DNA of 59,264 bases from Actinomycetes bacterium (GTDB taxonomy: Bacteria; Actinomycetota; Thermoleophilia; Gaiellales; F1-60-MAGs149): assembly GCA_025360225.1 (NCBI GenBank), contig JANYCN010000014.1:1-59264 (forward strand). The letters are read 5' to 3'. Shown here one piece after another: positions 1 to 59,264 of this stretch. Numbering within the stretch: position 1 is the stretch's first letter; the number at the start of each line of letters is the position of its first letter. The notes under the pieces were generated by a model. The model searched no databases and had not been told where the DNA came from. It saw nothing but the letters and a program-made list of their open reading frames with translations. The position numbers were made by a program, and so were the translations under genes.

Positions 1-750
1 CGACGACCACACGATGCCGCCCTCGGAGCGACTGCGGTATCCCTGGTCGGGCCGCCCGCGGCGCTGGGCGTCGATGCCGCGACGTTCGTCGTCGCAATGG
101 CGATGATGATAGGCATCGGGCGCGGCGACTCGCGCGCGGAACGCAGCACGAGTCCCCTTGCCGACTTCCGTGAGGGGTGGCGCGAGTTCACCTCGCGCAC
201 GTGGCTGTGGACGATGGTGATCGGCTTCGGCTTCTTCCAGGTGACGTTCTTCCCGGCCCAGATGGTGCTCGGTCCCGACGTGGCGAGGCACACGCTCGGC
301 GGCGTCGGCGCCTGGGGTCTCATCATGTCGCTCCAGGGTGTCGGCGCCCTCGTCGGCGCCGCGATCGCGACGCGCCTGCCGAAGAGCCGGCCGCTGCTCA
401 TGTCGAGCCTCCTCTTCGCACCGGTCGGCGTGACGCTCGTCCTGCTCGGAACCGGTGCGCCCCTCCCTCTCGTCGCCGCCGGATCCGCGGTCACCGGGCT
501 CTGCTTCGGGAGCTCCGGACCGTTCTGGTTCACCGCGCTGCAGGCGAACGTGCCCGCGTCCGCACTGGCACGCGTGTCGAGCTTCGACCAGCTCGGCTCG
601 ATCATCCTCAACCCCATCGGCTGGCTCCTGATCGGGCCGCTCGCGCACGCGTCGTCGGCCGGAACCGTCCTCGTGGTCGCCGGCCTGTCGTGCACCGTCG
701 TCGAGCTCGGGATGCTGCTCGTGCCGAGCGTTCGGAAACTCCGGGCGTGA
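1..750 (+). CDS. MFS transporter, C-terminal part (5' end outside window)
   Basis: The reading frame is open from the first base to the TGA at 748-750, so the N-terminal half lies outside the window. The visible part holds alternating hydrophobic segments separated by short basic loops (for example the TRLPKSRPL loop), as in the second six-helix bundle of major facilitator transporters. A GGVGAWGLIMSLQGVGALVGA segment resembles the seventh to eighth helix region of drug-efflux-like MFS proteins. Substrate cannot be told. It ends 17 bases before the convergent GST-like gene. Confidence 0.75.
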   Translation, partial: RRPHDAALGATAVSLVGPPAALGVDAATFVVAMAMMIGIGRGDSRAERSTSPLADFREGWREFTSRTWLWTMVIGFGFFQVTFFPAQMVLGPDVARHTLGGVGAWGLIMSLQGVGALVGAAIATRLPKSRPLLMSSLLFAPVGVTLVLLGTGAPLPLVAAGSAVTGLCFGSSGPFWFTALQANVPASALARVSSFDQLGSIILNPIGWLLIGPLAHASSAGTVLVVAGLSCTVVELGMLLVPSVRKLRA

Positions 751-767
751 GCCGGAACCCGCCTTGC

Positions 768-1346
768 CTACGACGCGGCGTCGACGCGGGCCCGGTGCGC
801 GGCGATACGCGCGCCGCCGAACTCCAGGTCGTCGATCGAGTCGGCCCAGCTGGCGATCACCGCGAGCAGGACGTCCGCGACGGAGATCGACGTTCCGACG
901 AGCCAATCGCCGCTCCCCATCTCAGCCTCAATGCGTCCGCCGAGCGCCGTGAGCTGCTCCACAGCAGCCAGCCTCAGCGCTGTCTGGTGCTCGTCACCCT
1001 CGATCAGCCGCTCGGCATGGAACCAGCGGTAGAACGCGCCCATCAGGTTGTTTGACACGAACGCGAGCCAGCGGTACTGCAACGCCCGGTCGACGCTCCC
1101 GACGGTGCCGATCAGACCCGCCTGCGGGTGCGTGTCAGCGACGTGGAGGAGGATCGCGATCGTCTCGTACAGCACCAGCTCGCCGTCAACCAGCGTCGGC
1201 ACCGTGTCTGCCGGGTTGATGCGCCGATACTCCTCGCGGCTCATGTCGTTCTCGAGGTGCACGTAGCGGTACGTCGCACCCGCTAGATCAAGCGCCTTCT
1301 GCGCCGCATCCGCCGCAGTCTCCTCGTACCCGTACAGCTCGAGCAT
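768..1346 (-). CDS. Glutathione S-transferase-like protein
   Basis: 192 residues. The N-terminal 75 residues read as a thioredoxin-fold GST domain: a short LELYGYEET strand start, then VPTLVDGELVLYETIAIL, which matches the cis-Pro (VPTL) and the glutathione gamma-Glu binding (E-T/S) region. The rest is helical, as in the GST C-terminal domain. The preferred ATG is at 1346-1344; the open frame runs further upstream but would read through the divergent glgA. The two ATGs share the tetramer CATG at 1344-1347, so at least one start may be misplaced. Substrate unknown; most actinobacteria lack glutathione, so the thiol partner is uncertain. Confidence 0.75.
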   Translation of the reverse strand: MLELYGYEETAADAAQKALDLAGATYRYVHLENDMSREEYRRINPADTVPTLVDGELVLYETIAILLHVADTHPQAGLIGTVGSVDRALQYRWLAFVSNNLMGAFYRWFHAERLIEGDEHQTALRLAAVEQLTALGGRIEAEMGSGDWLVGTSISVADVLLAVIASWADSIDDLEFGGARIAAHRARVDAAS

Positions 1347-2691
1347 GGTTTCCTCCGCTACGCTTGCGCCTGTCGTGGGGACTGTTCCAGATCCGGTCCT
1401 ACCGCTGCGCATCCTGTTCTGCGCCGCCGAGGCGGCACCGTACAGCAAGGTCGGTGGCCTCGGCGACGTCGCCGCCGCGCTGCCGTCGGCGCTCGCGCGC
1501 CTTGGACACGACGTGCGGCTCGTCATCCCAAAGGCAGCGGGGGTCGCGGAGCACGACACGGGCGACGGGCCGAGGGTGCTTCTCGTCGAGGACCCTGTCG
1601 AACCGGGCGCTCCGGTGTACGGCGGCGACCGGGAAGGTGACCGCTTCGCGCGCTTCGCCCGTGCCGTGTCAGACGTCGCCAGCGAGCCCACCTGGATGCC
1701 CGATGTCGTGCACGCAAACGACTGGCACACGGCGCTCGTGCCGGTGTACCTCGCCGCGCGTGCCACCTCTGCACGCACGGTCATGACGATCCACAACCTC
1801 GCATATCAGGGTCGGCAGGACGGGTCGTTCGCTGAGCACAACGGGCTCGCTCGACCGCCAGCGCGCGGCGACATCGACCACGACACCGTGAACGTGTTCG
1901 GACGCGGTATCGCAACCGCGACCGCGGTGACGACGGTCAGCGTTGGCTACGCCCGCGAGATCCTCGAACCTCTCGCCGGGCACGGGCTCGACGCGCTCCT
2001 TCGTGAGCGCGGGGTCACGGGCATCACGAACGGGATCGATACGGACGCCTTCAACCCAGCGACGGACACGGCGATCGCGGCGCCGTTCACCACGGCGACG
2101 ATCGACGCACGCGAGGCCTGCAGAGCCGACCTCGCAAACAGCCTCGGCCTCGCTCACGACGGGCCGCTGATCGGTGTCGTGAGCCGCCTCGCGGAACAGA
2201 AGGGCCTCGACATCCTGCTCGCGGCAGCACCCGAGCTGATCGCACGAGGCGCGCGCCTCGTCGTGCTCGGTTCAGGAGAGCAGTGGCTCGAGGAGGGGTT
2301 GCGCGCGCTCGCGACGCACCACCCGACACGGGTTGCGACGTCGACCGCCTTCGACGATCGGCTCGCACGGCGCATCTACGCGGGATCCGACCTGTTCGCC
2401 ATGCCAAGCCGCTTCGAGCCCTGCGGCCTCGGGCAGCTGATCGCGATGCGCTACGGATCGCTCCCGCTCGCCCGGCGCACCGGCGGCATCACCGAGACCG
2501 TGCCGACCGACGTGGGTTACCTGTTCGACGACGTCGACACGGGCGCGATCCTCTGGGCGTTCGACCAGGCGGTTGCCGACTGGCAGGACGGGTCGGCGTT
2601 CCGTGCCCGCCAGGCCCGAGCGATGGCGATCGACAGCTCGTGGGATCGGGCAGCGCTCGCCTACGAGGCGCTCTACCGCTCGCTCGCCTAG
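1345..2691 (+). CDS. glgA: Glycogen synthase (GT5, ADP-glucose-type)
   Basis: 448 residues. It transfers glucose from ADP-glucose to the non-reducing end of an alpha-1,4-glucan in the cytoplasm. The N-terminal KVGGLGD loop (about residues 35-41) is the GT5 nucleotide-sugar binding signature. The C-terminal SRFEPCGLGQL stretch (about 355-365), with its GT-B Glu, followed by RTGGITETV, is characteristic of bacterial GlgA. The ATG at 1345 gives a 20-residue lead before the first beta strand (RILFCAAEAAPYSK); GTG at 1375 is an alternative. It is convergent with glgB, the stop codons abutting at 2691/2692, and belongs to the glycogen block. Confidence 0.93.
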   Translation: MVSSATLAPVVGTVPDPVLPLRILFCAAEAAPYSKVGGLGDVAAALPSALARLGHDVRLVIPKAAGVAEHDTGDGPRVLLVEDPVEPGAPVYGGDREGDRFARFARAVSDVASEPTWMPDVVHANDWHTALVPVYLAARATSARTVMTIHNLAYQGRQDGSFAEHNGLARPPARGDIDHDTVNVFGRGIATATAVTTVSVGYAREILEPLAGHGLDALLRERGVTGITNGIDTDAFNPATDTAIAAPFTTATIDAREACRADLANSLGLAHDGPLIGVVSRLAEQKGLDILLAAAPELIARGARLVVLGSGEQWLEEGLRALATHHPTRVATSTAFDDRLARRIYAGSDLFAMPSRFEPCGLGQLIAMRYGSLPLARRTGGITETVPTDVGYLFDDVDTGAILWAFDQAVADWQDGSAFRARQARAMAIDSSWDRAALAYEALYRSLA

Positions 2692-4836
2692 CTAGCCGCG
2701 CCCGAACCAGACGACGGCGAGCGGCGGAAGCGTGATGTCGGCGCTCGCGTCCATGTGACGAAACGGCTCCGCGACCGCCTCGACGACACCGAGGTTCCCC
2801 ATCCCCGAGCCACCGTAGATCGCGGCGTCGGTGTTCAGCAGCTCGCTCCAACGACCAGCGTACGGCAGGCCGAGCGTGTAGCCGGTGCGGGGGATGGGCG
2901 CGAGGTTGGCGACGCACACGAGCGCGTCATCACCGTCGAGGCGCGCGAACGCCACCACGTTCTCGTCCGCGTTCTCGCCGTCGATCATGCGAAACCCGGA
3001 CGGCTCGCAGTCACCGATCGACAGCACCCGTCGCTCACGCAATAGCCGGTTCGCGTCGCGGATGAGCGTCTGGACGCCGCGATGCAGCGGGTCGTCAAGC
3101 GCACCCCAGTCAACGGAAGCATCGTGGTTCCACTCGCTCTCCTGCGCGATCTCACAGCCCATGAAGAGCAGCTTCTTGCCCGGGTTCGCCCAGGTGTACG
3201 CGAGATAGCAGCGGTGGTTCGCGAACCGCTGCCACTGGTCGCCGGGCATCCGCCCGAGCAACGACCCCTTGCCGTGCACGACCTCGTCGTGAGAGACCGG
3301 CAGCACGTAGTTCTCCGCAAACGCGTAGACGAACGGGAACGTCAGGTCACGATGGTGGTGTTTCCGGTACACGGGGTCGAGGGCGAAGTAGGCGAGCGTG
3401 TCGTTCATGTAGCCCATGTTCCACTTGAAGCCGAACCCGAGCCCGTCGGCGTGCACCGGACGCGACACGCCCGGCCAAGCGGTTGACTCCTCCGCGACCA
3501 TCATCACGTCGGGGTGATGCCCGTACACGACAGCGTTCAGCTCGCGCAGGAACGCGATCGCCTCGAGGTTCTCGCGCCCACCGTTCTCGTTCGGCAGCCA
3601 CTGCCCGGCGGTGCGCGAGTAGTCGAGGTACAGCATTGACGCGACGGCGTCAACGCGGAGTCCGTCGGCGTGGAACTCCTCGAGCCAGTACAGCGCGTTC
3701 GCGACGAGGAAGTTGCGCACCTCGTGACGGCCGTAGTTGAAGACGAGCGTCCCCCAGTCCGGGTGGCTGCCACGGCGCGGGTCGTCGTGCTCGTACAGCG
3801 AGGTGCCATCGAGACGCGCGAGCGCGAAGGAGTCGCGCGGAAAGTGTCCGGGCACCCAGTCGAGGATCACGCCGATCCCCGCCTGGTGGAACGCGTCGAT
3901 CAGGAACCGCAGGTCGTCAGGCGTTCCGTACCGCGAGGTCGGGGCGTAGTAGCCACTCACCTGGTACCCCCACGAGCCACCGAAGGGGTGCTCCATCACC
4001 GGCATCAGCTCGACGTGGGTGAAGCCAAGGTCGGCGACGTACGCTGGCAACACGTCGGCGAGCTCCCGGTAGGAGAGTCCCTGTCGCCACGAGCCGAGAT
4101 GGACCTCGTACGTTGCGACCGGCGCGTCGTGCGTGTTTCGTGCGCCGCGCGTCGCCATCCACCGCTCGTCGCCCCAGACGTGGTGCCCGGCATCGACGAT
4201 GGACGCGGTATCAGGTGGCACCTGCGCGCGACGGGCGAGCGGGTCAGCGCGCAACGACACGCCACCATCGCCGGAGCGGATCGCGAGCTTGTACAGGTCG
4301 CCCGGCAGAGCACCAGGCACGAACAGCTCCCAGACCCCGCTCGCGCCGAGCGAGCGCAACGGCAGCCGTCGGTCGTCCCAGCCGAAGCGGTCACCGACCA
4401 CGGAGACGGCCCGCGCACCGGGCGCCCAGATCGCGAACGACACGCCAGGCACGCCGTCGATCGTGCGACAGCGCGCGCCGAGCGCCTCCCACAGCCGCTC
4501 GTGGCGACCCTCGCCGATCAGGTAGAGGTCAAGATCCGACAGCGTCGGTAGGAACGCGTACGGGTCGCCGACCTCCTCGGTGTACGTCGCCTGCTCGACG
4601 GCGAACCGGTAGGCTGGGATCGTGGAGCGACGAAGTCTCACCTCGAACAGCCCGTCGCCGCCGGCAGGCCGCATCTCGTGGCGACCGACATCGGTGACGA
4701 GCGTCACCGAACGCGCACCCGGCTGCCACGCCCGTACAACGACGGACGCGCCCGTCGGGTGAGCGCCCAGCACGTCGTGCGGGGTGGCGAGCGTGCCCGC
4801 CGCCAGCGCCAGCGCGGCCTGTCGCGTCGATCCCAT
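2692..4836 (-). CDS. glgB: 1,4-alpha-glucan branching enzyme (GH13)
   Basis: 714 residues. It cuts alpha-1,4 chains and rejoins them by alpha-1,6 links to branch glycogen. An N-terminal CBM48 region is followed by the GH13 barrel: DGLRVDAVASM carries the nucleophile Asp near residue 396, VAEESTAW the acid/base Glu near 450, and SHDEVVHGKGSL the conserved His-Asp site. The C-terminal all-beta domain ends VVWFGRG. Length is normal for GlgB. I chose ATG at 4836 (MGSTRQAAL); an in-frame Met 18 codons upstream would overlap the divergent glgP. Only 41 bases separate the glgB and glgP starts. Confidence 0.95.
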   Translation of the reverse strand: MGSTRQAALALAAGTLATPHDVLGAHPTGASVVVRAWQPGARSVTLVTDVGRHEMRPAGGDGLFEVRLRRSTIPAYRFAVEQATYTEEVGDPYAFLPTLSDLDLYLIGEGRHERLWEALGARCRTIDGVPGVSFAIWAPGARAVSVVGDRFGWDDRRLPLRSLGASGVWELFVPGALPGDLYKLAIRSGDGGVSLRADPLARRAQVPPDTASIVDAGHHVWGDERWMATRGARNTHDAPVATYEVHLGSWRQGLSYRELADVLPAYVADLGFTHVELMPVMEHPFGGSWGYQVSGYYAPTSRYGTPDDLRFLIDAFHQAGIGVILDWVPGHFPRDSFALARLDGTSLYEHDDPRRGSHPDWGTLVFNYGRHEVRNFLVANALYWLEEFHADGLRVDAVASMLYLDYSRTAGQWLPNENGGRENLEAIAFLRELNAVVYGHHPDVMMVAEESTAWPGVSRPVHADGLGFGFKWNMGYMNDTLAYFALDPVYRKHHHRDLTFPFVYAFAENYVLPVSHDEVVHGKGSLLGRMPGDQWQRFANHRCYLAYTWANPGKKLLFMGCEIAQESEWNHDASVDWGALDDPLHRGVQTLIRDANRLLRERRVLSIGDCEPSGFRMIDGENADENVVAFARLDGDDALVCVANLAPIPRTGYTLGLPYAGRWSELLNTDAAIYGGSGMGNLGVVEAVAEPFRHMDASADITLPPLAVVWFGRG

Positions 4837-4877
4837 TGTCGTAGCTTGACCGATCCCACCCCTGACAGCGAAGCCCG

Positions 4878-7406
4878 ATGACCCGCCCACTCGCCCGATT
4901 CACCGTCACCGCCGCCCTTCCCGAGGCGCTCGCGCCGCTCGCCAGGATTGCCCGCAACCTCGCCTGGACGTGGGACAGTGGCCTGCTGGCACTGCTTCGC
5001 GACGTCGACCCGGACGGCCTCGAGGCAGCCGAAGGCAACCCTGTCGCGATGCTCGCGAGCGTCGCCCCGCACCGGCTGGCCCAGCTCGCCGACGATCCGA
5101 CGTTCGTCGGCCGTGTCGCCGAGGCTGCAGGCCGGCTCGACGCGACGCTGACGGCCGACAGCTGGTACGCATCGCTCCCGACCGCTCCGCGCCTGATCGC
5201 GTACTTCTCGCCCGAGTTCGGCGTCAGCGAGACGCTCCCGCTCTACTCCGGCGGTCTCGGCGTGCTCGCTGGCGATCACCTGAAGGCCTGCTCCGACCTC
5301 GGCGTGCCGCTCGTCGGCGTCGGCCTCCTGTACCGACAGGGCTACTTCCGCCAGCGCTTGACGGTCTCGGGCGCCCAGGTGGAGGAGTTCTCCGACCACG
5401 ACCCCGCGCTGCTTCCGCTCCACCGCGTCAGCGCCGCCGACGGCGCTCCCGTACGGATCACGCTGCAGCTTCCCGGGGTGCACCTGCACGCCGGGGTGTG
5501 GCGCGCCGACGTCGGACGGGTCGCGCTGTACCTTCTTGATACCGACATCGCCGAGAACGCGCCGAGCGAGCGACGGATCACCGACCGCCTCTACGGCGGC
5601 GACGCCGAGCACCGCCTGCGCCAGGAGATCCTCCTCGGCGTCGGTGGAATGCGGATGCTCGATGCCCTCGGCCTCGCGCCCGACGTGTTTCACACGAACG
5701 AGGGCCACGCAGGGTTCCTCGGCGTCGAGCGGACACGCCGGCTCGTCGAGGCGGGCCTCGATCACGCCTCGGCGCTCGAGGCGGTGCGGGCGGCCACCGT
5801 CTTCACGACACACACGCCGGTGCCGGCCGGCATCGACCGATTCCCGCGCGGGCTCGTCGAGCGCTACTTCGGCGACGGCGGCGTGCCGACCGGGCTACCC
5901 CTCGATGTGCTGCTCGGCCTCGGAGCGGAGCCCGGCGGCGATCGGGGGTACTTCAACATGGCGGTGATGGGGCTGCGCCTAGCGGCACACGTGAACGGCG
6001 TCTCGCGCCTGCACGGAGCGGTGTCGCGGGAGATGTTTCAGGGCGTCTGGCCCGGCCTGACCGTGGACGAGGTGCCGATCGGCTCGATCACGAACGGCGT
6101 GCACGCAGAGACCTGGGTCGGGCCGGCCTTCGATCGCCTCTACCGCGACCGGCTCGGCGACGGCTACGGCGCGAACCCCCACGGCTACGGCGCGCTCCGC
6201 GACCTGCACGACCACGAGCTGTGGGACGCCCGCTGCAGCGCACGCGAGACCTTGGTGCGGGAGGTGCGCAGCCGCCTTCGCGCGCACCGCAGCGCCGTCG
6301 GCATGCGCGGCGCGCAGCTGCGCTGGATCGACGATGCCTTTGACCCCGGCGCGCTCACGATCGGCTTCGCCCGCCGCGTGCCAACGTACAAGCGCCTGAC
6401 GCTGATCTTGCGCCAGCGCGAGCGCCTTGTCCGCCTCCTGACCGACCGCGACCGGCCGTTGCAGCTGGTGTTCGCCGGCAAGGCCCACCCGCACGACCAT
6501 CCCGGCAAGGCGCTGATCGAGGAGCTCGGGGCGTTCGCCGCAGCACACGACGTCCGCCACCGCGTCGTGATGCTCGCCGACTACGACATGGCGATGGCGC
6601 GCACCCTGGTCGCCGGAGTCGACGTGTGGCTGAACAACCCGCTGCGGCCGCTCGAGGCGTGCGGCACGAGCGGCATGAAGGCGGCGCTCAACGGCGGCCT
6701 GAACTGCTCGATCCTCGACGGCTGGTGGGACGAGCTGTACGACGGCGGCAACGGCTTCGCGATCCCGTCGCTCGACGACGTGCACGTGCACGGCGACCGC
6801 CGCGACGAGGTCGAGGCTGCCGCGATGCTCGACCTGATCGAGCACGAGGTGATCCCCCGCTTCTACGACCGCCCGCAGGGGTTGCCGCAGCGCTGGCTCG
6901 AGATGGTGCGCCACACCATCACGACCCTCGCCCCGGAGGTGCTTGCGACCCGCATGGTGCGTGACTACGTCACGGATCGCTACGTCCCGGCGGCGCTTGC
7001 CGGCCGACGCCTGTCAGACGACGACCACGCCGCCGCACGCACGCTCGCCAGCTGGAAGGCCCACGTGCGCGAGCACTGGCACGGGGTATCGATCGCGATG
7101 CTCGACGCTGATGCTACGGGGCTGCACGCCGGTGACCGGCTCGAGATCAACGTCCACGCACACCTCGGCGCGCTGCGTGCAGAGGACGTGAACGTCCACG
7201 TCGTCTACGGCCGTCCGCGACCGGACGGCGGTCTTGCGGCACCGTCGATCGCTGAGCTCTCCCCTGCCGGAGACCGAAACGGCACGGTTCGCTTCTCCGG
7301 CACGTTGACCCTGCCAGCGGGCCCGCTCGGGATCGCCGCGCGCGCCCTCCCGTTCCATCCGGCGCTCACCGATCCGCGCGAGCTCGGCCTCGTCGCGACG
7401 ACGTAG
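4878..7406 (+). CDS. glgP: Alpha-glucan (glycogen) phosphorylase, GT35
   Basis: 842 residues. It uses phosphate to release glucose-1-phosphate from alpha-1,4-glucan. The first 110 residues (LARIARNLAWTWDSG) match the DUF3417 cap of the actinobacterial/thermophile type phosphorylase. YFSPEFGVSETLPLYSGGLG and THTPVPAGIDRF are phosphorylase hallmarks. GTSGMKAALNG around residue 601 contains the lysine that binds pyridoxal phosphate. The ATG at 4878 is close to the conserved N-terminus. It is divergent from glgB and convergent with the methyltransferase gene, whose stop is 8 bases away. Confidence 0.93.
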   Translation: MTRPLARFTVTAALPEALAPLARIARNLAWTWDSGLLALLRDVDPDGLEAAEGNPVAMLASVAPHRLAQLADDPTFVGRVAEAAGRLDATLTADSWYASLPTAPRLIAYFSPEFGVSETLPLYSGGLGVLAGDHLKACSDLGVPLVGVGLLYRQGYFRQRLTVSGAQVEEFSDHDPALLPLHRVSAADGAPVRITLQLPGVHLHAGVWRADVGRVALYLLDTDIAENAPSERRITDRLYGGDAEHRLRQEILLGVGGMRMLDALGLAPDVFHTNEGHAGFLGVERTRRLVEAGLDHASALEAVRAATVFTTHTPVPAGIDRFPRGLVERYFGDGGVPTGLPLDVLLGLGAEPGGDRGYFNMAVMGLRLAAHVNGVSRLHGAVSREMFQGVWPGLTVDEVPIGSITNGVHAETWVGPAFDRLYRDRLGDGYGANPHGYGALRDLHDHELWDARCSARETLVREVRSRLRAHRSAVGMRGAQLRWIDDAFDPGALTIGFARRVPTYKRLTLILRQRERLVRLLTDRDRPLQLVFAGKAHPHDHPGKALIEELGAFAAAHDVRHRVVMLADYDMAMARTLVAGVDVWLNNPLRPLEACGTSGMKAALNGGLNCSILDGWWDELYDGGNGFAIPSLDDVHVHGDRRDEVEAAAMLDLIEHEVIPRFYDRPQGLPQRWLEMVRHTITTLAPEVLATRMVRDYVTDRYVPAALAGRRLSDDDHAAARTLASWKAHVREHWHGVSIAMLDADATGLHAGDRLEINVHAHLGALRAEDVNVHVVYGRPRPDGGLAAPSIAELSPAGDRNGTVRFSGTLTLPAGPLGIAARALPFHPALTDPRELGLVATT

Positions 7407-7414
7407 CGCGCCCG

Positions 7415-8032
7415 TCAGCCGACGGGCCGCCGCAGCGCGACGAGGTGCACGCCGCCCGAATCCCAGCGTCGGGAGGGCCAGCGGAGGAAGGCCACGAGCT
7501 CGTCAGCCTGCCCGGCCCACGGGTGGACGATGAGCGCCTCCCCACCCGCCGTGACGAGGTGCTCGAGGGCGCCTGCCAGCGCGCCGGCGAGGCCTGGCTG
7601 GTACAGGACGTCGGCAGCCAGCACCAGATCGAACCTGCGACCGAGGCGCGCGACGGCTGCGTCATCGCGGAGGTCGAGGATCGCGGAAGCGATCCGACGG
7701 TGCAGCACCCGGCGGCCGTTCTCGCGGGCAAACGCAACGGCCGCACGGTCAACGTCCGTGGCGAGCACGTCCGCGCCAGCGAGCGCGGCGGCGATCGCGC
7801 CGAGCCCGAGGCCACACCCGACCTCGAGCACCGAGAGGTCGGAGAGATCCCGGCCGACAAGCTCAGCAGCAAGGGCGATCGACGACGGCCACAGACGCGC
7901 CCAGTACGGCGGGTGAAGGTCGTCGAGGCTCCCGTGCAGATCGTCGGGAGCGCTCGGTCGCACGAGCGAGATCACGCGGCCGCCGACGTCGACGGCTTCG
8001 GCAACCGGATGGTACGCCGCCAGACGTGTCAC
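7415..8032 (-). CDS. SAM-dependent methyltransferase, class I (protein-lysine MTase-like), coupled to glgX
   Basis: 205 residues. Motif I for SAM binding, LEVGCGLGLG, lies at about residues 69-78, followed by ATDVDRAAV (motif II acidic residue) and DLVLAADVLYQ (the post-motif of the family-16 group of protein-lysine methyltransferases). PPYWARLWPSSIALA just before motif I is also typical of that group. The GTG at 8032-8030 overlaps the glgX TGA (8031-8029) as GTGA, implying translational coupling; a longer start at 8068 would run into glgX. Substrate unknown. The coupling to a debranching enzyme is the only hint of its job. Confidence 0.8.
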   Translation of the reverse strand: MTRLAAYHPVAEAVDVGGRVISLVRPSAPDDLHGSLDDLHPPYWARLWPSSIALAAELVGRDLSDLSVLEVGCGLGLGAIAAALAGADVLATDVDRAAVAFARENGRRVLHRRIASAILDLRDDAAVARLGRRFDLVLAADVLYQPGLAGALAGALEHLVTAGGEALIVHPWAGQADELVAFLRWPSRRWDSGGVHLVALRRPVG

Positions 8033-9981
8033 GCGGATCGTTGGCGTTCGAACACGAGCACCGACCACCCGGGAACGCGGATCACGCCGGACGCGATCCC
8101 TGAGGGCGGCTCCCCACCAGGAACGCTGGTGTCGAGGAGGGACGAGAACGGGTCCGCCGCGATCCTCGGCGGCAAGGTGAACCAGCAGTCACCGTCATCG
8201 GCCTGCATCAGGACGAGCAGGCGGTCCTGGAGGAGGACACCGAGCGAGGAGACGTGGTGTCCCTGCCACCAGTCGTGGCCCATCTGCACGCCGTCAGCGG
8301 AGAGCCAGCACACGTCGTCTGTTCCGAGGAAGGTGTCGCGCGCCAGCTCCGGCGCCGACCGCCGGAGCGCCGTGAGCCGACGTACGAGCGCACGCATCGC
8401 CACCGCGCTCTCCGACGTGTCGCTCCAGTCGAGCCAGGCAAGCGGCGAGTCGTGGCAGTAGCCGTTGTTGTTGCCGCCCTGGGTACGCCAGCGCTCGTCA
8501 CCGGCAACGAGCATCGGGACGCCGGCGGAGAGGAACATCGTCGCAAGCAGTGAGGATGCTCGGCGCCGACGCACGTCGATGATCGCGACGTCGCTCGTCT
8601 CGCCCTCACAGCCAGAGTTCCACGACCGGTTGTGGTCGTTCCCGTCGCGGTTCGCCTCGCCGTTGGCGAGGTTGTGCTTGTGGTCGTAGGAGACCAGGTC
8701 GCGGAGCGTGAACCCGTCGTGCGCGGTGACGAAGTTGACGCTCGCGAGCGGCCCGCGGCCGGTGGTGGCGAACATCGGCTCAGATCCGGCGAGCGAGCGA
8801 GCGACGTCGGACGTTGCGCCGCGACCGCGCCAGAACTCGCGGACGTCATCACGAAACTCGCCGTTCCACTCTGCCCACGGCTGCGGGAACCGACCGACGG
8901 CGTAGCCGCCCGGGCCGGTGTCCCACGGCTCGGCGATCAGATGGACACCGGCAAGCACCGGATCCTCGCCGATCAGGTGCAGGAGCGGGGCGGCGGGGTC
9001 AAACCCGTCATCGAGGCGCCCGAGCGTCGCCGCGAGATCGAACCGGAAGCCGTCGACGTGCATCTCGGTCACCCAGTAGCGCAGCGACTCGAGGATCAGC
9101 CGCTGCACGATCGGGCTGCGCGCGTCAAGGGTGTTACCGCACCCGGTGACGTCGTCATACGCCCCGGCGTTGCCGATCGTCGCGCGGTAGTAGGACGGGT
9201 TGTCGAGACCGCGGAACGCGAGCGTGCGGCTACCGTGTCCACCTTCTGCGGTGTGGTTGTAGACGACGTCGACGAGCACCTCGAGCCCGGCCGCGTGGTA
9301 GGCCCGCACCATCTCCTTGAACTCGGAGACCTGGGCACCACCCGCACCGCCGGCCGCGTAGGCAGCGTGTGGGGCGAAGTAGCCGATCGGGCAGTAGCCC
9401 CAGTAGTTGGTACGCCCGCGTGCAACGACATCGTCCTCCGGGACGAACTCCGCGACCGGGAGCAGCTCCACGGCGGTCACGCCCAGGTCAAGGAACTCGG
9501 CGATCACGGCCTCGTGTGCCATCCCGCGATACGTGCCGCGCAACGCGGCCGGCACCGCCGGATGTCGGCGGGTGAGCCCACGAACGTGGGTCTCGTAGAT
9601 CACCGTCCGCTCGCGCGGCGTGGCCGGTCGGCGATCGCCCTGCCAGTCGAACGCGCCATCAACGACGACCGACCAGCCGCCATCGATCGCCCGAGTCCAC
9701 GGATCGATCAACGGACGCCCAGCGTCAAAGCACAGGCCCCGCCGCGGAGCATGCGGTCCGCTCGCTCGCAGGGCGTAGCGCTGTCCCGCCCGCACGCCGG
9801 GGACGTAGGCCGACCACCGATCGCCGGAACGATCGAGCGGTACGACGCGCTCGGCACCCCACGTGGTCGACAGGACGACGTCGACTCCCTCAGCGGTCGC
9901 CGAGTGGACTGCGAACCGGGCGCCAGAGTCGTCGAGGATCGCCCCGAGCGGGAGCGGCGGGAGTACGTTCTTCCGGGCCAC
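8029..9981 (-). CDS. glgX: Glycogen debranching enzyme (GH13, isoamylase/GlgX type)
   Basis: 650 residues. It hydrolyses alpha-1,6 branches left after phosphorylase action. The N-terminal CBM48-like region is followed by the GH13 barrel: DGFRFDLAATLG with the nucleophile Asp near residue 315, HLIAEPWDTGPGGY with the acid/base Glu near 349, and FVTAHDGFTLRDLVSY with the third catalytic Asp near 420. The NLANGEANRDGND loop is typical of GlgX. The start MARKNVLPPL at 9981 is plausible. The downstream methyltransferase overlaps by 4 bases. It is slightly shorter than E. coli-group GlgX, but no core piece is missing. Confidence 0.92.
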   Translation of the reverse strand: MARKNVLPPLPLGAILDDSGARFAVHSATAEGVDVVLSTTWGAERVVPLDRSGDRWSAYVPGVRAGQRYALRASGPHAPRRGLCFDAGRPLIDPWTRAIDGGWSVVVDGAFDWQGDRRPATPRERTVIYETHVRGLTRRHPAVPAALRGTYRGMAHEAVIAEFLDLGVTAVELLPVAEFVPEDDVVARGRTNYWGYCPIGYFAPHAAYAAGGAGGAQVSEFKEMVRAYHAAGLEVLVDVVYNHTAEGGHGSRTLAFRGLDNPSYYRATIGNAGAYDDVTGCGNTLDARSPIVQRLILESLRYWVTEMHVDGFRFDLAATLGRLDDGFDPAAPLLHLIGEDPVLAGVHLIAEPWDTGPGGYAVGRFPQPWAEWNGEFRDDVREFWRGRGATSDVARSLAGSEPMFATTGRGPLASVNFVTAHDGFTLRDLVSYDHKHNLANGEANRDGNDHNRSWNSGCEGETSDVAIIDVRRRRASSLLATMFLSAGVPMLVAGDERWRTQGGNNNGYCHDSPLAWLDWSDTSESAVAMRALVRRLTALRRSAPELARDTFLGTDDVCWLSADGVQMGHDWWQGHHVSSLGVLLQDRLLVLMQADDGDCWFTLPPRIAADPFSSLLDTSVPGGEPPSGIASGVIRVPGWSVLVFERQRSA

Positions 9982-10070
9982 GGTCGAACCCTACAGCCTT
10001 CGATGATCGAACGAACTGCACGGGTCGGGGTTCGCGTCGCCCCCGTGCTCCGCCGTCACGACGCCGTCTG

Positions 10071-11000
10071 TCAGATGTTCGCGGCGAACAGGTTGAGCGG
10101 CATCGTGAAGCCGACGTTCCACATTCCCGCGTCGACGATCTCCACGATCTTCAGGTCACCGGCAAGGCTGCAGAGGACGTACGCGTCAGGCCTGCTGAGG
10201 CCATGCTCGCCCTCGAGCCAGTCGATCATCGCACGCACTGCGAGGCGGGCGCCTTCCATCAGGTCATCCGCGATCCCCATCGTTCCGTGGTAACCGTGGC
10301 TGTCGCTTCGCGGCGTCAAGGCACCTGGAGAGCGCCACTGCGGGCACGGGATCGTGCGCTTCTCGAGCGTGAAGCGCATGCTCGCCCGCATCGAGCACTC
10401 GAGCGCTGCGACGCACACCTCGCCATCCCCCTGGCACGCGTGCGGGTCGCCGACGGAGAACATCGCGCCCGGCACGTGCACCGGCAGCCAGAGCGTCGCG
10501 CCCTGTTGCAGGTGGCGGTTATCCATGTTGCCGCCGCCACGATGAGGAGGGAACGGGACGTTGCGCGCAGGCTCGCCGGGGTGCGTGCCCATCGTGCCGA
10601 AGAAGGGCGCCTTCGGAATCGAGATGCCCGGTGCGAAGGGGATAGGGTCGACGTCGAGGCGGAAGGTGCGCAGGTACCCGCTCGGGAAGTCCATCGGAAG
10701 GAGCCCGATCTCAGGGAGCATCGAGCACCAGCCCCACGCTCCGGTCTCGAGGCTGAGGATCTCCACCTTCAGCGTATCGCCTGGCTCAGCTCCCGCGACC
10801 GTCATCGGCCCCGCGAGGTTGTACATCGTGTCGAAGTCAAACCGACAGTCCGCGAAGCTGCCATCGAGCGCGACCTGACCGTCACCGGCCATCGGGATGT
10901 CGTAGTGGACGACGTCGCCAGAGGCGACCTCCAGCGCCGCCATGAGATCGATGTCCCATGTGTGGTGGATCCGTGATCGATCCCAGACGTGCTCCGCCAA
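10071..11000 (-). CDS. Acetamidase/formamidase family hydrolase
   Basis: 309 residues; FmdA/AmdA-type amidases release ammonia from short amides. Family features include DRSRIHHTWD at the N-terminus, GDTLKVEIL, the metal-site-like VGDPHACQGDGEV, and DAYVLCSLAGDLKIVEIVD near the end. No ATG suits the conserved N-terminus. The TTG at 11000-10998 is preceded by a strong GGGAGGAGAG ribosome site, so I used it. Transcribed divergently from the esterase gene at 11038. Its place inside the glycogen block shows no functional link. Confidence 0.85.
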   Translation of the reverse strand: MAEHVWDRSRIHHTWDIDLMAALEVASGDVVHYDIPMAGDGQVALDGSFADCRFDFDTMYNLAGPMTVAGAEPGDTLKVEILSLETGAWGWCSMLPEIGLLPMDFPSGYLRTFRLDVDPIPFAPGISIPKAPFFGTMGTHPGEPARNVPFPPHRGGGNMDNRHLQQGATLWLPVHVPGAMFSVGDPHACQGDGEVCVAALECSMRASMRFTLEKRTIPCPQWRSPGALTPRSDSHGYHGTMGIADDLMEGARLAVRAMIDWLEGEHGLSRPDAYVLCSLAGDLKIVEIVDAGMWNVGFTMPLNLFAANI

Positions 11001-11004
11001 CGCG

Positions 11005-11014
11005 CTCTCCTCCC
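11005..11014 (-). promoter_or_regulatory. Shine-Dalgarno site fixing the TTG start of the amidase
   Basis: On the minus strand these bases read GGGAGGAGAG, four bases before the TTG at 11000. This is one of the clearest ribosome sites in the window and is the reason for choosing the TTG start. Confidence 0.7.
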
Positions 11015-11037
11015 GTGGTGACCTGACGATACCTCGT

Positions 11038-11688
11038 ATGCTCCACCGCGTGACGAGCCTCCACGCTGCTTGGCGTCGGTCATCGGGAACACCCAGCGGT
11101 GCGCTCGTGCTGATCCACGGACGAGGATCGGACGAGCGCGACCTGCTCGGTCTCGCTGACCACCTTGATCCGGCGGGACGACTCCAGGTCGTGTGCCCGC
11201 GCGGCCCGTTGGCGCTCCCGCCGGGCGGGGCGCACTGGTACGCGCTCGGCGGCATCGGCACGCCCGACCCGGCCACGTTCGCGTCGACATTCGTGGCCCT
11301 CCGCGCGTGGCTCGACGGCCTACCGCAGGAGACCGGTGTGCCGTTGACGGACACCATCGTCGGCGGGTTCTCGCAGGGCTGCGTGATGACGCACGCGCTC
11401 GGACTGATCACGGACGGCCCCGCGCTCGCGGGAACGATCCACCTCTCCGGGTTCATGCCGACGGTGCCAGGGTTCACGTTCGCACCGCAGCGCGCAACCG
11501 CGCGTCCGACGTTCATCGCGCACGGCACGCACGATCCGATCATCGGCGTCGAGTGGGGACGCGCAGCTCGTGACACCCTTGCTGCGGCGGACGCGACGGT
11601 CACCTACGACGAGCAACCGGTGGCGCACACGATCGCTCCGACCACGCTCGCCCGTCTCGCCGTGTGGGTCGGCGAGACGCTCCGCTAA
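11038..11688 (+). CDS. Alpha/beta hydrolase, carboxylesterase/phospholipase (YpfH type)
   Basis: 216 residues. LIHGRGSDERDLLGL supplies the oxyanion HG dipeptide. GFSQG contains the nucleophile Ser at about residue 112, HGTHDP the Asp at about 166, and PVAHTI the His at about 197, giving a full Ser-Asp-His triad in family order. The protein is single-domain without a signal peptide, so cytosolic. ATG 11038 or GTG 11050 could be the start; the longer one is given. It is divergent from the amidase gene and convergent with glgC. The natural ester substrate cannot be told. Confidence 0.85.
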   Translation: MLHRVTSLHAAWRRSSGTPSGALVLIHGRGSDERDLLGLADHLDPAGRLQVVCPRGPLALPPGGAHWYALGGIGTPDPATFASTFVALRAWLDGLPQETGVPLTDTIVGGFSQGCVMTHALGLITDGPALAGTIHLSGFMPTVPGFTFAPQRATARPTFIAHGTHDPIIGVEWGRAARDTLAAADATVTYDEQPVAHTIAPTTLARLAVWVGETLR

Positions 11689-11731
11689 CGGATCCTCCCT
11701 CGCACCGTACGAGCTCCGACGCGCGGCTCGC

Positions 11732-12967
11732 TCACACCTCGACGCGCTCGTTCTTCCCGACGACGATGATCCCGTTGTCGGAGATCACGAACCGCTGCCG
11801 GTCATGCTCGGGATCAACGCCGATTCGAGCGCCCGGCGCGATGCGCACGTTCTTGTCAACGATCGCCCGACGCACGACCGCTCCGTCACCGACGGAGACG
11901 CCGTGCATCAAGACGGAGTCCGACACCTCAGCGTGAGCGTCGATCCGCACCTCGGGCGAGAGCACCGACCGGCGCACCGTCCCGCCAGAGACGACGACGC
12001 CGGCGCAGACCAAGGAGTTGTAGGCGGCACCGGTGCGTCCGCCCTCCTCGAAGACGAACTTCGCCGGTGGCAGCGGATCCGGGAGCGTCAGGATCGGCCA
12101 GTGCCGGTTGTAGAGGTTGAACACCGGCGTCACGGAGATCAGGTCCATGTGCGCGTCGTAGTACGCGTCGAGCGTCCCGACGTCGCGCCAGTAGCCGCGG
12201 TCGCTCGCGAGCGCCCCAGGCACGATGTTGTCACCGAAGTCGTAGAAGTGCGCCGAACCGTCGGCGACGAGCATCGGGATGATGTTGCCGCCGATGTCGT
12301 GCTTGGACGTCTCGTCGATCGCGTCACGGCTGACGACGTCGAGCAACGCCTCGGTCGTGAAGACGTAGTTGCCCATCGACGCGAGGACCTGGTCGGGAGC
12401 GTCGGCGAGCCCGACAGCGTCGATCGGCTTCTCCCGGAACGCCTCGATCCGGGTCGAGGACGCCGCTCGGTCAATCACGCCGGAGCGCACCGCCTCCTCG
12501 ATCGGCACTCGGAGCCCGGCGACGGTGACGCCAGCGCCGCTGGCGATGTGCTGCTCGACCATCTGCCGCGGATCCATGCGGTAGATGTGGTCGGCGCCGA
12601 ACACGATCACGTGGCGCGGCTGCTCGTCGTAGATCAGGTTGAGGTTCTGGTAGATGGCGTCGGCTGACCCGGCGAACCAGTGCGGCCCGCGCCGCATCTG
12701 CGCGGGCACCGGCGCGACGTAGTTTCCGAGCAGCGGCGAGAGCCGCCAGGTGGTGGTGATATGACGGTCGAGGCTGTGGCTCTTGTACTGCGTCAACACG
12801 ACGATGCGCAGGCAGCCAGCGTTCACGAGGTTTGACAGGGCGAAGTCGACGAGGCGGTGGTTGCCACCAAACGGCACGGCTGGTTTCGCGCGATCGGCGG
12901 TGAGCGGCATGAGCCGCTTCCCCTCGCCACCAGCAAGGACCAGACCGAAGATGCCGCGATCTCTCAT
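11732..12967 (-). CDS. glgC: Glucose-1-phosphate adenylyltransferase (ADP-glucose pyrophosphorylase)
   Basis: 411 residues. It makes ADP-glucose, the committed precursor of glycogen. The N-terminus carries [16 protein letters not shown] (nucleotide loop) and [33 protein letters not shown] (metal Asp) and AFREKP follow. The C-terminal part is the left-handed beta-helix allosteric domain, with repeats such as [15 protein letters not shown] and [15 protein letters not shown]. The ATG at 12967 sits directly at the conserved start. The stop of a truncated alpha-glucosidase lies 18 bases upstream on the same strand, so the two were probably once in one operon. Confidence 0.95.
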
Positions 12968-12985
12968 GCCGGCAGGGTACGGTGT

Positions 12986-13426
12986 CTAGCCCCCGGACGC
13001 CAGCGGCGCACGCAACCAGACGGTTCCTTCGCCGCCAACGGTGACGACTCCAGCGGCCGCCGCTGACCTTCCGTCCGAGGCAAGCAGCAGGGCGGCCCCC
13101 CAACTAGCCGGTAACACGACGTCGGTCTCCGTCATGTTCATCACCGAGATGACACCTCCAGCCACCCCGTCCGGGCGCCGTTCGAGCGCGAGCACGCCCG
13201 CGGGTGCATCGAGCCATCGCTCGCTGCCGAACCCGCCGAGCGCCGTCTCCGTTCGGCGGAATGCGAGGGCGGCACGGTAGAGGTGGAGCGTCGAGTCCGG
13301 GTCTCCCTCCTGCGCCTCGACGGAGAGCTTGGCCCAGCCGGCCGGTTGTGGAAGCCACGAGGCGTCGGGTGGCGACGGGCGGCTGGAGACGGTCCGGAAT
13401 CGGACAACGTTGTCGAGCCTCGGCGA
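12986..13426 (-). pseudogene. C-terminal stump of a GH13 alpha-glucosidase
   Basis: On the minus strand the open frame from an in-frame TGA (13427-13429) to the TAG (12986-12988) encodes about 146 residues without a suitable start. Its text PPDASWLPQPAGWAKLSVEA, then DPDSTLHLYRAALAFRR, then WLDAPAGVLALERR and a closing beta domain (GVISVMNMTETDVVLP) matches the last part of GH13 alpha-glucosidases. The catalytic barrel, some 400 residues, is absent: upstream DNA belongs to the divergent alcohol dehydrogenase. It lies just before glgC on the same strand. I read it as a deletion remnant, with the break near 13380-13430. Confidence 0.8.
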
Positions 13427-13500
13427 TCATAGCGCCCCCTTCACCGGTTGTCAACAACCCACCGATACCACCGCCGACGCTGATGCGCAGCCTGTCTACG

Positions 13501-14607
13501 ATGCGCACGATGAACACCCGCGAGACGATCCAGGCGGCGGTCTGCCGCGCGTTCGGCGAGCCCTTGGCGCTCGAGACGCTCCTGCTCGACGCGCCACAAC
13601 GCGACGAGGTCGAGGTCGACGTACGCGCCGTGGCGATCTGCCACAGCGACATTCACTTCGCCCAGGGCGCCTGGGGCGGCCGGCTTCCCGCCCTCTACGG
13701 GCACGAGGCCGCCGGGGTCGTGCGGCGCGTCGGTGAGGGCGTCGAGTCCGTCGCACCCGGCGACCGGGTGGTCGTGACCCTGATGCGCTCCTGCGGCGCC
13801 TGCTTCTTCTGCGCGAGAGGCGATCGCGCCTACTGCGATGCGACCTTTCGGCTGAACCGCGAAGGGCCGCTCCACACGCTCGCCGGCGAGCGTGTCGTGC
13901 AGGCGATGAACACCGGGGCGTTCGCCGAGCGGGTGCTCGTGCACGTCTCCCAGCTGGCGCCGATCCCCGCGTCGGTGCCGTTCGCCGTAGGCGCGCTGCT
14001 CGGCTGCGGCGTGATCACCGGCTACGGCGCGGTCGTCAACACCGCACGGGTCGAGCCCGGGGCAAGCGTCGTCGTGATCGGCGTCGGCGGCGTCGGGCTG
14101 AACGCCGTGCAGGGCGCGCGGATCGCGGGGGCGAACCCGGTGATCGCCGTCGATCTGTCCGACAGCAAGCTCGCGGCGTCGCACGCCTTCGGCGCAACGC
14201 ACGCCCTCCGCGCCGACGCGCCTGATCTCCCCGAGCAGGTACGCGCCCTGACGAGCGGGCGTGGTGCCGACTACGCGTTCGTCACCGTCGGCGCGACCTC
14301 GGCGATCGAGCAGAGCATGAGCCTGATTCGCCGTGCCGGCACGAGCGTGATGGTCGGCATCCCGGCGTCCGGCGCGACGATCACGCTCGACCCGGTGACG
14401 ATCTCCTCCGAGGGCCAGCGGTTGATCGGCACGAAGATGGGCGCCACCCGCCTGCCGTTCGACATCCCGGCCCTCGTCGGCCTGTACGGCACCGGCGCGT
14501 TACGGCTGGACGAGCTCGTCACAGGACGCTTCGCGCTCGCCGACATCAACGAGGCGATCGGCCAGGTCGTCCGCGGCGAAACGCTCCGCAACGTGGTCGA
14601 GCTGTAG
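13501..14607 (+). CDS. Zinc-dependent alcohol dehydrogenase (MDR family)
   Basis: 368 residues. Catalytic zinc ligands are visible as Cys47 (ICHSD) and His68 in GHEAAG. The structural zinc lobe is SCGACFFCARGDRAYC with Cys98, 101, 104 and 112. VVVIGVGGVGLNAVQ is the NAD(P)-binding Rossmann motif. The enzyme would oxidise an alcohol or a thiol-aldehyde adduct, as in class III/formaldehyde-type dehydrogenases. Starts at 13483, 13501 and 13510 are all in frame and none has a clear ribosome site. It is followed after 9 bases by the MttB-family gene, so they are probably cotranscribed. Confidence 0.87.
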   Translation: MRTMNTRETIQAAVCRAFGEPLALETLLLDAPQRDEVEVDVRAVAICHSDIHFAQGAWGGRLPALYGHEAAGVVRRVGEGVESVAPGDRVVVTLMRSCGACFFCARGDRAYCDATFRLNREGPLHTLAGERVVQAMNTGAFAERVLVHVSQLAPIPASVPFAVGALLGCGVITGYGAVVNTARVEPGASVVVIGVGGVGLNAVQGARIAGANPVIAVDLSDSKLAASHAFGATHALRADAPDLPEQVRALTSGRGADYAFVTVGATSAIEQSMSLIRRAGTSVMVGIPASGATITLDPVTISSEGQRLIGTKMGATRLPFDIPALVGLYGTGALRLDELVTGRFALADINEAIGQVVRGETLRNVVEL

Positions 14608-14616
14608 GCTGTCGGC

Positions 14617-16059
14617 ATGTTCATCAACAGGATGCCCCGGTTCGAGATCCTCTCCCCCGACGCGATCGCGGTGCTCGAACGCGGTTGGAAGCGGATCGTC
14701 ACCGAGATTGGCGTCGACATCGGCTCGCCCGAGGCGCTCGAGCACTTCCGCCGGGCCGGCCAGCGGATCGAAGGCACGATCGTCTATCCCGACCCGGAGT
14801 TCCTGCTCGAGCAGATCGCGAAGGCGCCGTCGACGTTCACGCTCCAGGCGCGAAACCATGCGCACGACCTGACGATCGGTGGCGACGCGATGACGTTCAT
14901 CTCCGTCTACGGGTGCCCGTTCGTACGCGAGGGCACCGTGCGACGCGAGGCGACGATCGCCGACTTCGACCGGCTCGTCAAGCTCTCCCAGCACTACCCG
15001 CAGATCGACTCTCCAGGGCACGTGATCTGCGAGCCAGGCGATCGGCCGCTCGACTCGCGCCACCTGGACATGCTGTCGAGCCTGATGACGCTCTCCGACA
15101 AGCCGTACTTCGGCAACGTCGTGTCGCGCGAGAACGCGCGTGACACGCTGGCGATGAGCGAGATCCTCTTCGGCAGTCGCGCTGCGATCGAGCAGACGCC
15201 GTGCCTGACGGCGATCATCAACGTCAACTCGCCGCTGCGCTACGACGGACGCATGCTGGACGCGCTGCTCGAGTACGCGGCTGCCGGCCAGCCGGTGATC
15301 GTCACGCCGTTTCTGTTGATGGGCGCGATGGCGCCGACGTCCATCCCGGCCACCATCGCCCAGCAGACGGCGGAGGCGTTCGTCGGCATCGCGCTCGCCC
15401 AGCTCGTGCGCCCTGGAACGCCGGTGATCCTCGGCTCGTTCCTCTCCGCAACGGACATGCAGTCCGGCTCGCCGAGCTTCGGCGGCCCGGAGTCGGCGCA
15501 GAGCCTGTTCGTGACGGGCCAGCTCGCCCGCCACTACGGCCTCCCGTGGCGCGCCGGTGGCGGCGGGCTGACGGCAAGCCAGACCTGCGACGCCCAGGCC
15601 ACCTACGAGTCGCTGAACACGATGTTGCCGGCATTCATGGCGGGTGCGAACGTCGTGATGCACGCAGCGGGCTGGCTCGAGTCCGGGCTCTCGACGTGCT
15701 ACGAGAAGTTCATCGTCGACATCGAGATCCTCCGCACCCTGATCGCGGAGTTCACGCCGCTCGAGGTCGACGAGGCATCGCTCGCGTTCGAGGCACACGA
15801 CGAGGTGCGCCACGGTGGGCACTTCCTCGGCGCCGCACACACCCTGACGCGGTTCCGCACCTGCTTCTACCGGCCGATGCTCTCCTCGACGGAGAACTAC
15901 GAGCGGTGGCAGCGAAACGGCAGCAAGGACACGACCGAGAGGGCCGGTGAGCACTGGCGACGCGCCCTCGAGGAGTACGTCGAGCCTGCACTTGACAACG
16001 ATGTCCGAGCTGAGCTCGACGAGTTCGTCAGCCGCCGGCGACGCGAGCTCGGAGACTGA
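14617..16059 (+). CDS. Trimethylamine methyltransferase family protein (MttB homolog, no pyrrolysine codon)
   Basis: 480 residues. The sequence fits the MttB superfamily: an N-terminal FEILSPDAIAVLERGWKRI helix, DMLSSLMTLSDKPYFGN, PVIVTPFLLMGAMAPTS, and a TIM-barrel-like run up to GAGANVVMHAAGWLES-type text. Known members move a methyl group from a quaternary or tertiary amine to a corrinoid protein. The frame has no internal TAG, so this is the non-pyrrolysine type, as in glycine betaine methyltransferases. No corrinoid partner is nearby. It follows the dehydrogenase by 9 bases; substrate unknown. Confidence 0.82.
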   Translation: MFINRMPRFEILSPDAIAVLERGWKRIVTEIGVDIGSPEALEHFRRAGQRIEGTIVYPDPEFLLEQIAKAPSTFTLQARNHAHDLTIGGDAMTFISVYGCPFVREGTVRREATIADFDRLVKLSQHYPQIDSPGHVICEPGDRPLDSRHLDMLSSLMTLSDKPYFGNVVSRENARDTLAMSEILFGSRAAIEQTPCLTAIINVNSPLRYDGRMLDALLEYAAAGQPVIVTPFLLMGAMAPTSIPATIAQQTAEAFVGIALAQLVRPGTPVILGSFLSATDMQSGSPSFGGPESAQSLFVTGQLARHYGLPWRAGGGGLTASQTCDAQATYESLNTMLPAFMAGANVVMHAAGWLESGLSTCYEKFIVDIEILRTLIAEFTPLEVDEASLAFEAHDEVRHGGHFLGAAHTLTRFRTCFYRPMLSSTENYERWQRNGSKDTTERAGEHWRRALEEYVEPALDNDVRAELDEFVSRRRRELGD

Positions 16060-16979
16060 GCCTCCCGTCCGGCCCGACGTCGAGGGGCATCGGTTCGGAC
16101 AGCTCGCCAACGAACACGCCGTCCTCGACCGCGCGCCAGCTGAACAACTACCACTCATCCCGCCAATCGAGCAGCCGTCCAGCGTAGAGGTCGCCGCCGC
16201 CGGTGATCAGATCGTCGCGTTCAAGCCGGAACGGGCCGAGGATGGCGTCGCCAGCCAGTGCCGCACTCCGCATGCACGCCCGGACGAGCGAGACGCGCGG
16301 CAGCGTGATCGCCGAGACCGATGCAGAACAGCACGCGGTAGCGCCCGCCAAGCTCGACGAGCTGCGGCACCTCGAGCTGGCGGAACTCGCCGGGCGTCGT
16401 GACGGGTGCGAGGATCTGCCAGCCCTTCATCCCTGTCGACACGGCGTGTCCGATCACGCCACGCCCGTCCGGCGGGCCGGACCTCACGCGGGCGCTGATC
16501 AGGAGATGAAAGAGCCCCGTCGCCGGATCGCGCAACGCCCAGGGGTCGCGCCAGTGCTCCTCCATCGCGCCAGCATCGCCAAGCACCTCGTACAGGAGAG
16601 GGTCGGCCTCAAGGACGAGCTCGGTGCGCTGAAAACGCACGCGGTCACGGGAGGTGGCGAGACCGATCCGCTGCTTCAGTCCACGCTCGTTGCGGGAAGC
16701 TCCCGTCGTGAACAGGTACCAGACGCCGTCGTGCTCAAGCACGCTCCCCGTCCACTACGCGAGGTCGTCGAAGCCAACGCGGCGTTCGGGGAGCGGCGCT
16801 GGCAGGTGCTCCCAGCTCGTCAGGTCACGCGTCACCGCGTGGCCGATCGAGGCGTTGTGATGGCGCAGCTCGGGATCGCCGAGCGAGCGGGGCGCGTGGA
16901 GGTAGAAGAGGGGGACCTGGTCACCGTCGACGGCGGACCAGAAGTCCCAGACCCAGTCTCCCGGCAGCGCGAATCCCAT
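16028..16979 (-). pseudogene. Decayed five-bladed-propeller glycoside hydrolase (GH32/43/68-like)
   Basis: Reading down from ATG 16979, the frame encodes a beta-propeller hydrolase-like start (DWVWDFWSAVDGDQVPLFYL, then GHAVTRDLTSWEHL). It is stopped by an in-frame TAG at 16757-16755. The same frame resumes as WTGSVLEHDGVWYLFTTGA up to a frameshift near 16255. The third frame then gives LAGDAILGPFRLERDDLI and GGGDLYAGRLLDWRDEW, a second TAG at 16150-16148, and LFSWRAVEDGVFVGELSEP to a TGA at 16030-16028. Two nonsense codons plus one frameshift mark a dead gene. Its tail overlaps the convergent MttB gene by 32 bases. Confidence 0.8.
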
Positions 16980-17030
16980 CGCTCACAGCCTACCGGGCGA
17001 GCCGGAGCCCGCTGCTGCGAGAATGCCGCC

Positions 17031-17456
17031 GTGGAGCAACGCCTCAGCCTCGTGACGCTCGGCGTGCGCGACGTCGCGCGAGCACGGGCGTTCTACGAGG
17101 CGCTCGGCTGGAACGTCACGCGCGCTCCAGCGCCCGACGTCGCGTTCTTCCAGGCTGGCGGGATCGTCCTTGCCCTCTGGAAACGCGACGAGCTTGCGGC
17201 AGACAGCACCGTCGACGATGGCGGCGGGTGGGGCGGCGTCACGCTTGCGCACAACGTCCGTTCACCAGCCGAGGTCGACGCCGCGCTCGCGAAGGCCGCC
17301 GCCGCCGGTGCGCGCATCGGACGACCAGGGGCGACGACCTTCTGGGGTGGATACTCCGGCATCTTCGTCGACCCCGACGGCCACCCGTGGGAGGTCGCGC
17401 ACAACCCGTTCTGGCCGCTCGACGAGCACGGCAACGTGACGCTGGAGCCGGCGTGA
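17031..17456 (+). CDS. VOC (glyoxalase/bleomycin-resistance) family protein
   Basis: 141 residues, starting at a GTG because no in-frame ATG fits. One vicinal-oxygen-chelate domain: LVTLGVRDVARARAFYEALGW opens the first beta-alpha-beta module, and GYSGIFVDPDGHPWEVAHNP closes the second with its usual metal-side Glu. VOC proteins include glyoxalases, dioxygenases and drug-binding proteins; nothing here tells which. It lies 60 bases before the NCS1 permease. Confidence 0.78.
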   Translation: MEQRLSLVTLGVRDVARARAFYEALGWNVTRAPAPDVAFFQAGGIVLALWKRDELAADSTVDDGGGWGGVTLAHNVRSPAEVDAALAKAAAAGARIGRPGATTFWGGYSGIFVDPDGHPWEVAHNPFWPLDEHGNVTLEPA

Positions 17457-17516
17457 ACGCCCCGAAGAACGTCAGACAACAGAATTCGAAGCCGGCATAG
17501 TGCTGCGAGGAGCGTC

Positions 17517-18935
17517 GTGATCGAGACGAACGGCATCAACACGATCACCGAGGACGAGCGCGGCGGCACGCCACGCGACCTTTTCTGGCCCTGGTGCGCC
17601 GCGAACATCTCGGTCTTCGGCGTGAGCTATGGATCGTGGCTTCTCGGGTTCAGCGTGTCGTTCTGGCAGGCGACGATCGCCGGGCTCGTCGGGCTCGTGC
17701 TCTCCTTCGTCCTCGTCGGGCTCGTCTCGATCGCCGGCGCGCGCGGATCGGCACCGACGCTGGTGCTGTCGCGGGCGGCGTTCGGCGTGCGCGGTAACGC
17801 CCTGCCCTCGGCGTTCTCCTACCTGGTGCTGGTCGGCTGGGAGACGGTGCTCTGCTCCCTCGCGACGCTCGCCACGGCAACGGTGTTCGACCGGCTCGGC
17901 TGGGCGCACGGCAACGGCACGAAGGTCGGTGCCTTCATCGCCGTCGCGCTGGTCATCGTCGCTGCTGGCGTTCTCGGGTTCGAGACGATCATGCGCCTGC
18001 AGCGGGCGATCACGGTCGCGACGGTCGCGCTCACCGTCGGCTTCGTCGCCCTGACGCTCGACAAGGTCAACCTCGACGTGGTCACGAGCAAGCCAGCGGG
18101 CACGGCGCAAGCGCTCGTTGGGACCTTCATCTTCGCGATGACCGGTTTCGGGCTCGGCTGGGTGAACTCCGCGGCCGACTACTCGCGCTACCTGCCGCGC
18201 GATGCGTCGCGTCGTGGGATCGTCGGCTGGACGACCGGCGGGTCAGCGGCACCCGCAGCAGTCCTCGTCCTCTACGGGCTCCTTCTCTGCGCCTCCGACG
18301 ACAAGCTCGGATCGGCGGTCGGAAGCGACCCCATCGGCGCTCTGGCTGCCCTCCTCCCGACGTGGTACCTCGTCCCGTTCGTGATCGTCGCCGTGCTCGG
18401 CCTGGTCGGCGGCGCGGTGCTCGACATCTACTCCTCAGGCCTCGCGTTGATCACTCTCGGACTCCGCCTGCCCCGGCCGGTCGCCGCTGGCATCGACGGC
18501 GTGGTGATGGTCGCCGGGACGATCTACGTCGTCTGGATCGCGTCGAGCTTCTTTGGCCCCTTCCAGGGCTTCCTGATCACGCTCGGCGTGCCGATTGCCT
18601 GCTGGTGCGGCATCTTCCTCGGCGACCTGCTGCTGCGGAAGGCGCCGTACGCCGACGCTGACCTGTACAGCGTGGACGGCCGCTACGGCAGCCTGAACCC
18701 CGGCGCCGTCGCCGTGATGACCGGTGGTTCGATCATCGGTTGGGGCCTGGTGACGAACAGCTACGCCGACTGGCTCAGCTGGCAGGGGTACCTGCTCGAG
18801 GCAACCGGCCTCGGCGGGCGATCCGGCGCGTGGGCGTACGCGAACCTCGGCGTGCTCGGCGCGCTGGCGATCGGATTCGTCGGCACCGTCGCCCTCACCC
18901 GTGGGCGAGTACGCGCCCAGGAAGCGGCGAGCTGA
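17517..18935 (+). CDS. NCS1 family nucleobase/cation symporter (cytosine/purine permease-like)
   Basis: 472 residues with about twelve hydrophobic segments; an inner-membrane transporter. The N-terminal PRDLFWPWCAANISVFGVSYG and the GSAPTLVLSRAAFGVRGNALPS loop are typical of NCS1 cytosine/purine/allantoin permeases. GTG at 17517 is preceded by GAGGAG at a normal distance. The ligand is unknown; neighbours (MttB-type methyltransferase, VOC protein) would also allow an N-containing substrate. It is convergent with the FKBP gene. Confidence 0.85.
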   Translation: MIETNGINTITEDERGGTPRDLFWPWCAANISVFGVSYGSWLLGFSVSFWQATIAGLVGLVLSFVLVGLVSIAGARGSAPTLVLSRAAFGVRGNALPSAFSYLVLVGWETVLCSLATLATATVFDRLGWAHGNGTKVGAFIAVALVIVAAGVLGFETIMRLQRAITVATVALTVGFVALTLDKVNLDVVTSKPAGTAQALVGTFIFAMTGFGLGWVNSAADYSRYLPRDASRRGIVGWTTGGSAAPAAVLVLYGLLLCASDDKLGSAVGSDPIGALAALLPTWYLVPFVIVAVLGLVGGAVLDIYSSGLALITLGLRLPRPVAAGIDGVVMVAGTIYVVWIASSFFGPFQGFLITLGVPIACWCGIFLGDLLLRKAPYADADLYSVDGRYGSLNPGAVAVMTGGSIIGWGLVTNSYADWLSWQGYLLEATGLGGRSGAWAYANLGVLGALAIGFVGTVALTRGRVRAQEAAS

Positions 18936-18969
18936 TCCCGCCGACCGCGCCCACGGGGACGCGCTGAGG

Positions 18970-19338
18970 CTACTCGACCGCCAGCAGGTCGACGACGAAC
19001 ACGAGCGGCTCGTGCGGCCGGATCACGCCACCCGCACCCCGCGCCCCGTACCCCATCGCGGAGGGGATCGTGAGCTTTCGCCGACCCCCGACGCGCATCC
19101 CCTTGACGCCTTGATCCCAACCCGGAATCACCTGGCCCTTGCCGAGCTTGAAGGTGAACGGCTGACCGCGGTTCCAGGACGCGTCGAACTCCTCGCCGGT
19201 CGAGAACGCTGCCCCGACGTAGTGCACGGCAACCTTCGCGCCCGCCAGCGCCTCCGCGCCGTCGCCGACGATGATCTCCTCGAGCAGCAGGTCGAAGGGG
19301 ATGTCGCCCTCCGGCTTCTCGATCACCGGTCGCTCCAT
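18970..19338 (-). CDS. FKBP-type peptidyl-prolyl cis-trans isomerase
   Basis: 122 residues, one FKBP domain and no signal peptide. Family marks are VAVHYVGAAFSTGEEFDASW, PFTFKLGKGQVIPGWDQGVKGM and RKLTIPSAMGYGARG, ending with LVFVVDLLAVE. It catalyses proline isomerisation, here in the cytoplasm. The start ATG shares one base with the stop of the upstream helicase gene (TGATG at 19340-19336), so the two are translationally linked, which suggests a folding role in the same conditions. Confidence 0.93.
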   Translation of the reverse strand: MERPVIEKPEGDIPFDLLLEEIIVGDGAEALAGAKVAVHYVGAAFSTGEEFDASWNRGQPFTFKLGKGQVIPGWDQGVKGMRVGGRRKLTIPSAMGYGARGAGGVIRPHEPLVFVVDLLAVE

Positions 19339-20660
19339 CAGCCCCTCCGGCCGCGGTTGCGTGACGATCCGTTGAACGCCGTGCGGTTGCCACCGGAGGC
19401 CGGTGCGCCACCGCGCGGCGGTCGAGGCCCGCGGGAGGCTTGCGGTGCGGGTGCGGCGATTGGCGCGGGGGCAACGTACGCGGCGGGTGGCCCGGTAAGC
19501 GCGACGATCCGCTCGTGCCCTGGCGTGACCGTAGCCGTCGTCGGCGTGATTCCGGCGAGCCGCGCGAGCGTGCGCACGTCGGCGTGCTGATCGGGCAGCA
19601 TCAACGTGACGACGGTGCCACCAGCGCCAGCACGCGCGGTGCGGCCCGAACGGTGCAGGTACGCCTTGTGTTCCGCCGGCGGATCGACGTGGACGACGAG
19701 CTCAACATCGTCGACGTGGATGCCGCGCGCCGCGATATCCGTCGCCACGAGCACGCGGACGCCGCCGTTGGAGAACGCCTCAAGGTTGCGCTCGCGGGCA
19801 CCTTGGGAGAGGTTGCCGTGGAGCTCGACGGCAGGAACGCCGGCCGCGGTGAGCTGCTTCGCGAGCTTCTTCGCAGCGTGCTTGGTGCGTGTGAACAGCA
19901 GGCTCCGTCCCTCGCCCGAGGCGAGCTCGCGCACGACGGCAGGCTTGTCGGCGGTGCCGACCGCGAACACGTGGTGCTCCATCACGGCGACAGGGCCTTC
20001 GACCGGGTCGACCGAGTGGGTCACCGGGCGATCGAGGTAGCGCTTCGCGATCACGTCAACGCCATTGTCGAGCGTCGCCGAGAAGAGCAGCCGCTGCGTG
20101 CCCTTCGGCGTGCGGTCGAGGAGGCGCTTGACGGCCGGGAGAAACCCGATGTCGGCCATGTGGTCGGCCTCGTCGAGCACCGTCACCTCGACCGCGTCGA
20201 GGTCGCAGTGGCGCTGCCCTACGAGGTCCTCGAGCCGGCCGGGGCACGCGACGAGGACGTCGATGCCGCCCCGCAACGCGGTCACCTGCTTGACCTGGGA
20301 GACGCCACCGAAGACGGTGGTAACACGGAGTCCGACGGCGGTCGCGAGCGGCGCGATCGTCTCCGCGACCTGGTTTGCCAGCTCGCGGGTCGGCACGAGC
20401 ACGAGCGCTCGGGGCCGGCCAGGACGACGCGGCGCGGAGGACGCTGTGGACGTCAGGCGCGCGACGATCGGGAGCGCGAAGGCGATCGTCTTGCCGCTGC
20501 CGGTCTTGCCGCGGCCAAGGATGTCCCGACCGGCGAGCGAGTCGGGGAGGGTTGCCGCCTGGATCGGGAACGGCTCGGTGATGCCGCGGTCACGGAGGAC
20601 GGCGACGAGAGCTTCCGGAACGCCGAGGGCGTCGAAGCTCGCAGTGTTACTGGGGTGCAA
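19338..20660 (-). CDS. DEAD-box ATP-dependent RNA helicase
   Basis: 440 residues with all core motifs in order: Q-motif region (TEPFPIQAATLP), Walker A KTGSGKT at about 52-58, PTRELA, the DEAD box in VTVLDEADHMADIGF, SAT in RLLFSATLDNG, LVATDIAARGIHVDDV, and HRSGRTARAG. After the two RecA domains comes a short Arg/Gly/Pro-rich tail, likely an RNA-binding extension of the RhlE/CsdA-like group. It unwinds short RNA duplexes in ribosome assembly or RNA decay. The downstream FKBP gene is coupled. Confidence 0.92.
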   Translation of the reverse strand: MHPSNTASFDALGVPEALVAVLRDRGITEPFPIQAATLPDSLAGRDILGRGKTGSGKTIAFALPIVARLTSTASSAPRRPGRPRALVLVPTRELANQVAETIAPLATAVGLRVTTVFGGVSQVKQVTALRGGIDVLVACPGRLEDLVGQRHCDLDAVEVTVLDEADHMADIGFLPAVKRLLDRTPKGTQRLLFSATLDNGVDVIAKRYLDRPVTHSVDPVEGPVAVMEHHVFAVGTADKPAVVRELASGEGRSLLFTRTKHAAKKLAKQLTAAGVPAVELHGNLSQGARERNLEAFSNGGVRVLVATDIAARGIHVDDVELVVHVDPPAEHKAYLHRSGRTARAGAGGTVVTLMLPDQHADVRTLARLAGITPTTATVTPGHERIVALTGPPAAYVAPAPIAAPAPQASRGPRPPRGGAPASGGNRTAFNGSSRNRGRRG

Positions 20661-20705
20661 GGAGAACCTTCTGGTCGAACGACAACGGACTCATACTACC
20701 CGCAT

Positions 20706-21638
20706 ATGTCGGAACCTCGTGTCGGCGTCGTCGTCCTGCCCGTTCTCCGGTGGCCCGCATCAGGCGAGCTGCTTGCCCGGCTCGAGGCCGCCGGCCTCGC
20801 TACGGCCTGGCTTTACGACCACCTGACGTGGCGGGACATGCGCGACGGTCCATGGTTCGCGACGGTGCCGTACCTGGCCGCCGCGGCGACGGCGACGACG
20901 TCGATGCGCCTCGGCACGATGGTGTCGTCGCCGAACTTCCGCCACCCGGTGCCGTTCGCGAAGGAGGTGATGACGCTCGACGACGTCACGGGTGGACGGC
21001 TCCTCCTTGGGATCGGCGCTGGCGCCGGGGTCGCCGACGGGGTGGCCCTCGGGCAGGAGCCGTGGACGCGCGGCGAGCGGACGGGGCGATTCGAGGAGTT
21101 CGTCTCCCACCTCGACGTCCTGCTCAGCGGGCCGGCGACACGACGGCTCGATGGCGCCTACTACGCCGCCCGCGACGCGCGCTCGATCCCGGGCTCCTTG
21201 CATCATCCCCGTACGCCGTTCGCCGTTGCGGCGAGCGGTCCGCGCGGGATGGCGCTGGCCGCAGCGCACGGGGCGGCGTGGATCACGCTCGGGCACCCAA
21301 CCTGGCCCGACGATCTGACGCGCGCCGAGCACGAACGGATCCTCCGCGACCAGGTGCAGGCGCTCGACCGCGCCCTCGAAGCCGCGGGTCGAGACCCCGC
21401 GAGCATCGAGCGCATCCACCTCTCCGCGCCGAACCGCGAGCACCCGTGGGCAAGCGAGCAGGCGCTGGAGGACCACCGCGGCCGCCTCGGCGAGCTCGGG
21501 TTCGACGAGGTCGTGATCCACTACCCGCACCCAGGCTCGCCGTTCGTGCTCGACAGCGAGGAGCGCTTCCTCGCGGTCACGAGCACGGTCCTGCGGCCGG
21601 CCGGAGACGCGCCAGCCGCAGGACCACGAGGTTCCTAG
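20706..21638 (+). CDS. LLM-class flavin-dependent oxidoreductase (probably F420)
   Basis: 310 residues of a luciferase-like TIM barrel. Conserved pieces are LEAAGLATAWLYDHLTW, MRLGTMVSSPNFRHPVPFAKEVMTLD, GGRLLLGIGAG and RFEEFVSHLDVLL. Members in high-GC Gram-positives mostly use coenzyme F420, some FMN, to reduce or oxidise a small molecule. The ATG at 20706 is 45 bases from the divergent helicase start. Its 3' end runs just past the stop of the phosphoesterase gene on the other strand (overlap 21635-21638). Substrate unknown. Confidence 0.85.
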   Translation: MSEPRVGVVVLPVLRWPASGELLARLEAAGLATAWLYDHLTWRDMRDGPWFATVPYLAAAATATTSMRLGTMVSSPNFRHPVPFAKEVMTLDDVTGGRLLLGIGAGAGVADGVALGQEPWTRGERTGRFEEFVSHLDVLLSGPATRRLDGAYYAARDARSIPGSLHHPRTPFAVAASGPRGMALAAAHGAAWITLGHPTWPDDLTRAEHERILRDQVQALDRALEAAGRDPASIERIHLSAPNREHPWASEQALEDHRGRLGELGFDEVVIHYPHPGSPFVLDSEERFLAVTSTVLRPAGDAPAAGPRGS

Positions 21639-23092
21639 TTGCGCCGCGGGCGCTCGCCGGGCTCCTGCCTTGGCATCCGCTGCTCTGGCTCGGCGATCGG
21701 CTTCATCTGGAACGCCTCGAGCTGGCGCACAACGTCTGCCTCGTTCGGCGGCAGGTGTGGGATCATCGCCGCGTCCTCGTCGAAGTCGAAAGCATCAGCG
21801 AGGCTTCCGAACGTCTCGCGACGCCAGGCCGAGATGTTCGGCTCCTCGACGCCGAAGCGATCCTCCATGAGACGGATCAGCGAGGTGTGGTCGTACGCCT
21901 TCGACGCCACGAAGCCGCCGGCGCTGTACGGCGACACGACGATCGTCGGGACGCGGGTGCCGGCGCCGATCGGCTCGAGTCCGCGGCCTCGACCGATGTC
22001 GACGAACTCGTCCTTCGTGCCGGGCCTTGGTGCTGGCGGTGCGACGTGGTCGAAGAACCCGCCCGCCTCGTCCATCGTCCAGACGATCGCCGTCTTCTTC
22101 CAGACCTTCGGGTTCGCGGCGAGCGCCGCGAGGAAGCGCTGGAGGATCAGACCACCGAACACGGGCGGTCACTCGGGGTGCTCGGAGAAGATCTCCCCTG
22201 GGATGATCCACGAGACGTTCGCGAGCGTGTCGTTTCGGACGTCCTCGATGAAGGAGTCGAAGCCGGTGATCCGGCCCCGGTCAGAGTCGAACAGCGTGCT
22301 GCCCGGCGTCGCGCGCTGGAACTGCTCGAACCAGATCAACGGGTCATCGTCGTAGTTGTCGTAGCTCTGGTAGTTGCGCCACGTGACGCCGGCCTTCGTA
22401 AGGCGCTCCGGGTACGTCGTCCAGTTGAACGGCTTCGCGTTCGGGTTGTCGGAGAGGAACTCCTCGTGGTTGTTCCACGCCGGGCCACGGTTCGCGCCCT
22501 GAGGATCGATCGTCCCGGTCGTCGTGTAGAGCCGGTTTGGGTTCGTCGAGCTCATCACCGAGCAGTAGTAGTTGTCGCAGATCGTGAAGGCGTCCGCGAG
22601 CCCGTAGTAGAAGGGCATGTCCTTGCGGTCGTAGTAGCCCATCGTCCACTGACCCTTCGCCTTGACCCACTGGTCCATGGCGCCGTGGTTCCAGGCGTCG
22701 TGGGAGTCCGTCCAGCCGTGAGGCACGTCCTGGCGGTTCATGCCGCTGGTCTTGAAGGTGTCGAGGTGGAACGGCAGGAGGTAGCCCTCCTTGCGGGAGG
22801 GGTCAGGCTGCTGGAACACCGAGTGTCCGTTCGGCAGCTTCAGCGCGTGTCGGTCGCCGAACCCGCGGACGCCGCGCAGCGTGCCGAAGTACTGGTCGAA
22901 CGAGCGGTTCTCCTGGATGAAGTACACGATGTGCTCGATCTTCGAGAGACCGCTCGCACGCCGAGCGGCCCTGGCCGCTGCGGGTCGTACGATGCTCGGA
23001 ACTGCAGCAACGGCGGCCGCCGCTCCCGCTGCGCCGAGGAGGTGCCGACGCGAGATCGCGCCGGCCGCTGGGGGGTGCTGGTGGGTGTTCAT
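21635..23092 (-). pseudogene. Tat-exported phosphoesterase (phospholipase C/acid phosphatase family) with an in-frame TGA
   Basis: Full length would be 485 residues. The N-terminus holds a twin-arginine signal (SRRHLLGAAG) and Ala-rich h-region ending near AAARA. KIEHIVYFIQENRSFDQYFG is the metal-binding signature of the non-haemolytic phospholipase C family, with its Glu-Asn pair. SEHPE, WTMDEAGGFFDHV and ISPYS-like VVSPYSAGGF follow. Codon 308 (22171-22169) is TGA, and both sides remain in one frame (SEHPE, stop, PPVFGG). One nonsense change, or a base-call error, would explain it; the rest shows no decay. As read, it loses part of the active site. Confidence 0.75.
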
Positions 23093-23215
23093 GACGCCGA
23101 CCGTAGACCGTGGCGGCGCCGTTGTGGGTGAAGGAACGCGCCCCGAGATCGAGGTTTCACCGGCCGCCAACCTCGCCGTTACCGGCGCCGTGGCGGGCGG
23201 TCGCGACACGTCAGG

Positions 23216-23665
23216 TCACGGGTATAACGAGGCGCGCAGGTTCGTTGCGGACTGCGGCAGCGCGGCCGTGAGCACGCGCATCGTCAGCGGGAGATCACGC
23301 GCGTCCGGCTGGTCGAGCTCAACGAGGTTTCCGCCCGGGTCGGTCACGTACATCTGCGCGCTGCCGTCCGGCAGCAGCGTGACCTGGTCGAACGGCGGCT
23401 CGGTCGGAACGATCCCGCGCGCGACGGCCTGCGAGCGCAGCCCGACGAGGTCGTCGATCGTGAACGCGACGTGATGGTACGGAGCGACGACCGTCGGCCG
23501 CTCGAACAGGTGAAGGGAGATCGATCCCGCGCGCAGCCACGTGACGGGCATCCCGAAGCTCGGGCTCGGGACGACCGCAAGCCCGAGGAACTCCGTGTAG
23601 AACGCGACGGAGGCGGCCATGTCCGTGACGGAGACGCTGACGTGGTTGATCGCAGCAGGAGCCAT
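23216..23665 (-). CDS. VOC family protein
   Basis: 149 residues. INHVSVSVTDMAASVAFYTEFLGLAV opens the first module (His as potential metal ligand), VAPYHHVAFTIDD the second, and MYVTDPGGNLVELDQPD closes it with the usual Glu. Starts by ATG at 23665; a TTG six codons upstream is possible. No partner gene is evident, so a specific role (dioxygenase, isomerase or resistance) cannot be named. Confidence 0.8.
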   Translation of the reverse strand: MAPAAINHVSVSVTDMAASVAFYTEFLGLAVVPSPSFGMPVTWLRAGSISLHLFERPTVVAPYHHVAFTIDDLVGLRSQAVARGIVPTEPPFDQVTLLPDGSAQMYVTDPGGNLVELDQPDARDLPLTMRVLTAALPQSATNLRASLYP

Positions 23666-23792
23666 CGCCAGAAGGTATCGCAACGCTGCACTATTCCGCT
23701 TCCTGGATCGTCCTCAGACCATGCGGAGCGCATGATTGCCGCCCACCGCACCGTCTCTGTTGCGGGCCGCACCATTTGGACGCTGAGGCCGG

Positions 23793-24386
23793 TCAGGAGA
23801 GCACGGCCTTGACGGATGCGACCACCTCGCGCACCGTCAAGCGCGCCATGATCGCAGTCGGGTCATGGCCCCAGTCGGGCACGCCGACGGCCGTACCGTC
23901 GATGCCGACCGCGCGACACGTCCACAGCGCGCGCGCCGCGTGGAACGCCTGGGTGACGAGGATCACTCGACGCACGCGGTAGATCTGCGCGGCGCGCGCG
24001 CACGAGCTCCGGGTGTCGACACCGCCGGCGTCAACGCGGATCGCGCTCGCGGGCACGCCCGCCTCGCGAAGCACCCGCACCATGACGCCAACCTCGTCGT
24101 CGGGGGGCGTCGCGGCACCGGAGACGAGGATGGTCTGCACGAGCCGGCGCCGGTAGAGCTCGACGGCGGCGCGAAGCCGACCGGCGAGCATCGGCGAGGG
24201 GCCTCTCCCCCGCACCTCGGCGCCGAACACGAGCGCGACCGGCTCTGGCTGGTGTCCCTCGGCGCCGGTCGTGACATCGCCGTGCGCGGCGACGCGCATC
24301 CACGCGGTGGGCGCGAGCACGAGCAGGAGCGCGATGACGACGCCGATCGCCGACCGTCGGAGCACGAGACCGAACACGCCCGGCAC
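23793..24386 (-). CDS. SanA/YdcF-type membrane protein (DUF218)
   Basis: 197 residues. One N-terminal membrane helix (LRRSAIGVVIALLLVLAPTA) is followed by a DUF218 domain outside the membrane: VALVFGAEVRGRGPSPML, LYRRRLVQTILVSGA, AGGVDTRSSCARAAQI and VILVTQAFHAARALW. SanA relatives are needed for envelope barrier function and vancomycin tolerance at high temperature. The GTG at 24386 or 24377 is the likely start. The upstream DNA carries a 57-bp degenerate repeat and a MITE, so its promoter region has been invaded. Confidence 0.75.
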   Translation of the reverse strand: MPGVFGLVLRRSAIGVVIALLLVLAPTAWMRVAAHGDVTTGAEGHQPEPVALVFGAEVRGRGPSPMLAGRLRAAVELYRRRLVQTILVSGAATPPDDEVGVMVRVLREAGVPASAIRVDAGGVDTRSSCARAAQIYRVRRVILVTQAFHAARALWTCRAVGIDGTAVGVPDWGHDPTAIMARLTVREVVASVKAVLS

Positions 24387-24435
24387 CGTACTGACGATCG
24401 ATCCACCGTTACGGGTTCGCAACGAAGCCGTGATC
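24379..24435. repeat. 57-bp degenerate direct repeat, copy 1
   Basis: Aligns without gaps to 31528-31584, about 46 of 57 bases identical by hand count. The best-kept parts are GACGATCGA and CGCAACGAAGCCG. This copy overlaps the first codons of the SanA-type gene and ends 2 bases before a MITE. Function unknown. Confidence 0.6.
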
Positions 24436-24437
24436 TC

Positions 24438-24618
24438 GTGGTCTGATTGCGAACTGGCGTGGTCAGCCGACTGCCTGGACCGTCCTGCGCTGGCCGGCTC
24501 TGTCACCCGTCGGGTGGCACTGCCAGCCAGCTGCGGCGACCACGATCCGGCCCGCTCTGCGTGCCCGATCGTGGGCTTCCAGACACCCAATGACCATGCC
24601 ATTTGACAATCACGCCAC
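24438..24618 (-). mobile_element. MITE-like element, copy A (181 bp)
   Basis: It begins GTGGTCTGATTG and ends CAATCACGCCAC; the 29-base ends are imperfect inverted repeats. Reverse-complemented, it aligns along its whole length with the two flanks of 36114-36425, with about 19 differences in 181 by hand count. There is no coding frame of note. An internal hairpin (GTCACCCG / CGGGTGGC at 24502-24518) is shared with copy B. It lies between the permease stop (24637) and the SanA-type start (24386), which are co-oriented. No clear target duplication is visible. Confidence 0.75.
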
Positions 24619-24636
24619 GAGGACATGTCAGGATCC

Positions 24637-27333
24637 CTATTGCTCTCGGAGGACGGTGCCGAGGGAGAGCCGTTGCAGACGGCGGACGGCGACCAGGGTC
24701 GAGAGGACGGCGGCAGCGATCGCCGAGCCCGCGAGCAGTCCGAGATAGGGCCAGGGGATCGCAAGCGCGTCTGGTGGCGGGTCGAAGACGTGGGTGAGCA
24801 TGGCGGTGAGCATCTCTGCCAGGAGCAGCCCGAGCGCAAGCGCGAGCGCGAGCGCGCCACCAACGATGATCGCCGCCTCGCTCCAGAGGAACGCGGCGAT
24901 GTCGCGGATCGGTGCGCCGATGGCCGCCATCGTGGCGAGCTCCTGGCGACGCTCGGCGAGCGCGACGGAGATGAGAAGGGTCAGCGCGATCGCGGCGAGG
25001 ATGACCGCGAAGACCTCCTCGATGCGGCTGATCCCCGCAAGGTCGACGGTCGTGATGCTGGAGACGGTCTGGCGGGTCTGCTCGTCGATCGTCCGAACGG
25101 AGACGCCGCCGCCAGCAGCGATGGCGATCTGCCGTCCTGCGAGCGTCGCGTTCCCGTCGACACGGATGAACACGCCGTTCGCGCCGGCGCCGTGGGTCAC
25201 GTGGGTCAGGTAGGTGTCGTTGGCGACCATGAACGAGTCCTTCGGCGCCGAGGGGAACTCCTGCACGATCCCGACGACGTGGAACGGAGCGACGACGAAG
25301 GCGCCGCTGGCAGCGTCGAGGACGCGGAGGTTGACGAGGTCGCCGATGGCGAGCGCGTAGTCGGTCACCGTCTCCTTGGAGACGAGGATCCCGTCGGGCA
25401 CCGAGGCGAGGCGATGCATCAGGTCGACGGCGCCGCCGCCGATGAAGTAGGAGTCACGGAGCCTGGTTGCCCGGCTGATCGTTGCAGCGTCGATCCCGTA
25501 GGTGTCCTGAAGGTCGGGCCCGATGTAGGCGTAGGTGTGGTTGACCAGCGTGGTCGCGCTGACGCCCGGCACCGCCGAGACGCGAGGAGCAAGCCGGGCG
25601 GCGGATCCAGCGGGCGTCGAGACGACGACGTCCGCGCCGATCGTCAGCTGTGCGTCGACCCGTGCCTGCTGCTGGTAGGTGCTCGCGAAGACGCCGAGCT
25701 CGACGCCGAAGGCGAGCAGCAACCCGACGAGCACGAGGCCGCGATTGATCGCCGCGCCACGTCGTGTGACGCTGGCGAGGAGGAAGCCGCCGAGCGTTCC
25801 GCCGGTCGTGCTCGCGCCACGTCGCGCGAGCCACGTGATTGCACGACCGCGCAGGCGGACGAGCAGCAGCGTCACGCCAATCCAGAGGAGCGCCGGCGCG
25901 AACAGCATGTACACCGAGAGCGACAGCGTCGGGTTCGCGTCGGGGCTGACCACCGCCGCGAACCCGGTTCGCAGCGTGAACCAGTACACCAGGAGGCTCG
26001 TGGCGATGGCCACGAGATCAACCCAGAGCCGCTGCCAGAGCGGCGCTCTGCCGGGCTCGCCGGACGACCCGACGCGCTGGTCGCGTACCTGTCCCCGCCT
26101 GACCCCGAGGCTCGCGCCGAGGCGCGCCGCGAGGGCGCCAGCACACGCGAGGACAACGCAGGCGAGGATCGTCGCCGCCGCTCCGGCCGGACCCAGTCCC
26201 ACCGGTCCGTCGACGATCCGGGGCACGAGCGTCAACGCCGTCACACCGCCGCCAGCGCCGGCGATCGTGCCGAGAGCAACGCTCTCGACGACGGCGAGGG
26301 TCACGAGGTCGCGGCGACGGGCTCCGCGTGCTCGGAGGAGCGCGAGCGCGCGGCGGTCCTCCTCCGCCGTGCCGAGCGCGGCGAGATAGACGAGGCCGAG
26401 CGCGACGAGCGCGCCCGGGATCGCGAGCAGGATGTACAACGCCTCCGCGTACAGCGCGTCACCGGCGGCAAGCGTCAGGGTCGCGGCAAGGTTATCGACG
26501 AACTGCACCTGGCCGGGAAGGCTCCGCTCGACGCGATTTCGCAGCGAGGTTGCCTGCTGAAGCGCGCTTGACGGGTCGCCGTTCAGCGCAGACGTGTCGA
26601 TCCTCGCCTGCACCTGCCACTGGACACCATCCTGTGCTCCAGGGATGGCACCGGTGCCGATCGACGCAGCGGTGAGGCTTGGCAGGGCGGAGGCGTACGT
26701 CTGGGCGAACCCTTCGATCGGCATGATCGCGATCTGGGCGGGCGGCTGGGCGGGTGCCGGCCCGGCGCGGGGATCGAGCGGCGCGAACAGGGTGTTCGTG
26801 GAGGAGACGACGGCAACGCCGGTGACCTTGTACTGACGAGGGGTGGCGGTCGCCGTCGGGGCGAGGGACACCGTGTCGCCGATGCCCGCCTGCAGCGTGG
26901 CCGCCAGTTGCTGGTCGAGGACGACGCCACCCGGGATGATCGAGCCCTGCAGGATCCGGATCGTCGAAAAGCCGGTCAGGTAGTCGGCTGGCACCGCGAG
27001 AACGGCACCCTGGCCGGTGTGGATCGTGCCGTTCGCGGAGGCGTTCGTCGCAGACGCGAACGGCGCGGTGGCGGTCGCCATCGCGACCGCAACGCCGGTC
27101 TGGCGCGTCGTGCCGGCCGCGACCTGCTGCGCCGCCGTGTAGGACCCGACCGGTCCCTGCCAGGCGATCGACACGGCGGCGACGGCGTTGCTGGTCGTCG
27201 CGCGAAGGGAGTGGGAGACGAACACGAGCATCGCACCGAGCAGCGCGACGGCCGTCGCGAGCGTGACGATCCGAACGAGTCCCCGGCCCGGGGCTCGAAG
27301 CAGGCCGAGCAGGGCGTAGCGTGCGAGCGTCAT
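24637..27333 (-). CDS. Large FtsX-type ABC transporter permease
   Basis: 898 residues. One N-terminal membrane helix (IVTLATAVALLGAMLVFV) is followed by a long extracytoplasmic region (MacB-PCD-like, about 40-290). Next come three to four helices around 300-420, further helices and a second soluble domain (about 560-750), and three C-terminal helices with an FtsX-like LATMAAIGAPIRDIAAFLWSE segment. This double FtsX layout is typical of peptide or lipoprotein exporters and mechanotransmission permeases. ATG 27333 overlaps the upstream ATPase stop as ATGA. It forms an operon with two ATPases and a lipoprotein. Confidence 0.85.
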   Translation of the reverse strand: MTLARYALLGLLRAPGRGLVRIVTLATAVALLGAMLVFVSHSLRATTSNAVAAVSIAWQGPVGSYTAAQQVAAGTTRQTGVAVAMATATAPFASATNASANGTIHTGQGAVLAVPADYLTGFSTIRILQGSIIPGGVVLDQQLAATLQAGIGDTVSLAPTATATPRQYKVTGVAVVSSTNTLFAPLDPRAGPAPAQPPAQIAIMPIEGFAQTYASALPSLTAASIGTGAIPGAQDGVQWQVQARIDTSALNGDPSSALQQATSLRNRVERSLPGQVQFVDNLAATLTLAAGDALYAEALYILLAIPGALVALGLVYLAALGTAEEDRRALALLRARGARRRDLVTLAVVESVALGTIAGAGGGVTALTLVPRIVDGPVGLGPAGAAATILACVVLACAGALAARLGASLGVRRGQVRDQRVGSSGEPGRAPLWQRLWVDLVAIATSLLVYWFTLRTGFAAVVSPDANPTLSLSVYMLFAPALLWIGVTLLLVRLRGRAITWLARRGASTTGGTLGGFLLASVTRRGAAINRGLVLVGLLLAFGVELGVFASTYQQQARVDAQLTIGADVVVSTPAGSAARLAPRVSAVPGVSATTLVNHTYAYIGPDLQDTYGIDAATISRATRLRDSYFIGGGAVDLMHRLASVPDGILVSKETVTDYALAIGDLVNLRVLDAASGAFVVAPFHVVGIVQEFPSAPKDSFMVANDTYLTHVTHGAGANGVFIRVDGNATLAGRQIAIAAGGGVSVRTIDEQTRQTVSSITTVDLAGISRIEEVFAVILAAIALTLLISVALAERRQELATMAAIGAPIRDIAAFLWSEAAIIVGGALALALALGLLLAEMLTAMLTHVFDPPPDALAIPWPYLGLLAGSAIAAAVLSTLVAVRRLQRLSLGTVLREQ

Positions 27334-28040
27334 CGTTTGCTCTCCTCGAGGGCGATCCGCCCATCACCGAGCTCGATCAGACGATCGAACCGCGTCACCA
27401 GCTCGTGATCGTGGGTCGCGACCACGAGAGCGAACCGAAAACGTTCGTGCAGCGCGTCGATGAGCGCGAGGATCCTGGTAGACGTGTCGGTGTCGAGATG
27501 ACCCGTCGGCTCATCACAGAGCATCAACCGTGGTCGCTGAGCAAGGGCACGGGCGATCGCGACGCGCTGCTGCTCGCCGCCCGAGAGCTCGGACGGTAGG
27601 TGGTTGCCCTTCGTCTCGAGCCCGACGAGCGCGAGCAGCTCATCCGGACCAGGCCCGTCGTCGTCGGGCGCGTAGCGCGCCGCGAATCGCAGGTTCTCGA
27701 TGGCCGTGAACGTCGGGAGCAGGCTTGAACCCTGGAACACGTAGGCGATCCCGAGGCCGAAGCCGCGGTGTGGCGTCGCGCGATCGCGCGCCGTAGACGG
27801 TCTGCCGGCAAAGCTGACCGACCCGCTCGTGGGCTCGAGAAGGCCGCCAAGGACGTGAAGGAGCGTCGACTTCCCCGACCCGGAGCGGCCCCAGAGCACG
27901 ACCCGTTCACCGGCGCGAACGCGGACGCTGACCCTGTCGAGGGCGACGACGCGGACGCCGGATCGATCGTGCACGACGCTCACGTCCTCACACGTCACGA
28001 GCGCTAACGCGGGGGACGCCAGGTCGCGCCCCGCCATCAC
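27330..28040 (-). CDS. ABC transporter ATP-binding protein (LolD/MacB type), second ATPase
   Basis: 236 residues. Walker A GRSGSGKST, Q-loop in YVFQGSSLLP, signature LSGGEQQRVAIARAL, Walker B RLMLCDEPTGHLD and switch His in VATHDHEL are all intact. The type is that of ATPases working with FtsX-like permeases. GTG at 28040 overlaps the stop of the first ATPase gene (GTGA). It differs clearly from that neighbour in sequence, so the pair may form a heterodimer on the single permease. Confidence 0.92.
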   Translation of the reverse strand: MMAGRDLASPALALVTCEDVSVVHDRSGVRVVALDRVSVRVRAGERVVLWGRSGSGKSTLLHVLGGLLEPTSGSVSFAGRPSTARDRATPHRGFGLGIAYVFQGSSLLPTFTAIENLRFAARYAPDDDGPGPDELLALVGLETKGNHLPSELSGGEQQRVAIARALAQRPRLMLCDEPTGHLDTDTSTRILALIDALHERFRFALVVATHDHELVTRFDRLIELGDGRIALEESKR

Positions 28041-28744
28041 GCCACCCGCCCGTCACGCATCAAGACGACCCGGTCACACACATCGGCGACCCGGGTCGAG
28101 TGGGTGACGATCACGACGGTTGCTCCGTGCTCCATCTGCAGAAGCTGCAACGCCTCGATCACGCGCGCCTCGTTCGCCGTGTCGAGCTCGCCCGTCGGCT
28201 CGTCACACAGCACGAGCCGTGCAGTCCGTGCCGCGCAGGCGGCGATCGCGGCGCGTTGTTGCTCGCCGCCCGACAGGCTGGCGGCACGCGTGGCTGAACG
28301 ATCGCCGAGCCCGAACGAGGCGAGCGCAGCGCGCGCTTTGGCCTCTGCGTCGTCTACACCGGCGAGGCCGAGCTGCAGCGCGACGTTCTCGACGGCCGTG
28401 AGGTGCCCGAGAAGGTTGCGGGACTGGAACACGATCGCCATGTCGCGTGCGCGATAGCGGGCCAGCTCGGGTTCCGCGAGCCGTCCGAGCGGTCGCCCAA
28501 ACGCGCGGACCTCGCCGGCGGAGGGCTGGTCGAGCCCGGCGGCTAGGTGAAGAAACGTGCTCTTCCCGCAGCCGGACGGCCCGAGGATGGCGACCATCGA
28601 GCCGGCGGCGACGTCCAGATCGAGACCGCGAAGCGCGACGGTCTCGGCCTCGCCGGTGCGGAAGATCCGGAACACGTCGACCGCCTCGAGCGCCGGCAAC
28701 GCCGTGTCGGTCGCCTCGACCACGGGCTCGACGTAGAGGCTCAC
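28037..28744 (-). CDS. ABC transporter ATP-binding protein (LolD/MacB type), first ATPase
   Basis: 235 residues from the GTG at 28744, which overlaps the lipoprotein stop as GTGA; a TTG three codons upstream is also open. Walker A GPSGCGKST, Q-loop VFQSRNLLG, signature LSGGEQQRAAIAACAA, Walker B LVLCDEPTGELD and switch His VTHSTRVADV are present. The signature is followed by an unusual ACAARTA where family members usually have ARAL, but catalytic residues are intact. It is the second gene of the lipoprotein-ATPase-ATPase-permease operon. Confidence 0.9.
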   Translation of the reverse strand: MSLYVEPVVEATDTALPALEAVDVFRIFRTGEAETVALRGLDLDVAAGSMVAILGPSGCGKSTFLHLAAGLDQPSAGEVRAFGRPLGRLAEPELARYRARDMAIVFQSRNLLGHLTAVENVALQLGLAGVDDAEAKARAALASFGLGDRSATRAASLSGGEQQRAAIAACAARTARLVLCDEPTGELDTANEARVIEALQLLQMEHGATVVIVTHSTRVADVCDRVVLMRDGRVA

Positions 28745-29433
28745 GACGTCCAACGGACGCTGTCGATCATCAGCCGGAAGGCGTCAACGTTGTCGACGCC
28801 CTTCTGGGCGCCGAGGTCGACGACCATGATCATGCCGGCGTGCGACAGGACGTAGCGGTCGACGACGAGCGCGACGCGCTTCCCGGTTACCGGACTCGGT
28901 TCGCTGACCGTCTCGTACACAGCCTTCACCGCCACCTGTCGGCCGGCACGGACGACCACCGGCGCGCGGGTTACGTGCAGCGTCGGTGAACTGCCAGCAA
29001 GCTGCCCGAGCCCGACGGCGACGGAGATGGTCGTTGGCGGCGGGCCGCTCGTGACGACGACGTGCATGATCGTGCTGCGATCGCGGACCGTCACGTCCGG
29101 GCCCGAGCCGGTCTGCGCCCAGCCTTCCGGGTACCGGATGGTGTAGCCAGCCGCCGCGTTGGTCAGCGTGAGGAACACCTGGTTGTCGGGAATGTCTCCA
29201 GCGGCGGCACTCTGCGCCTCGGCGACGAGCGGGCCGACCTGCGCGGTCGTCGCCCGTTCGGTCGTCGACGGCGGCGTCGCTTCGGTTTTCGTCGGATCCG
29301 TCGTCGGCGGCGGCGTCGTCGTGCTCTTGACCGGTGAGACGCTGCCGACGGGGCGCGCCGCGGAGGAGCCACATCCGGAGAGGCCAACGGCGACGAACGC
29401 GGCGACGACGGGAAGGAGGGATCGGTGCTGCAT
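28741..29433 (-). CDS. Lipoprotein of the ABC operon (PsbP-like fold possible)
   Basis: 230 residues. A signal peptide ends in the lipobox LSGC, with Cys at about position 21. A Thr/Pro-rich linker follows (about 35-65). The C-terminal domain starts with YTIRYPEGWAQ, a pattern of PsbP/DUF1795-like lipoproteins, and continues with beta-rich text (RQVAVKAVYETVS). It would sit on the outer face of the membrane. As first gene of the operon it could be a substrate-handling or sensing partner of the permease. The start is 80 bases from the divergent response regulator gene. Confidence 0.78.
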   Translation of the reverse strand: MQHRSLLPVVAAFVAVGLSGCGSSAARPVGSVSPVKSTTTPPPTTDPTKTEATPPSTTERATTAQVGPLVAEAQSAAAGDIPDNQVFLTLTNAAAGYTIRYPEGWAQTGSGPDVTVRDRSTIMHVVVTSGPPPTTISVAVGLGQLAGSSPTLHVTRAPVVVRAGRQVAVKAVYETVSEPSPVTGKRVALVVDRYVLSHAGMIMVVDLGAQKGVDNVDAFRLMIDSVRWTS

Positions 29434-29513
29434 CGTCGCAGTGTGGAGGCGCTCGCCTGAACGACACCTGAACGTCCACCCCGATCGACGCCGACCCGCG
29501 GGATACTGCGGCG

Positions 29514-30185
29514 GTGGAACCCACCGTCCTGATCTGCGAAGACGATCCCGAGCTTCGCCGGCTGCTCGTGCGCGGGCTCGGCGTGGAAGGCTTCATCGCC
29601 GAGGCGGTCGGCACTGGCGCCGCGCTGCTCGCACGGTTCGCCGAGCAGCCTCGCGCCGCGAACGCGATCGTCGTCGACATCGGCCTGCCCGATGCTGACG
29701 GCCGCGACGTCTGCCAGGCCCTGCGCGCGCGTGGTGTGAGCGTGCCGGTGCTGTTCTTGACGGCACGGGACGCCGTCGTTGATCGCGTCTCAGGGTTCCG
29801 CGCCGGCGGCGACGACTACGTCGCGAAGCCGTTCGCGCTGGTCGAGGTCGCCGAACGCCTGCGGGCGCTGCTGCGCCGCGTCGGCCACGACGACGCCGTC
29901 CACGGCGACGGCATCCGGCTCGACCCGACCACGCACGCAGCACACAGCGGCGATGCACGGATCGCGTTGACCCCGACCGAGTTCAGGTTGCTCGGAGCGC
30001 TCCTTCGCGAGCCGGGAACCGTCGTTCGACGCCAGACGCTCATCGACGCCGCCTGGCCGCACGGCGCGATGGTGCACGACAACACCCTCGACGCGTACGC
30101 GGCTCGGCTCCGGCGCAAGCTCCGCGTTCTACCGGGAGCACCTACAATCGTCACGGTCCGCGGCGTCGGATACCACACCGCGTGA
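29514..30185 (+). CDS. Two-component response regulator, OmpR/PhoB type
   Basis: 223 residues, GTG start. Receiver domain: acidic pair at residues 10-11, phosphoacceptor Asp55 in VVDIGLPD, Thr in FLTARD, and Lys105 in VAKPF. The C-terminal winged helix (about 125-220) has ALTPTEFRLLGALLREPG and VRRQTLIDAAWP. The gene overlaps the kinase as GTGA. Divergent from the lipoprotein/ABC operon with an 80-base gap, so it most likely controls that exporter, as in BceRS/CseBC-like envelope systems (inference). Confidence 0.92.
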   Translation: MEPTVLICEDDPELRRLLVRGLGVEGFIAEAVGTGAALLARFAEQPRAANAIVVDIGLPDADGRDVCQALRARGVSVPVLFLTARDAVVDRVSGFRAGGDDYVAKPFALVEVAERLRALLRRVGHDDAVHGDGIRLDPTTHAAHSGDARIALTPTEFRLLGALLREPGTVVRRQTLIDAAWPHGAMVHDNTLDAYAARLRRKLRVLPGAPTIVTVRGVGYHTA

Positions 30186-31522
30186 GCCGCATCGGGCGCC
30201 CAACGACGATGCGCACGCGGTTGCTCGCCGTCGTCATGCTGGCATCGCTGATCATCCTGACTGCGCTGGTGACGGCGTTCAACGTGGCGCTGCGCACCAC
30301 TCTCAACAACGATGCGACGGAGGTCGCGCGGGCACGCGCCGGAGCCGTGCTCGCGACCGTCACGATCACCGGCGGGCAGGTGATCCTCGGCGAGACACCC
30401 GATGACCGCGCGACGGACGCTCGCGTCTGGGTGTTCGTCGGTGCCGGCGTCGTCGAGGCGCCACCGACATCGCCGGAGGGGCTCGACGCAGCCGCCGCCA
30501 AGGTAGGCGCGAACGCGCCAGCCGAACGCACCACCCGCGGCGAGCGGCTCGTGTCCGTCCCGATCGCCAGAGACGGGCACACGTTTGGGGCCGTGGTCGC
30601 CGCGGTCACGCTCGCCCCCTACGACGCGACGGCGCGTACGGTGCTGGGGCAATCGGTGCTGCTGGCAGTCGTGCTCCTCGCGGTGATCTTCACGATCGGC
30701 GCGTGGACTCTCCGACGAGCGCTCCGCGCGGTACATCAGATGACCCGGCTGGCGTCCGAGTGGAGCGAGCACGATCCGGAACGACGGTTCGCACAGGGGC
30801 CGCCGCGCGACGAGCTCACGGAGCTCGCGGCAACGCTGGACGGGCTCCTCGGCCGCCTGTCGTCGAGCCTCCGACGCGAGGAGCGGTTCTCCTCCGAGCT
30901 CGCTCACGAGCTACGCACACCCCTCTCGCGGATCACCGCCGAGTGCGAGCTTGCCCTCCGCGATCGAGCCGACGCCGCCGCAGGCGCGAACGCTCTTCAG
31001 GCGATCGGCCGAAGCGCCCACGAGATGCGCCGCACGATCGACGTCCTCGTCCTTGCCGCACGACACGGTGCCGGCCACCTGCGCGGGGTCGCCGAGCTCG
31101 ACGCCGTCATCGCGGCACTCGTCGATCGCGCGTCGAAGGCCGCCGACGATCGCGGCATCGCGCTCGTCGTGCCCGGCGAGACACGCTGTCGCGTCGCGAT
31201 CGACACCGACCTCGCCGAGCGGATCATCGAGCCGATCATCGAGAACGCCGTCCGCTACGCCACGACGCGAGTCGTGATCGAGGTGGCGATCGCCGCGAGC
31301 TCGGTGAGCGTCAGCGTCGAGGACGACGGGGCGGGGGTGGCGCCCGCCGACCGCGTGCGGATCTTCGAGCCGGGACAACGAGCCGCCGGAGCACGCGGTG
31401 ACGGGGCAGGGCTCGGACTCGCCCTCGCGCGGCGCCTCGCTGTCGAAGCAAGCTCGGCGGTCGAGCTTGCGGAGTCGGCGACCGGCAGCCGGTTCCTCGT
31501 CCGCCTCCCAACAATCCCGTGA
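30182..31522 (+). CDS. Sensor histidine kinase, HisKA type
   Basis: 446 residues. Two membrane helices (about 13-35 and 155-180) flank an extracytoplasmic sensor of some 120 residues. A HAMP region (LRRALRAVHQMTRLASEWSE) follows, then the H-box FSSELAHELRTPLSR with His near 242. The ATP lid has N-box IIENAVRYA and DDGAGVAPADRVRIFEPG, then GDGAGLGLALARRLA. Starts by GTG inside the regulator's stop (GTGA). Cognate to the upstream regulator; the signal is unknown. Confidence 0.92.
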   Translation: MSRIGRPTTMRTRLLAVVMLASLIILTALVTAFNVALRTTLNNDATEVARARAGAVLATVTITGGQVILGETPDDRATDARVWVFVGAGVVEAPPTSPEGLDAAAAKVGANAPAERTTRGERLVSVPIARDGHTFGAVVAAVTLAPYDATARTVLGQSVLLAVVLLAVIFTIGAWTLRRALRAVHQMTRLASEWSEHDPERRFAQGPPRDELTELAATLDGLLGRLSSSLRREERFSSELAHELRTPLSRITAECELALRDRADAAAGANALQAIGRSAHEMRRTIDVLVLAARHGAGHLRGVAELDAVIAALVDRASKAADDRGIALVVPGETRCRVAIDTDLAERIIEPIIENAVRYATTRVVIEVAIAASSVSVSVEDDGAGVAPADRVRIFEPGQRAAGARGDGAGLGLALARRLAVEASSAVELAESATGSRFLVRLPTIP

Positions 31523-31527
31523 GGCGA

Positions 31528-31584
31528 CCCGGCACGCTGCCGACGATCGAGGTACGGTTACCGGGTCGCAACGAAGCCGAGATC
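31528..31584. repeat. 57-bp degenerate direct repeat, copy 2
   Basis: Same orientation and spacing as 24379-24435. It fills almost the whole gap between the kinase stop (31522) and the next start (31587). It could be a mobile relic or a shared binding site; the sequence does not decide. Confidence 0.6.
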
Positions 31585-31586
31585 CG

Positions 31587-32066
31587 ATGCCAGTACCGAC
31601 CGTAGCCGACCTCACCGAGCCGATCCCCTTCCCCGCTGACGCCGGCACGCCGCTGTGGACGGAGCGTCGGTCGCTGCCGGTGGGGACGATCTACGGCGTC
31701 CCGCTCGCCTTCGCGCTTGGCTTGATCTTCGTCGTCTCCTCCCTTCCGGGTCGCGTTGCGCTCGCCGCCGCCGCGACGCTGATCGCCTCGCTGCTTGTCC
31801 GCGCCCGCAGGACAGCGCTGATCGAGACGTTCACCGTCACCGACCGGTTCGTGATGGTGCGGCAGCCGGCAGGGGGGCGGGCCGCGATTCCCGTTGCAGC
31901 GCTCACCGGGCTCACCGTCCTTGGCGACAGGGTGCGCTTCGACTCGTCTCACGGCTCGCTCACGTTCGGCTTCGTCCGTCGTCAGCGAGCCTTGCTGCGG
32001 GCGATCGCGACGGCCGCCCCGAACGCCGCGATCTCGCGCGACATGGGCGCCTTCTGTCGCACCTGA
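31587..32066 (+). CDS. Small membrane protein with bacterial PH-like domain (unrecognised family)
   Basis: 159 residues. Two hydrophobic helices (about 33-50 and 55-72, separated by PGR) are followed by a beta-rich stretch: TALIETFTVTDRFVMVRQPAGG, AALTGLTVLGDRVRF, LTFGFVRRQRALL. That layout resembles bPH2/YdbT-type domains after a membrane hairpin, but I do not recognise a specific family. ATG at 31587 lies 64 bases after the kinase stop, so cotranscription with the two-component genes is possible. Confidence 0.6.
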   Translation: MPVPTVADLTEPIPFPADAGTPLWTERRSLPVGTIYGVPLAFALGLIFVVSSLPGRVALAAAATLIASLLVRARRTALIETFTVTDRFVMVRQPAGGRAAIPVAALTGLTVLGDRVRFDSSHGSLTFGFVRRQRALLRAIATAAPNAAISRDMGAFCRT

Positions 32067-32134
32067 TCGGTGCGCTACTAGGCGCGCCGTGCGCGCGCCA
32101 CCTGTAAGCCGACACGCTTCCGAACCATCGCCTC

Positions 32135-32140
32135 AGGAGG
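32135..32140 (+). promoter_or_regulatory. Consensus Shine-Dalgarno AGGAGG
   Basis: Perfect AGGAGG ending four bases before the ATG at 32145; it fixes the start of the GMC oxidoreductase. Confidence 0.75.
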
Positions 32141-32144
32141 ATCG

Positions 32145-33785
32145 ATGACAGGTAAGGACACGAAGGACGCGACACCCGGCCATGCTGATGTGCTGGTGGT
32201 CGGCTCCGGCGCGTCCGGGGCGATCGTCTCGCGGCACCTTGCCGAGCGCGGCTTCACCGTCGTCTGCCTCGAGCAGGGGCGATGGGTGAGCGCGTCGGAG
32301 TTTCCCGGCGACAAGCCCGAGTGGGAGCTCTTGATGTCGCAGCGCTGGCACCACGACCCGAACATCCGTCGCGGGCCGGCGGACTATCCGGTGGACGTGA
32401 GCGAGGCGGAGATCCAGCCGCAGATGTTCGCCGGCGTCGGCGGCTCGACGTTGCACTTCGGCGGCCACTTTCCGCGGCTCTTCCCCTCCGATTTTCGCGT
32501 GCGCTCGCTCGACGGCGTCGCCGATGACTGGCCGATCAGCTACGAGGAGCTGCGTCCCTGGTACGAGCAGACGGACCGTGACCTCGGCGTGTCCGGGCTT
32601 GGTGGTGACCCGGCGTACCCGCCGGGTGCGGCGCCGCCGCTTCCCCCACACCCGCTGAACGCGTACGGGCGGAAGGCGGCGAAGGGGATGAACGAGCTCG
32701 GCTGGCACTGGTGGCCGGCGCCGAACGCGATCGCCTCTCGCGACTATCGCCGGCTCGTGCGCTGTGCGCGGTTCGGCACGTGCGAGACGGGCTGCCCGCA
32801 CGGTGCGAAGGCGAGCGTCGACATCACCCACTGGCCGGACGCGATCGCCCACGGCGCGCGGCTCGTCACGGGAGCGCGGGTGCGCGAGATCACGGTCGAT
32901 TCGCGTGGGCGCGCGACGGGCGCCGTCTACCGCGACCGGGAGGGCGCCGAGCACCACCAGACGGCGGACGTCGTCGTGATGGCGGCAAACGGCGTCGGCA
33001 CGCCGCGCCTGTTGCTGCTCTCCCGCTCGGCGAGCCACCCGGACGGGCTCGCGAACTCCTCGGGACTGGTCGGGAGGCGGCTGATGCTGCACCCGTACGG
33101 GCTCGTCGTCGGCGTCTACGACGACGACCTCGAGGCGTGGAAGGGGCCTGCCGGGCAGCCGATCCACTCGTTCCAGTTCTACGAGACCGACACCTCGCGT
33201 GGGTTCGTGCGCGGCGCGAAGTGGCAGGTGATGCCCACCCAGGGGCCGCATCGGATGATCTCCCTGCTCGACGGGCAGCCGTACGCGTCCACGTGGGGCG
33301 CGCGGATGCAGGAGCACGTACGCAGCCACATCGGTCGTTGCATCGACTGGGGCGCGGTCACCGAGGACCTGCCGGACGAGCGAAACGGCGTCTCGCTGTC
33401 ACCGGCGCTCACCGACGGCGACGGCATCCCGGCGCCGAAGGTCACCTACCGCATCGCGGAGAACAGCTGGCGCCAGCTCGACTGGCACCTCGCGCGGCTG
33501 ACCGAGGCGCACGAGGCGGCCGGAGCTACGGCGACCTACCCGCTGCGCATCTGTCATGACCAGCCTGGGCACCTGCTCGGAACGGCGCGGATGGGCGACG
33601 ATCCGGGCACGAGCGTTTGTGACCGCTGGGGCCGAGCCCACGACGTCGACAACCTGTTCATCGTCGACGGCAGCCTGTTCGTCACGGCGGGCGGCGTCAA
33701 CCCGACGTCGACGATCTGCGCGCTCGCGCTGCGTACCGCCGACCACATCGCCTCGTCCGCCGGCCGTCAGGCGGCGGGAGCGTGA
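32145..33785 (+). CDS. GMC-family FAD oxidoreductase (gluconate 2-dehydrogenase-like large subunit)
   Basis: 546 residues. The Rossmann motif VLVVGSGASGAIVSRHLAERG binds FAD near residues 16-36. FAGVGGSTLHFGG is the GMC flavin loop. CARFGTCETGCPHGAKAS is Cys-rich, as in membrane-linked sugar dehydrogenases. The C-terminus has GTARMGDDPGTSVCDRWGRAHDVDNLFIVDGS and GVNPTSTICALALR, carrying the usual His/Asn catalytic area. There is no signal peptide. It likely oxidises an alcohol or sugar with the small subunit coupled downstream (GTGA overlap at 33782). Substrate unknown. Confidence 0.88.
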   Translation: MTGKDTKDATPGHADVLVVGSGASGAIVSRHLAERGFTVVCLEQGRWVSASEFPGDKPEWELLMSQRWHHDPNIRRGPADYPVDVSEAEIQPQMFAGVGGSTLHFGGHFPRLFPSDFRVRSLDGVADDWPISYEELRPWYEQTDRDLGVSGLGGDPAYPPGAAPPLPPHPLNAYGRKAAKGMNELGWHWWPAPNAIASRDYRRLVRCARFGTCETGCPHGAKASVDITHWPDAIAHGARLVTGARVREITVDSRGRATGAVYRDREGAEHHQTADVVVMAANGVGTPRLLLLSRSASHPDGLANSSGLVGRRLMLHPYGLVVGVYDDDLEAWKGPAGQPIHSFQFYETDTSRGFVRGAKWQVMPTQGPHRMISLLDGQPYASTWGARMQEHVRSHIGRCIDWGAVTEDLPDERNGVSLSPALTDGDGIPAPKVTYRIAENSWRQLDWHLARLTEAHEAAGATATYPLRICHDQPGHLLGTARMGDDPGTSVCDRWGRAHDVDNLFIVDGSLFVTAGGVNPTSTICALALRTADHIASSAGRQAAGA

Positions 33786-34174
33786 CGCCCGAGCAGCGGG
33801 CCGCGTTCGCGCGCCTCGCTGACGAGCTGCTGCCGGCAACGGGCGACCTGCCGGCGCCGTCGAGTGTTCACGTCGACGGTCGCTGGCTCGACCGAGCGCT
33901 GGCGACCCGCCCTGACCTGGTAGCCGATCTCGAGCGTGGCCTGGCGTCCGGCGCAAGCGCCGCTGCCCTCGAAGAGTCGGACGCCGCCGCGTTCGCGGCG
34001 CTCGCGATCCTCGTCCCGGGGGCGTACTACCTGCACCCAAGGGTTCGGCGAGCGATCGGCTATCCAGGGCAGAAGGCTGATCCCGCGCCAGACGACGAGA
34101 ACGAGTGGTGGTTGCGTGACGGGCTCCTCGATCCGGTGATCGGCCGCGGCCCGATCTGGCGGGAGGCTCCATGA
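33782..34174 (+). CDS. Small subunit of GMC dehydrogenase (gluconate 2-dehydrogenase subunit 3-like)
   Basis: 130 residues. It starts by GTG overlapping the GMC stop codon. LADELLPATGDLPAPSSVHVDGRWLDRAL and ALAILVPGAYYLHPRVRRAIGYPGQ match the subunit-3 family of periplasmic dehydrogenases. Unlike many members it shows no Tat signal, nor does its partner, so this complex may be cytoplasmic. Its stop overlaps the next ATG (ATGA at 34171). Confidence 0.75.
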   Translation: MTPEQRAAFARLADELLPATGDLPAPSSVHVDGRWLDRALATRPDLVADLERGLASGASAAALEESDAAAFAALAILVPGAYYLHPRVRRAIGYPGQKADPAPDDENEWWLRDGLLDPVIGRGPIWREAP

Positions 34175-34650
34175 CCACGCCTCGGGCGGTCGACATCGGC
34201 ACGATGTTCGGCGCGGACGCGGTGACGACGTTCCTCGGCTTCCCAGCAACCGACGACACTCGGGCGCACGTCGCGATCATCGGTGCCGACACCGCGACGC
34301 CGTACGCGTCGGTCGGGCCGTACTGCGCCGGCGCGCCGGCCGCGATCCGGCGCGCGATCGTCCCGTACGCGGCGAACGCCCACCACGTCGACTTCGATCT
34401 CGACGGCCCGATCCTGCCGCATGGCGTCCACGCCGTTGACCACGGCGAGCACCTGCCTGACGCGTCGGCGCGAGAGGCGCTCGCCGAGCGTGAGCGCGAC
34501 GATCGCCGCTTCCAGGTTCGCGCCGAACATCCCCGTCGGGACACCGCTCGGAAGCGGCGCGGTCGTCTGCGCGCCGCAGGAGCGACAACGGCAACGACGG
34601 CGCTGGTACTCCGTCACGACGACGCTCGCGTCGCGATCTCCGACACCTGA
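34171..34650 (+). pseudogene. Ureohydrolase (agmatinase/arginase family), truncated by IS66 relic
   Basis: The first 95 residues fit the N-terminus of ureohydrolases: VDIGTMFGADAVTTFLGFPA, HVAIIGADTATPYASVGPYCAGAPAAIRRA, and FDLDGPILP...VDHG. After about 34450 the frame reads into reverse-strand transposase DNA, and the product turns Arg-rich to an accidental stop. The manganese-binding Asp/His motifs (GGDHS, DAHXD, SXDXDXXDP) are lost, so no enzyme can form. It begins in ATGA overlap with the dehydrogenase small subunit, so it was once third in that operon. Confidence 0.78.
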
Positions 34651-34712
34651 TGAGTCTCAACGCCGACATCGTCCGACGCGGTGAGCGGCGCGCCACAGCC
34701 ATGGAATACCGT
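34450..34712 (-). mobile_element. IS66-family transposase (TnpC) fragment, frameshifted
   Basis: Minus-strand reading gives CGAPLTASDDVGVETHQVSEIATRAS in one frame, then, after a shift near 34635, VVVTEYQRRRCRCRSCGAQTTAPLPSG and GANLEAAIVALTLGERLSRRRV in another. The C-G pair, the HQV segment, VTEYQ-C-x-C-x2-C and the following helix are the zinc-finger and linker part of IS66 TnpC. The catalytic DDE domain and the ends of the element are missing. It interrupts the ureohydrolase and lies just before the gene at 34723. Confidence 0.72.
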
Positions 34713-34722
34713 ACACGGTAGG

Positions 34723-35364
34723 ATGAGAACCGACTTCTTGGCGGGGACCTTCGTGCGCGCCGACCCAGCGTTGCTTCTGCGGTCGATGCACGTACGGGAG
34801 GGCGCTTCGGTCTCGGTCGAACGGGCGGTCGTCGGGCGTGATCTGTTCGATGACCTTGAGGCGACCTATTGCGGGTTGCCGTTTGACTCGGCCGATGGGC
34901 GCTTCATCGGGCGCTCGTTGATCGTTCCGACCCGTTCGGCGTGGTCACTCTTCGTCAACGTGGCTTACCCGGGTTATCTCGGAAGCACGCGATTCGGGGT
35001 TCCTGAGTCGTTCGTGTTCGTTGAGGGGGGTTTCGATCGCCGCCCTGGCGGTTGGCGGGCACGGCTTCCGTCCTTTGGTCCGCCGACTGGAGAGGTGAGC
35101 GATTTTGCGGCCTTTTCGACGAACGTCGGTGGTTCGTTGCGGTCGCTGCTCCTCCATGAGGAGGGGCGGTGGTCGTTCGAGCAGGAGGGTGGGCCGTTGC
35201 CGTTCGAACAGCTGGAGCGGTACACCGCGCGACGTGTGCGTGACCGACTGCGTCCGGAGCTGATCGTCGAGTACCTCGCGGCGTTGGGCATCCGGGTGTT
35301 CGACGAGGACTTCTACGACCTCGAAGGCGCCCGTTTGATCACGGAGATCATGCCGCTGCCATGA
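34723..35364 (+). CDS. Hypothetical protein, unrecognised family
   Basis: 213 residues, no signal peptide or membrane helix. Mixed alpha/beta text with several aromatic stretches (SAWSLFVNVAYPGYLG, ESFVFVEGGFDRRPGG, DFAAFSTNVGGSLRSLL). Codon third positions are visibly more T-rich (for example around 34990-35090) than in neighbouring housekeeping genes, which suggests recent acquisition. It overlaps the next gene by 4 bases (ATGA). It lies between an IS66 relic and a MITE. The small acidic partner recalls toxin-linked immunity gene pairs, but that is only an impression. Confidence 0.65.
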   Translation: MRTDFLAGTFVRADPALLLRSMHVREGASVSVERAVVGRDLFDDLEATYCGLPFDSADGRFIGRSLIVPTRSAWSLFVNVAYPGYLGSTRFGVPESFVFVEGGFDRRPGGWRARLPSFGPPTGEVSDFAAFSTNVGGSLRSLLLHEEGRWSFEQEGGPLPFEQLERYTARRVRDRLRPELIVEYLAALGIRVFDEDFYDLEGARLITEIMPLP

Positions 35365-35753
35365 GTGACGACGGGGCTTCGGAGGATGTTGTCGACGCGG
35401 CGGTGGAAGCGCTCGTCGTAGTTGCGGAGCGCGCGTTTGGCACCCCGTCGCAGGTCAGAGGCCGGCCTGGTCGGGCGCGCGAGCGCGTCGCCGGACTCGT
35501 CGACTCCCTGGTTGACTGCTTCGATCAGTTGCTGGGAGACGTTCCGGACGAGCGAGCCCGGGCGGTCACCTATCTCGCCGGGTCGTCGCTGGACGAGGCC
35601 TCCGACGACGAGGTCGCCGTCGCACGGGCGCTGCTCGACGTCGTGTATCTCGTCGGCGGATTCGACGCGGCCGCGGTGGACGCCGCCACGACGATCAATC
35701 TCCCGTCGCTCTACGTCGACAGCGAGATGGAGCTCGCGGAGCTGGTGCGCTGA
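35361..35753 (+). CDS. Hypothetical acidic helical protein, partner of upstream gene
   Basis: 130 residues, mostly predicted helical and acidic (EDVVDAAVEALVVVAERAFG, DERARAVTYLAGSSLDEASDDEVAVARALLD), ending SLYVDSEMELAELVR. No known motif. ATG overlaps the upstream stop as ATGA, so the two are translationally coupled and likely act together. Function cannot be given. Confidence 0.6.
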   Translation: MSDDGASEDVVDAAVEALVVVAERAFGTPSQVRGRPGRARERVAGLVDSLVDCFDQLLGDVPDERARAVTYLAGSSLDEASDDEVAVARALLDVVYLVGGFDAAAVDAATTINLPSLYVDSEMELAELVR

Positions 35754-36110
35754 GCCGGGGCGAGCGCGGATAGACGCGGCGCCGGCGTGTCCGCCCGGCG
35801 CGGGCCGCTGACGTACCACGACGGTGATCCCACGCCGTGATCGATGGCGGCGCTTGACCATTCGGATGAATGCAGTTGTCGACGGCGACATCTTGCCATC
35901 GAGAGCCGCTCGGCCCTCCTGGTGTGCATGTCCAACCCGGCCAGGATGAGACCTGGCGCACGAACGTCCAAAGTAATGATTGGGCCGTCTTCCCAGTCGC
36001 GTCGTTCACGCTGTGGAAGACGCGACTCGTCGATGCGTACAACGACGCAGCATAGGCGCCGAGGTGGTCATCGCCGTACTGTTCAACGCCAACCGGCACG
36101 ATGTGCTTCG
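35754..36110 (+). other. Gap with a possible coding remnant
   Basis: No complete gene. On the plus strand 35870-36055 reads, after frame breaks, GPPGVHVQPGQDETWRTN, then NDWAVFPVASFTLWKTRLVDAYNDAA to a stop. This looks protein-like rather than random, and the other frame just upstream gives MNAVVDGDILPSR. Probably the tail of a dead gene; I cannot name it. Confidence 0.3.
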
Positions 36111-36113
36111 CTA

Positions 36114-36425
36114 GTGGTCTGATTGTCAAATGGCATGGTCATTGGGTGTCTGGAACGAGCGGGAGCGTTGCGCGTCGCGCAGGGCTTGCTGATCGCGGGC
36201 GTGCTGGATAGCACGCCCGCTCGCACGCGTGTCAAGGCGAAGGCCTTGACACGCTAAGTGCAAGCGGCGCGCGACGTTCCCGCGAAGCCCACGATCGGGC
36301 ACGCAGAGCGGGCCGGGGCGCGGTCGCCGGAGCTGAGCGGCGTCGCCACCCGACGGGTGGCAGAGCCGACAAGCGCAGGACGATCCAGGCAGTCGGATGA
36401 CCACGCCATTTCACAATCAGACCAC
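36114..36425 (+). mobile_element. MITE-like element, copy B (181 bp plus 131-bp insert)
   Basis: The terminal inverted repeats 36114-36142 and 36397-36425 match in 27 of 29 positions (both start GTGGTCTGATTGT when read inwards). Removing 36154-36284 leaves exactly 181 bp, the length of copy A, with roughly 90% identity by hand alignment. An internal perfect 8-bp hairpin GCCACCCG-A-CGGGTGGC lies at 36345-36361. No transposase is encoded, so movement would need one elsewhere. It sits between the 35753 stop and the CNNM gene stop at 36474. Confidence 0.8.
36159..36283 (+). ncRNA. Structured insert inside MITE copy B: three-way-junction fold
   Basis: Outer stem 36159-36178 with 36264-36283: all 20 positions pair in plus-strand RNA, 17 Watson-Crick and 3 G-U. 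Inside are two perfect hairpins: 36195-36205/36210-36220 (11 bp, loop GGAT) and 36227-36238/36243-36254 (12 bp, loop GAAG). On the opposite strand the three wobbles become A-C mismatches. No reading frame is apparent. It may be an RNA, a REP-like DNA structure or a nested transposable element; transcription is not shown by the sequence. Confidence 0.4.
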
Positions 36426-36473
36426 GAGCGTAGCCCGTCAAAGGAGGTCGGCGATGGCGCGTGGGCGAGGACG

Positions 36474-37826
36474 CTAACCGAGATCAGGCGCCGTGGCGGG
36501 CGATGCGTCCTCCGCCTGCGGCAACGGGCGCAGCTCGACGTCGACCGAGACGATGCGTGCCCCGTCTATCTGGTGGACCGTGAAGCGCACCCCGTCGAGC
36601 GCGACACGATCGCCGACCTCTGGCGCACGGCCGAGCTCGCCGAAGACGAACCCGCCGACGGTGACGTAGTCCTCCTCCGACAGCCCTCGCCCGAAGCGTT
36701 CATTGAACTCCTCGACCGGGAACGAGCCGGCGAGACGCACACGGTCCTTGGAGAGTCGGAGGATCGTGACGTCCGGCTTGTCGTACTCGTCGTCGATCTC
36801 GCCGACGATCTGCTCGATGAGGTCCTCCAGCGTGACGATTCCTGCCATTGACCCGTACTCGTCGACGACCATCGCCATGTGGGTGTAGGTGCGGCGCATC
36901 TCGCCGAGCAGCTTGCCGAGCGCCTTCGTCTCCGGCACGATCAGCGGCGGGCGCAGCAGCGACTCGAGCGTCTCAGGGACGTCGCCGTCTCCGTTGAGGG
37001 CGCCGTAGAGCCGCCTGATGTGCAGGACGCCGACGACGTCGTCGAGATCGTCGCGGTACACGGGATAGCGGGTGTACGGCTGGCGAAGCACCTCGTTCAT
37101 CGCCTCGGCGGGCGTCATCGTCACCGGCAGCCCAACGACGTCCGGGCGCGGCACGAGCACGTCCTCCACCTGGCGCTCGGCGAAGTCGAACACCTTGTAC
37201 AGCATCTCCTGCTCCTCGGCCTCAAGCACCCCCTCCTCGTGCGATGCCGAGACGAGCATCTTCAGCTCGTCCTCGGAGTGCACCAGGGCCATCCCGTGGG
37301 GGTCGTCGAGGCCGAGTGACCGGTTGACGATGCGCGCAAGCCGCTGAAGCGCCCAGATGAAAGGCTGGAAGAGCCGGAAGAAGACGCGCACCGGCCCGGC
37401 GACCCAGAGCGCGACCTGCTCGGCGCGTCCGAGTCCCATCGTCTTCGGGACGATCTCGCCGAGCACGACGTGGAGGGTCGAGATGATCGCGAACGCCAAC
37501 ACCGTCGACAACGCCGATGCCAGGCCCGCGCGGGTCGCGCCAGACGCTCCAAAGGCCTCCCACACGAGATCCGAGAACGCCGGCTCGCCGACGGCGCCAA
37601 GCGCGAGCGACGACAGGGTGATCGCCAGCTGCATCGCCGAGATGAAGTGCGTCGGGTCGTCGACGATCTTCAACACCGAGGTTGCACGCCGCGAGCCCTG
37701 GGCAACCAGCTCCTGCAGCCGGGTGCGGCGCACGGTAACGAACGCGTACTCGGCAGCGACGAAGAACCCGTTCCAGACCACGATGAGCACGATCGAGATC
37801 AGGCCAATCAGCTCGGCCCGGGTCAC
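36474..37826 (-). CDS. CNNM/CorC (HlyC-type) family transporter, DUF21-CBS-CorC
   Basis: 450 residues. The N-terminal DUF21 membrane domain (about 1-190, with IVLIVVWNGFFVAAEYAFV and QLAITLSSLALGAVGEP) is followed by a CBS pair (DVLVPRPDVVGLPVTMTPAEAMNEVLRQ and the RPPLIVPETKALGKLLGEMRR region). The C-terminal CorC_HlyC domain has VTLEDLIEQIVGEIDDEYD and DYVTVGGFVFGELGRAPEVGD. Such proteins are linked to magnesium/cobalt efflux. The old haemolysin name is not supported here. The stop is 46 bases from the MITE. Confidence 0.9.
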   Translation of the reverse strand: MTRAELIGLISIVLIVVWNGFFVAAEYAFVTVRRTRLQELVAQGSRRATSVLKIVDDPTHFISAMQLAITLSSLALGAVGEPAFSDLVWEAFGASGATRAGLASALSTVLAFAIISTLHVVLGEIVPKTMGLGRAEQVALWVAGPVRVFFRLFQPFIWALQRLARIVNRSLGLDDPHGMALVHSEDELKMLVSASHEEGVLEAEEQEMLYKVFDFAERQVEDVLVPRPDVVGLPVTMTPAEAMNEVLRQPYTRYPVYRDDLDDVVGVLHIRRLYGALNGDGDVPETLESLLRPPLIVPETKALGKLLGEMRRTYTHMAMVVDEYGSMAGIVTLEDLIEQIVGEIDDEYDKPDVTILRLSKDRVRLAGSFPVEEFNERFGRGLSEEDYVTVGGFVFGELGRAPEVGDRVALDGVRFTVHQIDGARIVSVDVELRPLPQAEDASPATAPDLG

Positions 37827-37896
37827 GGGAGACCCCCGCTCACGCGGGCATGGGTACTGTCGCCGGGCTCGGTCAGGCGGGGTTCACCTGAGCAGA

Positions 37897-39291
37897 TCAT
37901 ACGTCAAGCTCAGCGATGCGCCCCTCGGAGGCTGCCCGGAGGTCAGGCGCGACGCGATCGTCGTGCACGAGCAGGCGAAAGACGAGGCGGGCGTCATCGG
38001 GCCGCCCGGCCGCCGCGTAGCCGTTGGCGATGTTCCAACGCACCCCTGGATCGCGGTCCGCGAGCCGGCTCACGTCGTCGGCGATCTCACACATCTCGTC
38101 GAACCGCTCCGCTCGCCCCAGCTCGCCGAGCAGGAGCGCCATCGTCTGGTCGTCGGCACCGCTCGCGATCGACTCGAGCCACAACGAGACCGCCCGATCA
38201 GCGTCGCCGCTGACGAGCGCGAGGTCGCCAGCGACTCGCAGCGGCGCCCACGCGCGAGGCAGGCGTGCGACGAGCTCCTCGCAGCGGCGCAGCGCGCCCT
38301 CCGGGCCGTCATCGCCAGCGACGAGCAACTGCACCGCACCGATGTCGTTCGGATCAAGCTCGATCGCCCGCTCACCGGCGCGCCGCGCCTCGTCTCGGCG
38401 CCCGAGGGCGCCGAGCACGTGCCCACGGTGACCATGTCCAACGCTCGAGCTCGGCACGGCATGAACGTGGGCATCGAGGTGCGCGAGCGCGTCCTCAAGG
38501 CGTCCCAGCCGGGCGAGCGCGATCCCGGCAAACAGTCGGGCATCCGCGCGATCCGGGTCGGCGACGAGCGCGAGCTCCGCGGCGTTCCGCGCGAGGTCGT
38601 CGTGCCCGCCTTCAACGAGCGCCTGGGCGACGGAGACGAGGTAGTCGGCGTCGTCAAGGTGCTGTGCGAGATCCTCTCGCACCGAGTCGCCAAACGCACC
38701 AGCATCGACGAACATCGCCTGACCGCCCTCGTCGAACGCGCGAACGAGCCGACCGAGGGCCACGAGACGGTCGATCAGAAATGCGTCACCCGGCATCAGC
38801 TCAAGCGCGCGCTCGTATGCCGCGACCGCGTCGTCTCGGCGCCCGAGCTCCTCAAGCGTCCGCGCGACGTTAGCGTGGTAGAGCCCCTCGTCGGAGAACC
38901 CGTCCTCGATCGCCTGGAGCTCTGCGAGCGCCTTCCCGGCGTCCCCAAGTCCACGGTGAGCGGACGCAAGGTTGAACAGGGCCGCGAGGTCGGTCGGGTC
39001 GATCTCGACGATCCGCTCGAGCAGGGGCAACGCCGCCGCCCAGTCCTCTGCCGCCAGCGACGGCTCGGCGGCCTGCCAGACGGCGTCCTTCGCCACGAGC
39101 TGGCGTAGCGCCGGCGCGATGTCCGCACCCGGCTGCTCCGCGAGGAACTCCCGCGCCCACGCTGCTGCGCGCGCGCGCGTCAGCTGGCCGCCTGCCGCCT
39201 CGAGCGCGCCGGTGGGCGCTGCGATTGCAAGCGGCAGCGAGCCCTTCGGCGCGGCTCGACGGTCGAGCTCGATGATCTCCCACGTAGCCAT
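37897..39291 (-). CDS. Tetratricopeptide-repeat protein
   Basis: 464 residues, cytosolic. At least eight degenerate TPR helix pairs are visible, for example DPTDLAALFNLASAHRGLGDAGKAL, GLYHANVARTLEELGRRDDAVAAYERALEL, and LDPNDIGAVQLLVAGDDGPEG. Such repeats bind other proteins; nothing else tells its role. Its ATG (39291-39289) lies in a CATG tetramer shared with a possible start of the divergent helicase gene. Confidence 0.8.
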   Translation of the reverse strand: MATWEIIELDRRAAPKGSLPLAIAAPTGALEAAGGQLTRARAAAWAREFLAEQPGADIAPALRQLVAKDAVWQAAEPSLAAEDWAAALPLLERIVEIDPTDLAALFNLASAHRGLGDAGKALAELQAIEDGFSDEGLYHANVARTLEELGRRDDAVAAYERALELMPGDAFLIDRLVALGRLVRAFDEGGQAMFVDAGAFGDSVREDLAQHLDDADYLVSVAQALVEGGHDDLARNAAELALVADPDRADARLFAGIALARLGRLEDALAHLDAHVHAVPSSSVGHGHRGHVLGALGRRDEARRAGERAIELDPNDIGAVQLLVAGDDGPEGALRRCEELVARLPRAWAPLRVAGDLALVSGDADRAVSLWLESIASGADDQTMALLLGELGRAERFDEMCEIADDVSRLADRDPGVRWNIANGYAAAGRPDDARLVFRLLVHDDRVAPDLRAASEGRIAELDV

Positions 39292-39325
39292 GCGCCGCGA
39301 ACTGTACGGGGATACTTCCCGGGTG

Positions 39326-42300
39326 ATGCCGGCTGGCTCAACGTTCAGCGACGCGACAGCGGCGTGGTTCGCCGCGACGTTCCCGGACGGCGCGACCCCG
39401 GCACAGGCAGCGGCGTGGCCCGCGATCGCCTCCGGGGCGCACGTCCTTGTGTGTGCGCCAACCGGGTCAGGGAAGACGCTCGCGGCGTTCCTGCACGGGC
39501 TCGATCACCTCGCCACCACCGCGCCGGAGCGACCCGGCGTGCGGCTCCTCTACGTCTCGCCGTTGAAGGCGCTGAACTACGACGTCGAGCGAAACCTTCG
39601 CGGCCCGCTGGCAGGGATCCGCGCGACGGCTGACCGGCTCAACCTTCCGGTGTCGCTCCCATCGGTCGCCGTACGCACCGGCGACACGCCTGCGGCCGAG
39701 CGTGCCGCGATGCTCCGCCGCCCGCCGGAGATCCTGATCACGACGCCGGAGAGCCTGTTCCTGCTTCTCACGTCGCCGAACGCGCGCGACGTGCTGCGCC
39801 AGGTGGGCGCCGTGATCATCGACGAGGTGCACGCCGTCGCGGGGACGAAGCGTGGCAGCCACCTCGCGCTGTCGCTCGAGCGGCTCGACCACCTCGTCGG
39901 CCGCGACGTGCAGCGCATCGCGCTCTCCGCCACGCAGCGGCCGCTCGAGGAGATCGCCCGGTTCGTTGGCGGCGACCGCCCCGTCACGATCGTTGACACC
40001 GGCGTCCGCAAGGAGCTCGACCTCGAGGTCGTCGTCGCGCTCGACGACATGACGGAGCTGCCGGAGTCGCCCGAGGGCGGGGCGACGATCTGGCCATCCG
40101 TGTACCCGCGGATCCTCGAGCTCGTGCTCAGGCACACCACGACGCTGGTGTTCGTCAACTACCGCCGCCTCGCGGAGCGCCTCGCGCTCCGGTTGAACGA
40201 GCTCGCCGGTTTCGAGGTCGCACGCGCGCACCATGGCTCGCTCGCCCGCGAGCTACGCACGACGATCGAGGAATCACTGAAGCGAGGCGAGCTGCGCTGC
40301 CTGGTAGCGACGTCGTCCCTCGAGCTTGGCATCGACATGGGGGCGATCGACCTCGTCATCCAGGTCGAATCTCCTGGATCCGTCGCGCGCGGCCTGCAAC
40401 GCGTCGGCCGATCGGGGCATCAGGTCGGCGCGCCGTCGACCGGGCGCGTCTTCCCCAAACACCGCGGCGACCTGCTCGAGGCCGCCGTCGTCACGCGCCG
40501 CATGATCGAAGGGGCGATCGAGGAGACGCGTGTGCCGCGCAACCCGCTCGACGTCCTCGCACAGCACGTCGTCGCCGCGGCGGCAAACGACGAGTGGCCG
40601 GTCGAGGCGCTCGCTCGGCTCGTGCGGCGGTCCTACCCGTTCGCCGAGCTTCCCGACGAGCAGCTGGACGGCGTTCTCGACATGCTTTCCGGACGCTACC
40701 CGTCCGACGACTTCGCCGAGCTTCGCCCACGCATCGTCTGGGACCGGATCGAAGGGACGATCCGCGGGCGCGAGAACGCGCGTGCGCTCGCCGTCGCAAA
40801 TGCCGGCACGATCCCGGACAGGGGCCTCTACGGCGTGTTCCTTGCGGACGGTAGCGGCCGCGTCGGCGAGCTCGACGAGGAGATGGTCTACGAGGCACGC
40901 GCGGGACAGGTGTTCACCCTTGGCGCGTCTGCGTGGCGGATCGAGCAGATCACGCGCGACCGCGTCCTCGTGTCCCCCGCTCCCGGTCAGAGCGGCCAGG
41001 TGCCGTTCTGGCGAGGCGAGGCGCCCGGGCGTCCGGTCGAGCTCGGACGCGCGATCGGCGCGTTCACGCGCGAGCTGGCGGCCCTGACCGAGCCGGACGC
41101 GATCGCCCAGCTCACCCGGGAGCATCGTCTCGACGCGCGAGCGGCAGGAAACCTCGTCGCGTACCTCCGCGACCAACGGGCGGCGACGCGTGCGCTGCCA
41201 ACCGATCGAACGATCGTCGTCGAGCGTTTCCGGGACGAGATCGGCGACTGGCGCATGGTCGTGCTCTCACCGTTTGGCGGACGCGTCCACGCGCCTTGGG
41301 CGCTGGCGCTCGGAGCGCTCGTGCGAGGCCGGTTCGGCGCGGACGCGCAGGCGATGTGGACCGACGACGGGATCGTCTTGCACCTGCCAGACGCCGACGA
41401 TCCGCCACCCGCCGACATCGTCGCGGTCGCACCGGAAGCCATCGAAGACCTCGTCCTTGCTGAGCTCGCCTCAAGCGCGCTGTACGGCGCACGGTTCCGC
41501 GAGAACGCCGCTCGCGCGCTCTTGATCCCCCGTCGACGCCCGGGCCAGCGCACGCCGCTCTGGCAGCAACGCTTGAAGGCGCAGTCACTGCTCGCGGCGA
41601 CCGAGGGGTACGGGTCATTCCCGATCGTCCTCGAGACCTACCGCGAGTGTCTGCAGGACGTGTTCGACCTGCCTTCGCTCGTCGGCCTCCTCACCGGCAT
41701 CGAGCGTCGCGAGATCACCATCGTCGACGTCGAGACGCCGTACGGTTCACCGTTTGCGTCCTCGCTCCTGTTCGACTTCGTCGCGCGCTACATGTACGAG
41801 GGCGACACCCCACCAGCCGAGCGTCGCGCGCAGGCCCTCGCCCTCGACCGTGGTCTCCTACGCCAGCTCCTCGGCTCCGACGAGCTGCGTGACCTGCTCG
41901 ACGCCGACGCCGTCGCAGGGGTCGAGACAGCGTTGCGTGCACGCCATGGCGCCTCGGTGGACTCGCTGCACGACCTCCTACGTCGGAGCGGCGAGCGCAC
42001 GACCCTCGAGCTCGCCGACGATGCCGGCGTCGCCGAGCTCGTGCGGACGCGGCGGGCGGCGGTCGTCCGGATCGCGGGGACGGAGCGAGTGATCGCGGCG
42101 GAGGACGCCGGGCGCTATCGAGACGGCGTCGGGGCACTGCCGCCGCCGGGTCTCCCCGACGCCTTCACGGAGCCGGTCGAACACGCCCTTCGCTCGCTCG
42201 TCAACCGGCACGCACGCACGAGCGGGCCGTTCGCGGCGCAGGATCTTGCCGACCGTCTCGGCGTGCCCGTCCAACGCGTGCTGGACGAGCTCGCCAGCCT

Positions 42301-43633
42301 CGAACGGGACGGCCGCGTCGTGCACGGCGCGCTGCGCCCCGGATGCACCGGGACCGACTGGTGCGACGTCGACGTGCTGCGCCGGATCCGACGCGCCTCC
42401 GTGGCGACCTTGCGCGCCGAGGTCGAGGCCGTGTCACAGCCAACGCTCGCTCGCTTCGCGGCGCGCTGGCACGGGGTCGACGACGGTGGGCGCGGCGATC
42501 CAGACCGGCTACGAGAGGCGATTGCACGGCTTCAGGGCGTCCCGCTCCTCGCGACCGTCGCCGAGGAAGGGATCCTTGCGCGGCGTGTCCCCGGGTACAA
42601 CCCATCACTCCTCGACGGGCTATGCGCGGCCGGCGAGGTCGTCTGGTGCGGCGCCGGTGAAGGACGGGTGGCGCTCTACCTCCGTGCTGACGCGCCGCTG
42701 GTTGGCCCACCCGGGGCTGTGGGCAACCCTGACGGTCCGGTTGCCATGGCGATCCTTGCGCGGCTCGAGCAGGGCGACGCCTTCTTCAACGACCTGACCG
42801 ATGCGGTGGGAGCACCCGCCGGCGATGTCGGCGTCGCGCTCTGGTCACTCGTCTGGGGATCCCTCGTCACCGGCGATGCGTTCGCGCCCGTTCGCGCCCG
42901 TCGGGTCACCCCGCGCGCCTCGAACCCGCCCGGTGTCCGTCCGGGTGCCCGACGGCTCGGGCGACGACCGACGGCGGTGACGCCGGCGTTCGCGGGGCGC
43001 TGGCGCCTCGCCGCTCCGCTCTTTGCCGGCGCGAGCCAGGCCGACCGGGCCGCCGCGCGCGTTGAGCTGCTGCTTGAGCGCCACGGCGTCGTCACCCGTG
43101 CCGCCGCCCGCGGCGAAGGCGTTACCGGCGGATTCGCTGCCCTCTACGGCGATCTCGCCGCCATGGAGACGCTCGGGACGGCGCGACGCGGTTACTTCGT
43201 CGAGGGTCTCGGCGGCGCACAGTTCGCCCTTCCCGGCGCAGTCGAGCGGCTGCGCGACCTGCGCGAGCGACCTGACTCCGCCGAGGTCCTCGTCCTTGCG
43301 GCTTCCGACCCGGCGCAGCTGTACGGCGCTGCTCTGGCGTGGCCCTCTGTGGCTGGCGGGCGAGCGGCTCGCTCCGCCGGCGCGCACGTCGTGCTGGTCG
43401 ACGGCGAGGCTGTGCTGTACGTCGAGCGGGGCGGGCGCTCGATCACGTCGCTCCTCCCGCCCAAAGACGCCCGCATCGAGCAGGCGCTGAACGCGCTCGC
43501 CGCGTCGCTCGCGATCCTCGGGCGTCTCGCCGTCGAGCGCGCGGACGGCGCCCCCGTCGCCGGCTCCGAGTGGGAGTCCCGCCTGCTCCAGGCCGGGTTC
43601 CGGCGCGGCCCGCGACGGTTGACGCTCGGGTAG
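39326..43633 (+). CDS. lhr: Lhr-family ATP-dependent helicase
   Basis: 1435 residues, the length of full bacterial Lhr. Superfamily 2 motifs: Walker A CAPTGSGKTLAAF near residues 44-56, YVSPLKALNYDV, TTPESLFLLLTSP, DEVHAV, LSATQRPLEEIARF, LVATSSLELGIDMG and QRVGRSGHQVG. The Lhr-core winged helix and barrel follow, then the long C-terminal extension (about 850-1435) known from the mycobacterial protein. It unwinds RNA:DNA and DNA with 3'-5' polarity in repair. The start could be ATG 39326, GTG 39323 or ATG 39290. Confidence 0.92.
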   Translation: MPAGSTFSDATAAWFAATFPDGATPAQAAAWPAIASGAHVLVCAPTGSGKTLAAFLHGLDHLATTAPERPGVRLLYVSPLKALNYDVERNLRGPLAGIRATADRLNLPVSLPSVAVRTGDTPAAERAAMLRRPPEILITTPESLFLLLTSPNARDVLRQVGAVIIDEVHAVAGTKRGSHLALSLERLDHLVGRDVQRIALSATQRPLEEIARFVGGDRPVTIVDTGVRKELDLEVVVALDDMTELPESPEGGATIWPSVYPRILELVLRHTTTLVFVNYRRLAERLALRLNELAGFEVARAHHGSLARELRTTIEESLKRGELRCLVATSSLELGIDMGAIDLVIQVESPGSVARGLQRVGRSGHQVGAPSTGRVFPKHRGDLLEAAVVTRRMIEGAIEETRVPRNPLDVLAQHVVAAAANDEWPVEALARLVRRSYPFAELPDEQLDGVLDMLSGRYPSDDFAELRPRIVWDRIEGTIRGRENARALAVANAGTIPDRGLYGVFLADGSGRVGELDEEMVYEARAGQVFTLGASAWRIEQITRDRVLVSPAPGQSGQVPFWRGEAPGRPVELGRAIGAFTRELAALTEPDAIAQLTREHRLDARAAGNLVAYLRDQRAATRALPTDRTIVVERFRDEIGDWRMVVLSPFGGRVHAPWALALGALVRGRFGADAQAMWTDDGIVLHLPDADDPPPADIVAVAPEAIEDLVLAELASSALYGARFRENAARALLIPRRRPGQRTPLWQQRLKAQSLLAATEGYGSFPIVLETYRECLQDVFDLPSLVGLLTGIERREITIVDVETPYGSPFASSLLFDFVARYMYEGDTPPAERRAQALALDRGLLRQLLGSDELRDLLDADAVAGVETALRARHGASVDSLHDLLRRSGERTTLELADDAGVAELVRTRRAAVVRIAGTERVIAAEDAGRYRDGVGALPPPGLPDAFTEPVEHALRSLVNRHARTSGPFAAQDLADRLGVPVQRVLDELASLERDGRVVHGALRPGCTGTDWCDVDVLRRIRRASVATLRAEVEAVSQPTLARFAARWHGVDDGGRGDPDRLREAIARLQGVPLLATVAEEGILARRVPGYNPSLLDGLCAAGEVVWCGAGEGRVALYLRADAPLVGPPGAVGNPDGPVAMAILARLEQGDAFFNDLTDAVGAPAGDVGVALWSLVWGSLVTGDAFAPVRARRVTPRASNPPGVRPGARRLGRRPTAVTPAFAGRWRLAAPLFAGASQADRAAARVELLLERHGVVTRAAARGEGVTGGFAALYGDLAAMETLGTARRGYFVEGLGGAQFALPGAVERLRDLRERPDSAEVLVLAASDPAQLYGAALAWPSVAGGRAARSAGAHVVLVDGEAVLYVERGGRSITSLLPPKDARIEQALNALAASLAILGRLAVERADGAPVAGSEWESRLLQAGFRRGPRRLTLG

Positions 43634-43907
43634 GTAGCTCGATTGGCGAGGTCTTCGGCCATCGGATCGATCGTCTCGAGCAGCGCGAGCAGCGTGCGCT
43701 CACGCTCCCGAGCCGTCTGCGCGCCGAGGATCCTGCCCGCACTGCGAGCCGGAGACGACGCGGACGACCGCTGGTGTGAGCGGTCGAAGATCCCAGCAGA
43801 CGGAGAGACGGAGCTCGCTCCGCTGCGTTCCCTGGATCGCCGCTTCGCGTCTGGGGCCGCAGGGGGCGATACGGTATCACTGCCGAAGGCTCCGTCGAAA
43901 CCTGCGG
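43634..43907. other. Intergenic stretch without a recognised gene
   Basis: Between the helicase stop and the end of the broken lipoprotein gene. One minus-strand frame (about 43760-43640) reads AQTARERERTLLALLETIDP and continues as a helical peptide before a stop-less run into the helicase; too short and start-less to call. No hairpin terminator with a T tract is evident. Confidence 0.4.
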
Positions 43908-44749
43908 TTACTCGACGTGGTCGGAGACGACCTGTCCGTTGCGGATCACGAGATCGCGGCGGCCGAGGACAATGTCCAGGGTGATCGCGAAGGAGACATC
44001 CTCCTGGCTGACGATCCGAAACCGCGGTTGGCTTGCCGCTTGCAGCTCGTCGACGCGCAGGCCGAGGAAGGGGCCGCTGCGCGCGATCGGCTTCGGAAAG
44101 GACGCTCGTGCGAACCGGTAGCCGTTGTCGTCGTTGATCTTGCCGGTGAAGAGCAGGTTCGTCGCTCCTGGCCCGTCGCTCAGCGGGTCGCCGAGCGTGC
44201 CGCCGACGACGAGCGAGCCGATGAACGACCAGGCAACCGGGCAGTCGACGCCGAACGACGGCGGGTCGAGGGTGAAGTCGATCGAGCCAGCGGCGGCCAG
44301 CGCCCGGTGAGCGCCGCGCAGCCGGCGCGGCCGTAGAAGAAGCCGTCCTTCTCGAGAACGATCCAGAGCTCGCCTGCTCGTTCGAGCGGAAGCTCCCGAG
44401 GATCGGCGGCACGTCGCACGACCCACCTCGAGCTCTCGAGGGCCGCACTCTCGTCGGCTTGGGCATCGGGATACCACGGCAAGAGGCTGACGATCGTGCG
44501 AGCGAGGACGGGCGAGGAGGAGTAGAAGCCCGGAGCGAAGATCGTTGACAGGGAGAAGGGTCTCCGATCGACGGTCGGCAGCAGCGCGCTTGTCGCTGGG
44601 TTGACCGGTTGCGTCCTCGTCGTCTCGCTCTTGCCCGCGTCGTGGTGCTCGCTGCAGGCCGCGAGCGTGAGCGCGAGAGCGAGAGCGACCAGCCAGGCAG
44701 GTCGCGTGGCGCGGATGGTGCCTCGGGCCTTGGCTTTCGTCGTCGTCAC
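43908..44749 (-). pseudogene. Lipoprotein gene split by a frameshift
   Basis: The N-terminal half reads from ATG 44749: signal WLVALALALTLAAC with lipobox Cys near 32, then FSLSTIFAPGFYSSSPVL and LERAGELWIVLEKDGFFYG. Near 44295-44330 the sensible reading jumps frame to AAAGSIDFTLDPPSFGVD, NLLFTGKINDDNGYRF and a C-terminus at 43908. Both halves look like one secreted protein of about 280 residues; the overlap frame gives Arg/Ser-rich nonsense. It may be true decay or a base-call error. It sits 106 bases after the sugar operon's last gene; family not recognised. Confidence 0.65.
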
Positions 44750-44855
44750 ACGGGCGACCGTAACCGAAGGCGAGGCCCGGAGCTGGTGCGTTCACAGCTA
44801 CACGTGGGGAACGGATCGCCGGTGAGAGCTGGCACGTTGCAGAGCCGCGGCGAAC

Positions 44856-45718
44856 CTACCCGGCGAACCGGAGGGCCGGAAGACCCCGCGCCCCCACGTC
44901 GGCGACCAGGAGCGCCCCAGCGAGCGGATCGGCTGCTCGCTCCGCCGACGACATGCCTTCCCACGCCGTCGTGACGTAGAGCCGGTCAAGCGCACGCCCG
45001 CCGAACGCGGGACACGTCGGGCGCGAGGTCGGCGTCGCGAGCCGCGCGAGCAGCGTGCCGTCGGGCGCGTAGCGGCGCACGCACGCGCCCTCCCACATCG
45101 CGACCCAGATCGCACCCTCCGCGTCGACGATCAGCCCGTCGGGAGCGCCGTCGCCGGGTCCGAACACGATGAGGTCGTGGCGCTCGCCAAGCGCGCCCGT
45201 CGCGACGTCGTAGGGGTAGGATCGGATGCACGGATCGCCCGAGTCCACGTAGTAGAGCGTCGCACGATCGAGCGACCATGCGAGCCCGTTCGAGATCGAG
45301 ACGTCCCGGAGCGCGACGGTGAACGACCCATCGGGCTCCACGCGGTGGACGACGCCGCGGCCGGCGACCCCGTCCGTCGCGCAGGTGCCGATCCAGAACC
45401 GCCCGGCCGGGTCACAGGCGCCGTCGTTGAAGCGGGTGTGCGGGGCGAGGTGGAGCGAGAGCTCGGGCCGATCGGCGATGCCGTCGGCATCGAGGAACAC
45501 CAGCCCATCACCCCGCGCAACGACGATCCCGCCGTTGGCGCGCAGGGCGATCGAGCCGACCGGCGCACCGACGTGCAGGACCTCGTGGGTGCCATCCGCC
45601 GCCAGCGCGTGGACGTCGCCCGCCAGGATGTCGACCCAGCGCAGCACGTTGACGCGGTCGTCCCAGAGCGGGCGCTCGGCGAGCTCGACGGGCTCGGCGA
45701 CGGCGACCTCGAACCCGC

Positions 45719-45722
<4 letters not shown>
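44856..45722 (-). CDS. SMP-30/gluconolactonase family lactonase
   Basis: 288 residues, a six-bladed propeller. Metal ligands are suggested by the Glu in AERPLWDD, the Asn in VSISNGLAWSLD and the Asp in GAPDGLIVDAEG, matching Glu18/Asn154/Asp204 of human SMP-30. RFNDGACDPAGRFWIGT is the substrate-side signature. It would open a sugar lactone to the acid. GTG at 45722 overlaps the ABC ATPase stop (GTGA). Between the dehydrogenase and the IlvD/Edd gene product in logic, it supplies the middle step of a sugar-acid route. Confidence 0.88.
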
Positions 45723-46789
<1,067 letters not shown>

Positions 46790-46795
46790 GGGTGA

Positions 46796-47647
46796 CTACT
46801 TTCCAATCCCGGCCGTCAGGCCGTTCACGAGGTAGCGCTGGAAGACGAGGTACACGACGATCGCCGGGATCGCCGAGAGCAGCGACCCGGCCATCAGGAC
46901 GGGGATGTCCGTGGTCCGCCCGGCGGCGAGCGCGCCGAGACCGACCGTGATCGTGCGGTCGTCGAGGTTCTGGAGCAGCAGCAGCCCGACCAGCAGGTCG
47001 TCCCAGATCTGGATGAACTGCAGCACCCCGACCGTCACGATCGCTGGCACCGCCATCGGCAGCGCGATCCGCCGGAAGACCGCCGCGTACGAGAGGCCGT
47101 CGATGATCCCGGCCTCGATCACGTCGTCCGGGAGGCTCCGGAAGTACGCCGTCATCAGGAACGTCGCAAACGGTGTCCCGAGCGCCGCGTACATCAGCAC
47201 CGCGCCGGTGTAGGAGCCGAGCAGCTGCCAGTCCGCGAGGTTGATGAAGGCCGGGATGATGATCGACTGGATCGGGATCATCAGCGCGGCCACGATCGCC
47301 AGGAACACGAAGGTCGCAGCGCGGAACCGCAGCTTCGCGAACGCGAACCCGGCCATCGTCGAGACGAAGACGATGATCGCGATCGAGGCGGTGCAGACGA
47401 CCGTCGAGTTCCACAGCTCGTGGCCGACCGGGAGCGCGTCGAGGAGCTTGCGCCAGCTCACGAGCGAGCGCGGGCCACCGTGCAGGAAGGCGTCGTTGCT
47501 GTGCAGCGACGTGTCGACCATGAACCAGAACGGGTAGAGCATCACGACGGCGATCGCGACCATCAGCGCGAGCAGCAGCGCCGTTCGCCGCCGCGGCCTC
47601 CGCCGCCGCGGCCGCACCGCCACCGCGTTGGCGTCGACCGTCGCCAT
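46796..47647 (-). CDS. Sugar ABC transporter permease (MalG type)
   Basis: 283 residues, six membrane helices. The EAA loop EAGIIDGLSYAAVFRRIALP contacts the ATPase. The N-terminal Arg-rich cytoplasmic tail precedes helix 1 (ALLLALMVAIAVVMLYPFWF). C-terminal RYLVNGLTAGIGK is the classic MalG-type end (VxGLTAGAVKG). It overlaps the upstream permease stop by one base. Confidence 0.92.
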   Translation of the reverse strand: MATVDANAVAVRPRRRRPRRRTALLLALMVAIAVVMLYPFWFMVDTSLHSNDAFLHGGPRSLVSWRKLLDALPVGHELWNSTVVCTASIAIIVFVSTMAGFAFAKLRFRAATFVFLAIVAALMIPIQSIIIPAFINLADWQLLGSYTGAVLMYAALGTPFATFLMTAYFRSLPDDVIEAGIIDGLSYAAVFRRIALPMAVPAIVTVGVLQFIQIWDDLLVGLLLLQNLDDRTITVGLGALAAGRTTDIPVLMAGSLLSAIPAIVVYLVFQRYLVNGLTAGIGK

Positions 47648-48579
47648 CAGTCGTCCGTCCGCAGCAGGCGCACCTGGACGATGCCGATCACCGACATGAT
47701 CAGGAAGAGGATCACGCCGAGCATCGCGCCGGTGCCGAAGTCGGTGTTCGCGAACGCCGTCTGGTAGACGAAGAACTCGAGCGTCGTGGTGCCGAAGCCG
47801 GGGCCGCCGCCCGTCATCACGAAGATCAGCGAGAAGAGCGCCGTGAAGGCGCTGATCAGGGTCATCACGACGGAGAACTGGATGAAGCGCCGCAGCTGCG
47901 GGAGCGTGATCCTCAGGAGGATCTGCCAGCCGCTCGCGCCGTCGACGCGCGCCGCCTCGGCGAGCGACAGGTCAAGGGTCGCCATCCCGGTCAGGAAGAT
48001 GATCGTGTTCGTCCCGACCATCGACCAGACGAACGTGATCGCGACCGCGAACAGCGCCGACCGCTCGCTCGAGAGGAGGTCGGTGTGGATCGCTCCCAGC
48101 CCGACGGCCTGCAGGATCCCGTTCAGCGATCCCTCGGCCGCGAAGAAGCGCAGCGCGACCATCCCGATCACGACCCACGAGATCGCCGTCGGCAGGAAGT
48201 AGATCGAGCGGAACACGCGCCACCCCGGCACCCGCGCGTTCAGCAGCACGGCGATCCCGAACGGGATCGCGACCGCGACGGGCACCGCGAGCAGCAGCAG
48301 GCCGTTGTTCTGCAACACCCGCCAGAAGAACGGGTTGTGCAGCTCGTGGGTGTACGTGGAGGGTCCGATCCAGGTCGTGGTGAGGCCGTCCCACTGCGTC
48401 ATCGAGTAGTAGACGGCCTCGATGATCGGCCCGCCGAGCAGCACGGCGACGAGCAGGAACGCCGGCGCGGCCATCGCGATCCCGACGCGGGCGCGCTGCC
48501 GCTGCAGGGCCGTGCGCCGCGGCCCGGTCGGGGCCGGCGGCAGGTCGGCGTGCGCGATCGTGGAGGCGGCCTGGGTCAC
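47647..48579 (-). CDS. Sugar ABC transporter permease (MalF type)
   Basis: 310 residues, six membrane helices. The EAA motif EAARVDGASGWQILLRITLPQLR is intact. The periplasmic loop after helix 1 (YYSMTQWDGLTTTWIGPSTYTH) is usual for MalF/UgpA-like CUT1 proteins. It pairs with the MalG-type gene downstream and the binding protein 67 bases upstream. Confidence 0.92.
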   Translation of the reverse strand: MTQAASTIAHADLPPAPTGPRRTALQRQRARVGIAMAAPAFLLVAVLLGGPIIEAVYYSMTQWDGLTTTWIGPSTYTHELHNPFFWRVLQNNGLLLLAVPVAVAIPFGIAVLLNARVPGWRVFRSIYFLPTAISWVVIGMVALRFFAAEGSLNGILQAVGLGAIHTDLLSSERSALFAVAITFVWSMVGTNTIIFLTGMATLDLSLAEAARVDGASGWQILLRITLPQLRRFIQFSVVMTLISAFTALFSLIFVMTGGGPGFGTTTLEFFVYQTAFANTDFGTGAMLGVILFLIMSVIGIVQVRLLRTDD

Positions 48580-48646
48580 GGAGAAGGTGATCGTACCGGC
48601 GGGGTCGCGCGCCGCGATTGGAGCGCGACCCCGCCGACGATGCGCC

Positions 48647-49975
48647 CTACTTGTACTCGGTGCCGCGGTTCGCCTCGGGGAGCTGGTCCCAGGCAGACTT
48701 CAGCTGCCCGAGCCCGTCGCTAACCGACGTCTTGCCGGCGAGCACGCTCGGGAGGATCTTCGAGCCGGCGTCGACGACGCCACCCTGCACGACGTTATCG
48801 AGCATCGGTAGCCGGATGAAGCCCTGCGTGCCGCCCAGGTCGAGCATCTGCTGGTTGAGGGCGTTCGTCGTCGTCGAGCCGTTCACCGCCGGGATCAGGC
48901 CATCGTTGTTCACGATCGCGACGGCGTCCGGGGTCGCCAGCCACGCGAAGAAGTCGGCGACGTCCTTCTGGTGCTGGGAGTAGCTCGTCATCGCGTAGCC
49001 GTCACCGGGGAAGTCGACGACGCTCTTCGCCGGGGTGTCCGAGAACGGGGGAACGAACGCGGCGACGCTCGTCTTGAGCTTGTCGGTGAACAGCTGGCTG
49101 TCCCACGTCCCGTCGACGATCATCGCGGCCTTGCCGGAGGTGAAGTCGTCGATGTTGTTGGTCTTCGTGAGGACGTCCTGGTTCGTGCAGCCCTTCGAGT
49201 ACATCTGCGTCCACTTCGTGAAGGCGGCGGTCATCGCCGGCGAGTTCCACGCCACGGTGCCGCTGTAGACGTCCTTCCACTGCGCGAGCGAGAACGCGCC
49301 ACCCAGGATGTAGCTCGCATCCTCCCACGGGTAGAACACGGCCCCGAGCGCCTGGCCACCGTTGCCGTAGACGATCGGCGTGTAGCCCGCGCTCTTCAGC
49401 TTCCCGCACGCTGCGAACAGCTCGTCCCACGTCGTCGGGACGGCCGCGACGCCCGCCTTCGCGAAGGCGTCCTTGTTGTAGAACCCGATGTAGAACTGCG
49501 TCTGGAACGGCATCACGTACGCGCCGTTCGCCTTGTCGAACCCGTCCGACGTCCACTCCGTGCCCTTCACCGTTGCGAGCGTGGCGTCCGGGACGAGGCC
49601 CTTCAGGTTCTGCAGGTAGCTCTTGTACTTGAGCGTGAACAGGCCCGACCACATCACGGCCATGTCGGGTCCGGTCTTCGAGACGGCGGCGGCCTGCAGG
49701 AGCGCGAAGTAGTTGTCCGCGGGCTGGCTCACGACCTTGATCGTGACGTTCGGATGGGCCTTCATGTAGCCGGCAACGAGGTCGTGCGTCGCCTTGCCAC
49801 TGCCGTTGTCACCGTAGTTGTGCCAGAGCGTCAGCGTGACGGGCGCGGGCGCCGACGTCGACGCTCCGCCGGACGTGTCCGTGGTCGCGCTCGGGGTCGT
49901 GGTGCTCGAGCCTCCGCAGGCGGCCAAAACGGCCGCACAGGCGACGGCGGCCCCGCCGATCAGCGTTCTCCTCAT
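48647..49975 (-). CDS. Sugar-binding lipoprotein of the CUT1 ABC transporter
   Basis: 442 residues. The signal peptide ends in the lipobox LAAC (Cys20), followed by a Ser/Thr-rich linker. VTLTLWHNYGDNG and the TWDELFAACGKLKSAGYTPI and AAMIVDGTWDS segments are typical extracellular solute-binding family 1 text. The ATG at 49975 has AGGAGG eight bases upstream. It captures a mono- or oligosaccharide; the identity cannot be read. It is the fourth gene of the operon. Confidence 0.92.
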   Translation of the reverse strand: MRRTLIGGAAVACAAVLAACGGSSTTTPSATTDTSGGASTSAPAPVTLTLWHNYGDNGSGKATHDLVAGYMKAHPNVTIKVVSQPADNYFALLQAAAVSKTGPDMAVMWSGLFTLKYKSYLQNLKGLVPDATLATVKGTEWTSDGFDKANGAYVMPFQTQFYIGFYNKDAFAKAGVAAVPTTWDELFAACGKLKSAGYTPIVYGNGGQALGAVFYPWEDASYILGGAFSLAQWKDVYSGTVAWNSPAMTAAFTKWTQMYSKGCTNQDVLTKTNNIDDFTSGKAAMIVDGTWDSQLFTDKLKTSVAAFVPPFSDTPAKSVVDFPGDGYAMTSYSQHQKDVADFFAWLATPDAVAIVNNDGLIPAVNGSTTTNALNQQMLDLGGTQGFIRLPMLDNVVQGGVVDAGSKILPSVLAGKTSVSDGLGQLKSAWDQLPEANRGTEYK

Positions 49976-50003
49976 CGTTCCTCCTCCTCGTGGTTTCGAA
50001 CGA

Positions 50004-51728
50004 TCACGACCGGCCAATCACGGGCGGGACGAACCTGCGCTCCTGCGCGGTCGTGCCACGCAGGAAGTCGAGGTCGCAGCCGAGGTCGGCCTGGGTGACG
50101 TGCTTCTGGTAGAGCGCCGGCCAGCCACGCAGGTGCGGCGAGACCGGTGGCGTCCAGGCGGCGCGGCGCCGGGCGAGCTCGGCGTCTGCGACGTCGAGGT
50201 CGAGCGTCCCGGCGGCGACGTCGAGGACGATCGGATCGCCGTCCTCGACCAGCGCGAGCGGGCCACCGACGCCCGCCTCCGGCGCGACGTGCAGAACGCA
50301 CGTCCCGTACGACGTGCCGCTCATCCGTGCGTCGGTGATGCGCACCATGTCGCGGACGCCCTCCGCCGCGAGCCGGGTCGGGATCGGGATCTGGCCCCAC
50401 TCCGGCATCCCGGGCACGGCAACCGGCCCGGCCCCCGAGAGGACCAGCACGGTGTCCGCCGTCACCGGCAGTGCGGGGTCGTCGATCCGCTCCCGCATCT
50501 CCGCGTACGAGCGGAACACGAGCGCCGGCCCGCGGTGCGAGAACAGCTCGCCGGACGCCGCCGACGTCTTCAGCAGCGCCCCGCCGGGCGCGAGCGAGCC
50601 ACGGAGGACGGCGAACGCTCCGTCGCTCGCCAGCGGGACAGCCCGGCCGAGGATCGCCGGGCCAGTCGACCAGGCATCAGCGCTCTCCTCCTGCCACGTC
50701 CGCCCGGACGCGGTCGGCGCGTCGAGCTCGAAGCACGCCGCAAGCTCCCGCACGAGCGCCGGCACGCCGCCCGCCTCGTCGAACTCCTGGATCAGGTACG
50801 TGCCCGACGGCTCGACGTCGGCGACAACCGGGACGCCCCGGCCGAGCCGTCCGACATCGTCGAGGGTCAGGCTCGCGCCGGTGCGTCCGGCGATCGCGAG
50901 CAGGTGCAGCACGACGTTCGTCGAGCCGCCGACGGCGTGCAGCCCGACGACGGCGTTGCGGAACGCGCGATCGTCGAGGATTGCCGACGGGCGGACGTCG
51001 TCGCTGACCATCGCCACGATCCGCTCGCCAGCCGCCCGTGCGGACGCGGCGCGGGCCGGATCGTCCGCGGGGATCGTCGCGCTCCCGGGCAGCGCGAGCC
51101 CGAGTAGCTCCGTCACGATCGCCATGCTGGAGGCCGTCCCCATCGTGTTACACGATCCGACGCCGCACGCCAGGCAGGCCTCGAAGGCGTTCCACTCCTC
51201 GTCGCTGATCACGCCCGAGCGGTGGTCGTCCCAGGCCCGCCAGAGGTCGGTTCCGGTGCCGACGCGCCGCCCCTTGAACTCGGCGACGGGACGCGCGCCG
51301 GCCGTCACGACGAGCGTCGGGAGGTCGGCGCTGACGGCGCCCATGATCGCGCCGGGCACGGACTTGTCGCAGTTCGCCAGCAGCACGACGCCGTCCAACG
51401 GGTACGAGCGAAGGTACTCCTCAACCTCGATCGAGAGCAGGTTGCGGTAGAGCATCGCAGACGGCTTCATCAGGTCCTCGCCGAGGCTCATCACGCCGAA
51501 CACCATCGGGATCCCTCCCGCCGCGCGCACGCCGTCGGCAACGACGGACGCGAGCGCCGTCAGCGGCAGGTTGCACGGGTTCAGGTCAGACGCCGAGTTC
51601 GCGATCCCGATCACCGGCCGCGCCTCGGACGGGTCGAGGACGAGGCCCGCGGCCCGCACGGCGACCCGGTGCAGCACCGCGACCTCGTCGTCGCCCTGGA
51701 ACCACTCGCTGGAGCGCAGGGGGCTCAT
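50004..51728 (-). CDS. Sugar-acid dehydratase, IlvD/Edd family
   Basis: 574 residues. Fe-S cysteines are visible in LLANCDKSVPG and ACGVGSCNTMGTASSM. RMSGTSYGTCVLHVAPEA near residue 470 is typical of pentonate/hexonate dehydratases rather than branched-chain IlvD. The reaction would convert an aldonic acid to the 2-keto-3-deoxy acid. ATG at 51728 overlaps the U32-like gene's stop as ATGA. The protein carries no signal. Its place after a lactonase and beside a transporter fits a non-phosphorylating sugar route. Confidence 0.88.
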   Translation of the reverse strand: MSPLRSSEWFQGDDEVAVLHRVAVRAAGLVLDPSEARPVIGIANSASDLNPCNLPLTALASVVADGVRAAGGIPMVFGVMSLGEDLMKPSAMLYRNLLSIEVEEYLRSYPLDGVVLLANCDKSVPGAIMGAVSADLPTLVVTAGARPVAEFKGRRVGTGTDLWRAWDDHRSGVISDEEWNAFEACLACGVGSCNTMGTASSMAIVTELLGLALPGSATIPADDPARAASARAAGERIVAMVSDDVRPSAILDDRAFRNAVVGLHAVGGSTNVVLHLLAIAGRTGASLTLDDVGRLGRGVPVVADVEPSGTYLIQEFDEAGGVPALVRELAACFELDAPTASGRTWQEESADAWSTGPAILGRAVPLASDGAFAVLRGSLAPGGALLKTSAASGELFSHRGPALVFRSYAEMRERIDDPALPVTADTVLVLSGAGPVAVPGMPEWGQIPIPTRLAAEGVRDMVRITDARMSGTSYGTCVLHVAPEAGVGGPLALVEDGDPIVLDVAAGTLDLDVADAELARRRAAWTPPVSPHLRGWPALYQKHVTQADLGCDLDFLRGTTAQERRFVPPVIGRS

Positions 51729-52648
51729 CGAACCTTCGGGATCCCGAGCCCACGAGCACCGGGGCCTGACTGCACGAGGTCGCCCGCTCCCCGCGCGGCC
51801 CACTCAAGCGCGATCTCGACGCGCCTGACCTTCTCCCGCGCGATCGCGATCGCGTCCGCCTCGATGTGGCCGCCGGACGGGTACAGCAGCCGCGAGTTGC
51901 GCAGACCGAACTTCGCGTAGAGCGGTGCCGCGACCGTGACGATGTCGGCGAGCTGCTCGCCGCGCACGACACCGCCGAGCGCGTCGGGAGCCTCCAGATA
52001 CAGGTCGAGAGGGATCGCCACGGCGGCGCGGATGTCCGCCAGCTCGGCGAGCGTGAGGTCGGTCGGCAGGTTGATGGTGCCCGCGCCGAGATCGACGAGC
52101 ACGGCCGCCGAGGCCGGGTTAGACGGAGCGAGCAGCACGGAGACCTTCCAGACCACGTCGGCCGGCACGTCGCCGGCAGACTGTGCCCGCGCGAGCAGGC
52201 GGAGCAGCCCGAGGTCGGCGATGAGGAAGCCGCGGATGCCGTTCTCGACGGCGCGCAGGACGTCCTCGACGGCGTACCGGAGCTGGCGCATCCCGCGAAT
52301 CCCTCCGGCCACGGCGCCGCCGTCAGGAGCCCGCGACATCGCGTGGATCCCCCACTCCTCACGCGGCCCGACGAAGAGCGACACCTCGAGGCCGGCGTCC
52401 GCGGCGATCCGCGCCATCTCGCGCTGCTCCCCCTCCGAGAGGAGCATCGCACCCGAGCCCTGCGAGACCCGGTTCACGGTCACGCCGCGCGCCCCCGCCT
52501 CTGCCACGACGGCGGCGAGGACCGCGGGGCCCTCGACGGACGGGATCTCGACCCGGAAGTGGGCGCCGTCCGGGAAGCGGCTCGCGCTTGCCGGCGGGAG
52601 CAGCTCGGCCGGAAGGCCAGCGGTCGCGATCAGGTCGTCTGCGCGCAT
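51725..52648 (-). CDS. TIM-barrel protein, U32-peptidase-like, in sugar-acid operon
   Basis: 307 residues, no signal. A repeated beta-alpha pattern (AVVAEAGARGVTVNRVS, ARIAADAGLEVSLFVGP, VENGIRGFLIADLGLL, AVLVDLGAGTINLPT, IPLDLYLEAP) suggests a barrel. YAKFGLRN, with the following PSGGHIEADA, recalls proteins annotated as U32 peptidases in actinobacteria; this comes from memory and is not certain. It is coupled to the dehydratase (ATGA). True U32 proteases make no sense here, so a sugar-acid lyase or aldolase role is worth testing. Confidence 0.55.
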   Translation of the reverse strand: MRADDLIATAGLPAELLPPASASRFPDGAHFRVEIPSVEGPAVLAAVVAEAGARGVTVNRVSQGSGAMLLSEGEQREMARIAADAGLEVSLFVGPREEWGIHAMSRAPDGGAVAGGIRGMRQLRYAVEDVLRAVENGIRGFLIADLGLLRLLARAQSAGDVPADVVWKVSVLLAPSNPASAAVLVDLGAGTINLPTDLTLAELADIRAAVAIPLDLYLEAPDALGGVVRGEQLADIVTVAAPLYAKFGLRNSRLLYPSGGHIEADAIAIAREKVRRVEIALEWAARGAGDLVQSGPGARGLGIPKVR

Positions 52649-52663
52649 CGTCGTTCCATCCTC

Positions 52664-53800
52664 TCAGCCGACCCGCAGGACCGCGGGCCGTGCGGGCAAC
52701 AGGTCGTCGGCCGCCGGCCACGTGCCGGTGGTCGTCACGAGCTCGAGGGAACCGCCAGCGCCGACGAGGAAGGTGTCCTCGTCCTTCGCACCGCCCGCGA
52801 GGCTCGGGTTCCAGGCGAGCGCCACCCCGGCAGCCACCGGCTCGCCCCACCAGGCGCTCGCGGTCGCACAGGGAGCGATCTCGAACTCGCGCTGCGCGTA
52901 GCCGATCGGCCCGCCCTGGTAGTGAGACCGCCACGCGCCATCGGCACCCTCGAGCAGGTAGGCCCGGTCGAGCGCCAGCAGGGCGTCGCCGTAGGTCGAG
53001 CCGGCGCTTCCGCCAGCAAGCGTCGCACGGTGGATCCGACGGCAGCAGGACAGGGATTCCTCGAGCGCGGCGTGCGGCGTGCTCGCGGCGTGCCGGCTGA
53101 GGGCAACGTGCAGGCCGCCACGGCGTGCGACGAGCACGGCCATCACCGTCCGCTCGGGACGCGACCCGTTCGCGACCGGGTGGCGGAACCGGGCGAGCCG
53201 GTCGTCGCCACCGACCAGCAGCACCGGCGCGTCCGCGCCGGAGGCCTCGATCTCGGCGACGATCCGAGCGGCGATCACGGTGTCCGGCTCGCCCGGCTCC
53301 CACGCGCGCAGCGCCCCCTCGACGGCGGCGGCGGCGTCGCGTCCGAGCTCGCGCAGGTCGTCCTGCTCGGCCAGCGAGAGCGGCAACCGCACCCGGCAGA
53401 GCTCGTGGTCGAGGTCGACGCCAAACGCCGGGTGGCCGTCGCTGCCGATCACGCCCGCCGGCGCGTCAAGCCATTCACAGGCCGCCCGGGCGAACGAGCC
53501 CGCGTCCCACCAGGGGACGGCGATGACCTCGACGCCGGCGGGCGCGAGCTCGGCGACGATCCGATCGTGCTCGACGTCGGTCGTCAGCACCGCGTACCCG
53601 CCCTCGCCGACGACGACCCAGACCGTGTCGAGCGCAGCGGTGCGGTCGATCGGCGGGTTCATTCCTCCGCTCGCCCAGGCGACCGGGCCGGGCCGCGTCA
53701 GGACCGCACCGGCGGTGCCAGCACGAGCGGTCACGGCACGCACGCGCTCGAGCGCCGATGAGCGGCGGGCCTCGTTGCGCTGACGGTCGTTGGAAGGCAC
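52664..53800 (-). CDS. M24 (pita-bread) peptidase homolog, metal ligands apparently missing
   Basis: 378 residues. The N-terminal domain (about 1-140) is creatinase/prolidase-like (PGPVAWASGGMNPPID). The C-terminal half follows the M24 layout: RFRHPVANGSRPERTVMAVLVARRGGL, then a region with SHYQGGPIGYAQREFE and VALAWNPSLAGGAKDED. Where active enzymes have two Asp ligands in VDxGxxxxGYxxDxTR, this one has MAVLVARRGG, so it looks catalytically altered. It is first gene of the operon, and its start is 45 bases from the divergent IclR gene. Its job is unknown. Confidence 0.65.
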   Translation of the reverse strand: MPSNDRQRNEARRSSALERVRAVTARAGTAGAVLTRPGPVAWASGGMNPPIDRTAALDTVWVVVGEGGYAVLTTDVEHDRIVAELAPAGVEVIAVPWWDAGSFARAACEWLDAPAGVIGSDGHPAFGVDLDHELCRVRLPLSLAEQDDLRELGRDAAAAVEGALRAWEPGEPDTVIAARIVAEIEASGADAPVLLVGGDDRLARFRHPVANGSRPERTVMAVLVARRGGLHVALSRHAASTPHAALEESLSCCRRIHRATLAGGSAGSTYGDALLALDRAYLLEGADGAWRSHYQGGPIGYAQREFEIAPCATASAWWGEPVAAGVALAWNPSLAGGAKDEDTFLVGAGGSLELVTTTGTWPAADDLLPARPAVLRVG

Positions 53801-53828
53801 GGATCCGATCTGTTAGTGTTCTGCTGTG

Positions 53829-53843
53829 CCGAACATCGTTCGG
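53829..53843. promoter_or_regulatory. Palindrome, candidate IclR operator
   Basis: Perfect inverted repeat CCGAAC-ATC-GTTCGG in the 45-base gap between the divergent operon start (53800) and the IclR ATG (53846). IclR-type regulators bind short palindromes of this size, usually in their own divergent promoters. The match to this regulator is inference. Confidence 0.55.
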
Positions 53844-53845
53844 AC

Positions 53846-54712
53846 ATGCAATACAGTCAACCAGATTCACCCGGCGGTGTCAACGCGGTGTCGCAACCCG
53901 AGCGTCCCGATCCTCGTCGTGTGATCGCGAACCGGCGTGGCGATCGCTACCGCGTCGCGAGCGTCGTGCGCGCCTTGCAGGTGGTCACGCTCGTCGCGGA
54001 CGGGCCGCTCGAAGGCCTGACGCTGTCAGCGATCACCCGGTCGCTCGGTACGTCGAAGAGCACCGCCTACGCCCTCGTACGTACGCTCGTCGAGGGGGGC
54101 TACGTTCGCGCGGTCGACCCGGGCCCGCGCTACCAGCCGGGGATGGAGCTCGTCCGCCTCGGCGACGCCGCGACGCGATCGATCCCGCTCGGCCGCATCT
54201 GCCACCCGATCCTGCTCGACCTGAGCCGGGAGACCGGGCTCACGACGCGGGCCGCGATCTGCGACGACGGCTACCCGGTGTTCGTCGAGCGCGTCGACTC
54301 GCCGGGCGCGATCCGCTTCCACACGCCGCTCGGGGTACGCGAGCTGCCCCACACGAGCTCCGCCGGGAAGGCGATCCTCGCCGCGCTTCCCGCGGGAGTG
54401 ACGGAGCGCCTCGCGACCGAGACCGGGCTGCCGGAGCGGACGGCGAAGACGCTACAGACGGTCGGCGACCTCCTGGCCGACCTCGCTGATGTCCGGCGAC
54501 GCGGGTACGCGCTCGACGACGAGGAGGACGCGCCTGGCGTGTTCTGCATCGGCGCCGCGTTCTTCGATCACGGCGGCGTCGCCGGGGCGCTCAGCGCCAC
54601 CGGGATCAAGCTCGACCTCTCCCCCGACCGCGTCGCCGAGCTGGGTGCGGCCGTGCGGGCGGCCGCCGACCGCGTCTCGATCGAGCTCGGCGGAACCCCT
54701 CGAACCCCGTGA
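53846..54712 (+). CDS. IclR-family transcriptional regulator
   Basis: 288 residues. The N-terminal winged helix (about 32-95) contains RALQVVTLVADGPLEGLTLSAI and GTSKSTAYALVRTLVEGGYV. The C-terminal effector domain includes LSRETGLTTRAAICDDGYPVFVERVDS, then HTSSAGKAILAALP, the IclR signature. The start may instead be GTG at 53888, because the ATG overlaps the edge of the palindrome at 53829. Divergent from the sugar operon and followed after 16 bases by the dehydrogenase gene, it is the likely repressor of both. Confidence 0.9.
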   Translation: MQYSQPDSPGGVNAVSQPERPDPRRVIANRRGDRYRVASVVRALQVVTLVADGPLEGLTLSAITRSLGTSKSTAYALVRTLVEGGYVRAVDPGPRYQPGMELVRLGDAATRSIPLGRICHPILLDLSRETGLTTRAAICDDGYPVFVERVDSPGAIRFHTPLGVRELPHTSSAGKAILAALPAGVTERLATETGLPERTAKTLQTVGDLLADLADVRRRGYALDDEEDAPGVFCIGAAFFDHGGVAGALSATGIKLDLSPDRVAELGAAVRAAADRVSIELGGTPRTP

Positions 54713-54728
54713 ACGGAGCAGCAACGAG

Positions 54729-55724
54729 ATGCGCGCACTGACCGTCAGGACCCCCGGCGAGATCATCCTCGAGGAGCGCGCCGACCCGTTCGCCGGACCC
54801 GGCGAGGTGCTGGTGGCGCCCGTCGCGGTGGGTCTCTGCGGCACCGACCTCGACATCATCGACGGGCGGATTGACCCGGCGTACGTGCGGTACCCGATCG
54901 TTCTCGGCCACGAGTGGGCCGGGACGGTCGTCGGCGGCGACCCGGCGGTCGCGGCCGGCACGCGCGTCGTCGTGGAGGGCGTCGTCCCGTGCCGCGCGTG
55001 CGGGCCGTGCGGCTCCGGCGACACGAACCGCTGCGAGAGCTACGACGAGTTCGGGTTCAACCGCGACGGCGCCGCCGCCGACCTGCTGGTCGCGCCGGTA
55101 CGCCTCGTGCACGAGCTCGCCGCGCACGTGACGTGGGAGTCCGGGGCTCTCGTCGAGCCGACCGCGGTCGTCTACCGCGCGCTCGAGCGCGCCCGGCCCG
55201 TGCCGGGACGCCGCGTGCTGGTGGTGGGTGACGGCACCGTCGCGCTGCTCGCGGCCCGGCTGGTGCACCTCTGGTCGCCCGCCACCGTAACGGTGTTGGG
55301 TGCCCGTCCGGCGCAGGAACCGCTCGCGCTAGGGGCCGGCGCGACCCGGTTCACGACGGAGGCCGCCGAGGCGGGCGGAGGCTACGACCTGGTCATCGAG
55401 GCCGCGGGCTCCGCGGCCGCCGTTACGGCGGCGCTCGGCGCCGTCAGGCGCGGCGGGAACGTCGTGCTTCTCGGCTTCCCGGGCAACGACGTCCAGGTCC
55501 CCGTCTCGATCGACGACCTCGTGAACGGCGACGCGACCGTGTCCGGCAGCTTCAGCTACACCTCCTCGGCCTGGGCGAGCGTCGTCTCGCTCCTGAACGC
55601 GGGCACGCTCGACCTCTCGTTCCTCGTCACGCACCGTTTCCCGCTGGAGCGCTACGGCGCGGCGATCGAGGCGCTCCGAGCGGCGAGCGAAGCACGCGGC
55701 AAGGTGCTGCTCGAGGTCGCGTAG
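54729..55724 (+). CDS. Zinc-dependent sugar/alcohol dehydrogenase (MDR family)
   Basis: 331 residues. Zinc site: Cys in GLCGTD and HE in VLGHEWAGTVV. The structural lobe is CRACGPCGSGDTNRC with four Cys. VLVVGDGTVALLAARLV is the dinucleotide site. ATG 54729 with GGAG upstream. The small protein resembles threonine/sorbitol-type dehydrogenases. As gene after the IclR regulator it probably makes the lactone that the SMP-30 protein opens. Confidence 0.88.
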   Translation: MRALTVRTPGEIILEERADPFAGPGEVLVAPVAVGLCGTDLDIIDGRIDPAYVRYPIVLGHEWAGTVVGGDPAVAAGTRVVVEGVVPCRACGPCGSGDTNRCESYDEFGFNRDGAAADLLVAPVRLVHELAAHVTWESGALVEPTAVVYRALERARPVPGRRVLVVGDGTVALLAARLVHLWSPATVTVLGARPAQEPLALGAGATRFTTEAAEAGGGYDLVIEAAGSAAAVTAALGAVRRGGNVVLLGFPGNDVQVPVSIDDLVNGDATVSGSFSYTSSAWASVVSLLNAGTLDLSFLVTHRFPLERYGAAIEALRAASEARGKVLLEVA

Positions 55725-55742
55725 GCCGACCCGCGCCACGGA

Positions 55743-55767
55743 GGCACCGCCTGGCCTGGCGGGTGCC
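55743..55767 (+). terminator. Hairpin after the dehydrogenase gene
   Basis: GGCACCGCC pairs with GGCGGGTGCC across a six-base loop, with one bulged base, 18 bases after the stop at 55724. No T tract follows, so it would be the I-shaped kind common in high-GC bacteria, or just a stable fold. Confidence 0.4.
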
Positions 55768-55862
55768 ACGACCGCCGCGAGGGCCATCCAGCCGGCACCG
55801 CGCCCGCCAGGTATCGTGCGAGCGTACCGTCGCGGTGCGAACGGAGACCGTGGAGGATCGAG

Positions 55863-56348
55863 ATGTCGGAACGCCCCATTCCCTTCGTCGTGCGGCCGGG
55901 TGACGCTGCGACGATCCAGGGCCCGGCGGGTGGGCCGCTCTCGTTCATGGTGCGCGGGGCGGAGTCGGGCGGGTCGCTGGCGGCGCTCGTGAACGTGATC
56001 GCACCCCTCGACGGACCGCCGGCACACGTCCACGCCAACGAGGACGAGTCCTGGTACATCATCGAGGGCGAGCTGCGCTTCAAGCTCGACGGCGTCATCT
56101 CCCACGCCCCCGCCGGAGCGTTCGTCTTCGTTCCCCGCGGCGTCGCGCACTGCTTCCAAAACGTCGCCGACGGCCCGGCGCGAATCCTGGTGGTCTTCAC
56201 CCCGTCTGGCATGGAGCACTTCTTCGACCGCTTCGCGGCGCTCGGCACCGGGCCGGTCGACCCGTCGGCCTTCGCCACGCTTGGGCGCGAGGTCGGGATG
56301 ACGGTGGTCGGCCCACCGCTCGCCATCTCCGACCCGCTCTCATGGTGA
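55863..56348 (+). CDS. Cupin-domain protein
   Basis: 161 residues, one cupin barrel. Motif 1 is PPAHVHANEDESWYIIEGELRF, with two His and a Glu as metal ligands; motif 2 is FVFVPRGVAHCFQNV, with the third His. Preceded by GGAGGATCGAG, a good ribosome site. Relatives include quercetin-dioxygenase-like enzymes and binding proteins; substrate unknown. A separate unit after the dehydrogenase gene. Confidence 0.87.
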   Translation: MSERPIPFVVRPGDAATIQGPAGGPLSFMVRGAESGGSLAALVNVIAPLDGPPAHVHANEDESWYIIEGELRFKLDGVISHAPAGAFVFVPRGVAHCFQNVADGPARILVVFTPSGMEHFFDRFAALGTGPVDPSAFATLGREVGMTVVGPPLAISDPLSW

Positions 56349-56360
56349 GATCGCCAGAGA

Positions 56361-56398
56361 GCATGGTCATTCGGCTGCCCGGATCGTCCTGCGCTTGC
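56361..56398 (+). repeat. Fragment of the MITE family
   Basis: GCATGGTCATTCGGCTGCCC and the following GGATCGTCCTGCGCTTG match the reverse complement of copy B (about 36367-36405) with few differences. The outermost bases of the terminal repeat are missing. It lies 13 bases after the cupin stop. Confidence 0.65.
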
Positions 56399-56510
56399 GC
56401 GGCGTCGCTGCAGCGGTGGTAGTGGTGGCCGGCGATCCCGTCGGGGCGCGTCTCGAAGGAGAACGCCCAGAGGATCACCTCGCGCTGCCCGAACGCGAAC
56501 GCCGACACCT

Positions 56511-56630
56511 GCACCTCGCATGACTTCCTTCGTGCGGCCGTCGCCTTCCTCACCAGGCGATCATGTCGGCTTCATCACGGGCGAGGCGCTCGCGGTGAAT
56601 GGCGGCTCCTACATCGAGCAGGGGTCAGGC
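56511..56630 (+). pseudogene. C-terminal remnant of a short-chain dehydrogenase (SDR), frameshifted
   Basis: One frame gives DFLRAAVAFLT; after a shift near 56555 the next gives DHVGFITGEALAVNGGSYI. Together these are the closing helix and strand of classical SDR enzymes (AVAFLASDxAGFITGEALxVNGG). No upstream core exists, as that DNA is the repeat fragment and unassigned sequence. The true end is unclear because the frame runs on into the convergent gene. Confidence 0.6.
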
Positions 56631-57230
56631 TCAAGCCGCCCGGTCGAGGATGTTCTCGACACGCTCAAGCGCCGGTGCGATGCGCTCGGCCGGGCCAACG
56701 AGGAGCGGGCTGTCGCCGTCCGTGAGCAGCTGGGAGAGGAGGACGAGCGCAACGGGTGGAACGGGCGCATCGTCGCTTCGAATGCGTCGCGCCAGGGCGC
56801 GTACCCGTGTTCGCTGCCGGCGAAGCTCGGCCGCGAGCTGGTGTCGAGGCGGCGACATCACACCGACCGGCATGCTCGGCGCGACGTGGTTCTCCAGCGC
56901 CCGCGCGACGAGTCGACGGTTGCGCCGTGCGGTCAGCTCGCACTCGCGCTCCACCACGTCAGCGCGCGCGACGTTCCGCCAGCCGTGCAGGATCAGGTCG
57001 TCCAGCAGCGCCCGGCGGCGCCACGTCGCGCGTCGTTCGATCGCGACCCACCAGAGCGAGGCAGCGAGCGCTGCGAACGCCGCGACGAGCGCGCCCGGTT
57101 CGCCCACGAAGTGAACGCCACCAGCGAGGGCAACCGCGAGGATCGCGCCGAGGTAGCCGACGGCGCGATGGCGCGCGGTGCGTCGCTCGCCGCGGATCTC
57201 CTCAAGCTGGTCTGAGACGGTGGCAGTCAT
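56631..57230 (-). CDS. Hypothetical membrane protein with helical cytosolic tail
   Basis: 199 residues. Two adjacent hydrophobic helices (about 24-42 and 44-62, VGYLGAILAVALAGGV and ALVAAFAALAASLWWV) follow a charged start. The rest is Arg/Glu-rich and probably helical (RHQLAAELRRQRTRVRALARR). No family recognised. The 3' end meets the SDR remnant. It follows the membrane-anchored gene at 57237 by 6 bases, so probably one transcript. Confidence 0.65.
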   Translation of the reverse strand: MTATVSDQLEEIRGERRTARHRAVGYLGAILAVALAGGVHFVGEPGALVAAFAALAASLWWVAIERRATWRRRALLDDLILHGWRNVARADVVERECELTARRNRRLVARALENHVAPSMPVGVMSPPRHQLAAELRRQRTRVRALARRIRSDDAPVPPVALVLLSQLLTDGDSPLLVGPAERIAPALERVENILDRAA

Positions 57231-57236
57231 CGCTGA

Positions 57237-57995
57237 TCAACGGCTCGGAGCGAGCGACCCAAGCTCGTAGCTCGCCTGGACGACGTTCACGATCGTCCCT
57301 TCGAGCGTGCGCCCCCAGGTGGCGCGTACGACGAGGCCGAGTGACGGCGCGAACCACTCCCGCAGATGATCGGTGCCGTGGACGATCCCGGTGACGGTCT
57401 CCGTCGTATCGATCACGAAGGTCTTCACCGCATGGCCACCGATCGTCAGCGTCTCCTTGCCGGACACCTTGGCATCGCGCACGAAGACGATCCCGGTCAT
57501 CGCGTACCTGCTCGTCCAGGTCGATCCGACCTTGATCCCCTTCGGCACGAGCAGGACCGGCGGCGAGGCGTCGCCGGCGATCTGCCGGGTGTAGCCGATC
57601 GTGCCGATCTGCAGCGAGCGGTACGTGCCGTAGAGGCCGTCCGCTCCGAGGTGCACGCGCCACGTCTCGGAGTGGTCAGTGGAGAGAGCGAGCGTGACGT
57701 CGCGCTCACCACCCGCCGCGGCGGAGACCACGAGGAGCGCGGCAGTCGGTAGCGTCCGCGCGACGGTCAGCGGGCCGAGCCCGATGCGCTCCGTGCCGCT
57801 CGCGATCGTGGTGTACACACCAGCGCTCGGCACGCCCGTGCCAGACCTCCCGGCCTGGCGAACGGTGGCGAGCGCGGCGCTCAGCGATGCCGGTTCGGAG
57901 CGGTGCAACCGCCCCCAGCCCCACCATGCGCCGCCGACGATCGCTGCGAGCATGGCGAGCGAGATCAGGCGGCCAGGGCGGAGGAAGAACAGCAC
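57237..57995 (-). CDS. Hypothetical membrane-anchored beta-rich protein
   Basis: 252 residues. One N-terminal anchor (LISLAMLAAIVGGAWWGWG) is followed by an extracytoplasmic, beta-rich domain with alternating strands (RDVTLALSTDHSETWRVHLG, SLQIGTIGYTRQIAGD, AVKTFVIDTTETVTGIV, ATWGRTLEGTIVNVV). The pattern recalls secreted lipid- or stress-type binding domains, but no family is recognised. It may form a small operon with the next gene. Confidence 0.65.
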   Translation of the reverse strand: MLFFLRPGRLISLAMLAAIVGGAWWGWGRLHRSEPASLSAALATVRQAGRSGTGVPSAGVYTTIASGTERIGLGPLTVARTLPTAALLVVSAAAGGERDVTLALSTDHSETWRVHLGADGLYGTYRSLQIGTIGYTRQIAGDASPPVLLVPKGIKVGSTWTSRYAMTGIVFVRDAKVSGKETLTIGGHAVKTFVIDTTETVTGIVHGTDHLREWFAPSLGLVVRATWGRTLEGTIVNVVQASYELGSLAPSR

Positions 57996-58131
57996 GGTTC
58001 TCTGATCCTACTCGACGATTGGGCGTCCATTCCCCGGTCGTTCGTCGCCTCGTTGATCCCCATAACGGGGGAGCGTGTGACTTGCGCGCATACTCACGCA
58101 ATAGGGTGAACTAGCCGATAACGCTGGTAGT

Positions 58132-58137
58132 TATAAT
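58132..58137 (+). promoter_or_regulatory. -10 box TATAAT for the LuxR-type regulator
   Basis: A perfect TATAAT 28 bases before the GTG at 58166, rare in this high-GC DNA. No good -35 is visible at the usual distance, so an activator or other sigma region may be involved. Confidence 0.5.
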
Positions 58138-58165
58138 CGGCCCCTGACCTCACCGAGGACGCCCC

Positions 58166-58816
58166 GTGCAGACCACAACCAACGCTAGCCAGTCCGTCGC
58201 TGACGCCATCACCTGCATGATCGCCGACGACCATGAGGTCGTTCGCGAGGGGCTGCGGCTCGCCCTCTCACGCGTGCCGAACATCCGCGTCGTCGGCGAG
58301 GCATCGGACGGCGAGAGCGCCGTTGCGATGGCCCAACGTCGCCGCCCGGACGTGATCGTGATGGATCTGCGGATGGGCGGGATCGACGGGATCGAGGCCG
58401 CACGCCAGATCCGCAAGACGAACCCTGCCTGTCGTATCGTGATCTTCACGGGTCAACCAGAGCGGAACCTGCTGACGCGCGGGCGCGACGCTGGCTGCGC
58501 CGGCTACCTCCTGAAGGAGGCGCCGCACACCACCATCATCCGCGCGATCGAGCGCGTGTCCGGAGGCGATGAGTTCATCGACCCGGCGCTCGCTCCGGCG
58601 CTCGCGAGCTCCGAACGAGAGGGCCTGCTGACGAACCGCGAACGCGAGATCCTGCAGCTGCTCGCAAACGGGATGTCGAACAACGACGTTGCAACGAAGC
58701 TGTTCATCTCGCAGGAGACGGTGAAGAGCCACGTCCGCCACATCCTGGCGAAGCTCGAGGCGGACACGCGCACGCAGGCCGTCGCGATCGCGCTCCGCGA
58801 AGCGATCATCGACTAG
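58166..58816 (+). CDS. NarL/LuxR-family response regulator
   Basis: 216 residues, GTG start (ATG at 58217 also possible). Receiver: DDHEV at 21-25, phosphoacceptor Asp67 in VIVMDLRMGG, Thr in IFTGQ and Lys117 in YLLKEAP. The C-terminal LuxR helix-turn-helix (about 153-210) has LTNREREILQLLANGMSNNDVA and SQETVKSHVRHILAKL. Followed after 9 bases by its likely kinase. Confidence 0.93.
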   Translation: MQTTTNASQSVADAITCMIADDHEVVREGLRLALSRVPNIRVVGEASDGESAVAMAQRRRPDVIVMDLRMGGIDGIEAARQIRKTNPACRIVIFTGQPERNLLTRGRDAGCAGYLLKEAPHTTIIRAIERVSGGDEFIDPALAPALASSEREGLLTNREREILQLLANGMSNNDVATKLFISQETVKSHVRHILAKLEADTRTQAVAIALREAIID

Positions 58817-58825
58817 CGCGGGCGC

Positions 58826-59264
58826 GTGGCCGACGCCGACCACCACGACGAGACCGAGCAGGTTCTCGCCGCCGAGCAGGACGAGCGGCGCCGCATCGCG
58901 CTCTTCCTCCACGACGGACCCGTCCAGTCGCTCGCCGGAGTCGCGCTCATGCTCGACGCGGCGCTCGGCTTGATCGAGCAGGGCGACCTCGACCAGGCGC
59001 GGAGCATCATCGACCGCGGGCTGATCCGCACGCGTTCCACCGTCGGCGAGCTGCGCGACCTCTCCTTCAACCTCGAGCCTGTCGTCTTGCGCGACCACGG
59101 TTTTGCTGCAGCGTTGGACGCGCTCGGCGAGTCGCGCGTGCGCGAACATCCGATGGATCTCGCTTTCGACGTCGCCGCGGTGGACGCGCTCGGCGAGCGG
59201 GAGCAGGCGGCGCTGTACCAGATCGCGCGCGAGGCGCTCGAGGAGGCGATCCGGCGCGGCCCTC
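58826..59264 (+). CDS. Sensor histidine kinase, HisKA_3 type (3' end outside window)
   Basis: The frame starts at GTG 58826 and stays open to the last base, giving 146 residues. EQDERRRIALFLHDGPVQSL is the HisKA_3 dimerisation and phosphoacceptor box (His near 29). GELRDLSFNLEPVVL and ALYQIAREALEEAI precede the ATP domain as in NarX/DegS relatives. No N-terminal sensor or membrane helix is present, so it may be a cytosolic kinase. Pairs with the NarL-type regulator 9 bases upstream. Confidence 0.88.
   Translation, partial: MADADHHDETEQVLAAEQDERRRIALFLHDGPVQSLAGVALMLDAALGLIEQGDLDQARSIIDRGLIRTRSTVGELRDLSFNLEPVVLRDHGFAAALDALGESRVREHPMDLAFDVAAVDALGEREQAALYQIAREALEEAIRRGP

Follow-up and report, generated by a model that had tools for sequence, protein, structure and literature searches.

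A miniature transposon-like element with a conserved four-way junction fold in an actinobacterial genome

Introduction

MITEs are usually regarded as a pair of ends with meaningless filler between them, and normally only the ends are kept. RUP, a MITE linked to IS630-Spn1, is a short intergenic element with TIRs and TA targets, present in about 108 copies, and its movement probably depends on a DDE transposase supplied in trans (PMC2229807). NEMIS/Correia elements are also TIR-bounded and of high copy number, fold as RNA and occur in two size classes, which differ by an internal 50-bp stretch (PMC2229807). For ERIC/IRU, a 127-bp intergenic repeat, an orientation-dependent RNA role has been proposed, and CIR (CerM-associated intergenic repeat) folds as RNA into several arms, a structure that different genera have conserved (PMC2229807). 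With respect to target choice, PMC2170065 and its reference list (Tenzen and Ohtsubo 1991) indicate that IS630-type elements use TA targets, with a preference for those in CTAG.

Here, we describe an element of the same general kind in a stretch of 59,264 bp from an actinobacterial genome (the window). An earlier note on this DNA had singled out a structured 131-bp block at positions 36154–36284. We found that this block is not cargo but belongs to the element itself, forming the P2 arm of a MITE-like DNA transposon that is multicopy and non-coding.

Results

The Element and Its Copies

The full-length element (copy B) occupies window positions 36111–36428, 318 bp from TIR to TIR, and has at least 40 near-full matches in its own genome. 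The TIR pattern matched this genome 270 times, against one match for a reversed control. The actinobacterial genome contains more than 100 copies of the element, which is roughly 250–300 bases long; sizes range from 77 to 338 bp overall and from 245 to 319 bp for full-size copies. As in other bacterial MITEs, it is short, multicopy and TIR-bounded, contains no transposase gene at full size and is flanked by target-site duplications (TNA in the g16 copies, TA in the g1 and g4 copies). The parts of copy B and the other copies in the window are as follows.

36111–36428, plus strand: full-length non-autonomous element, copy B (R2 model, 121 bits, E = 3e-21)
36111–36153, plus strand: left TIR, stem P1 (CTAGTGGTCTGATTG...)
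36149–36158, plus strand: inner end of P1 and junction motif, consensus CTGGAGCGAG
36159–36178, plus strand: P2 arm, 5′ strand
36195–36220, plus strand: 11-bp perfect hairpin of the putative later cassette, loop GGAT
36227–36254, plus strand: 12-bp perfect hairpin of the putative later cassette, loop GAAG
36264–36283, plus strand: P2 arm, 3′ strand
36284–36289, plus strand: junction motif GAAGCC
36290–36323, plus strand: P3 arm (CC...GG), partly degenerate in copy B
36324–36387, plus strand: P4 arm with base TCGCC/GGaCGA, purine internal loop GNA/GNA and motifs GGTCGCCGNAG and GCAGGACGATCC
36385–36428, plus strand: right TIR, stem P1
24435–24621, minus strand: copy A, P2 arm deleted between short repeats (R2 model, 73 bits)
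56339–56397, minus strand: right-end fragment of a further copy

A TIR-like match at window positions 53913–53943 is weak and probably due to chance. Many contigs of the host assembly (C1, C3, C5, C20, C22, C31, C56 and others; bases 1–160) start or stop within a copy of the element. Because so many contigs end inside copies, the element appears to be a main cause of assembly breaks, and its copies are probably under-counted.

Relatives and Distribution

A search for homologues, suggested in the earlier note, was carried out with a covariance model of the P2 domain (R1) and revealed many in the genome and others in further genera. Within the class (399 genomes), 3 of the 128 genera sampled were positive, and these belong to two families. 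The hosts are the genome under study (G000), G003 (VFJZ01, an Actinomycetota MAG) and, in another family, the MAGs G056 and G057 (JANXXF01, CANFDS01). The homologous elements of G003 and G056/G057 are 251–261 bp long; in G056/G057 the TIRs and stems are largely different, the order of the parts is the same and the length is nearly so.

In a phylum sample of 396 genomes, only the host passed strict filters. A pattern scan of named genomes returned 30 stretches, with strong model scores only for actinobacterial MAG records. Carriage by phages was considered and rejected, since none of the three pattern matches in viral contigs was confirmed by the model. Literature searches found no described MITE of this layout.

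Target Sites and Transposases

TA flanks, mostly within CTAG, were found in 27 of 54 g1 copies and 7 of 15 g4 copies, which therefore fit the 2-bp target expected of an IS630-derived, RUP-like MITE, while g16 copies have 3-bp direct repeats TAA, TTA or TGA (TNA; 7 of 12). In terms of hosts, the TA/CTAG type is found in two genera and the TNA type in the third, with the same core in all of them. Since the target duplication differs and the core does not, elements sharing this core seem to have been mobilised by transposases of different types. At either end of the elements of the host genome, CTCG replaces CTAG in about one quarter of copies, roughly independently between the two ends; such ends are not explained by simple TA duplication.

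DDE_3 (PF13358, IS630-type) transposases are absent from the host genome, an incomplete assembly in which collapsed repeats could hide one. Neither an autonomous relative with the same TIRs (in these incomplete assemblies, searched for PF13358 transposases) nor TIR pairs spaced 1–2.5 kb around a recognised transposase were found, and the search for empty sites by joined flanks returned only self or tandem matches. G003 encodes three PF13358 proteins, one of them in an element with merely similar ends (CTAGTG..). It is worth noting that an IS630-type transposase element of G003 (L045/L108, contig C34, about 1168–2360) has ends, CTAGTGTCCTGTCGCGGAGAT.., which by eye partially resemble the MITE TIRs, CTAGTGGTTCGACACGGAAAT.., and this type of element is a possible mobiliser. 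Two further, different IS630-type transposases (DDE_3) are found at loci L106 and L107 of G003.

The Four-Way Junction

Folding of both strands of the 131-nt block gave −99.4 kcal/mol for the plus strand (z = −10.6; 0 of 200 shuffled sequences were as stable) and a weaker fold, −86.5, for the minus strand. The 20-pair outer stem (36159–36178/36264–36283) and the enclosed hairpins of 11 bp (GGAT) and 12 bp (GAAG), reported previously, were reproduced. At each of the three non-Watson–Crick positions in the outer stem, the plus strand has a G-U pair, which is weak evidence alone, coming from one copy. The three-way junction that had been proposed is a real fold, but only a sub-structure: the conserved junction is four-way and extends across the whole element.

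An alignment of 15 elements from three genera (A3) yielded one common fold, in which the interior forms a perfect four-way junction of the TIR stem (P1) and the arms P2, P3 and P4. The conserved motifs around the junction are GGAGCGAG, CGAAGCC, GGTCGCCGNAG and GGACGATCC. P1 ends with GGA/TCC, and the junction has no unpaired bases; P2 is entered through GC/GC followed by a GA/GAA internal loop, P3 is closed by CC/GG, and P4 starts with TCGCC/GGaCGA, containing a bulged A, followed by a GNA/GNA internal loop. These two internal loops look like RNA motifs. As RNA, the whole element folds with −211.1 on the plus strand and −190.1 on the minus strand.

The stem sequences differ greatly among the three genera and yet remain paired. 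In the 51-pair junction, 92.8% of cells are paired, a percentage favoured by the derivation of the structure from folds of the same 15 sequences; the pairs changed on both sides (20 of 51 in A3) are stronger evidence. The covariation score was 0.387, compared with 0.162 for shuffled alignments (0 of 500 reached it) and at most 0.083 with slid partners, for three lineages and counted cells that are not independent. Compensatory changes beyond both controls are what is expected of a functional structured RNA, and their absence was among the conditions that the earlier note had named for rejecting its structure. Rfam covariance models gave no matches in the window and only chance-level scores for the element and a g16 copy; with nothing above the Rfam gathering threshold, a known RNA family is ruled out, in agreement with the previous remark that no family with this layout was known.

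History of the P2 Arm

Copy A does lack the block. Nevertheless, a separate insertion or a carried cargo, as had been supposed, is ruled out by the presence of the P2 arm in most full-size copies and in all three genera, copy A being the exception. In copy A, CTGGA is directly joined to AGCCC; in another copy (L205), an independent loss of the arm has joined GGAGCGA to AGCCC. Since short repeats (GA and GCGA) flank the arm at these two deletions, the difference reflects a loss in copy A, not an insertion into copy B, and the "AA flanks" once read as an insertion signature are microhomology of the copy A deletion.

The two-hairpin cassette is present in 36 of the 68 P2-bearing copies collected in this genome, and the remainder have one short hairpin, for example GGGCTTGC-TGGA-GCAAGTGC. 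The elements of G003 carry the short single-hairpin form. Because it is shared with this other genus, the single short hairpin is taken as the older form, and the cassette of two perfect hairpins as a probable later elaboration that added about 60 nt in its place. In the cassettes of L007, L024 and L029, the 12-bp hairpin has the loop variant GGCG-GTT-CGCC; it goes together with a shortened loop (GGT) in the second hairpin and marks a sub-family.

Strand Bias and Conservation

Across the three genera, the pairs of the P2 arm include 19 G-U and 3 A-C states, so the strand asymmetry of this arm is real. Furthermore, the plus-strand P2 domain was the more stable in 46 of 46 copies, and one G-U pair was invariant in 13 of 13 copies of two genera. 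The core outside P2 was not biased in this way; in the core stems of G000 copies, single mutations produced G-U in 63 copies and A-C in 67. Taken together, the bias across genera and the equality within G000 indicate that the bias belongs to the long-term lineage and not to resident copies. The plus-strand bias pointed out earlier is therefore retained for P2 over the long term, whereas RNA selection on each resident copy was not seen.

Identity among G000 copies was 0.93–0.99 in the junction and core motifs versus 0.86–0.91 in the TIRs; the copies were partly picked by their P2 arms, which inflates P2 conservation, and the GGACGATCC motif lies outside that selection. The GCAGGACGATCC motif, also not a selection criterion, had about 2% mismatch in TIR-chosen copies. 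The smallest core-less copies (L087, L090, L197, L207, L208 and L009) each have a different junction. As every one has its own junction, they represent separate deletions; amplification of a core-less copy was not observed among the unevenly sampled loci.

Discussion

At most, the data allow us to say that the fold of the interior is conserved and that elements which lost it were not seen to multiply. The element is multicopy and TIR-bounded, keeps its size and layout in three genera, and has covarying stems, conserved junction motifs and a strand-biased P2 arm.

Based on the above results, we suggest, with confidence divided about equally for and against, a non-autonomous transposon lineage whose core, folded on one strand, most probably as a transcript and possibly as single-stranded DNA, matters in cis for propagation. 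DDE transposases would act on the element in trans, at 2-bp TA in CTAG in two genera and at 3-bp TNA in the third. The folded strand would be needed in cis for continued propagation, for instance as the binding partner of a host or transposition protein. Once inserted, individual copies would decay freely, and only lineages keeping the fold would multiply. We prefer RNA to single-stranded DNA because DDE movement needs no single-stranded stage and the internal loops look RNA-like. A bolder version, offered only tentatively, is that the transposon body constitutes a structured noncoding RNA of a new class. This RNA, a perfect four-way junction in which two arms contain conserved purine internal loops, would be needed in cis or in trans for mobility whatever the transposase type. 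A DNA transposon would then depend on RNA at one step of its spread.

It is rather unlikely, in our opinion, that the structure works at the DNA level, as single-stranded top-strand DNA or a cruciform used in replication or transposition. Folded single-stranded DNA is used at attC sites and IS200/IS605 ends, and DNA hairpins tolerate G-T. The plus strand is also the best when folded as DNA (−121.0 versus −109.4), selection apparently acts on propagating copies and not on each resident copy, and the elements show no sense bias relative to host transcription. However, the TIRs and the 2-bp TA or 3-bp TNA repeats fit double-strand DDE transposition, a cruciform would favour neither strand, and IS630 chemistry, of this double-strand DDE type, does not need a single-stranded intermediate (PMC2170065).

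We consider it similarly improbable that this is an ordinary MITE with palindromic filler, in which template switching perfects the palindromes and thereby produces the compensatory changes, and whose motifs are subterminal binding sites for a transposase or host factor. MITEs are often palindromic, GGAGCGAG and GGACGATCC adjoin the inner TIR, RNA selection per copy was not seen and palindromic arms are readily deleted, as this explanation would have it. Template switching, though, would convert G-U into Watson–Crick pairs, yet P2 keeps its G-U pairs, including the invariant one (13/13); in addition, GGTCGCCG, GAAGCC and the GNA/GNA loop are at a distance from the ends, and the layout survives a change of target type.

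A cis-acting 3′-UTR element, whose fold makes insertions at gene ends harmless or stabilises or processes the flanking mRNAs, is improbable to a much greater degree. Among the 36 copies with both neighbours called (rough calls based on codon usage), 14 were convergent, none divergent, 8 co-directional and 14 opposed; in the window, 46 bp separate the full-length copy from the stop codon of a CNNM/CorC-type gene, and NEMIS and ERIC offer RNA precedents (PMC2229807). On the other hand, avoidance of promoter regions alone accounts for this placement, per-copy selection was not seen, and the orientation is unbiased in spite of the strand-biased fold. A role in read-through UTRs was accordingly rejected for lack of sense bias with respect to neighbouring genes (++ 8, −− 14, from the same rough calls).

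Finally, a guide RNA of an RNA-guided nuclease, or a reverse-transcriptase template, with its enzyme encoded elsewhere in the genome, is barely credible: structured RNAs in mobile elements have proved to be guides, a precedent that PMC11061315 gives for RAGATH-18 and IS607 TnpB, but the element has no Rfam match, and neither a TnpB zinc-ribbon domain nor a reverse transcriptase was found in the incomplete assemblies G000, G003, G056 and G057, in a search for these two domains with positive controls.

A cis-acting folded core, most probably a transcript, remains our preferred reading. In this element the ends are less conserved than the filler, which covaries across genera and persists where the target type has changed, and amplified versions lacking the core were not seen. 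The element therefore provides a concrete, testable case for a functional interior in a mini-transposon. The RNA reading, if true, would tie structured RNA to the spread of DNA transposons.

Comparison with Known Systems

The 3-bp TNA duplication recalls IS5 subgroups. In contrast to IS630/Tc1-mariner and IS5-type transposons, the element carries no transposase, and no DDE_3 transposase was found in its host; its TA within CTAG fits IS630 (PMC2170065).

Its relatives in kind are RUP, NEMIS, ERIC and CIR, none of which is described in PMC2229807 with a closed four-way junction. RUP, at 107 bp, has no conserved multi-arm interior described in that source, whereas the core of the present element persists from genus to genus and varies less than the TIRs do. 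NEMIS, ERIC and CIR are set apart by their described layouts. The stem-loop of NEMIS/Correia, formed by pairing of the ends, is processed by RNase III, with neither a four-way junction nor cross-genus covariation described (PMC2229807). ERIC/IRU, compared by its description, differs in size and layout. CIR has two arms and a linker with a GANTC motif, and its ends do not pair, whereas the element described here forms a closed four-way junction inside its TIRs.
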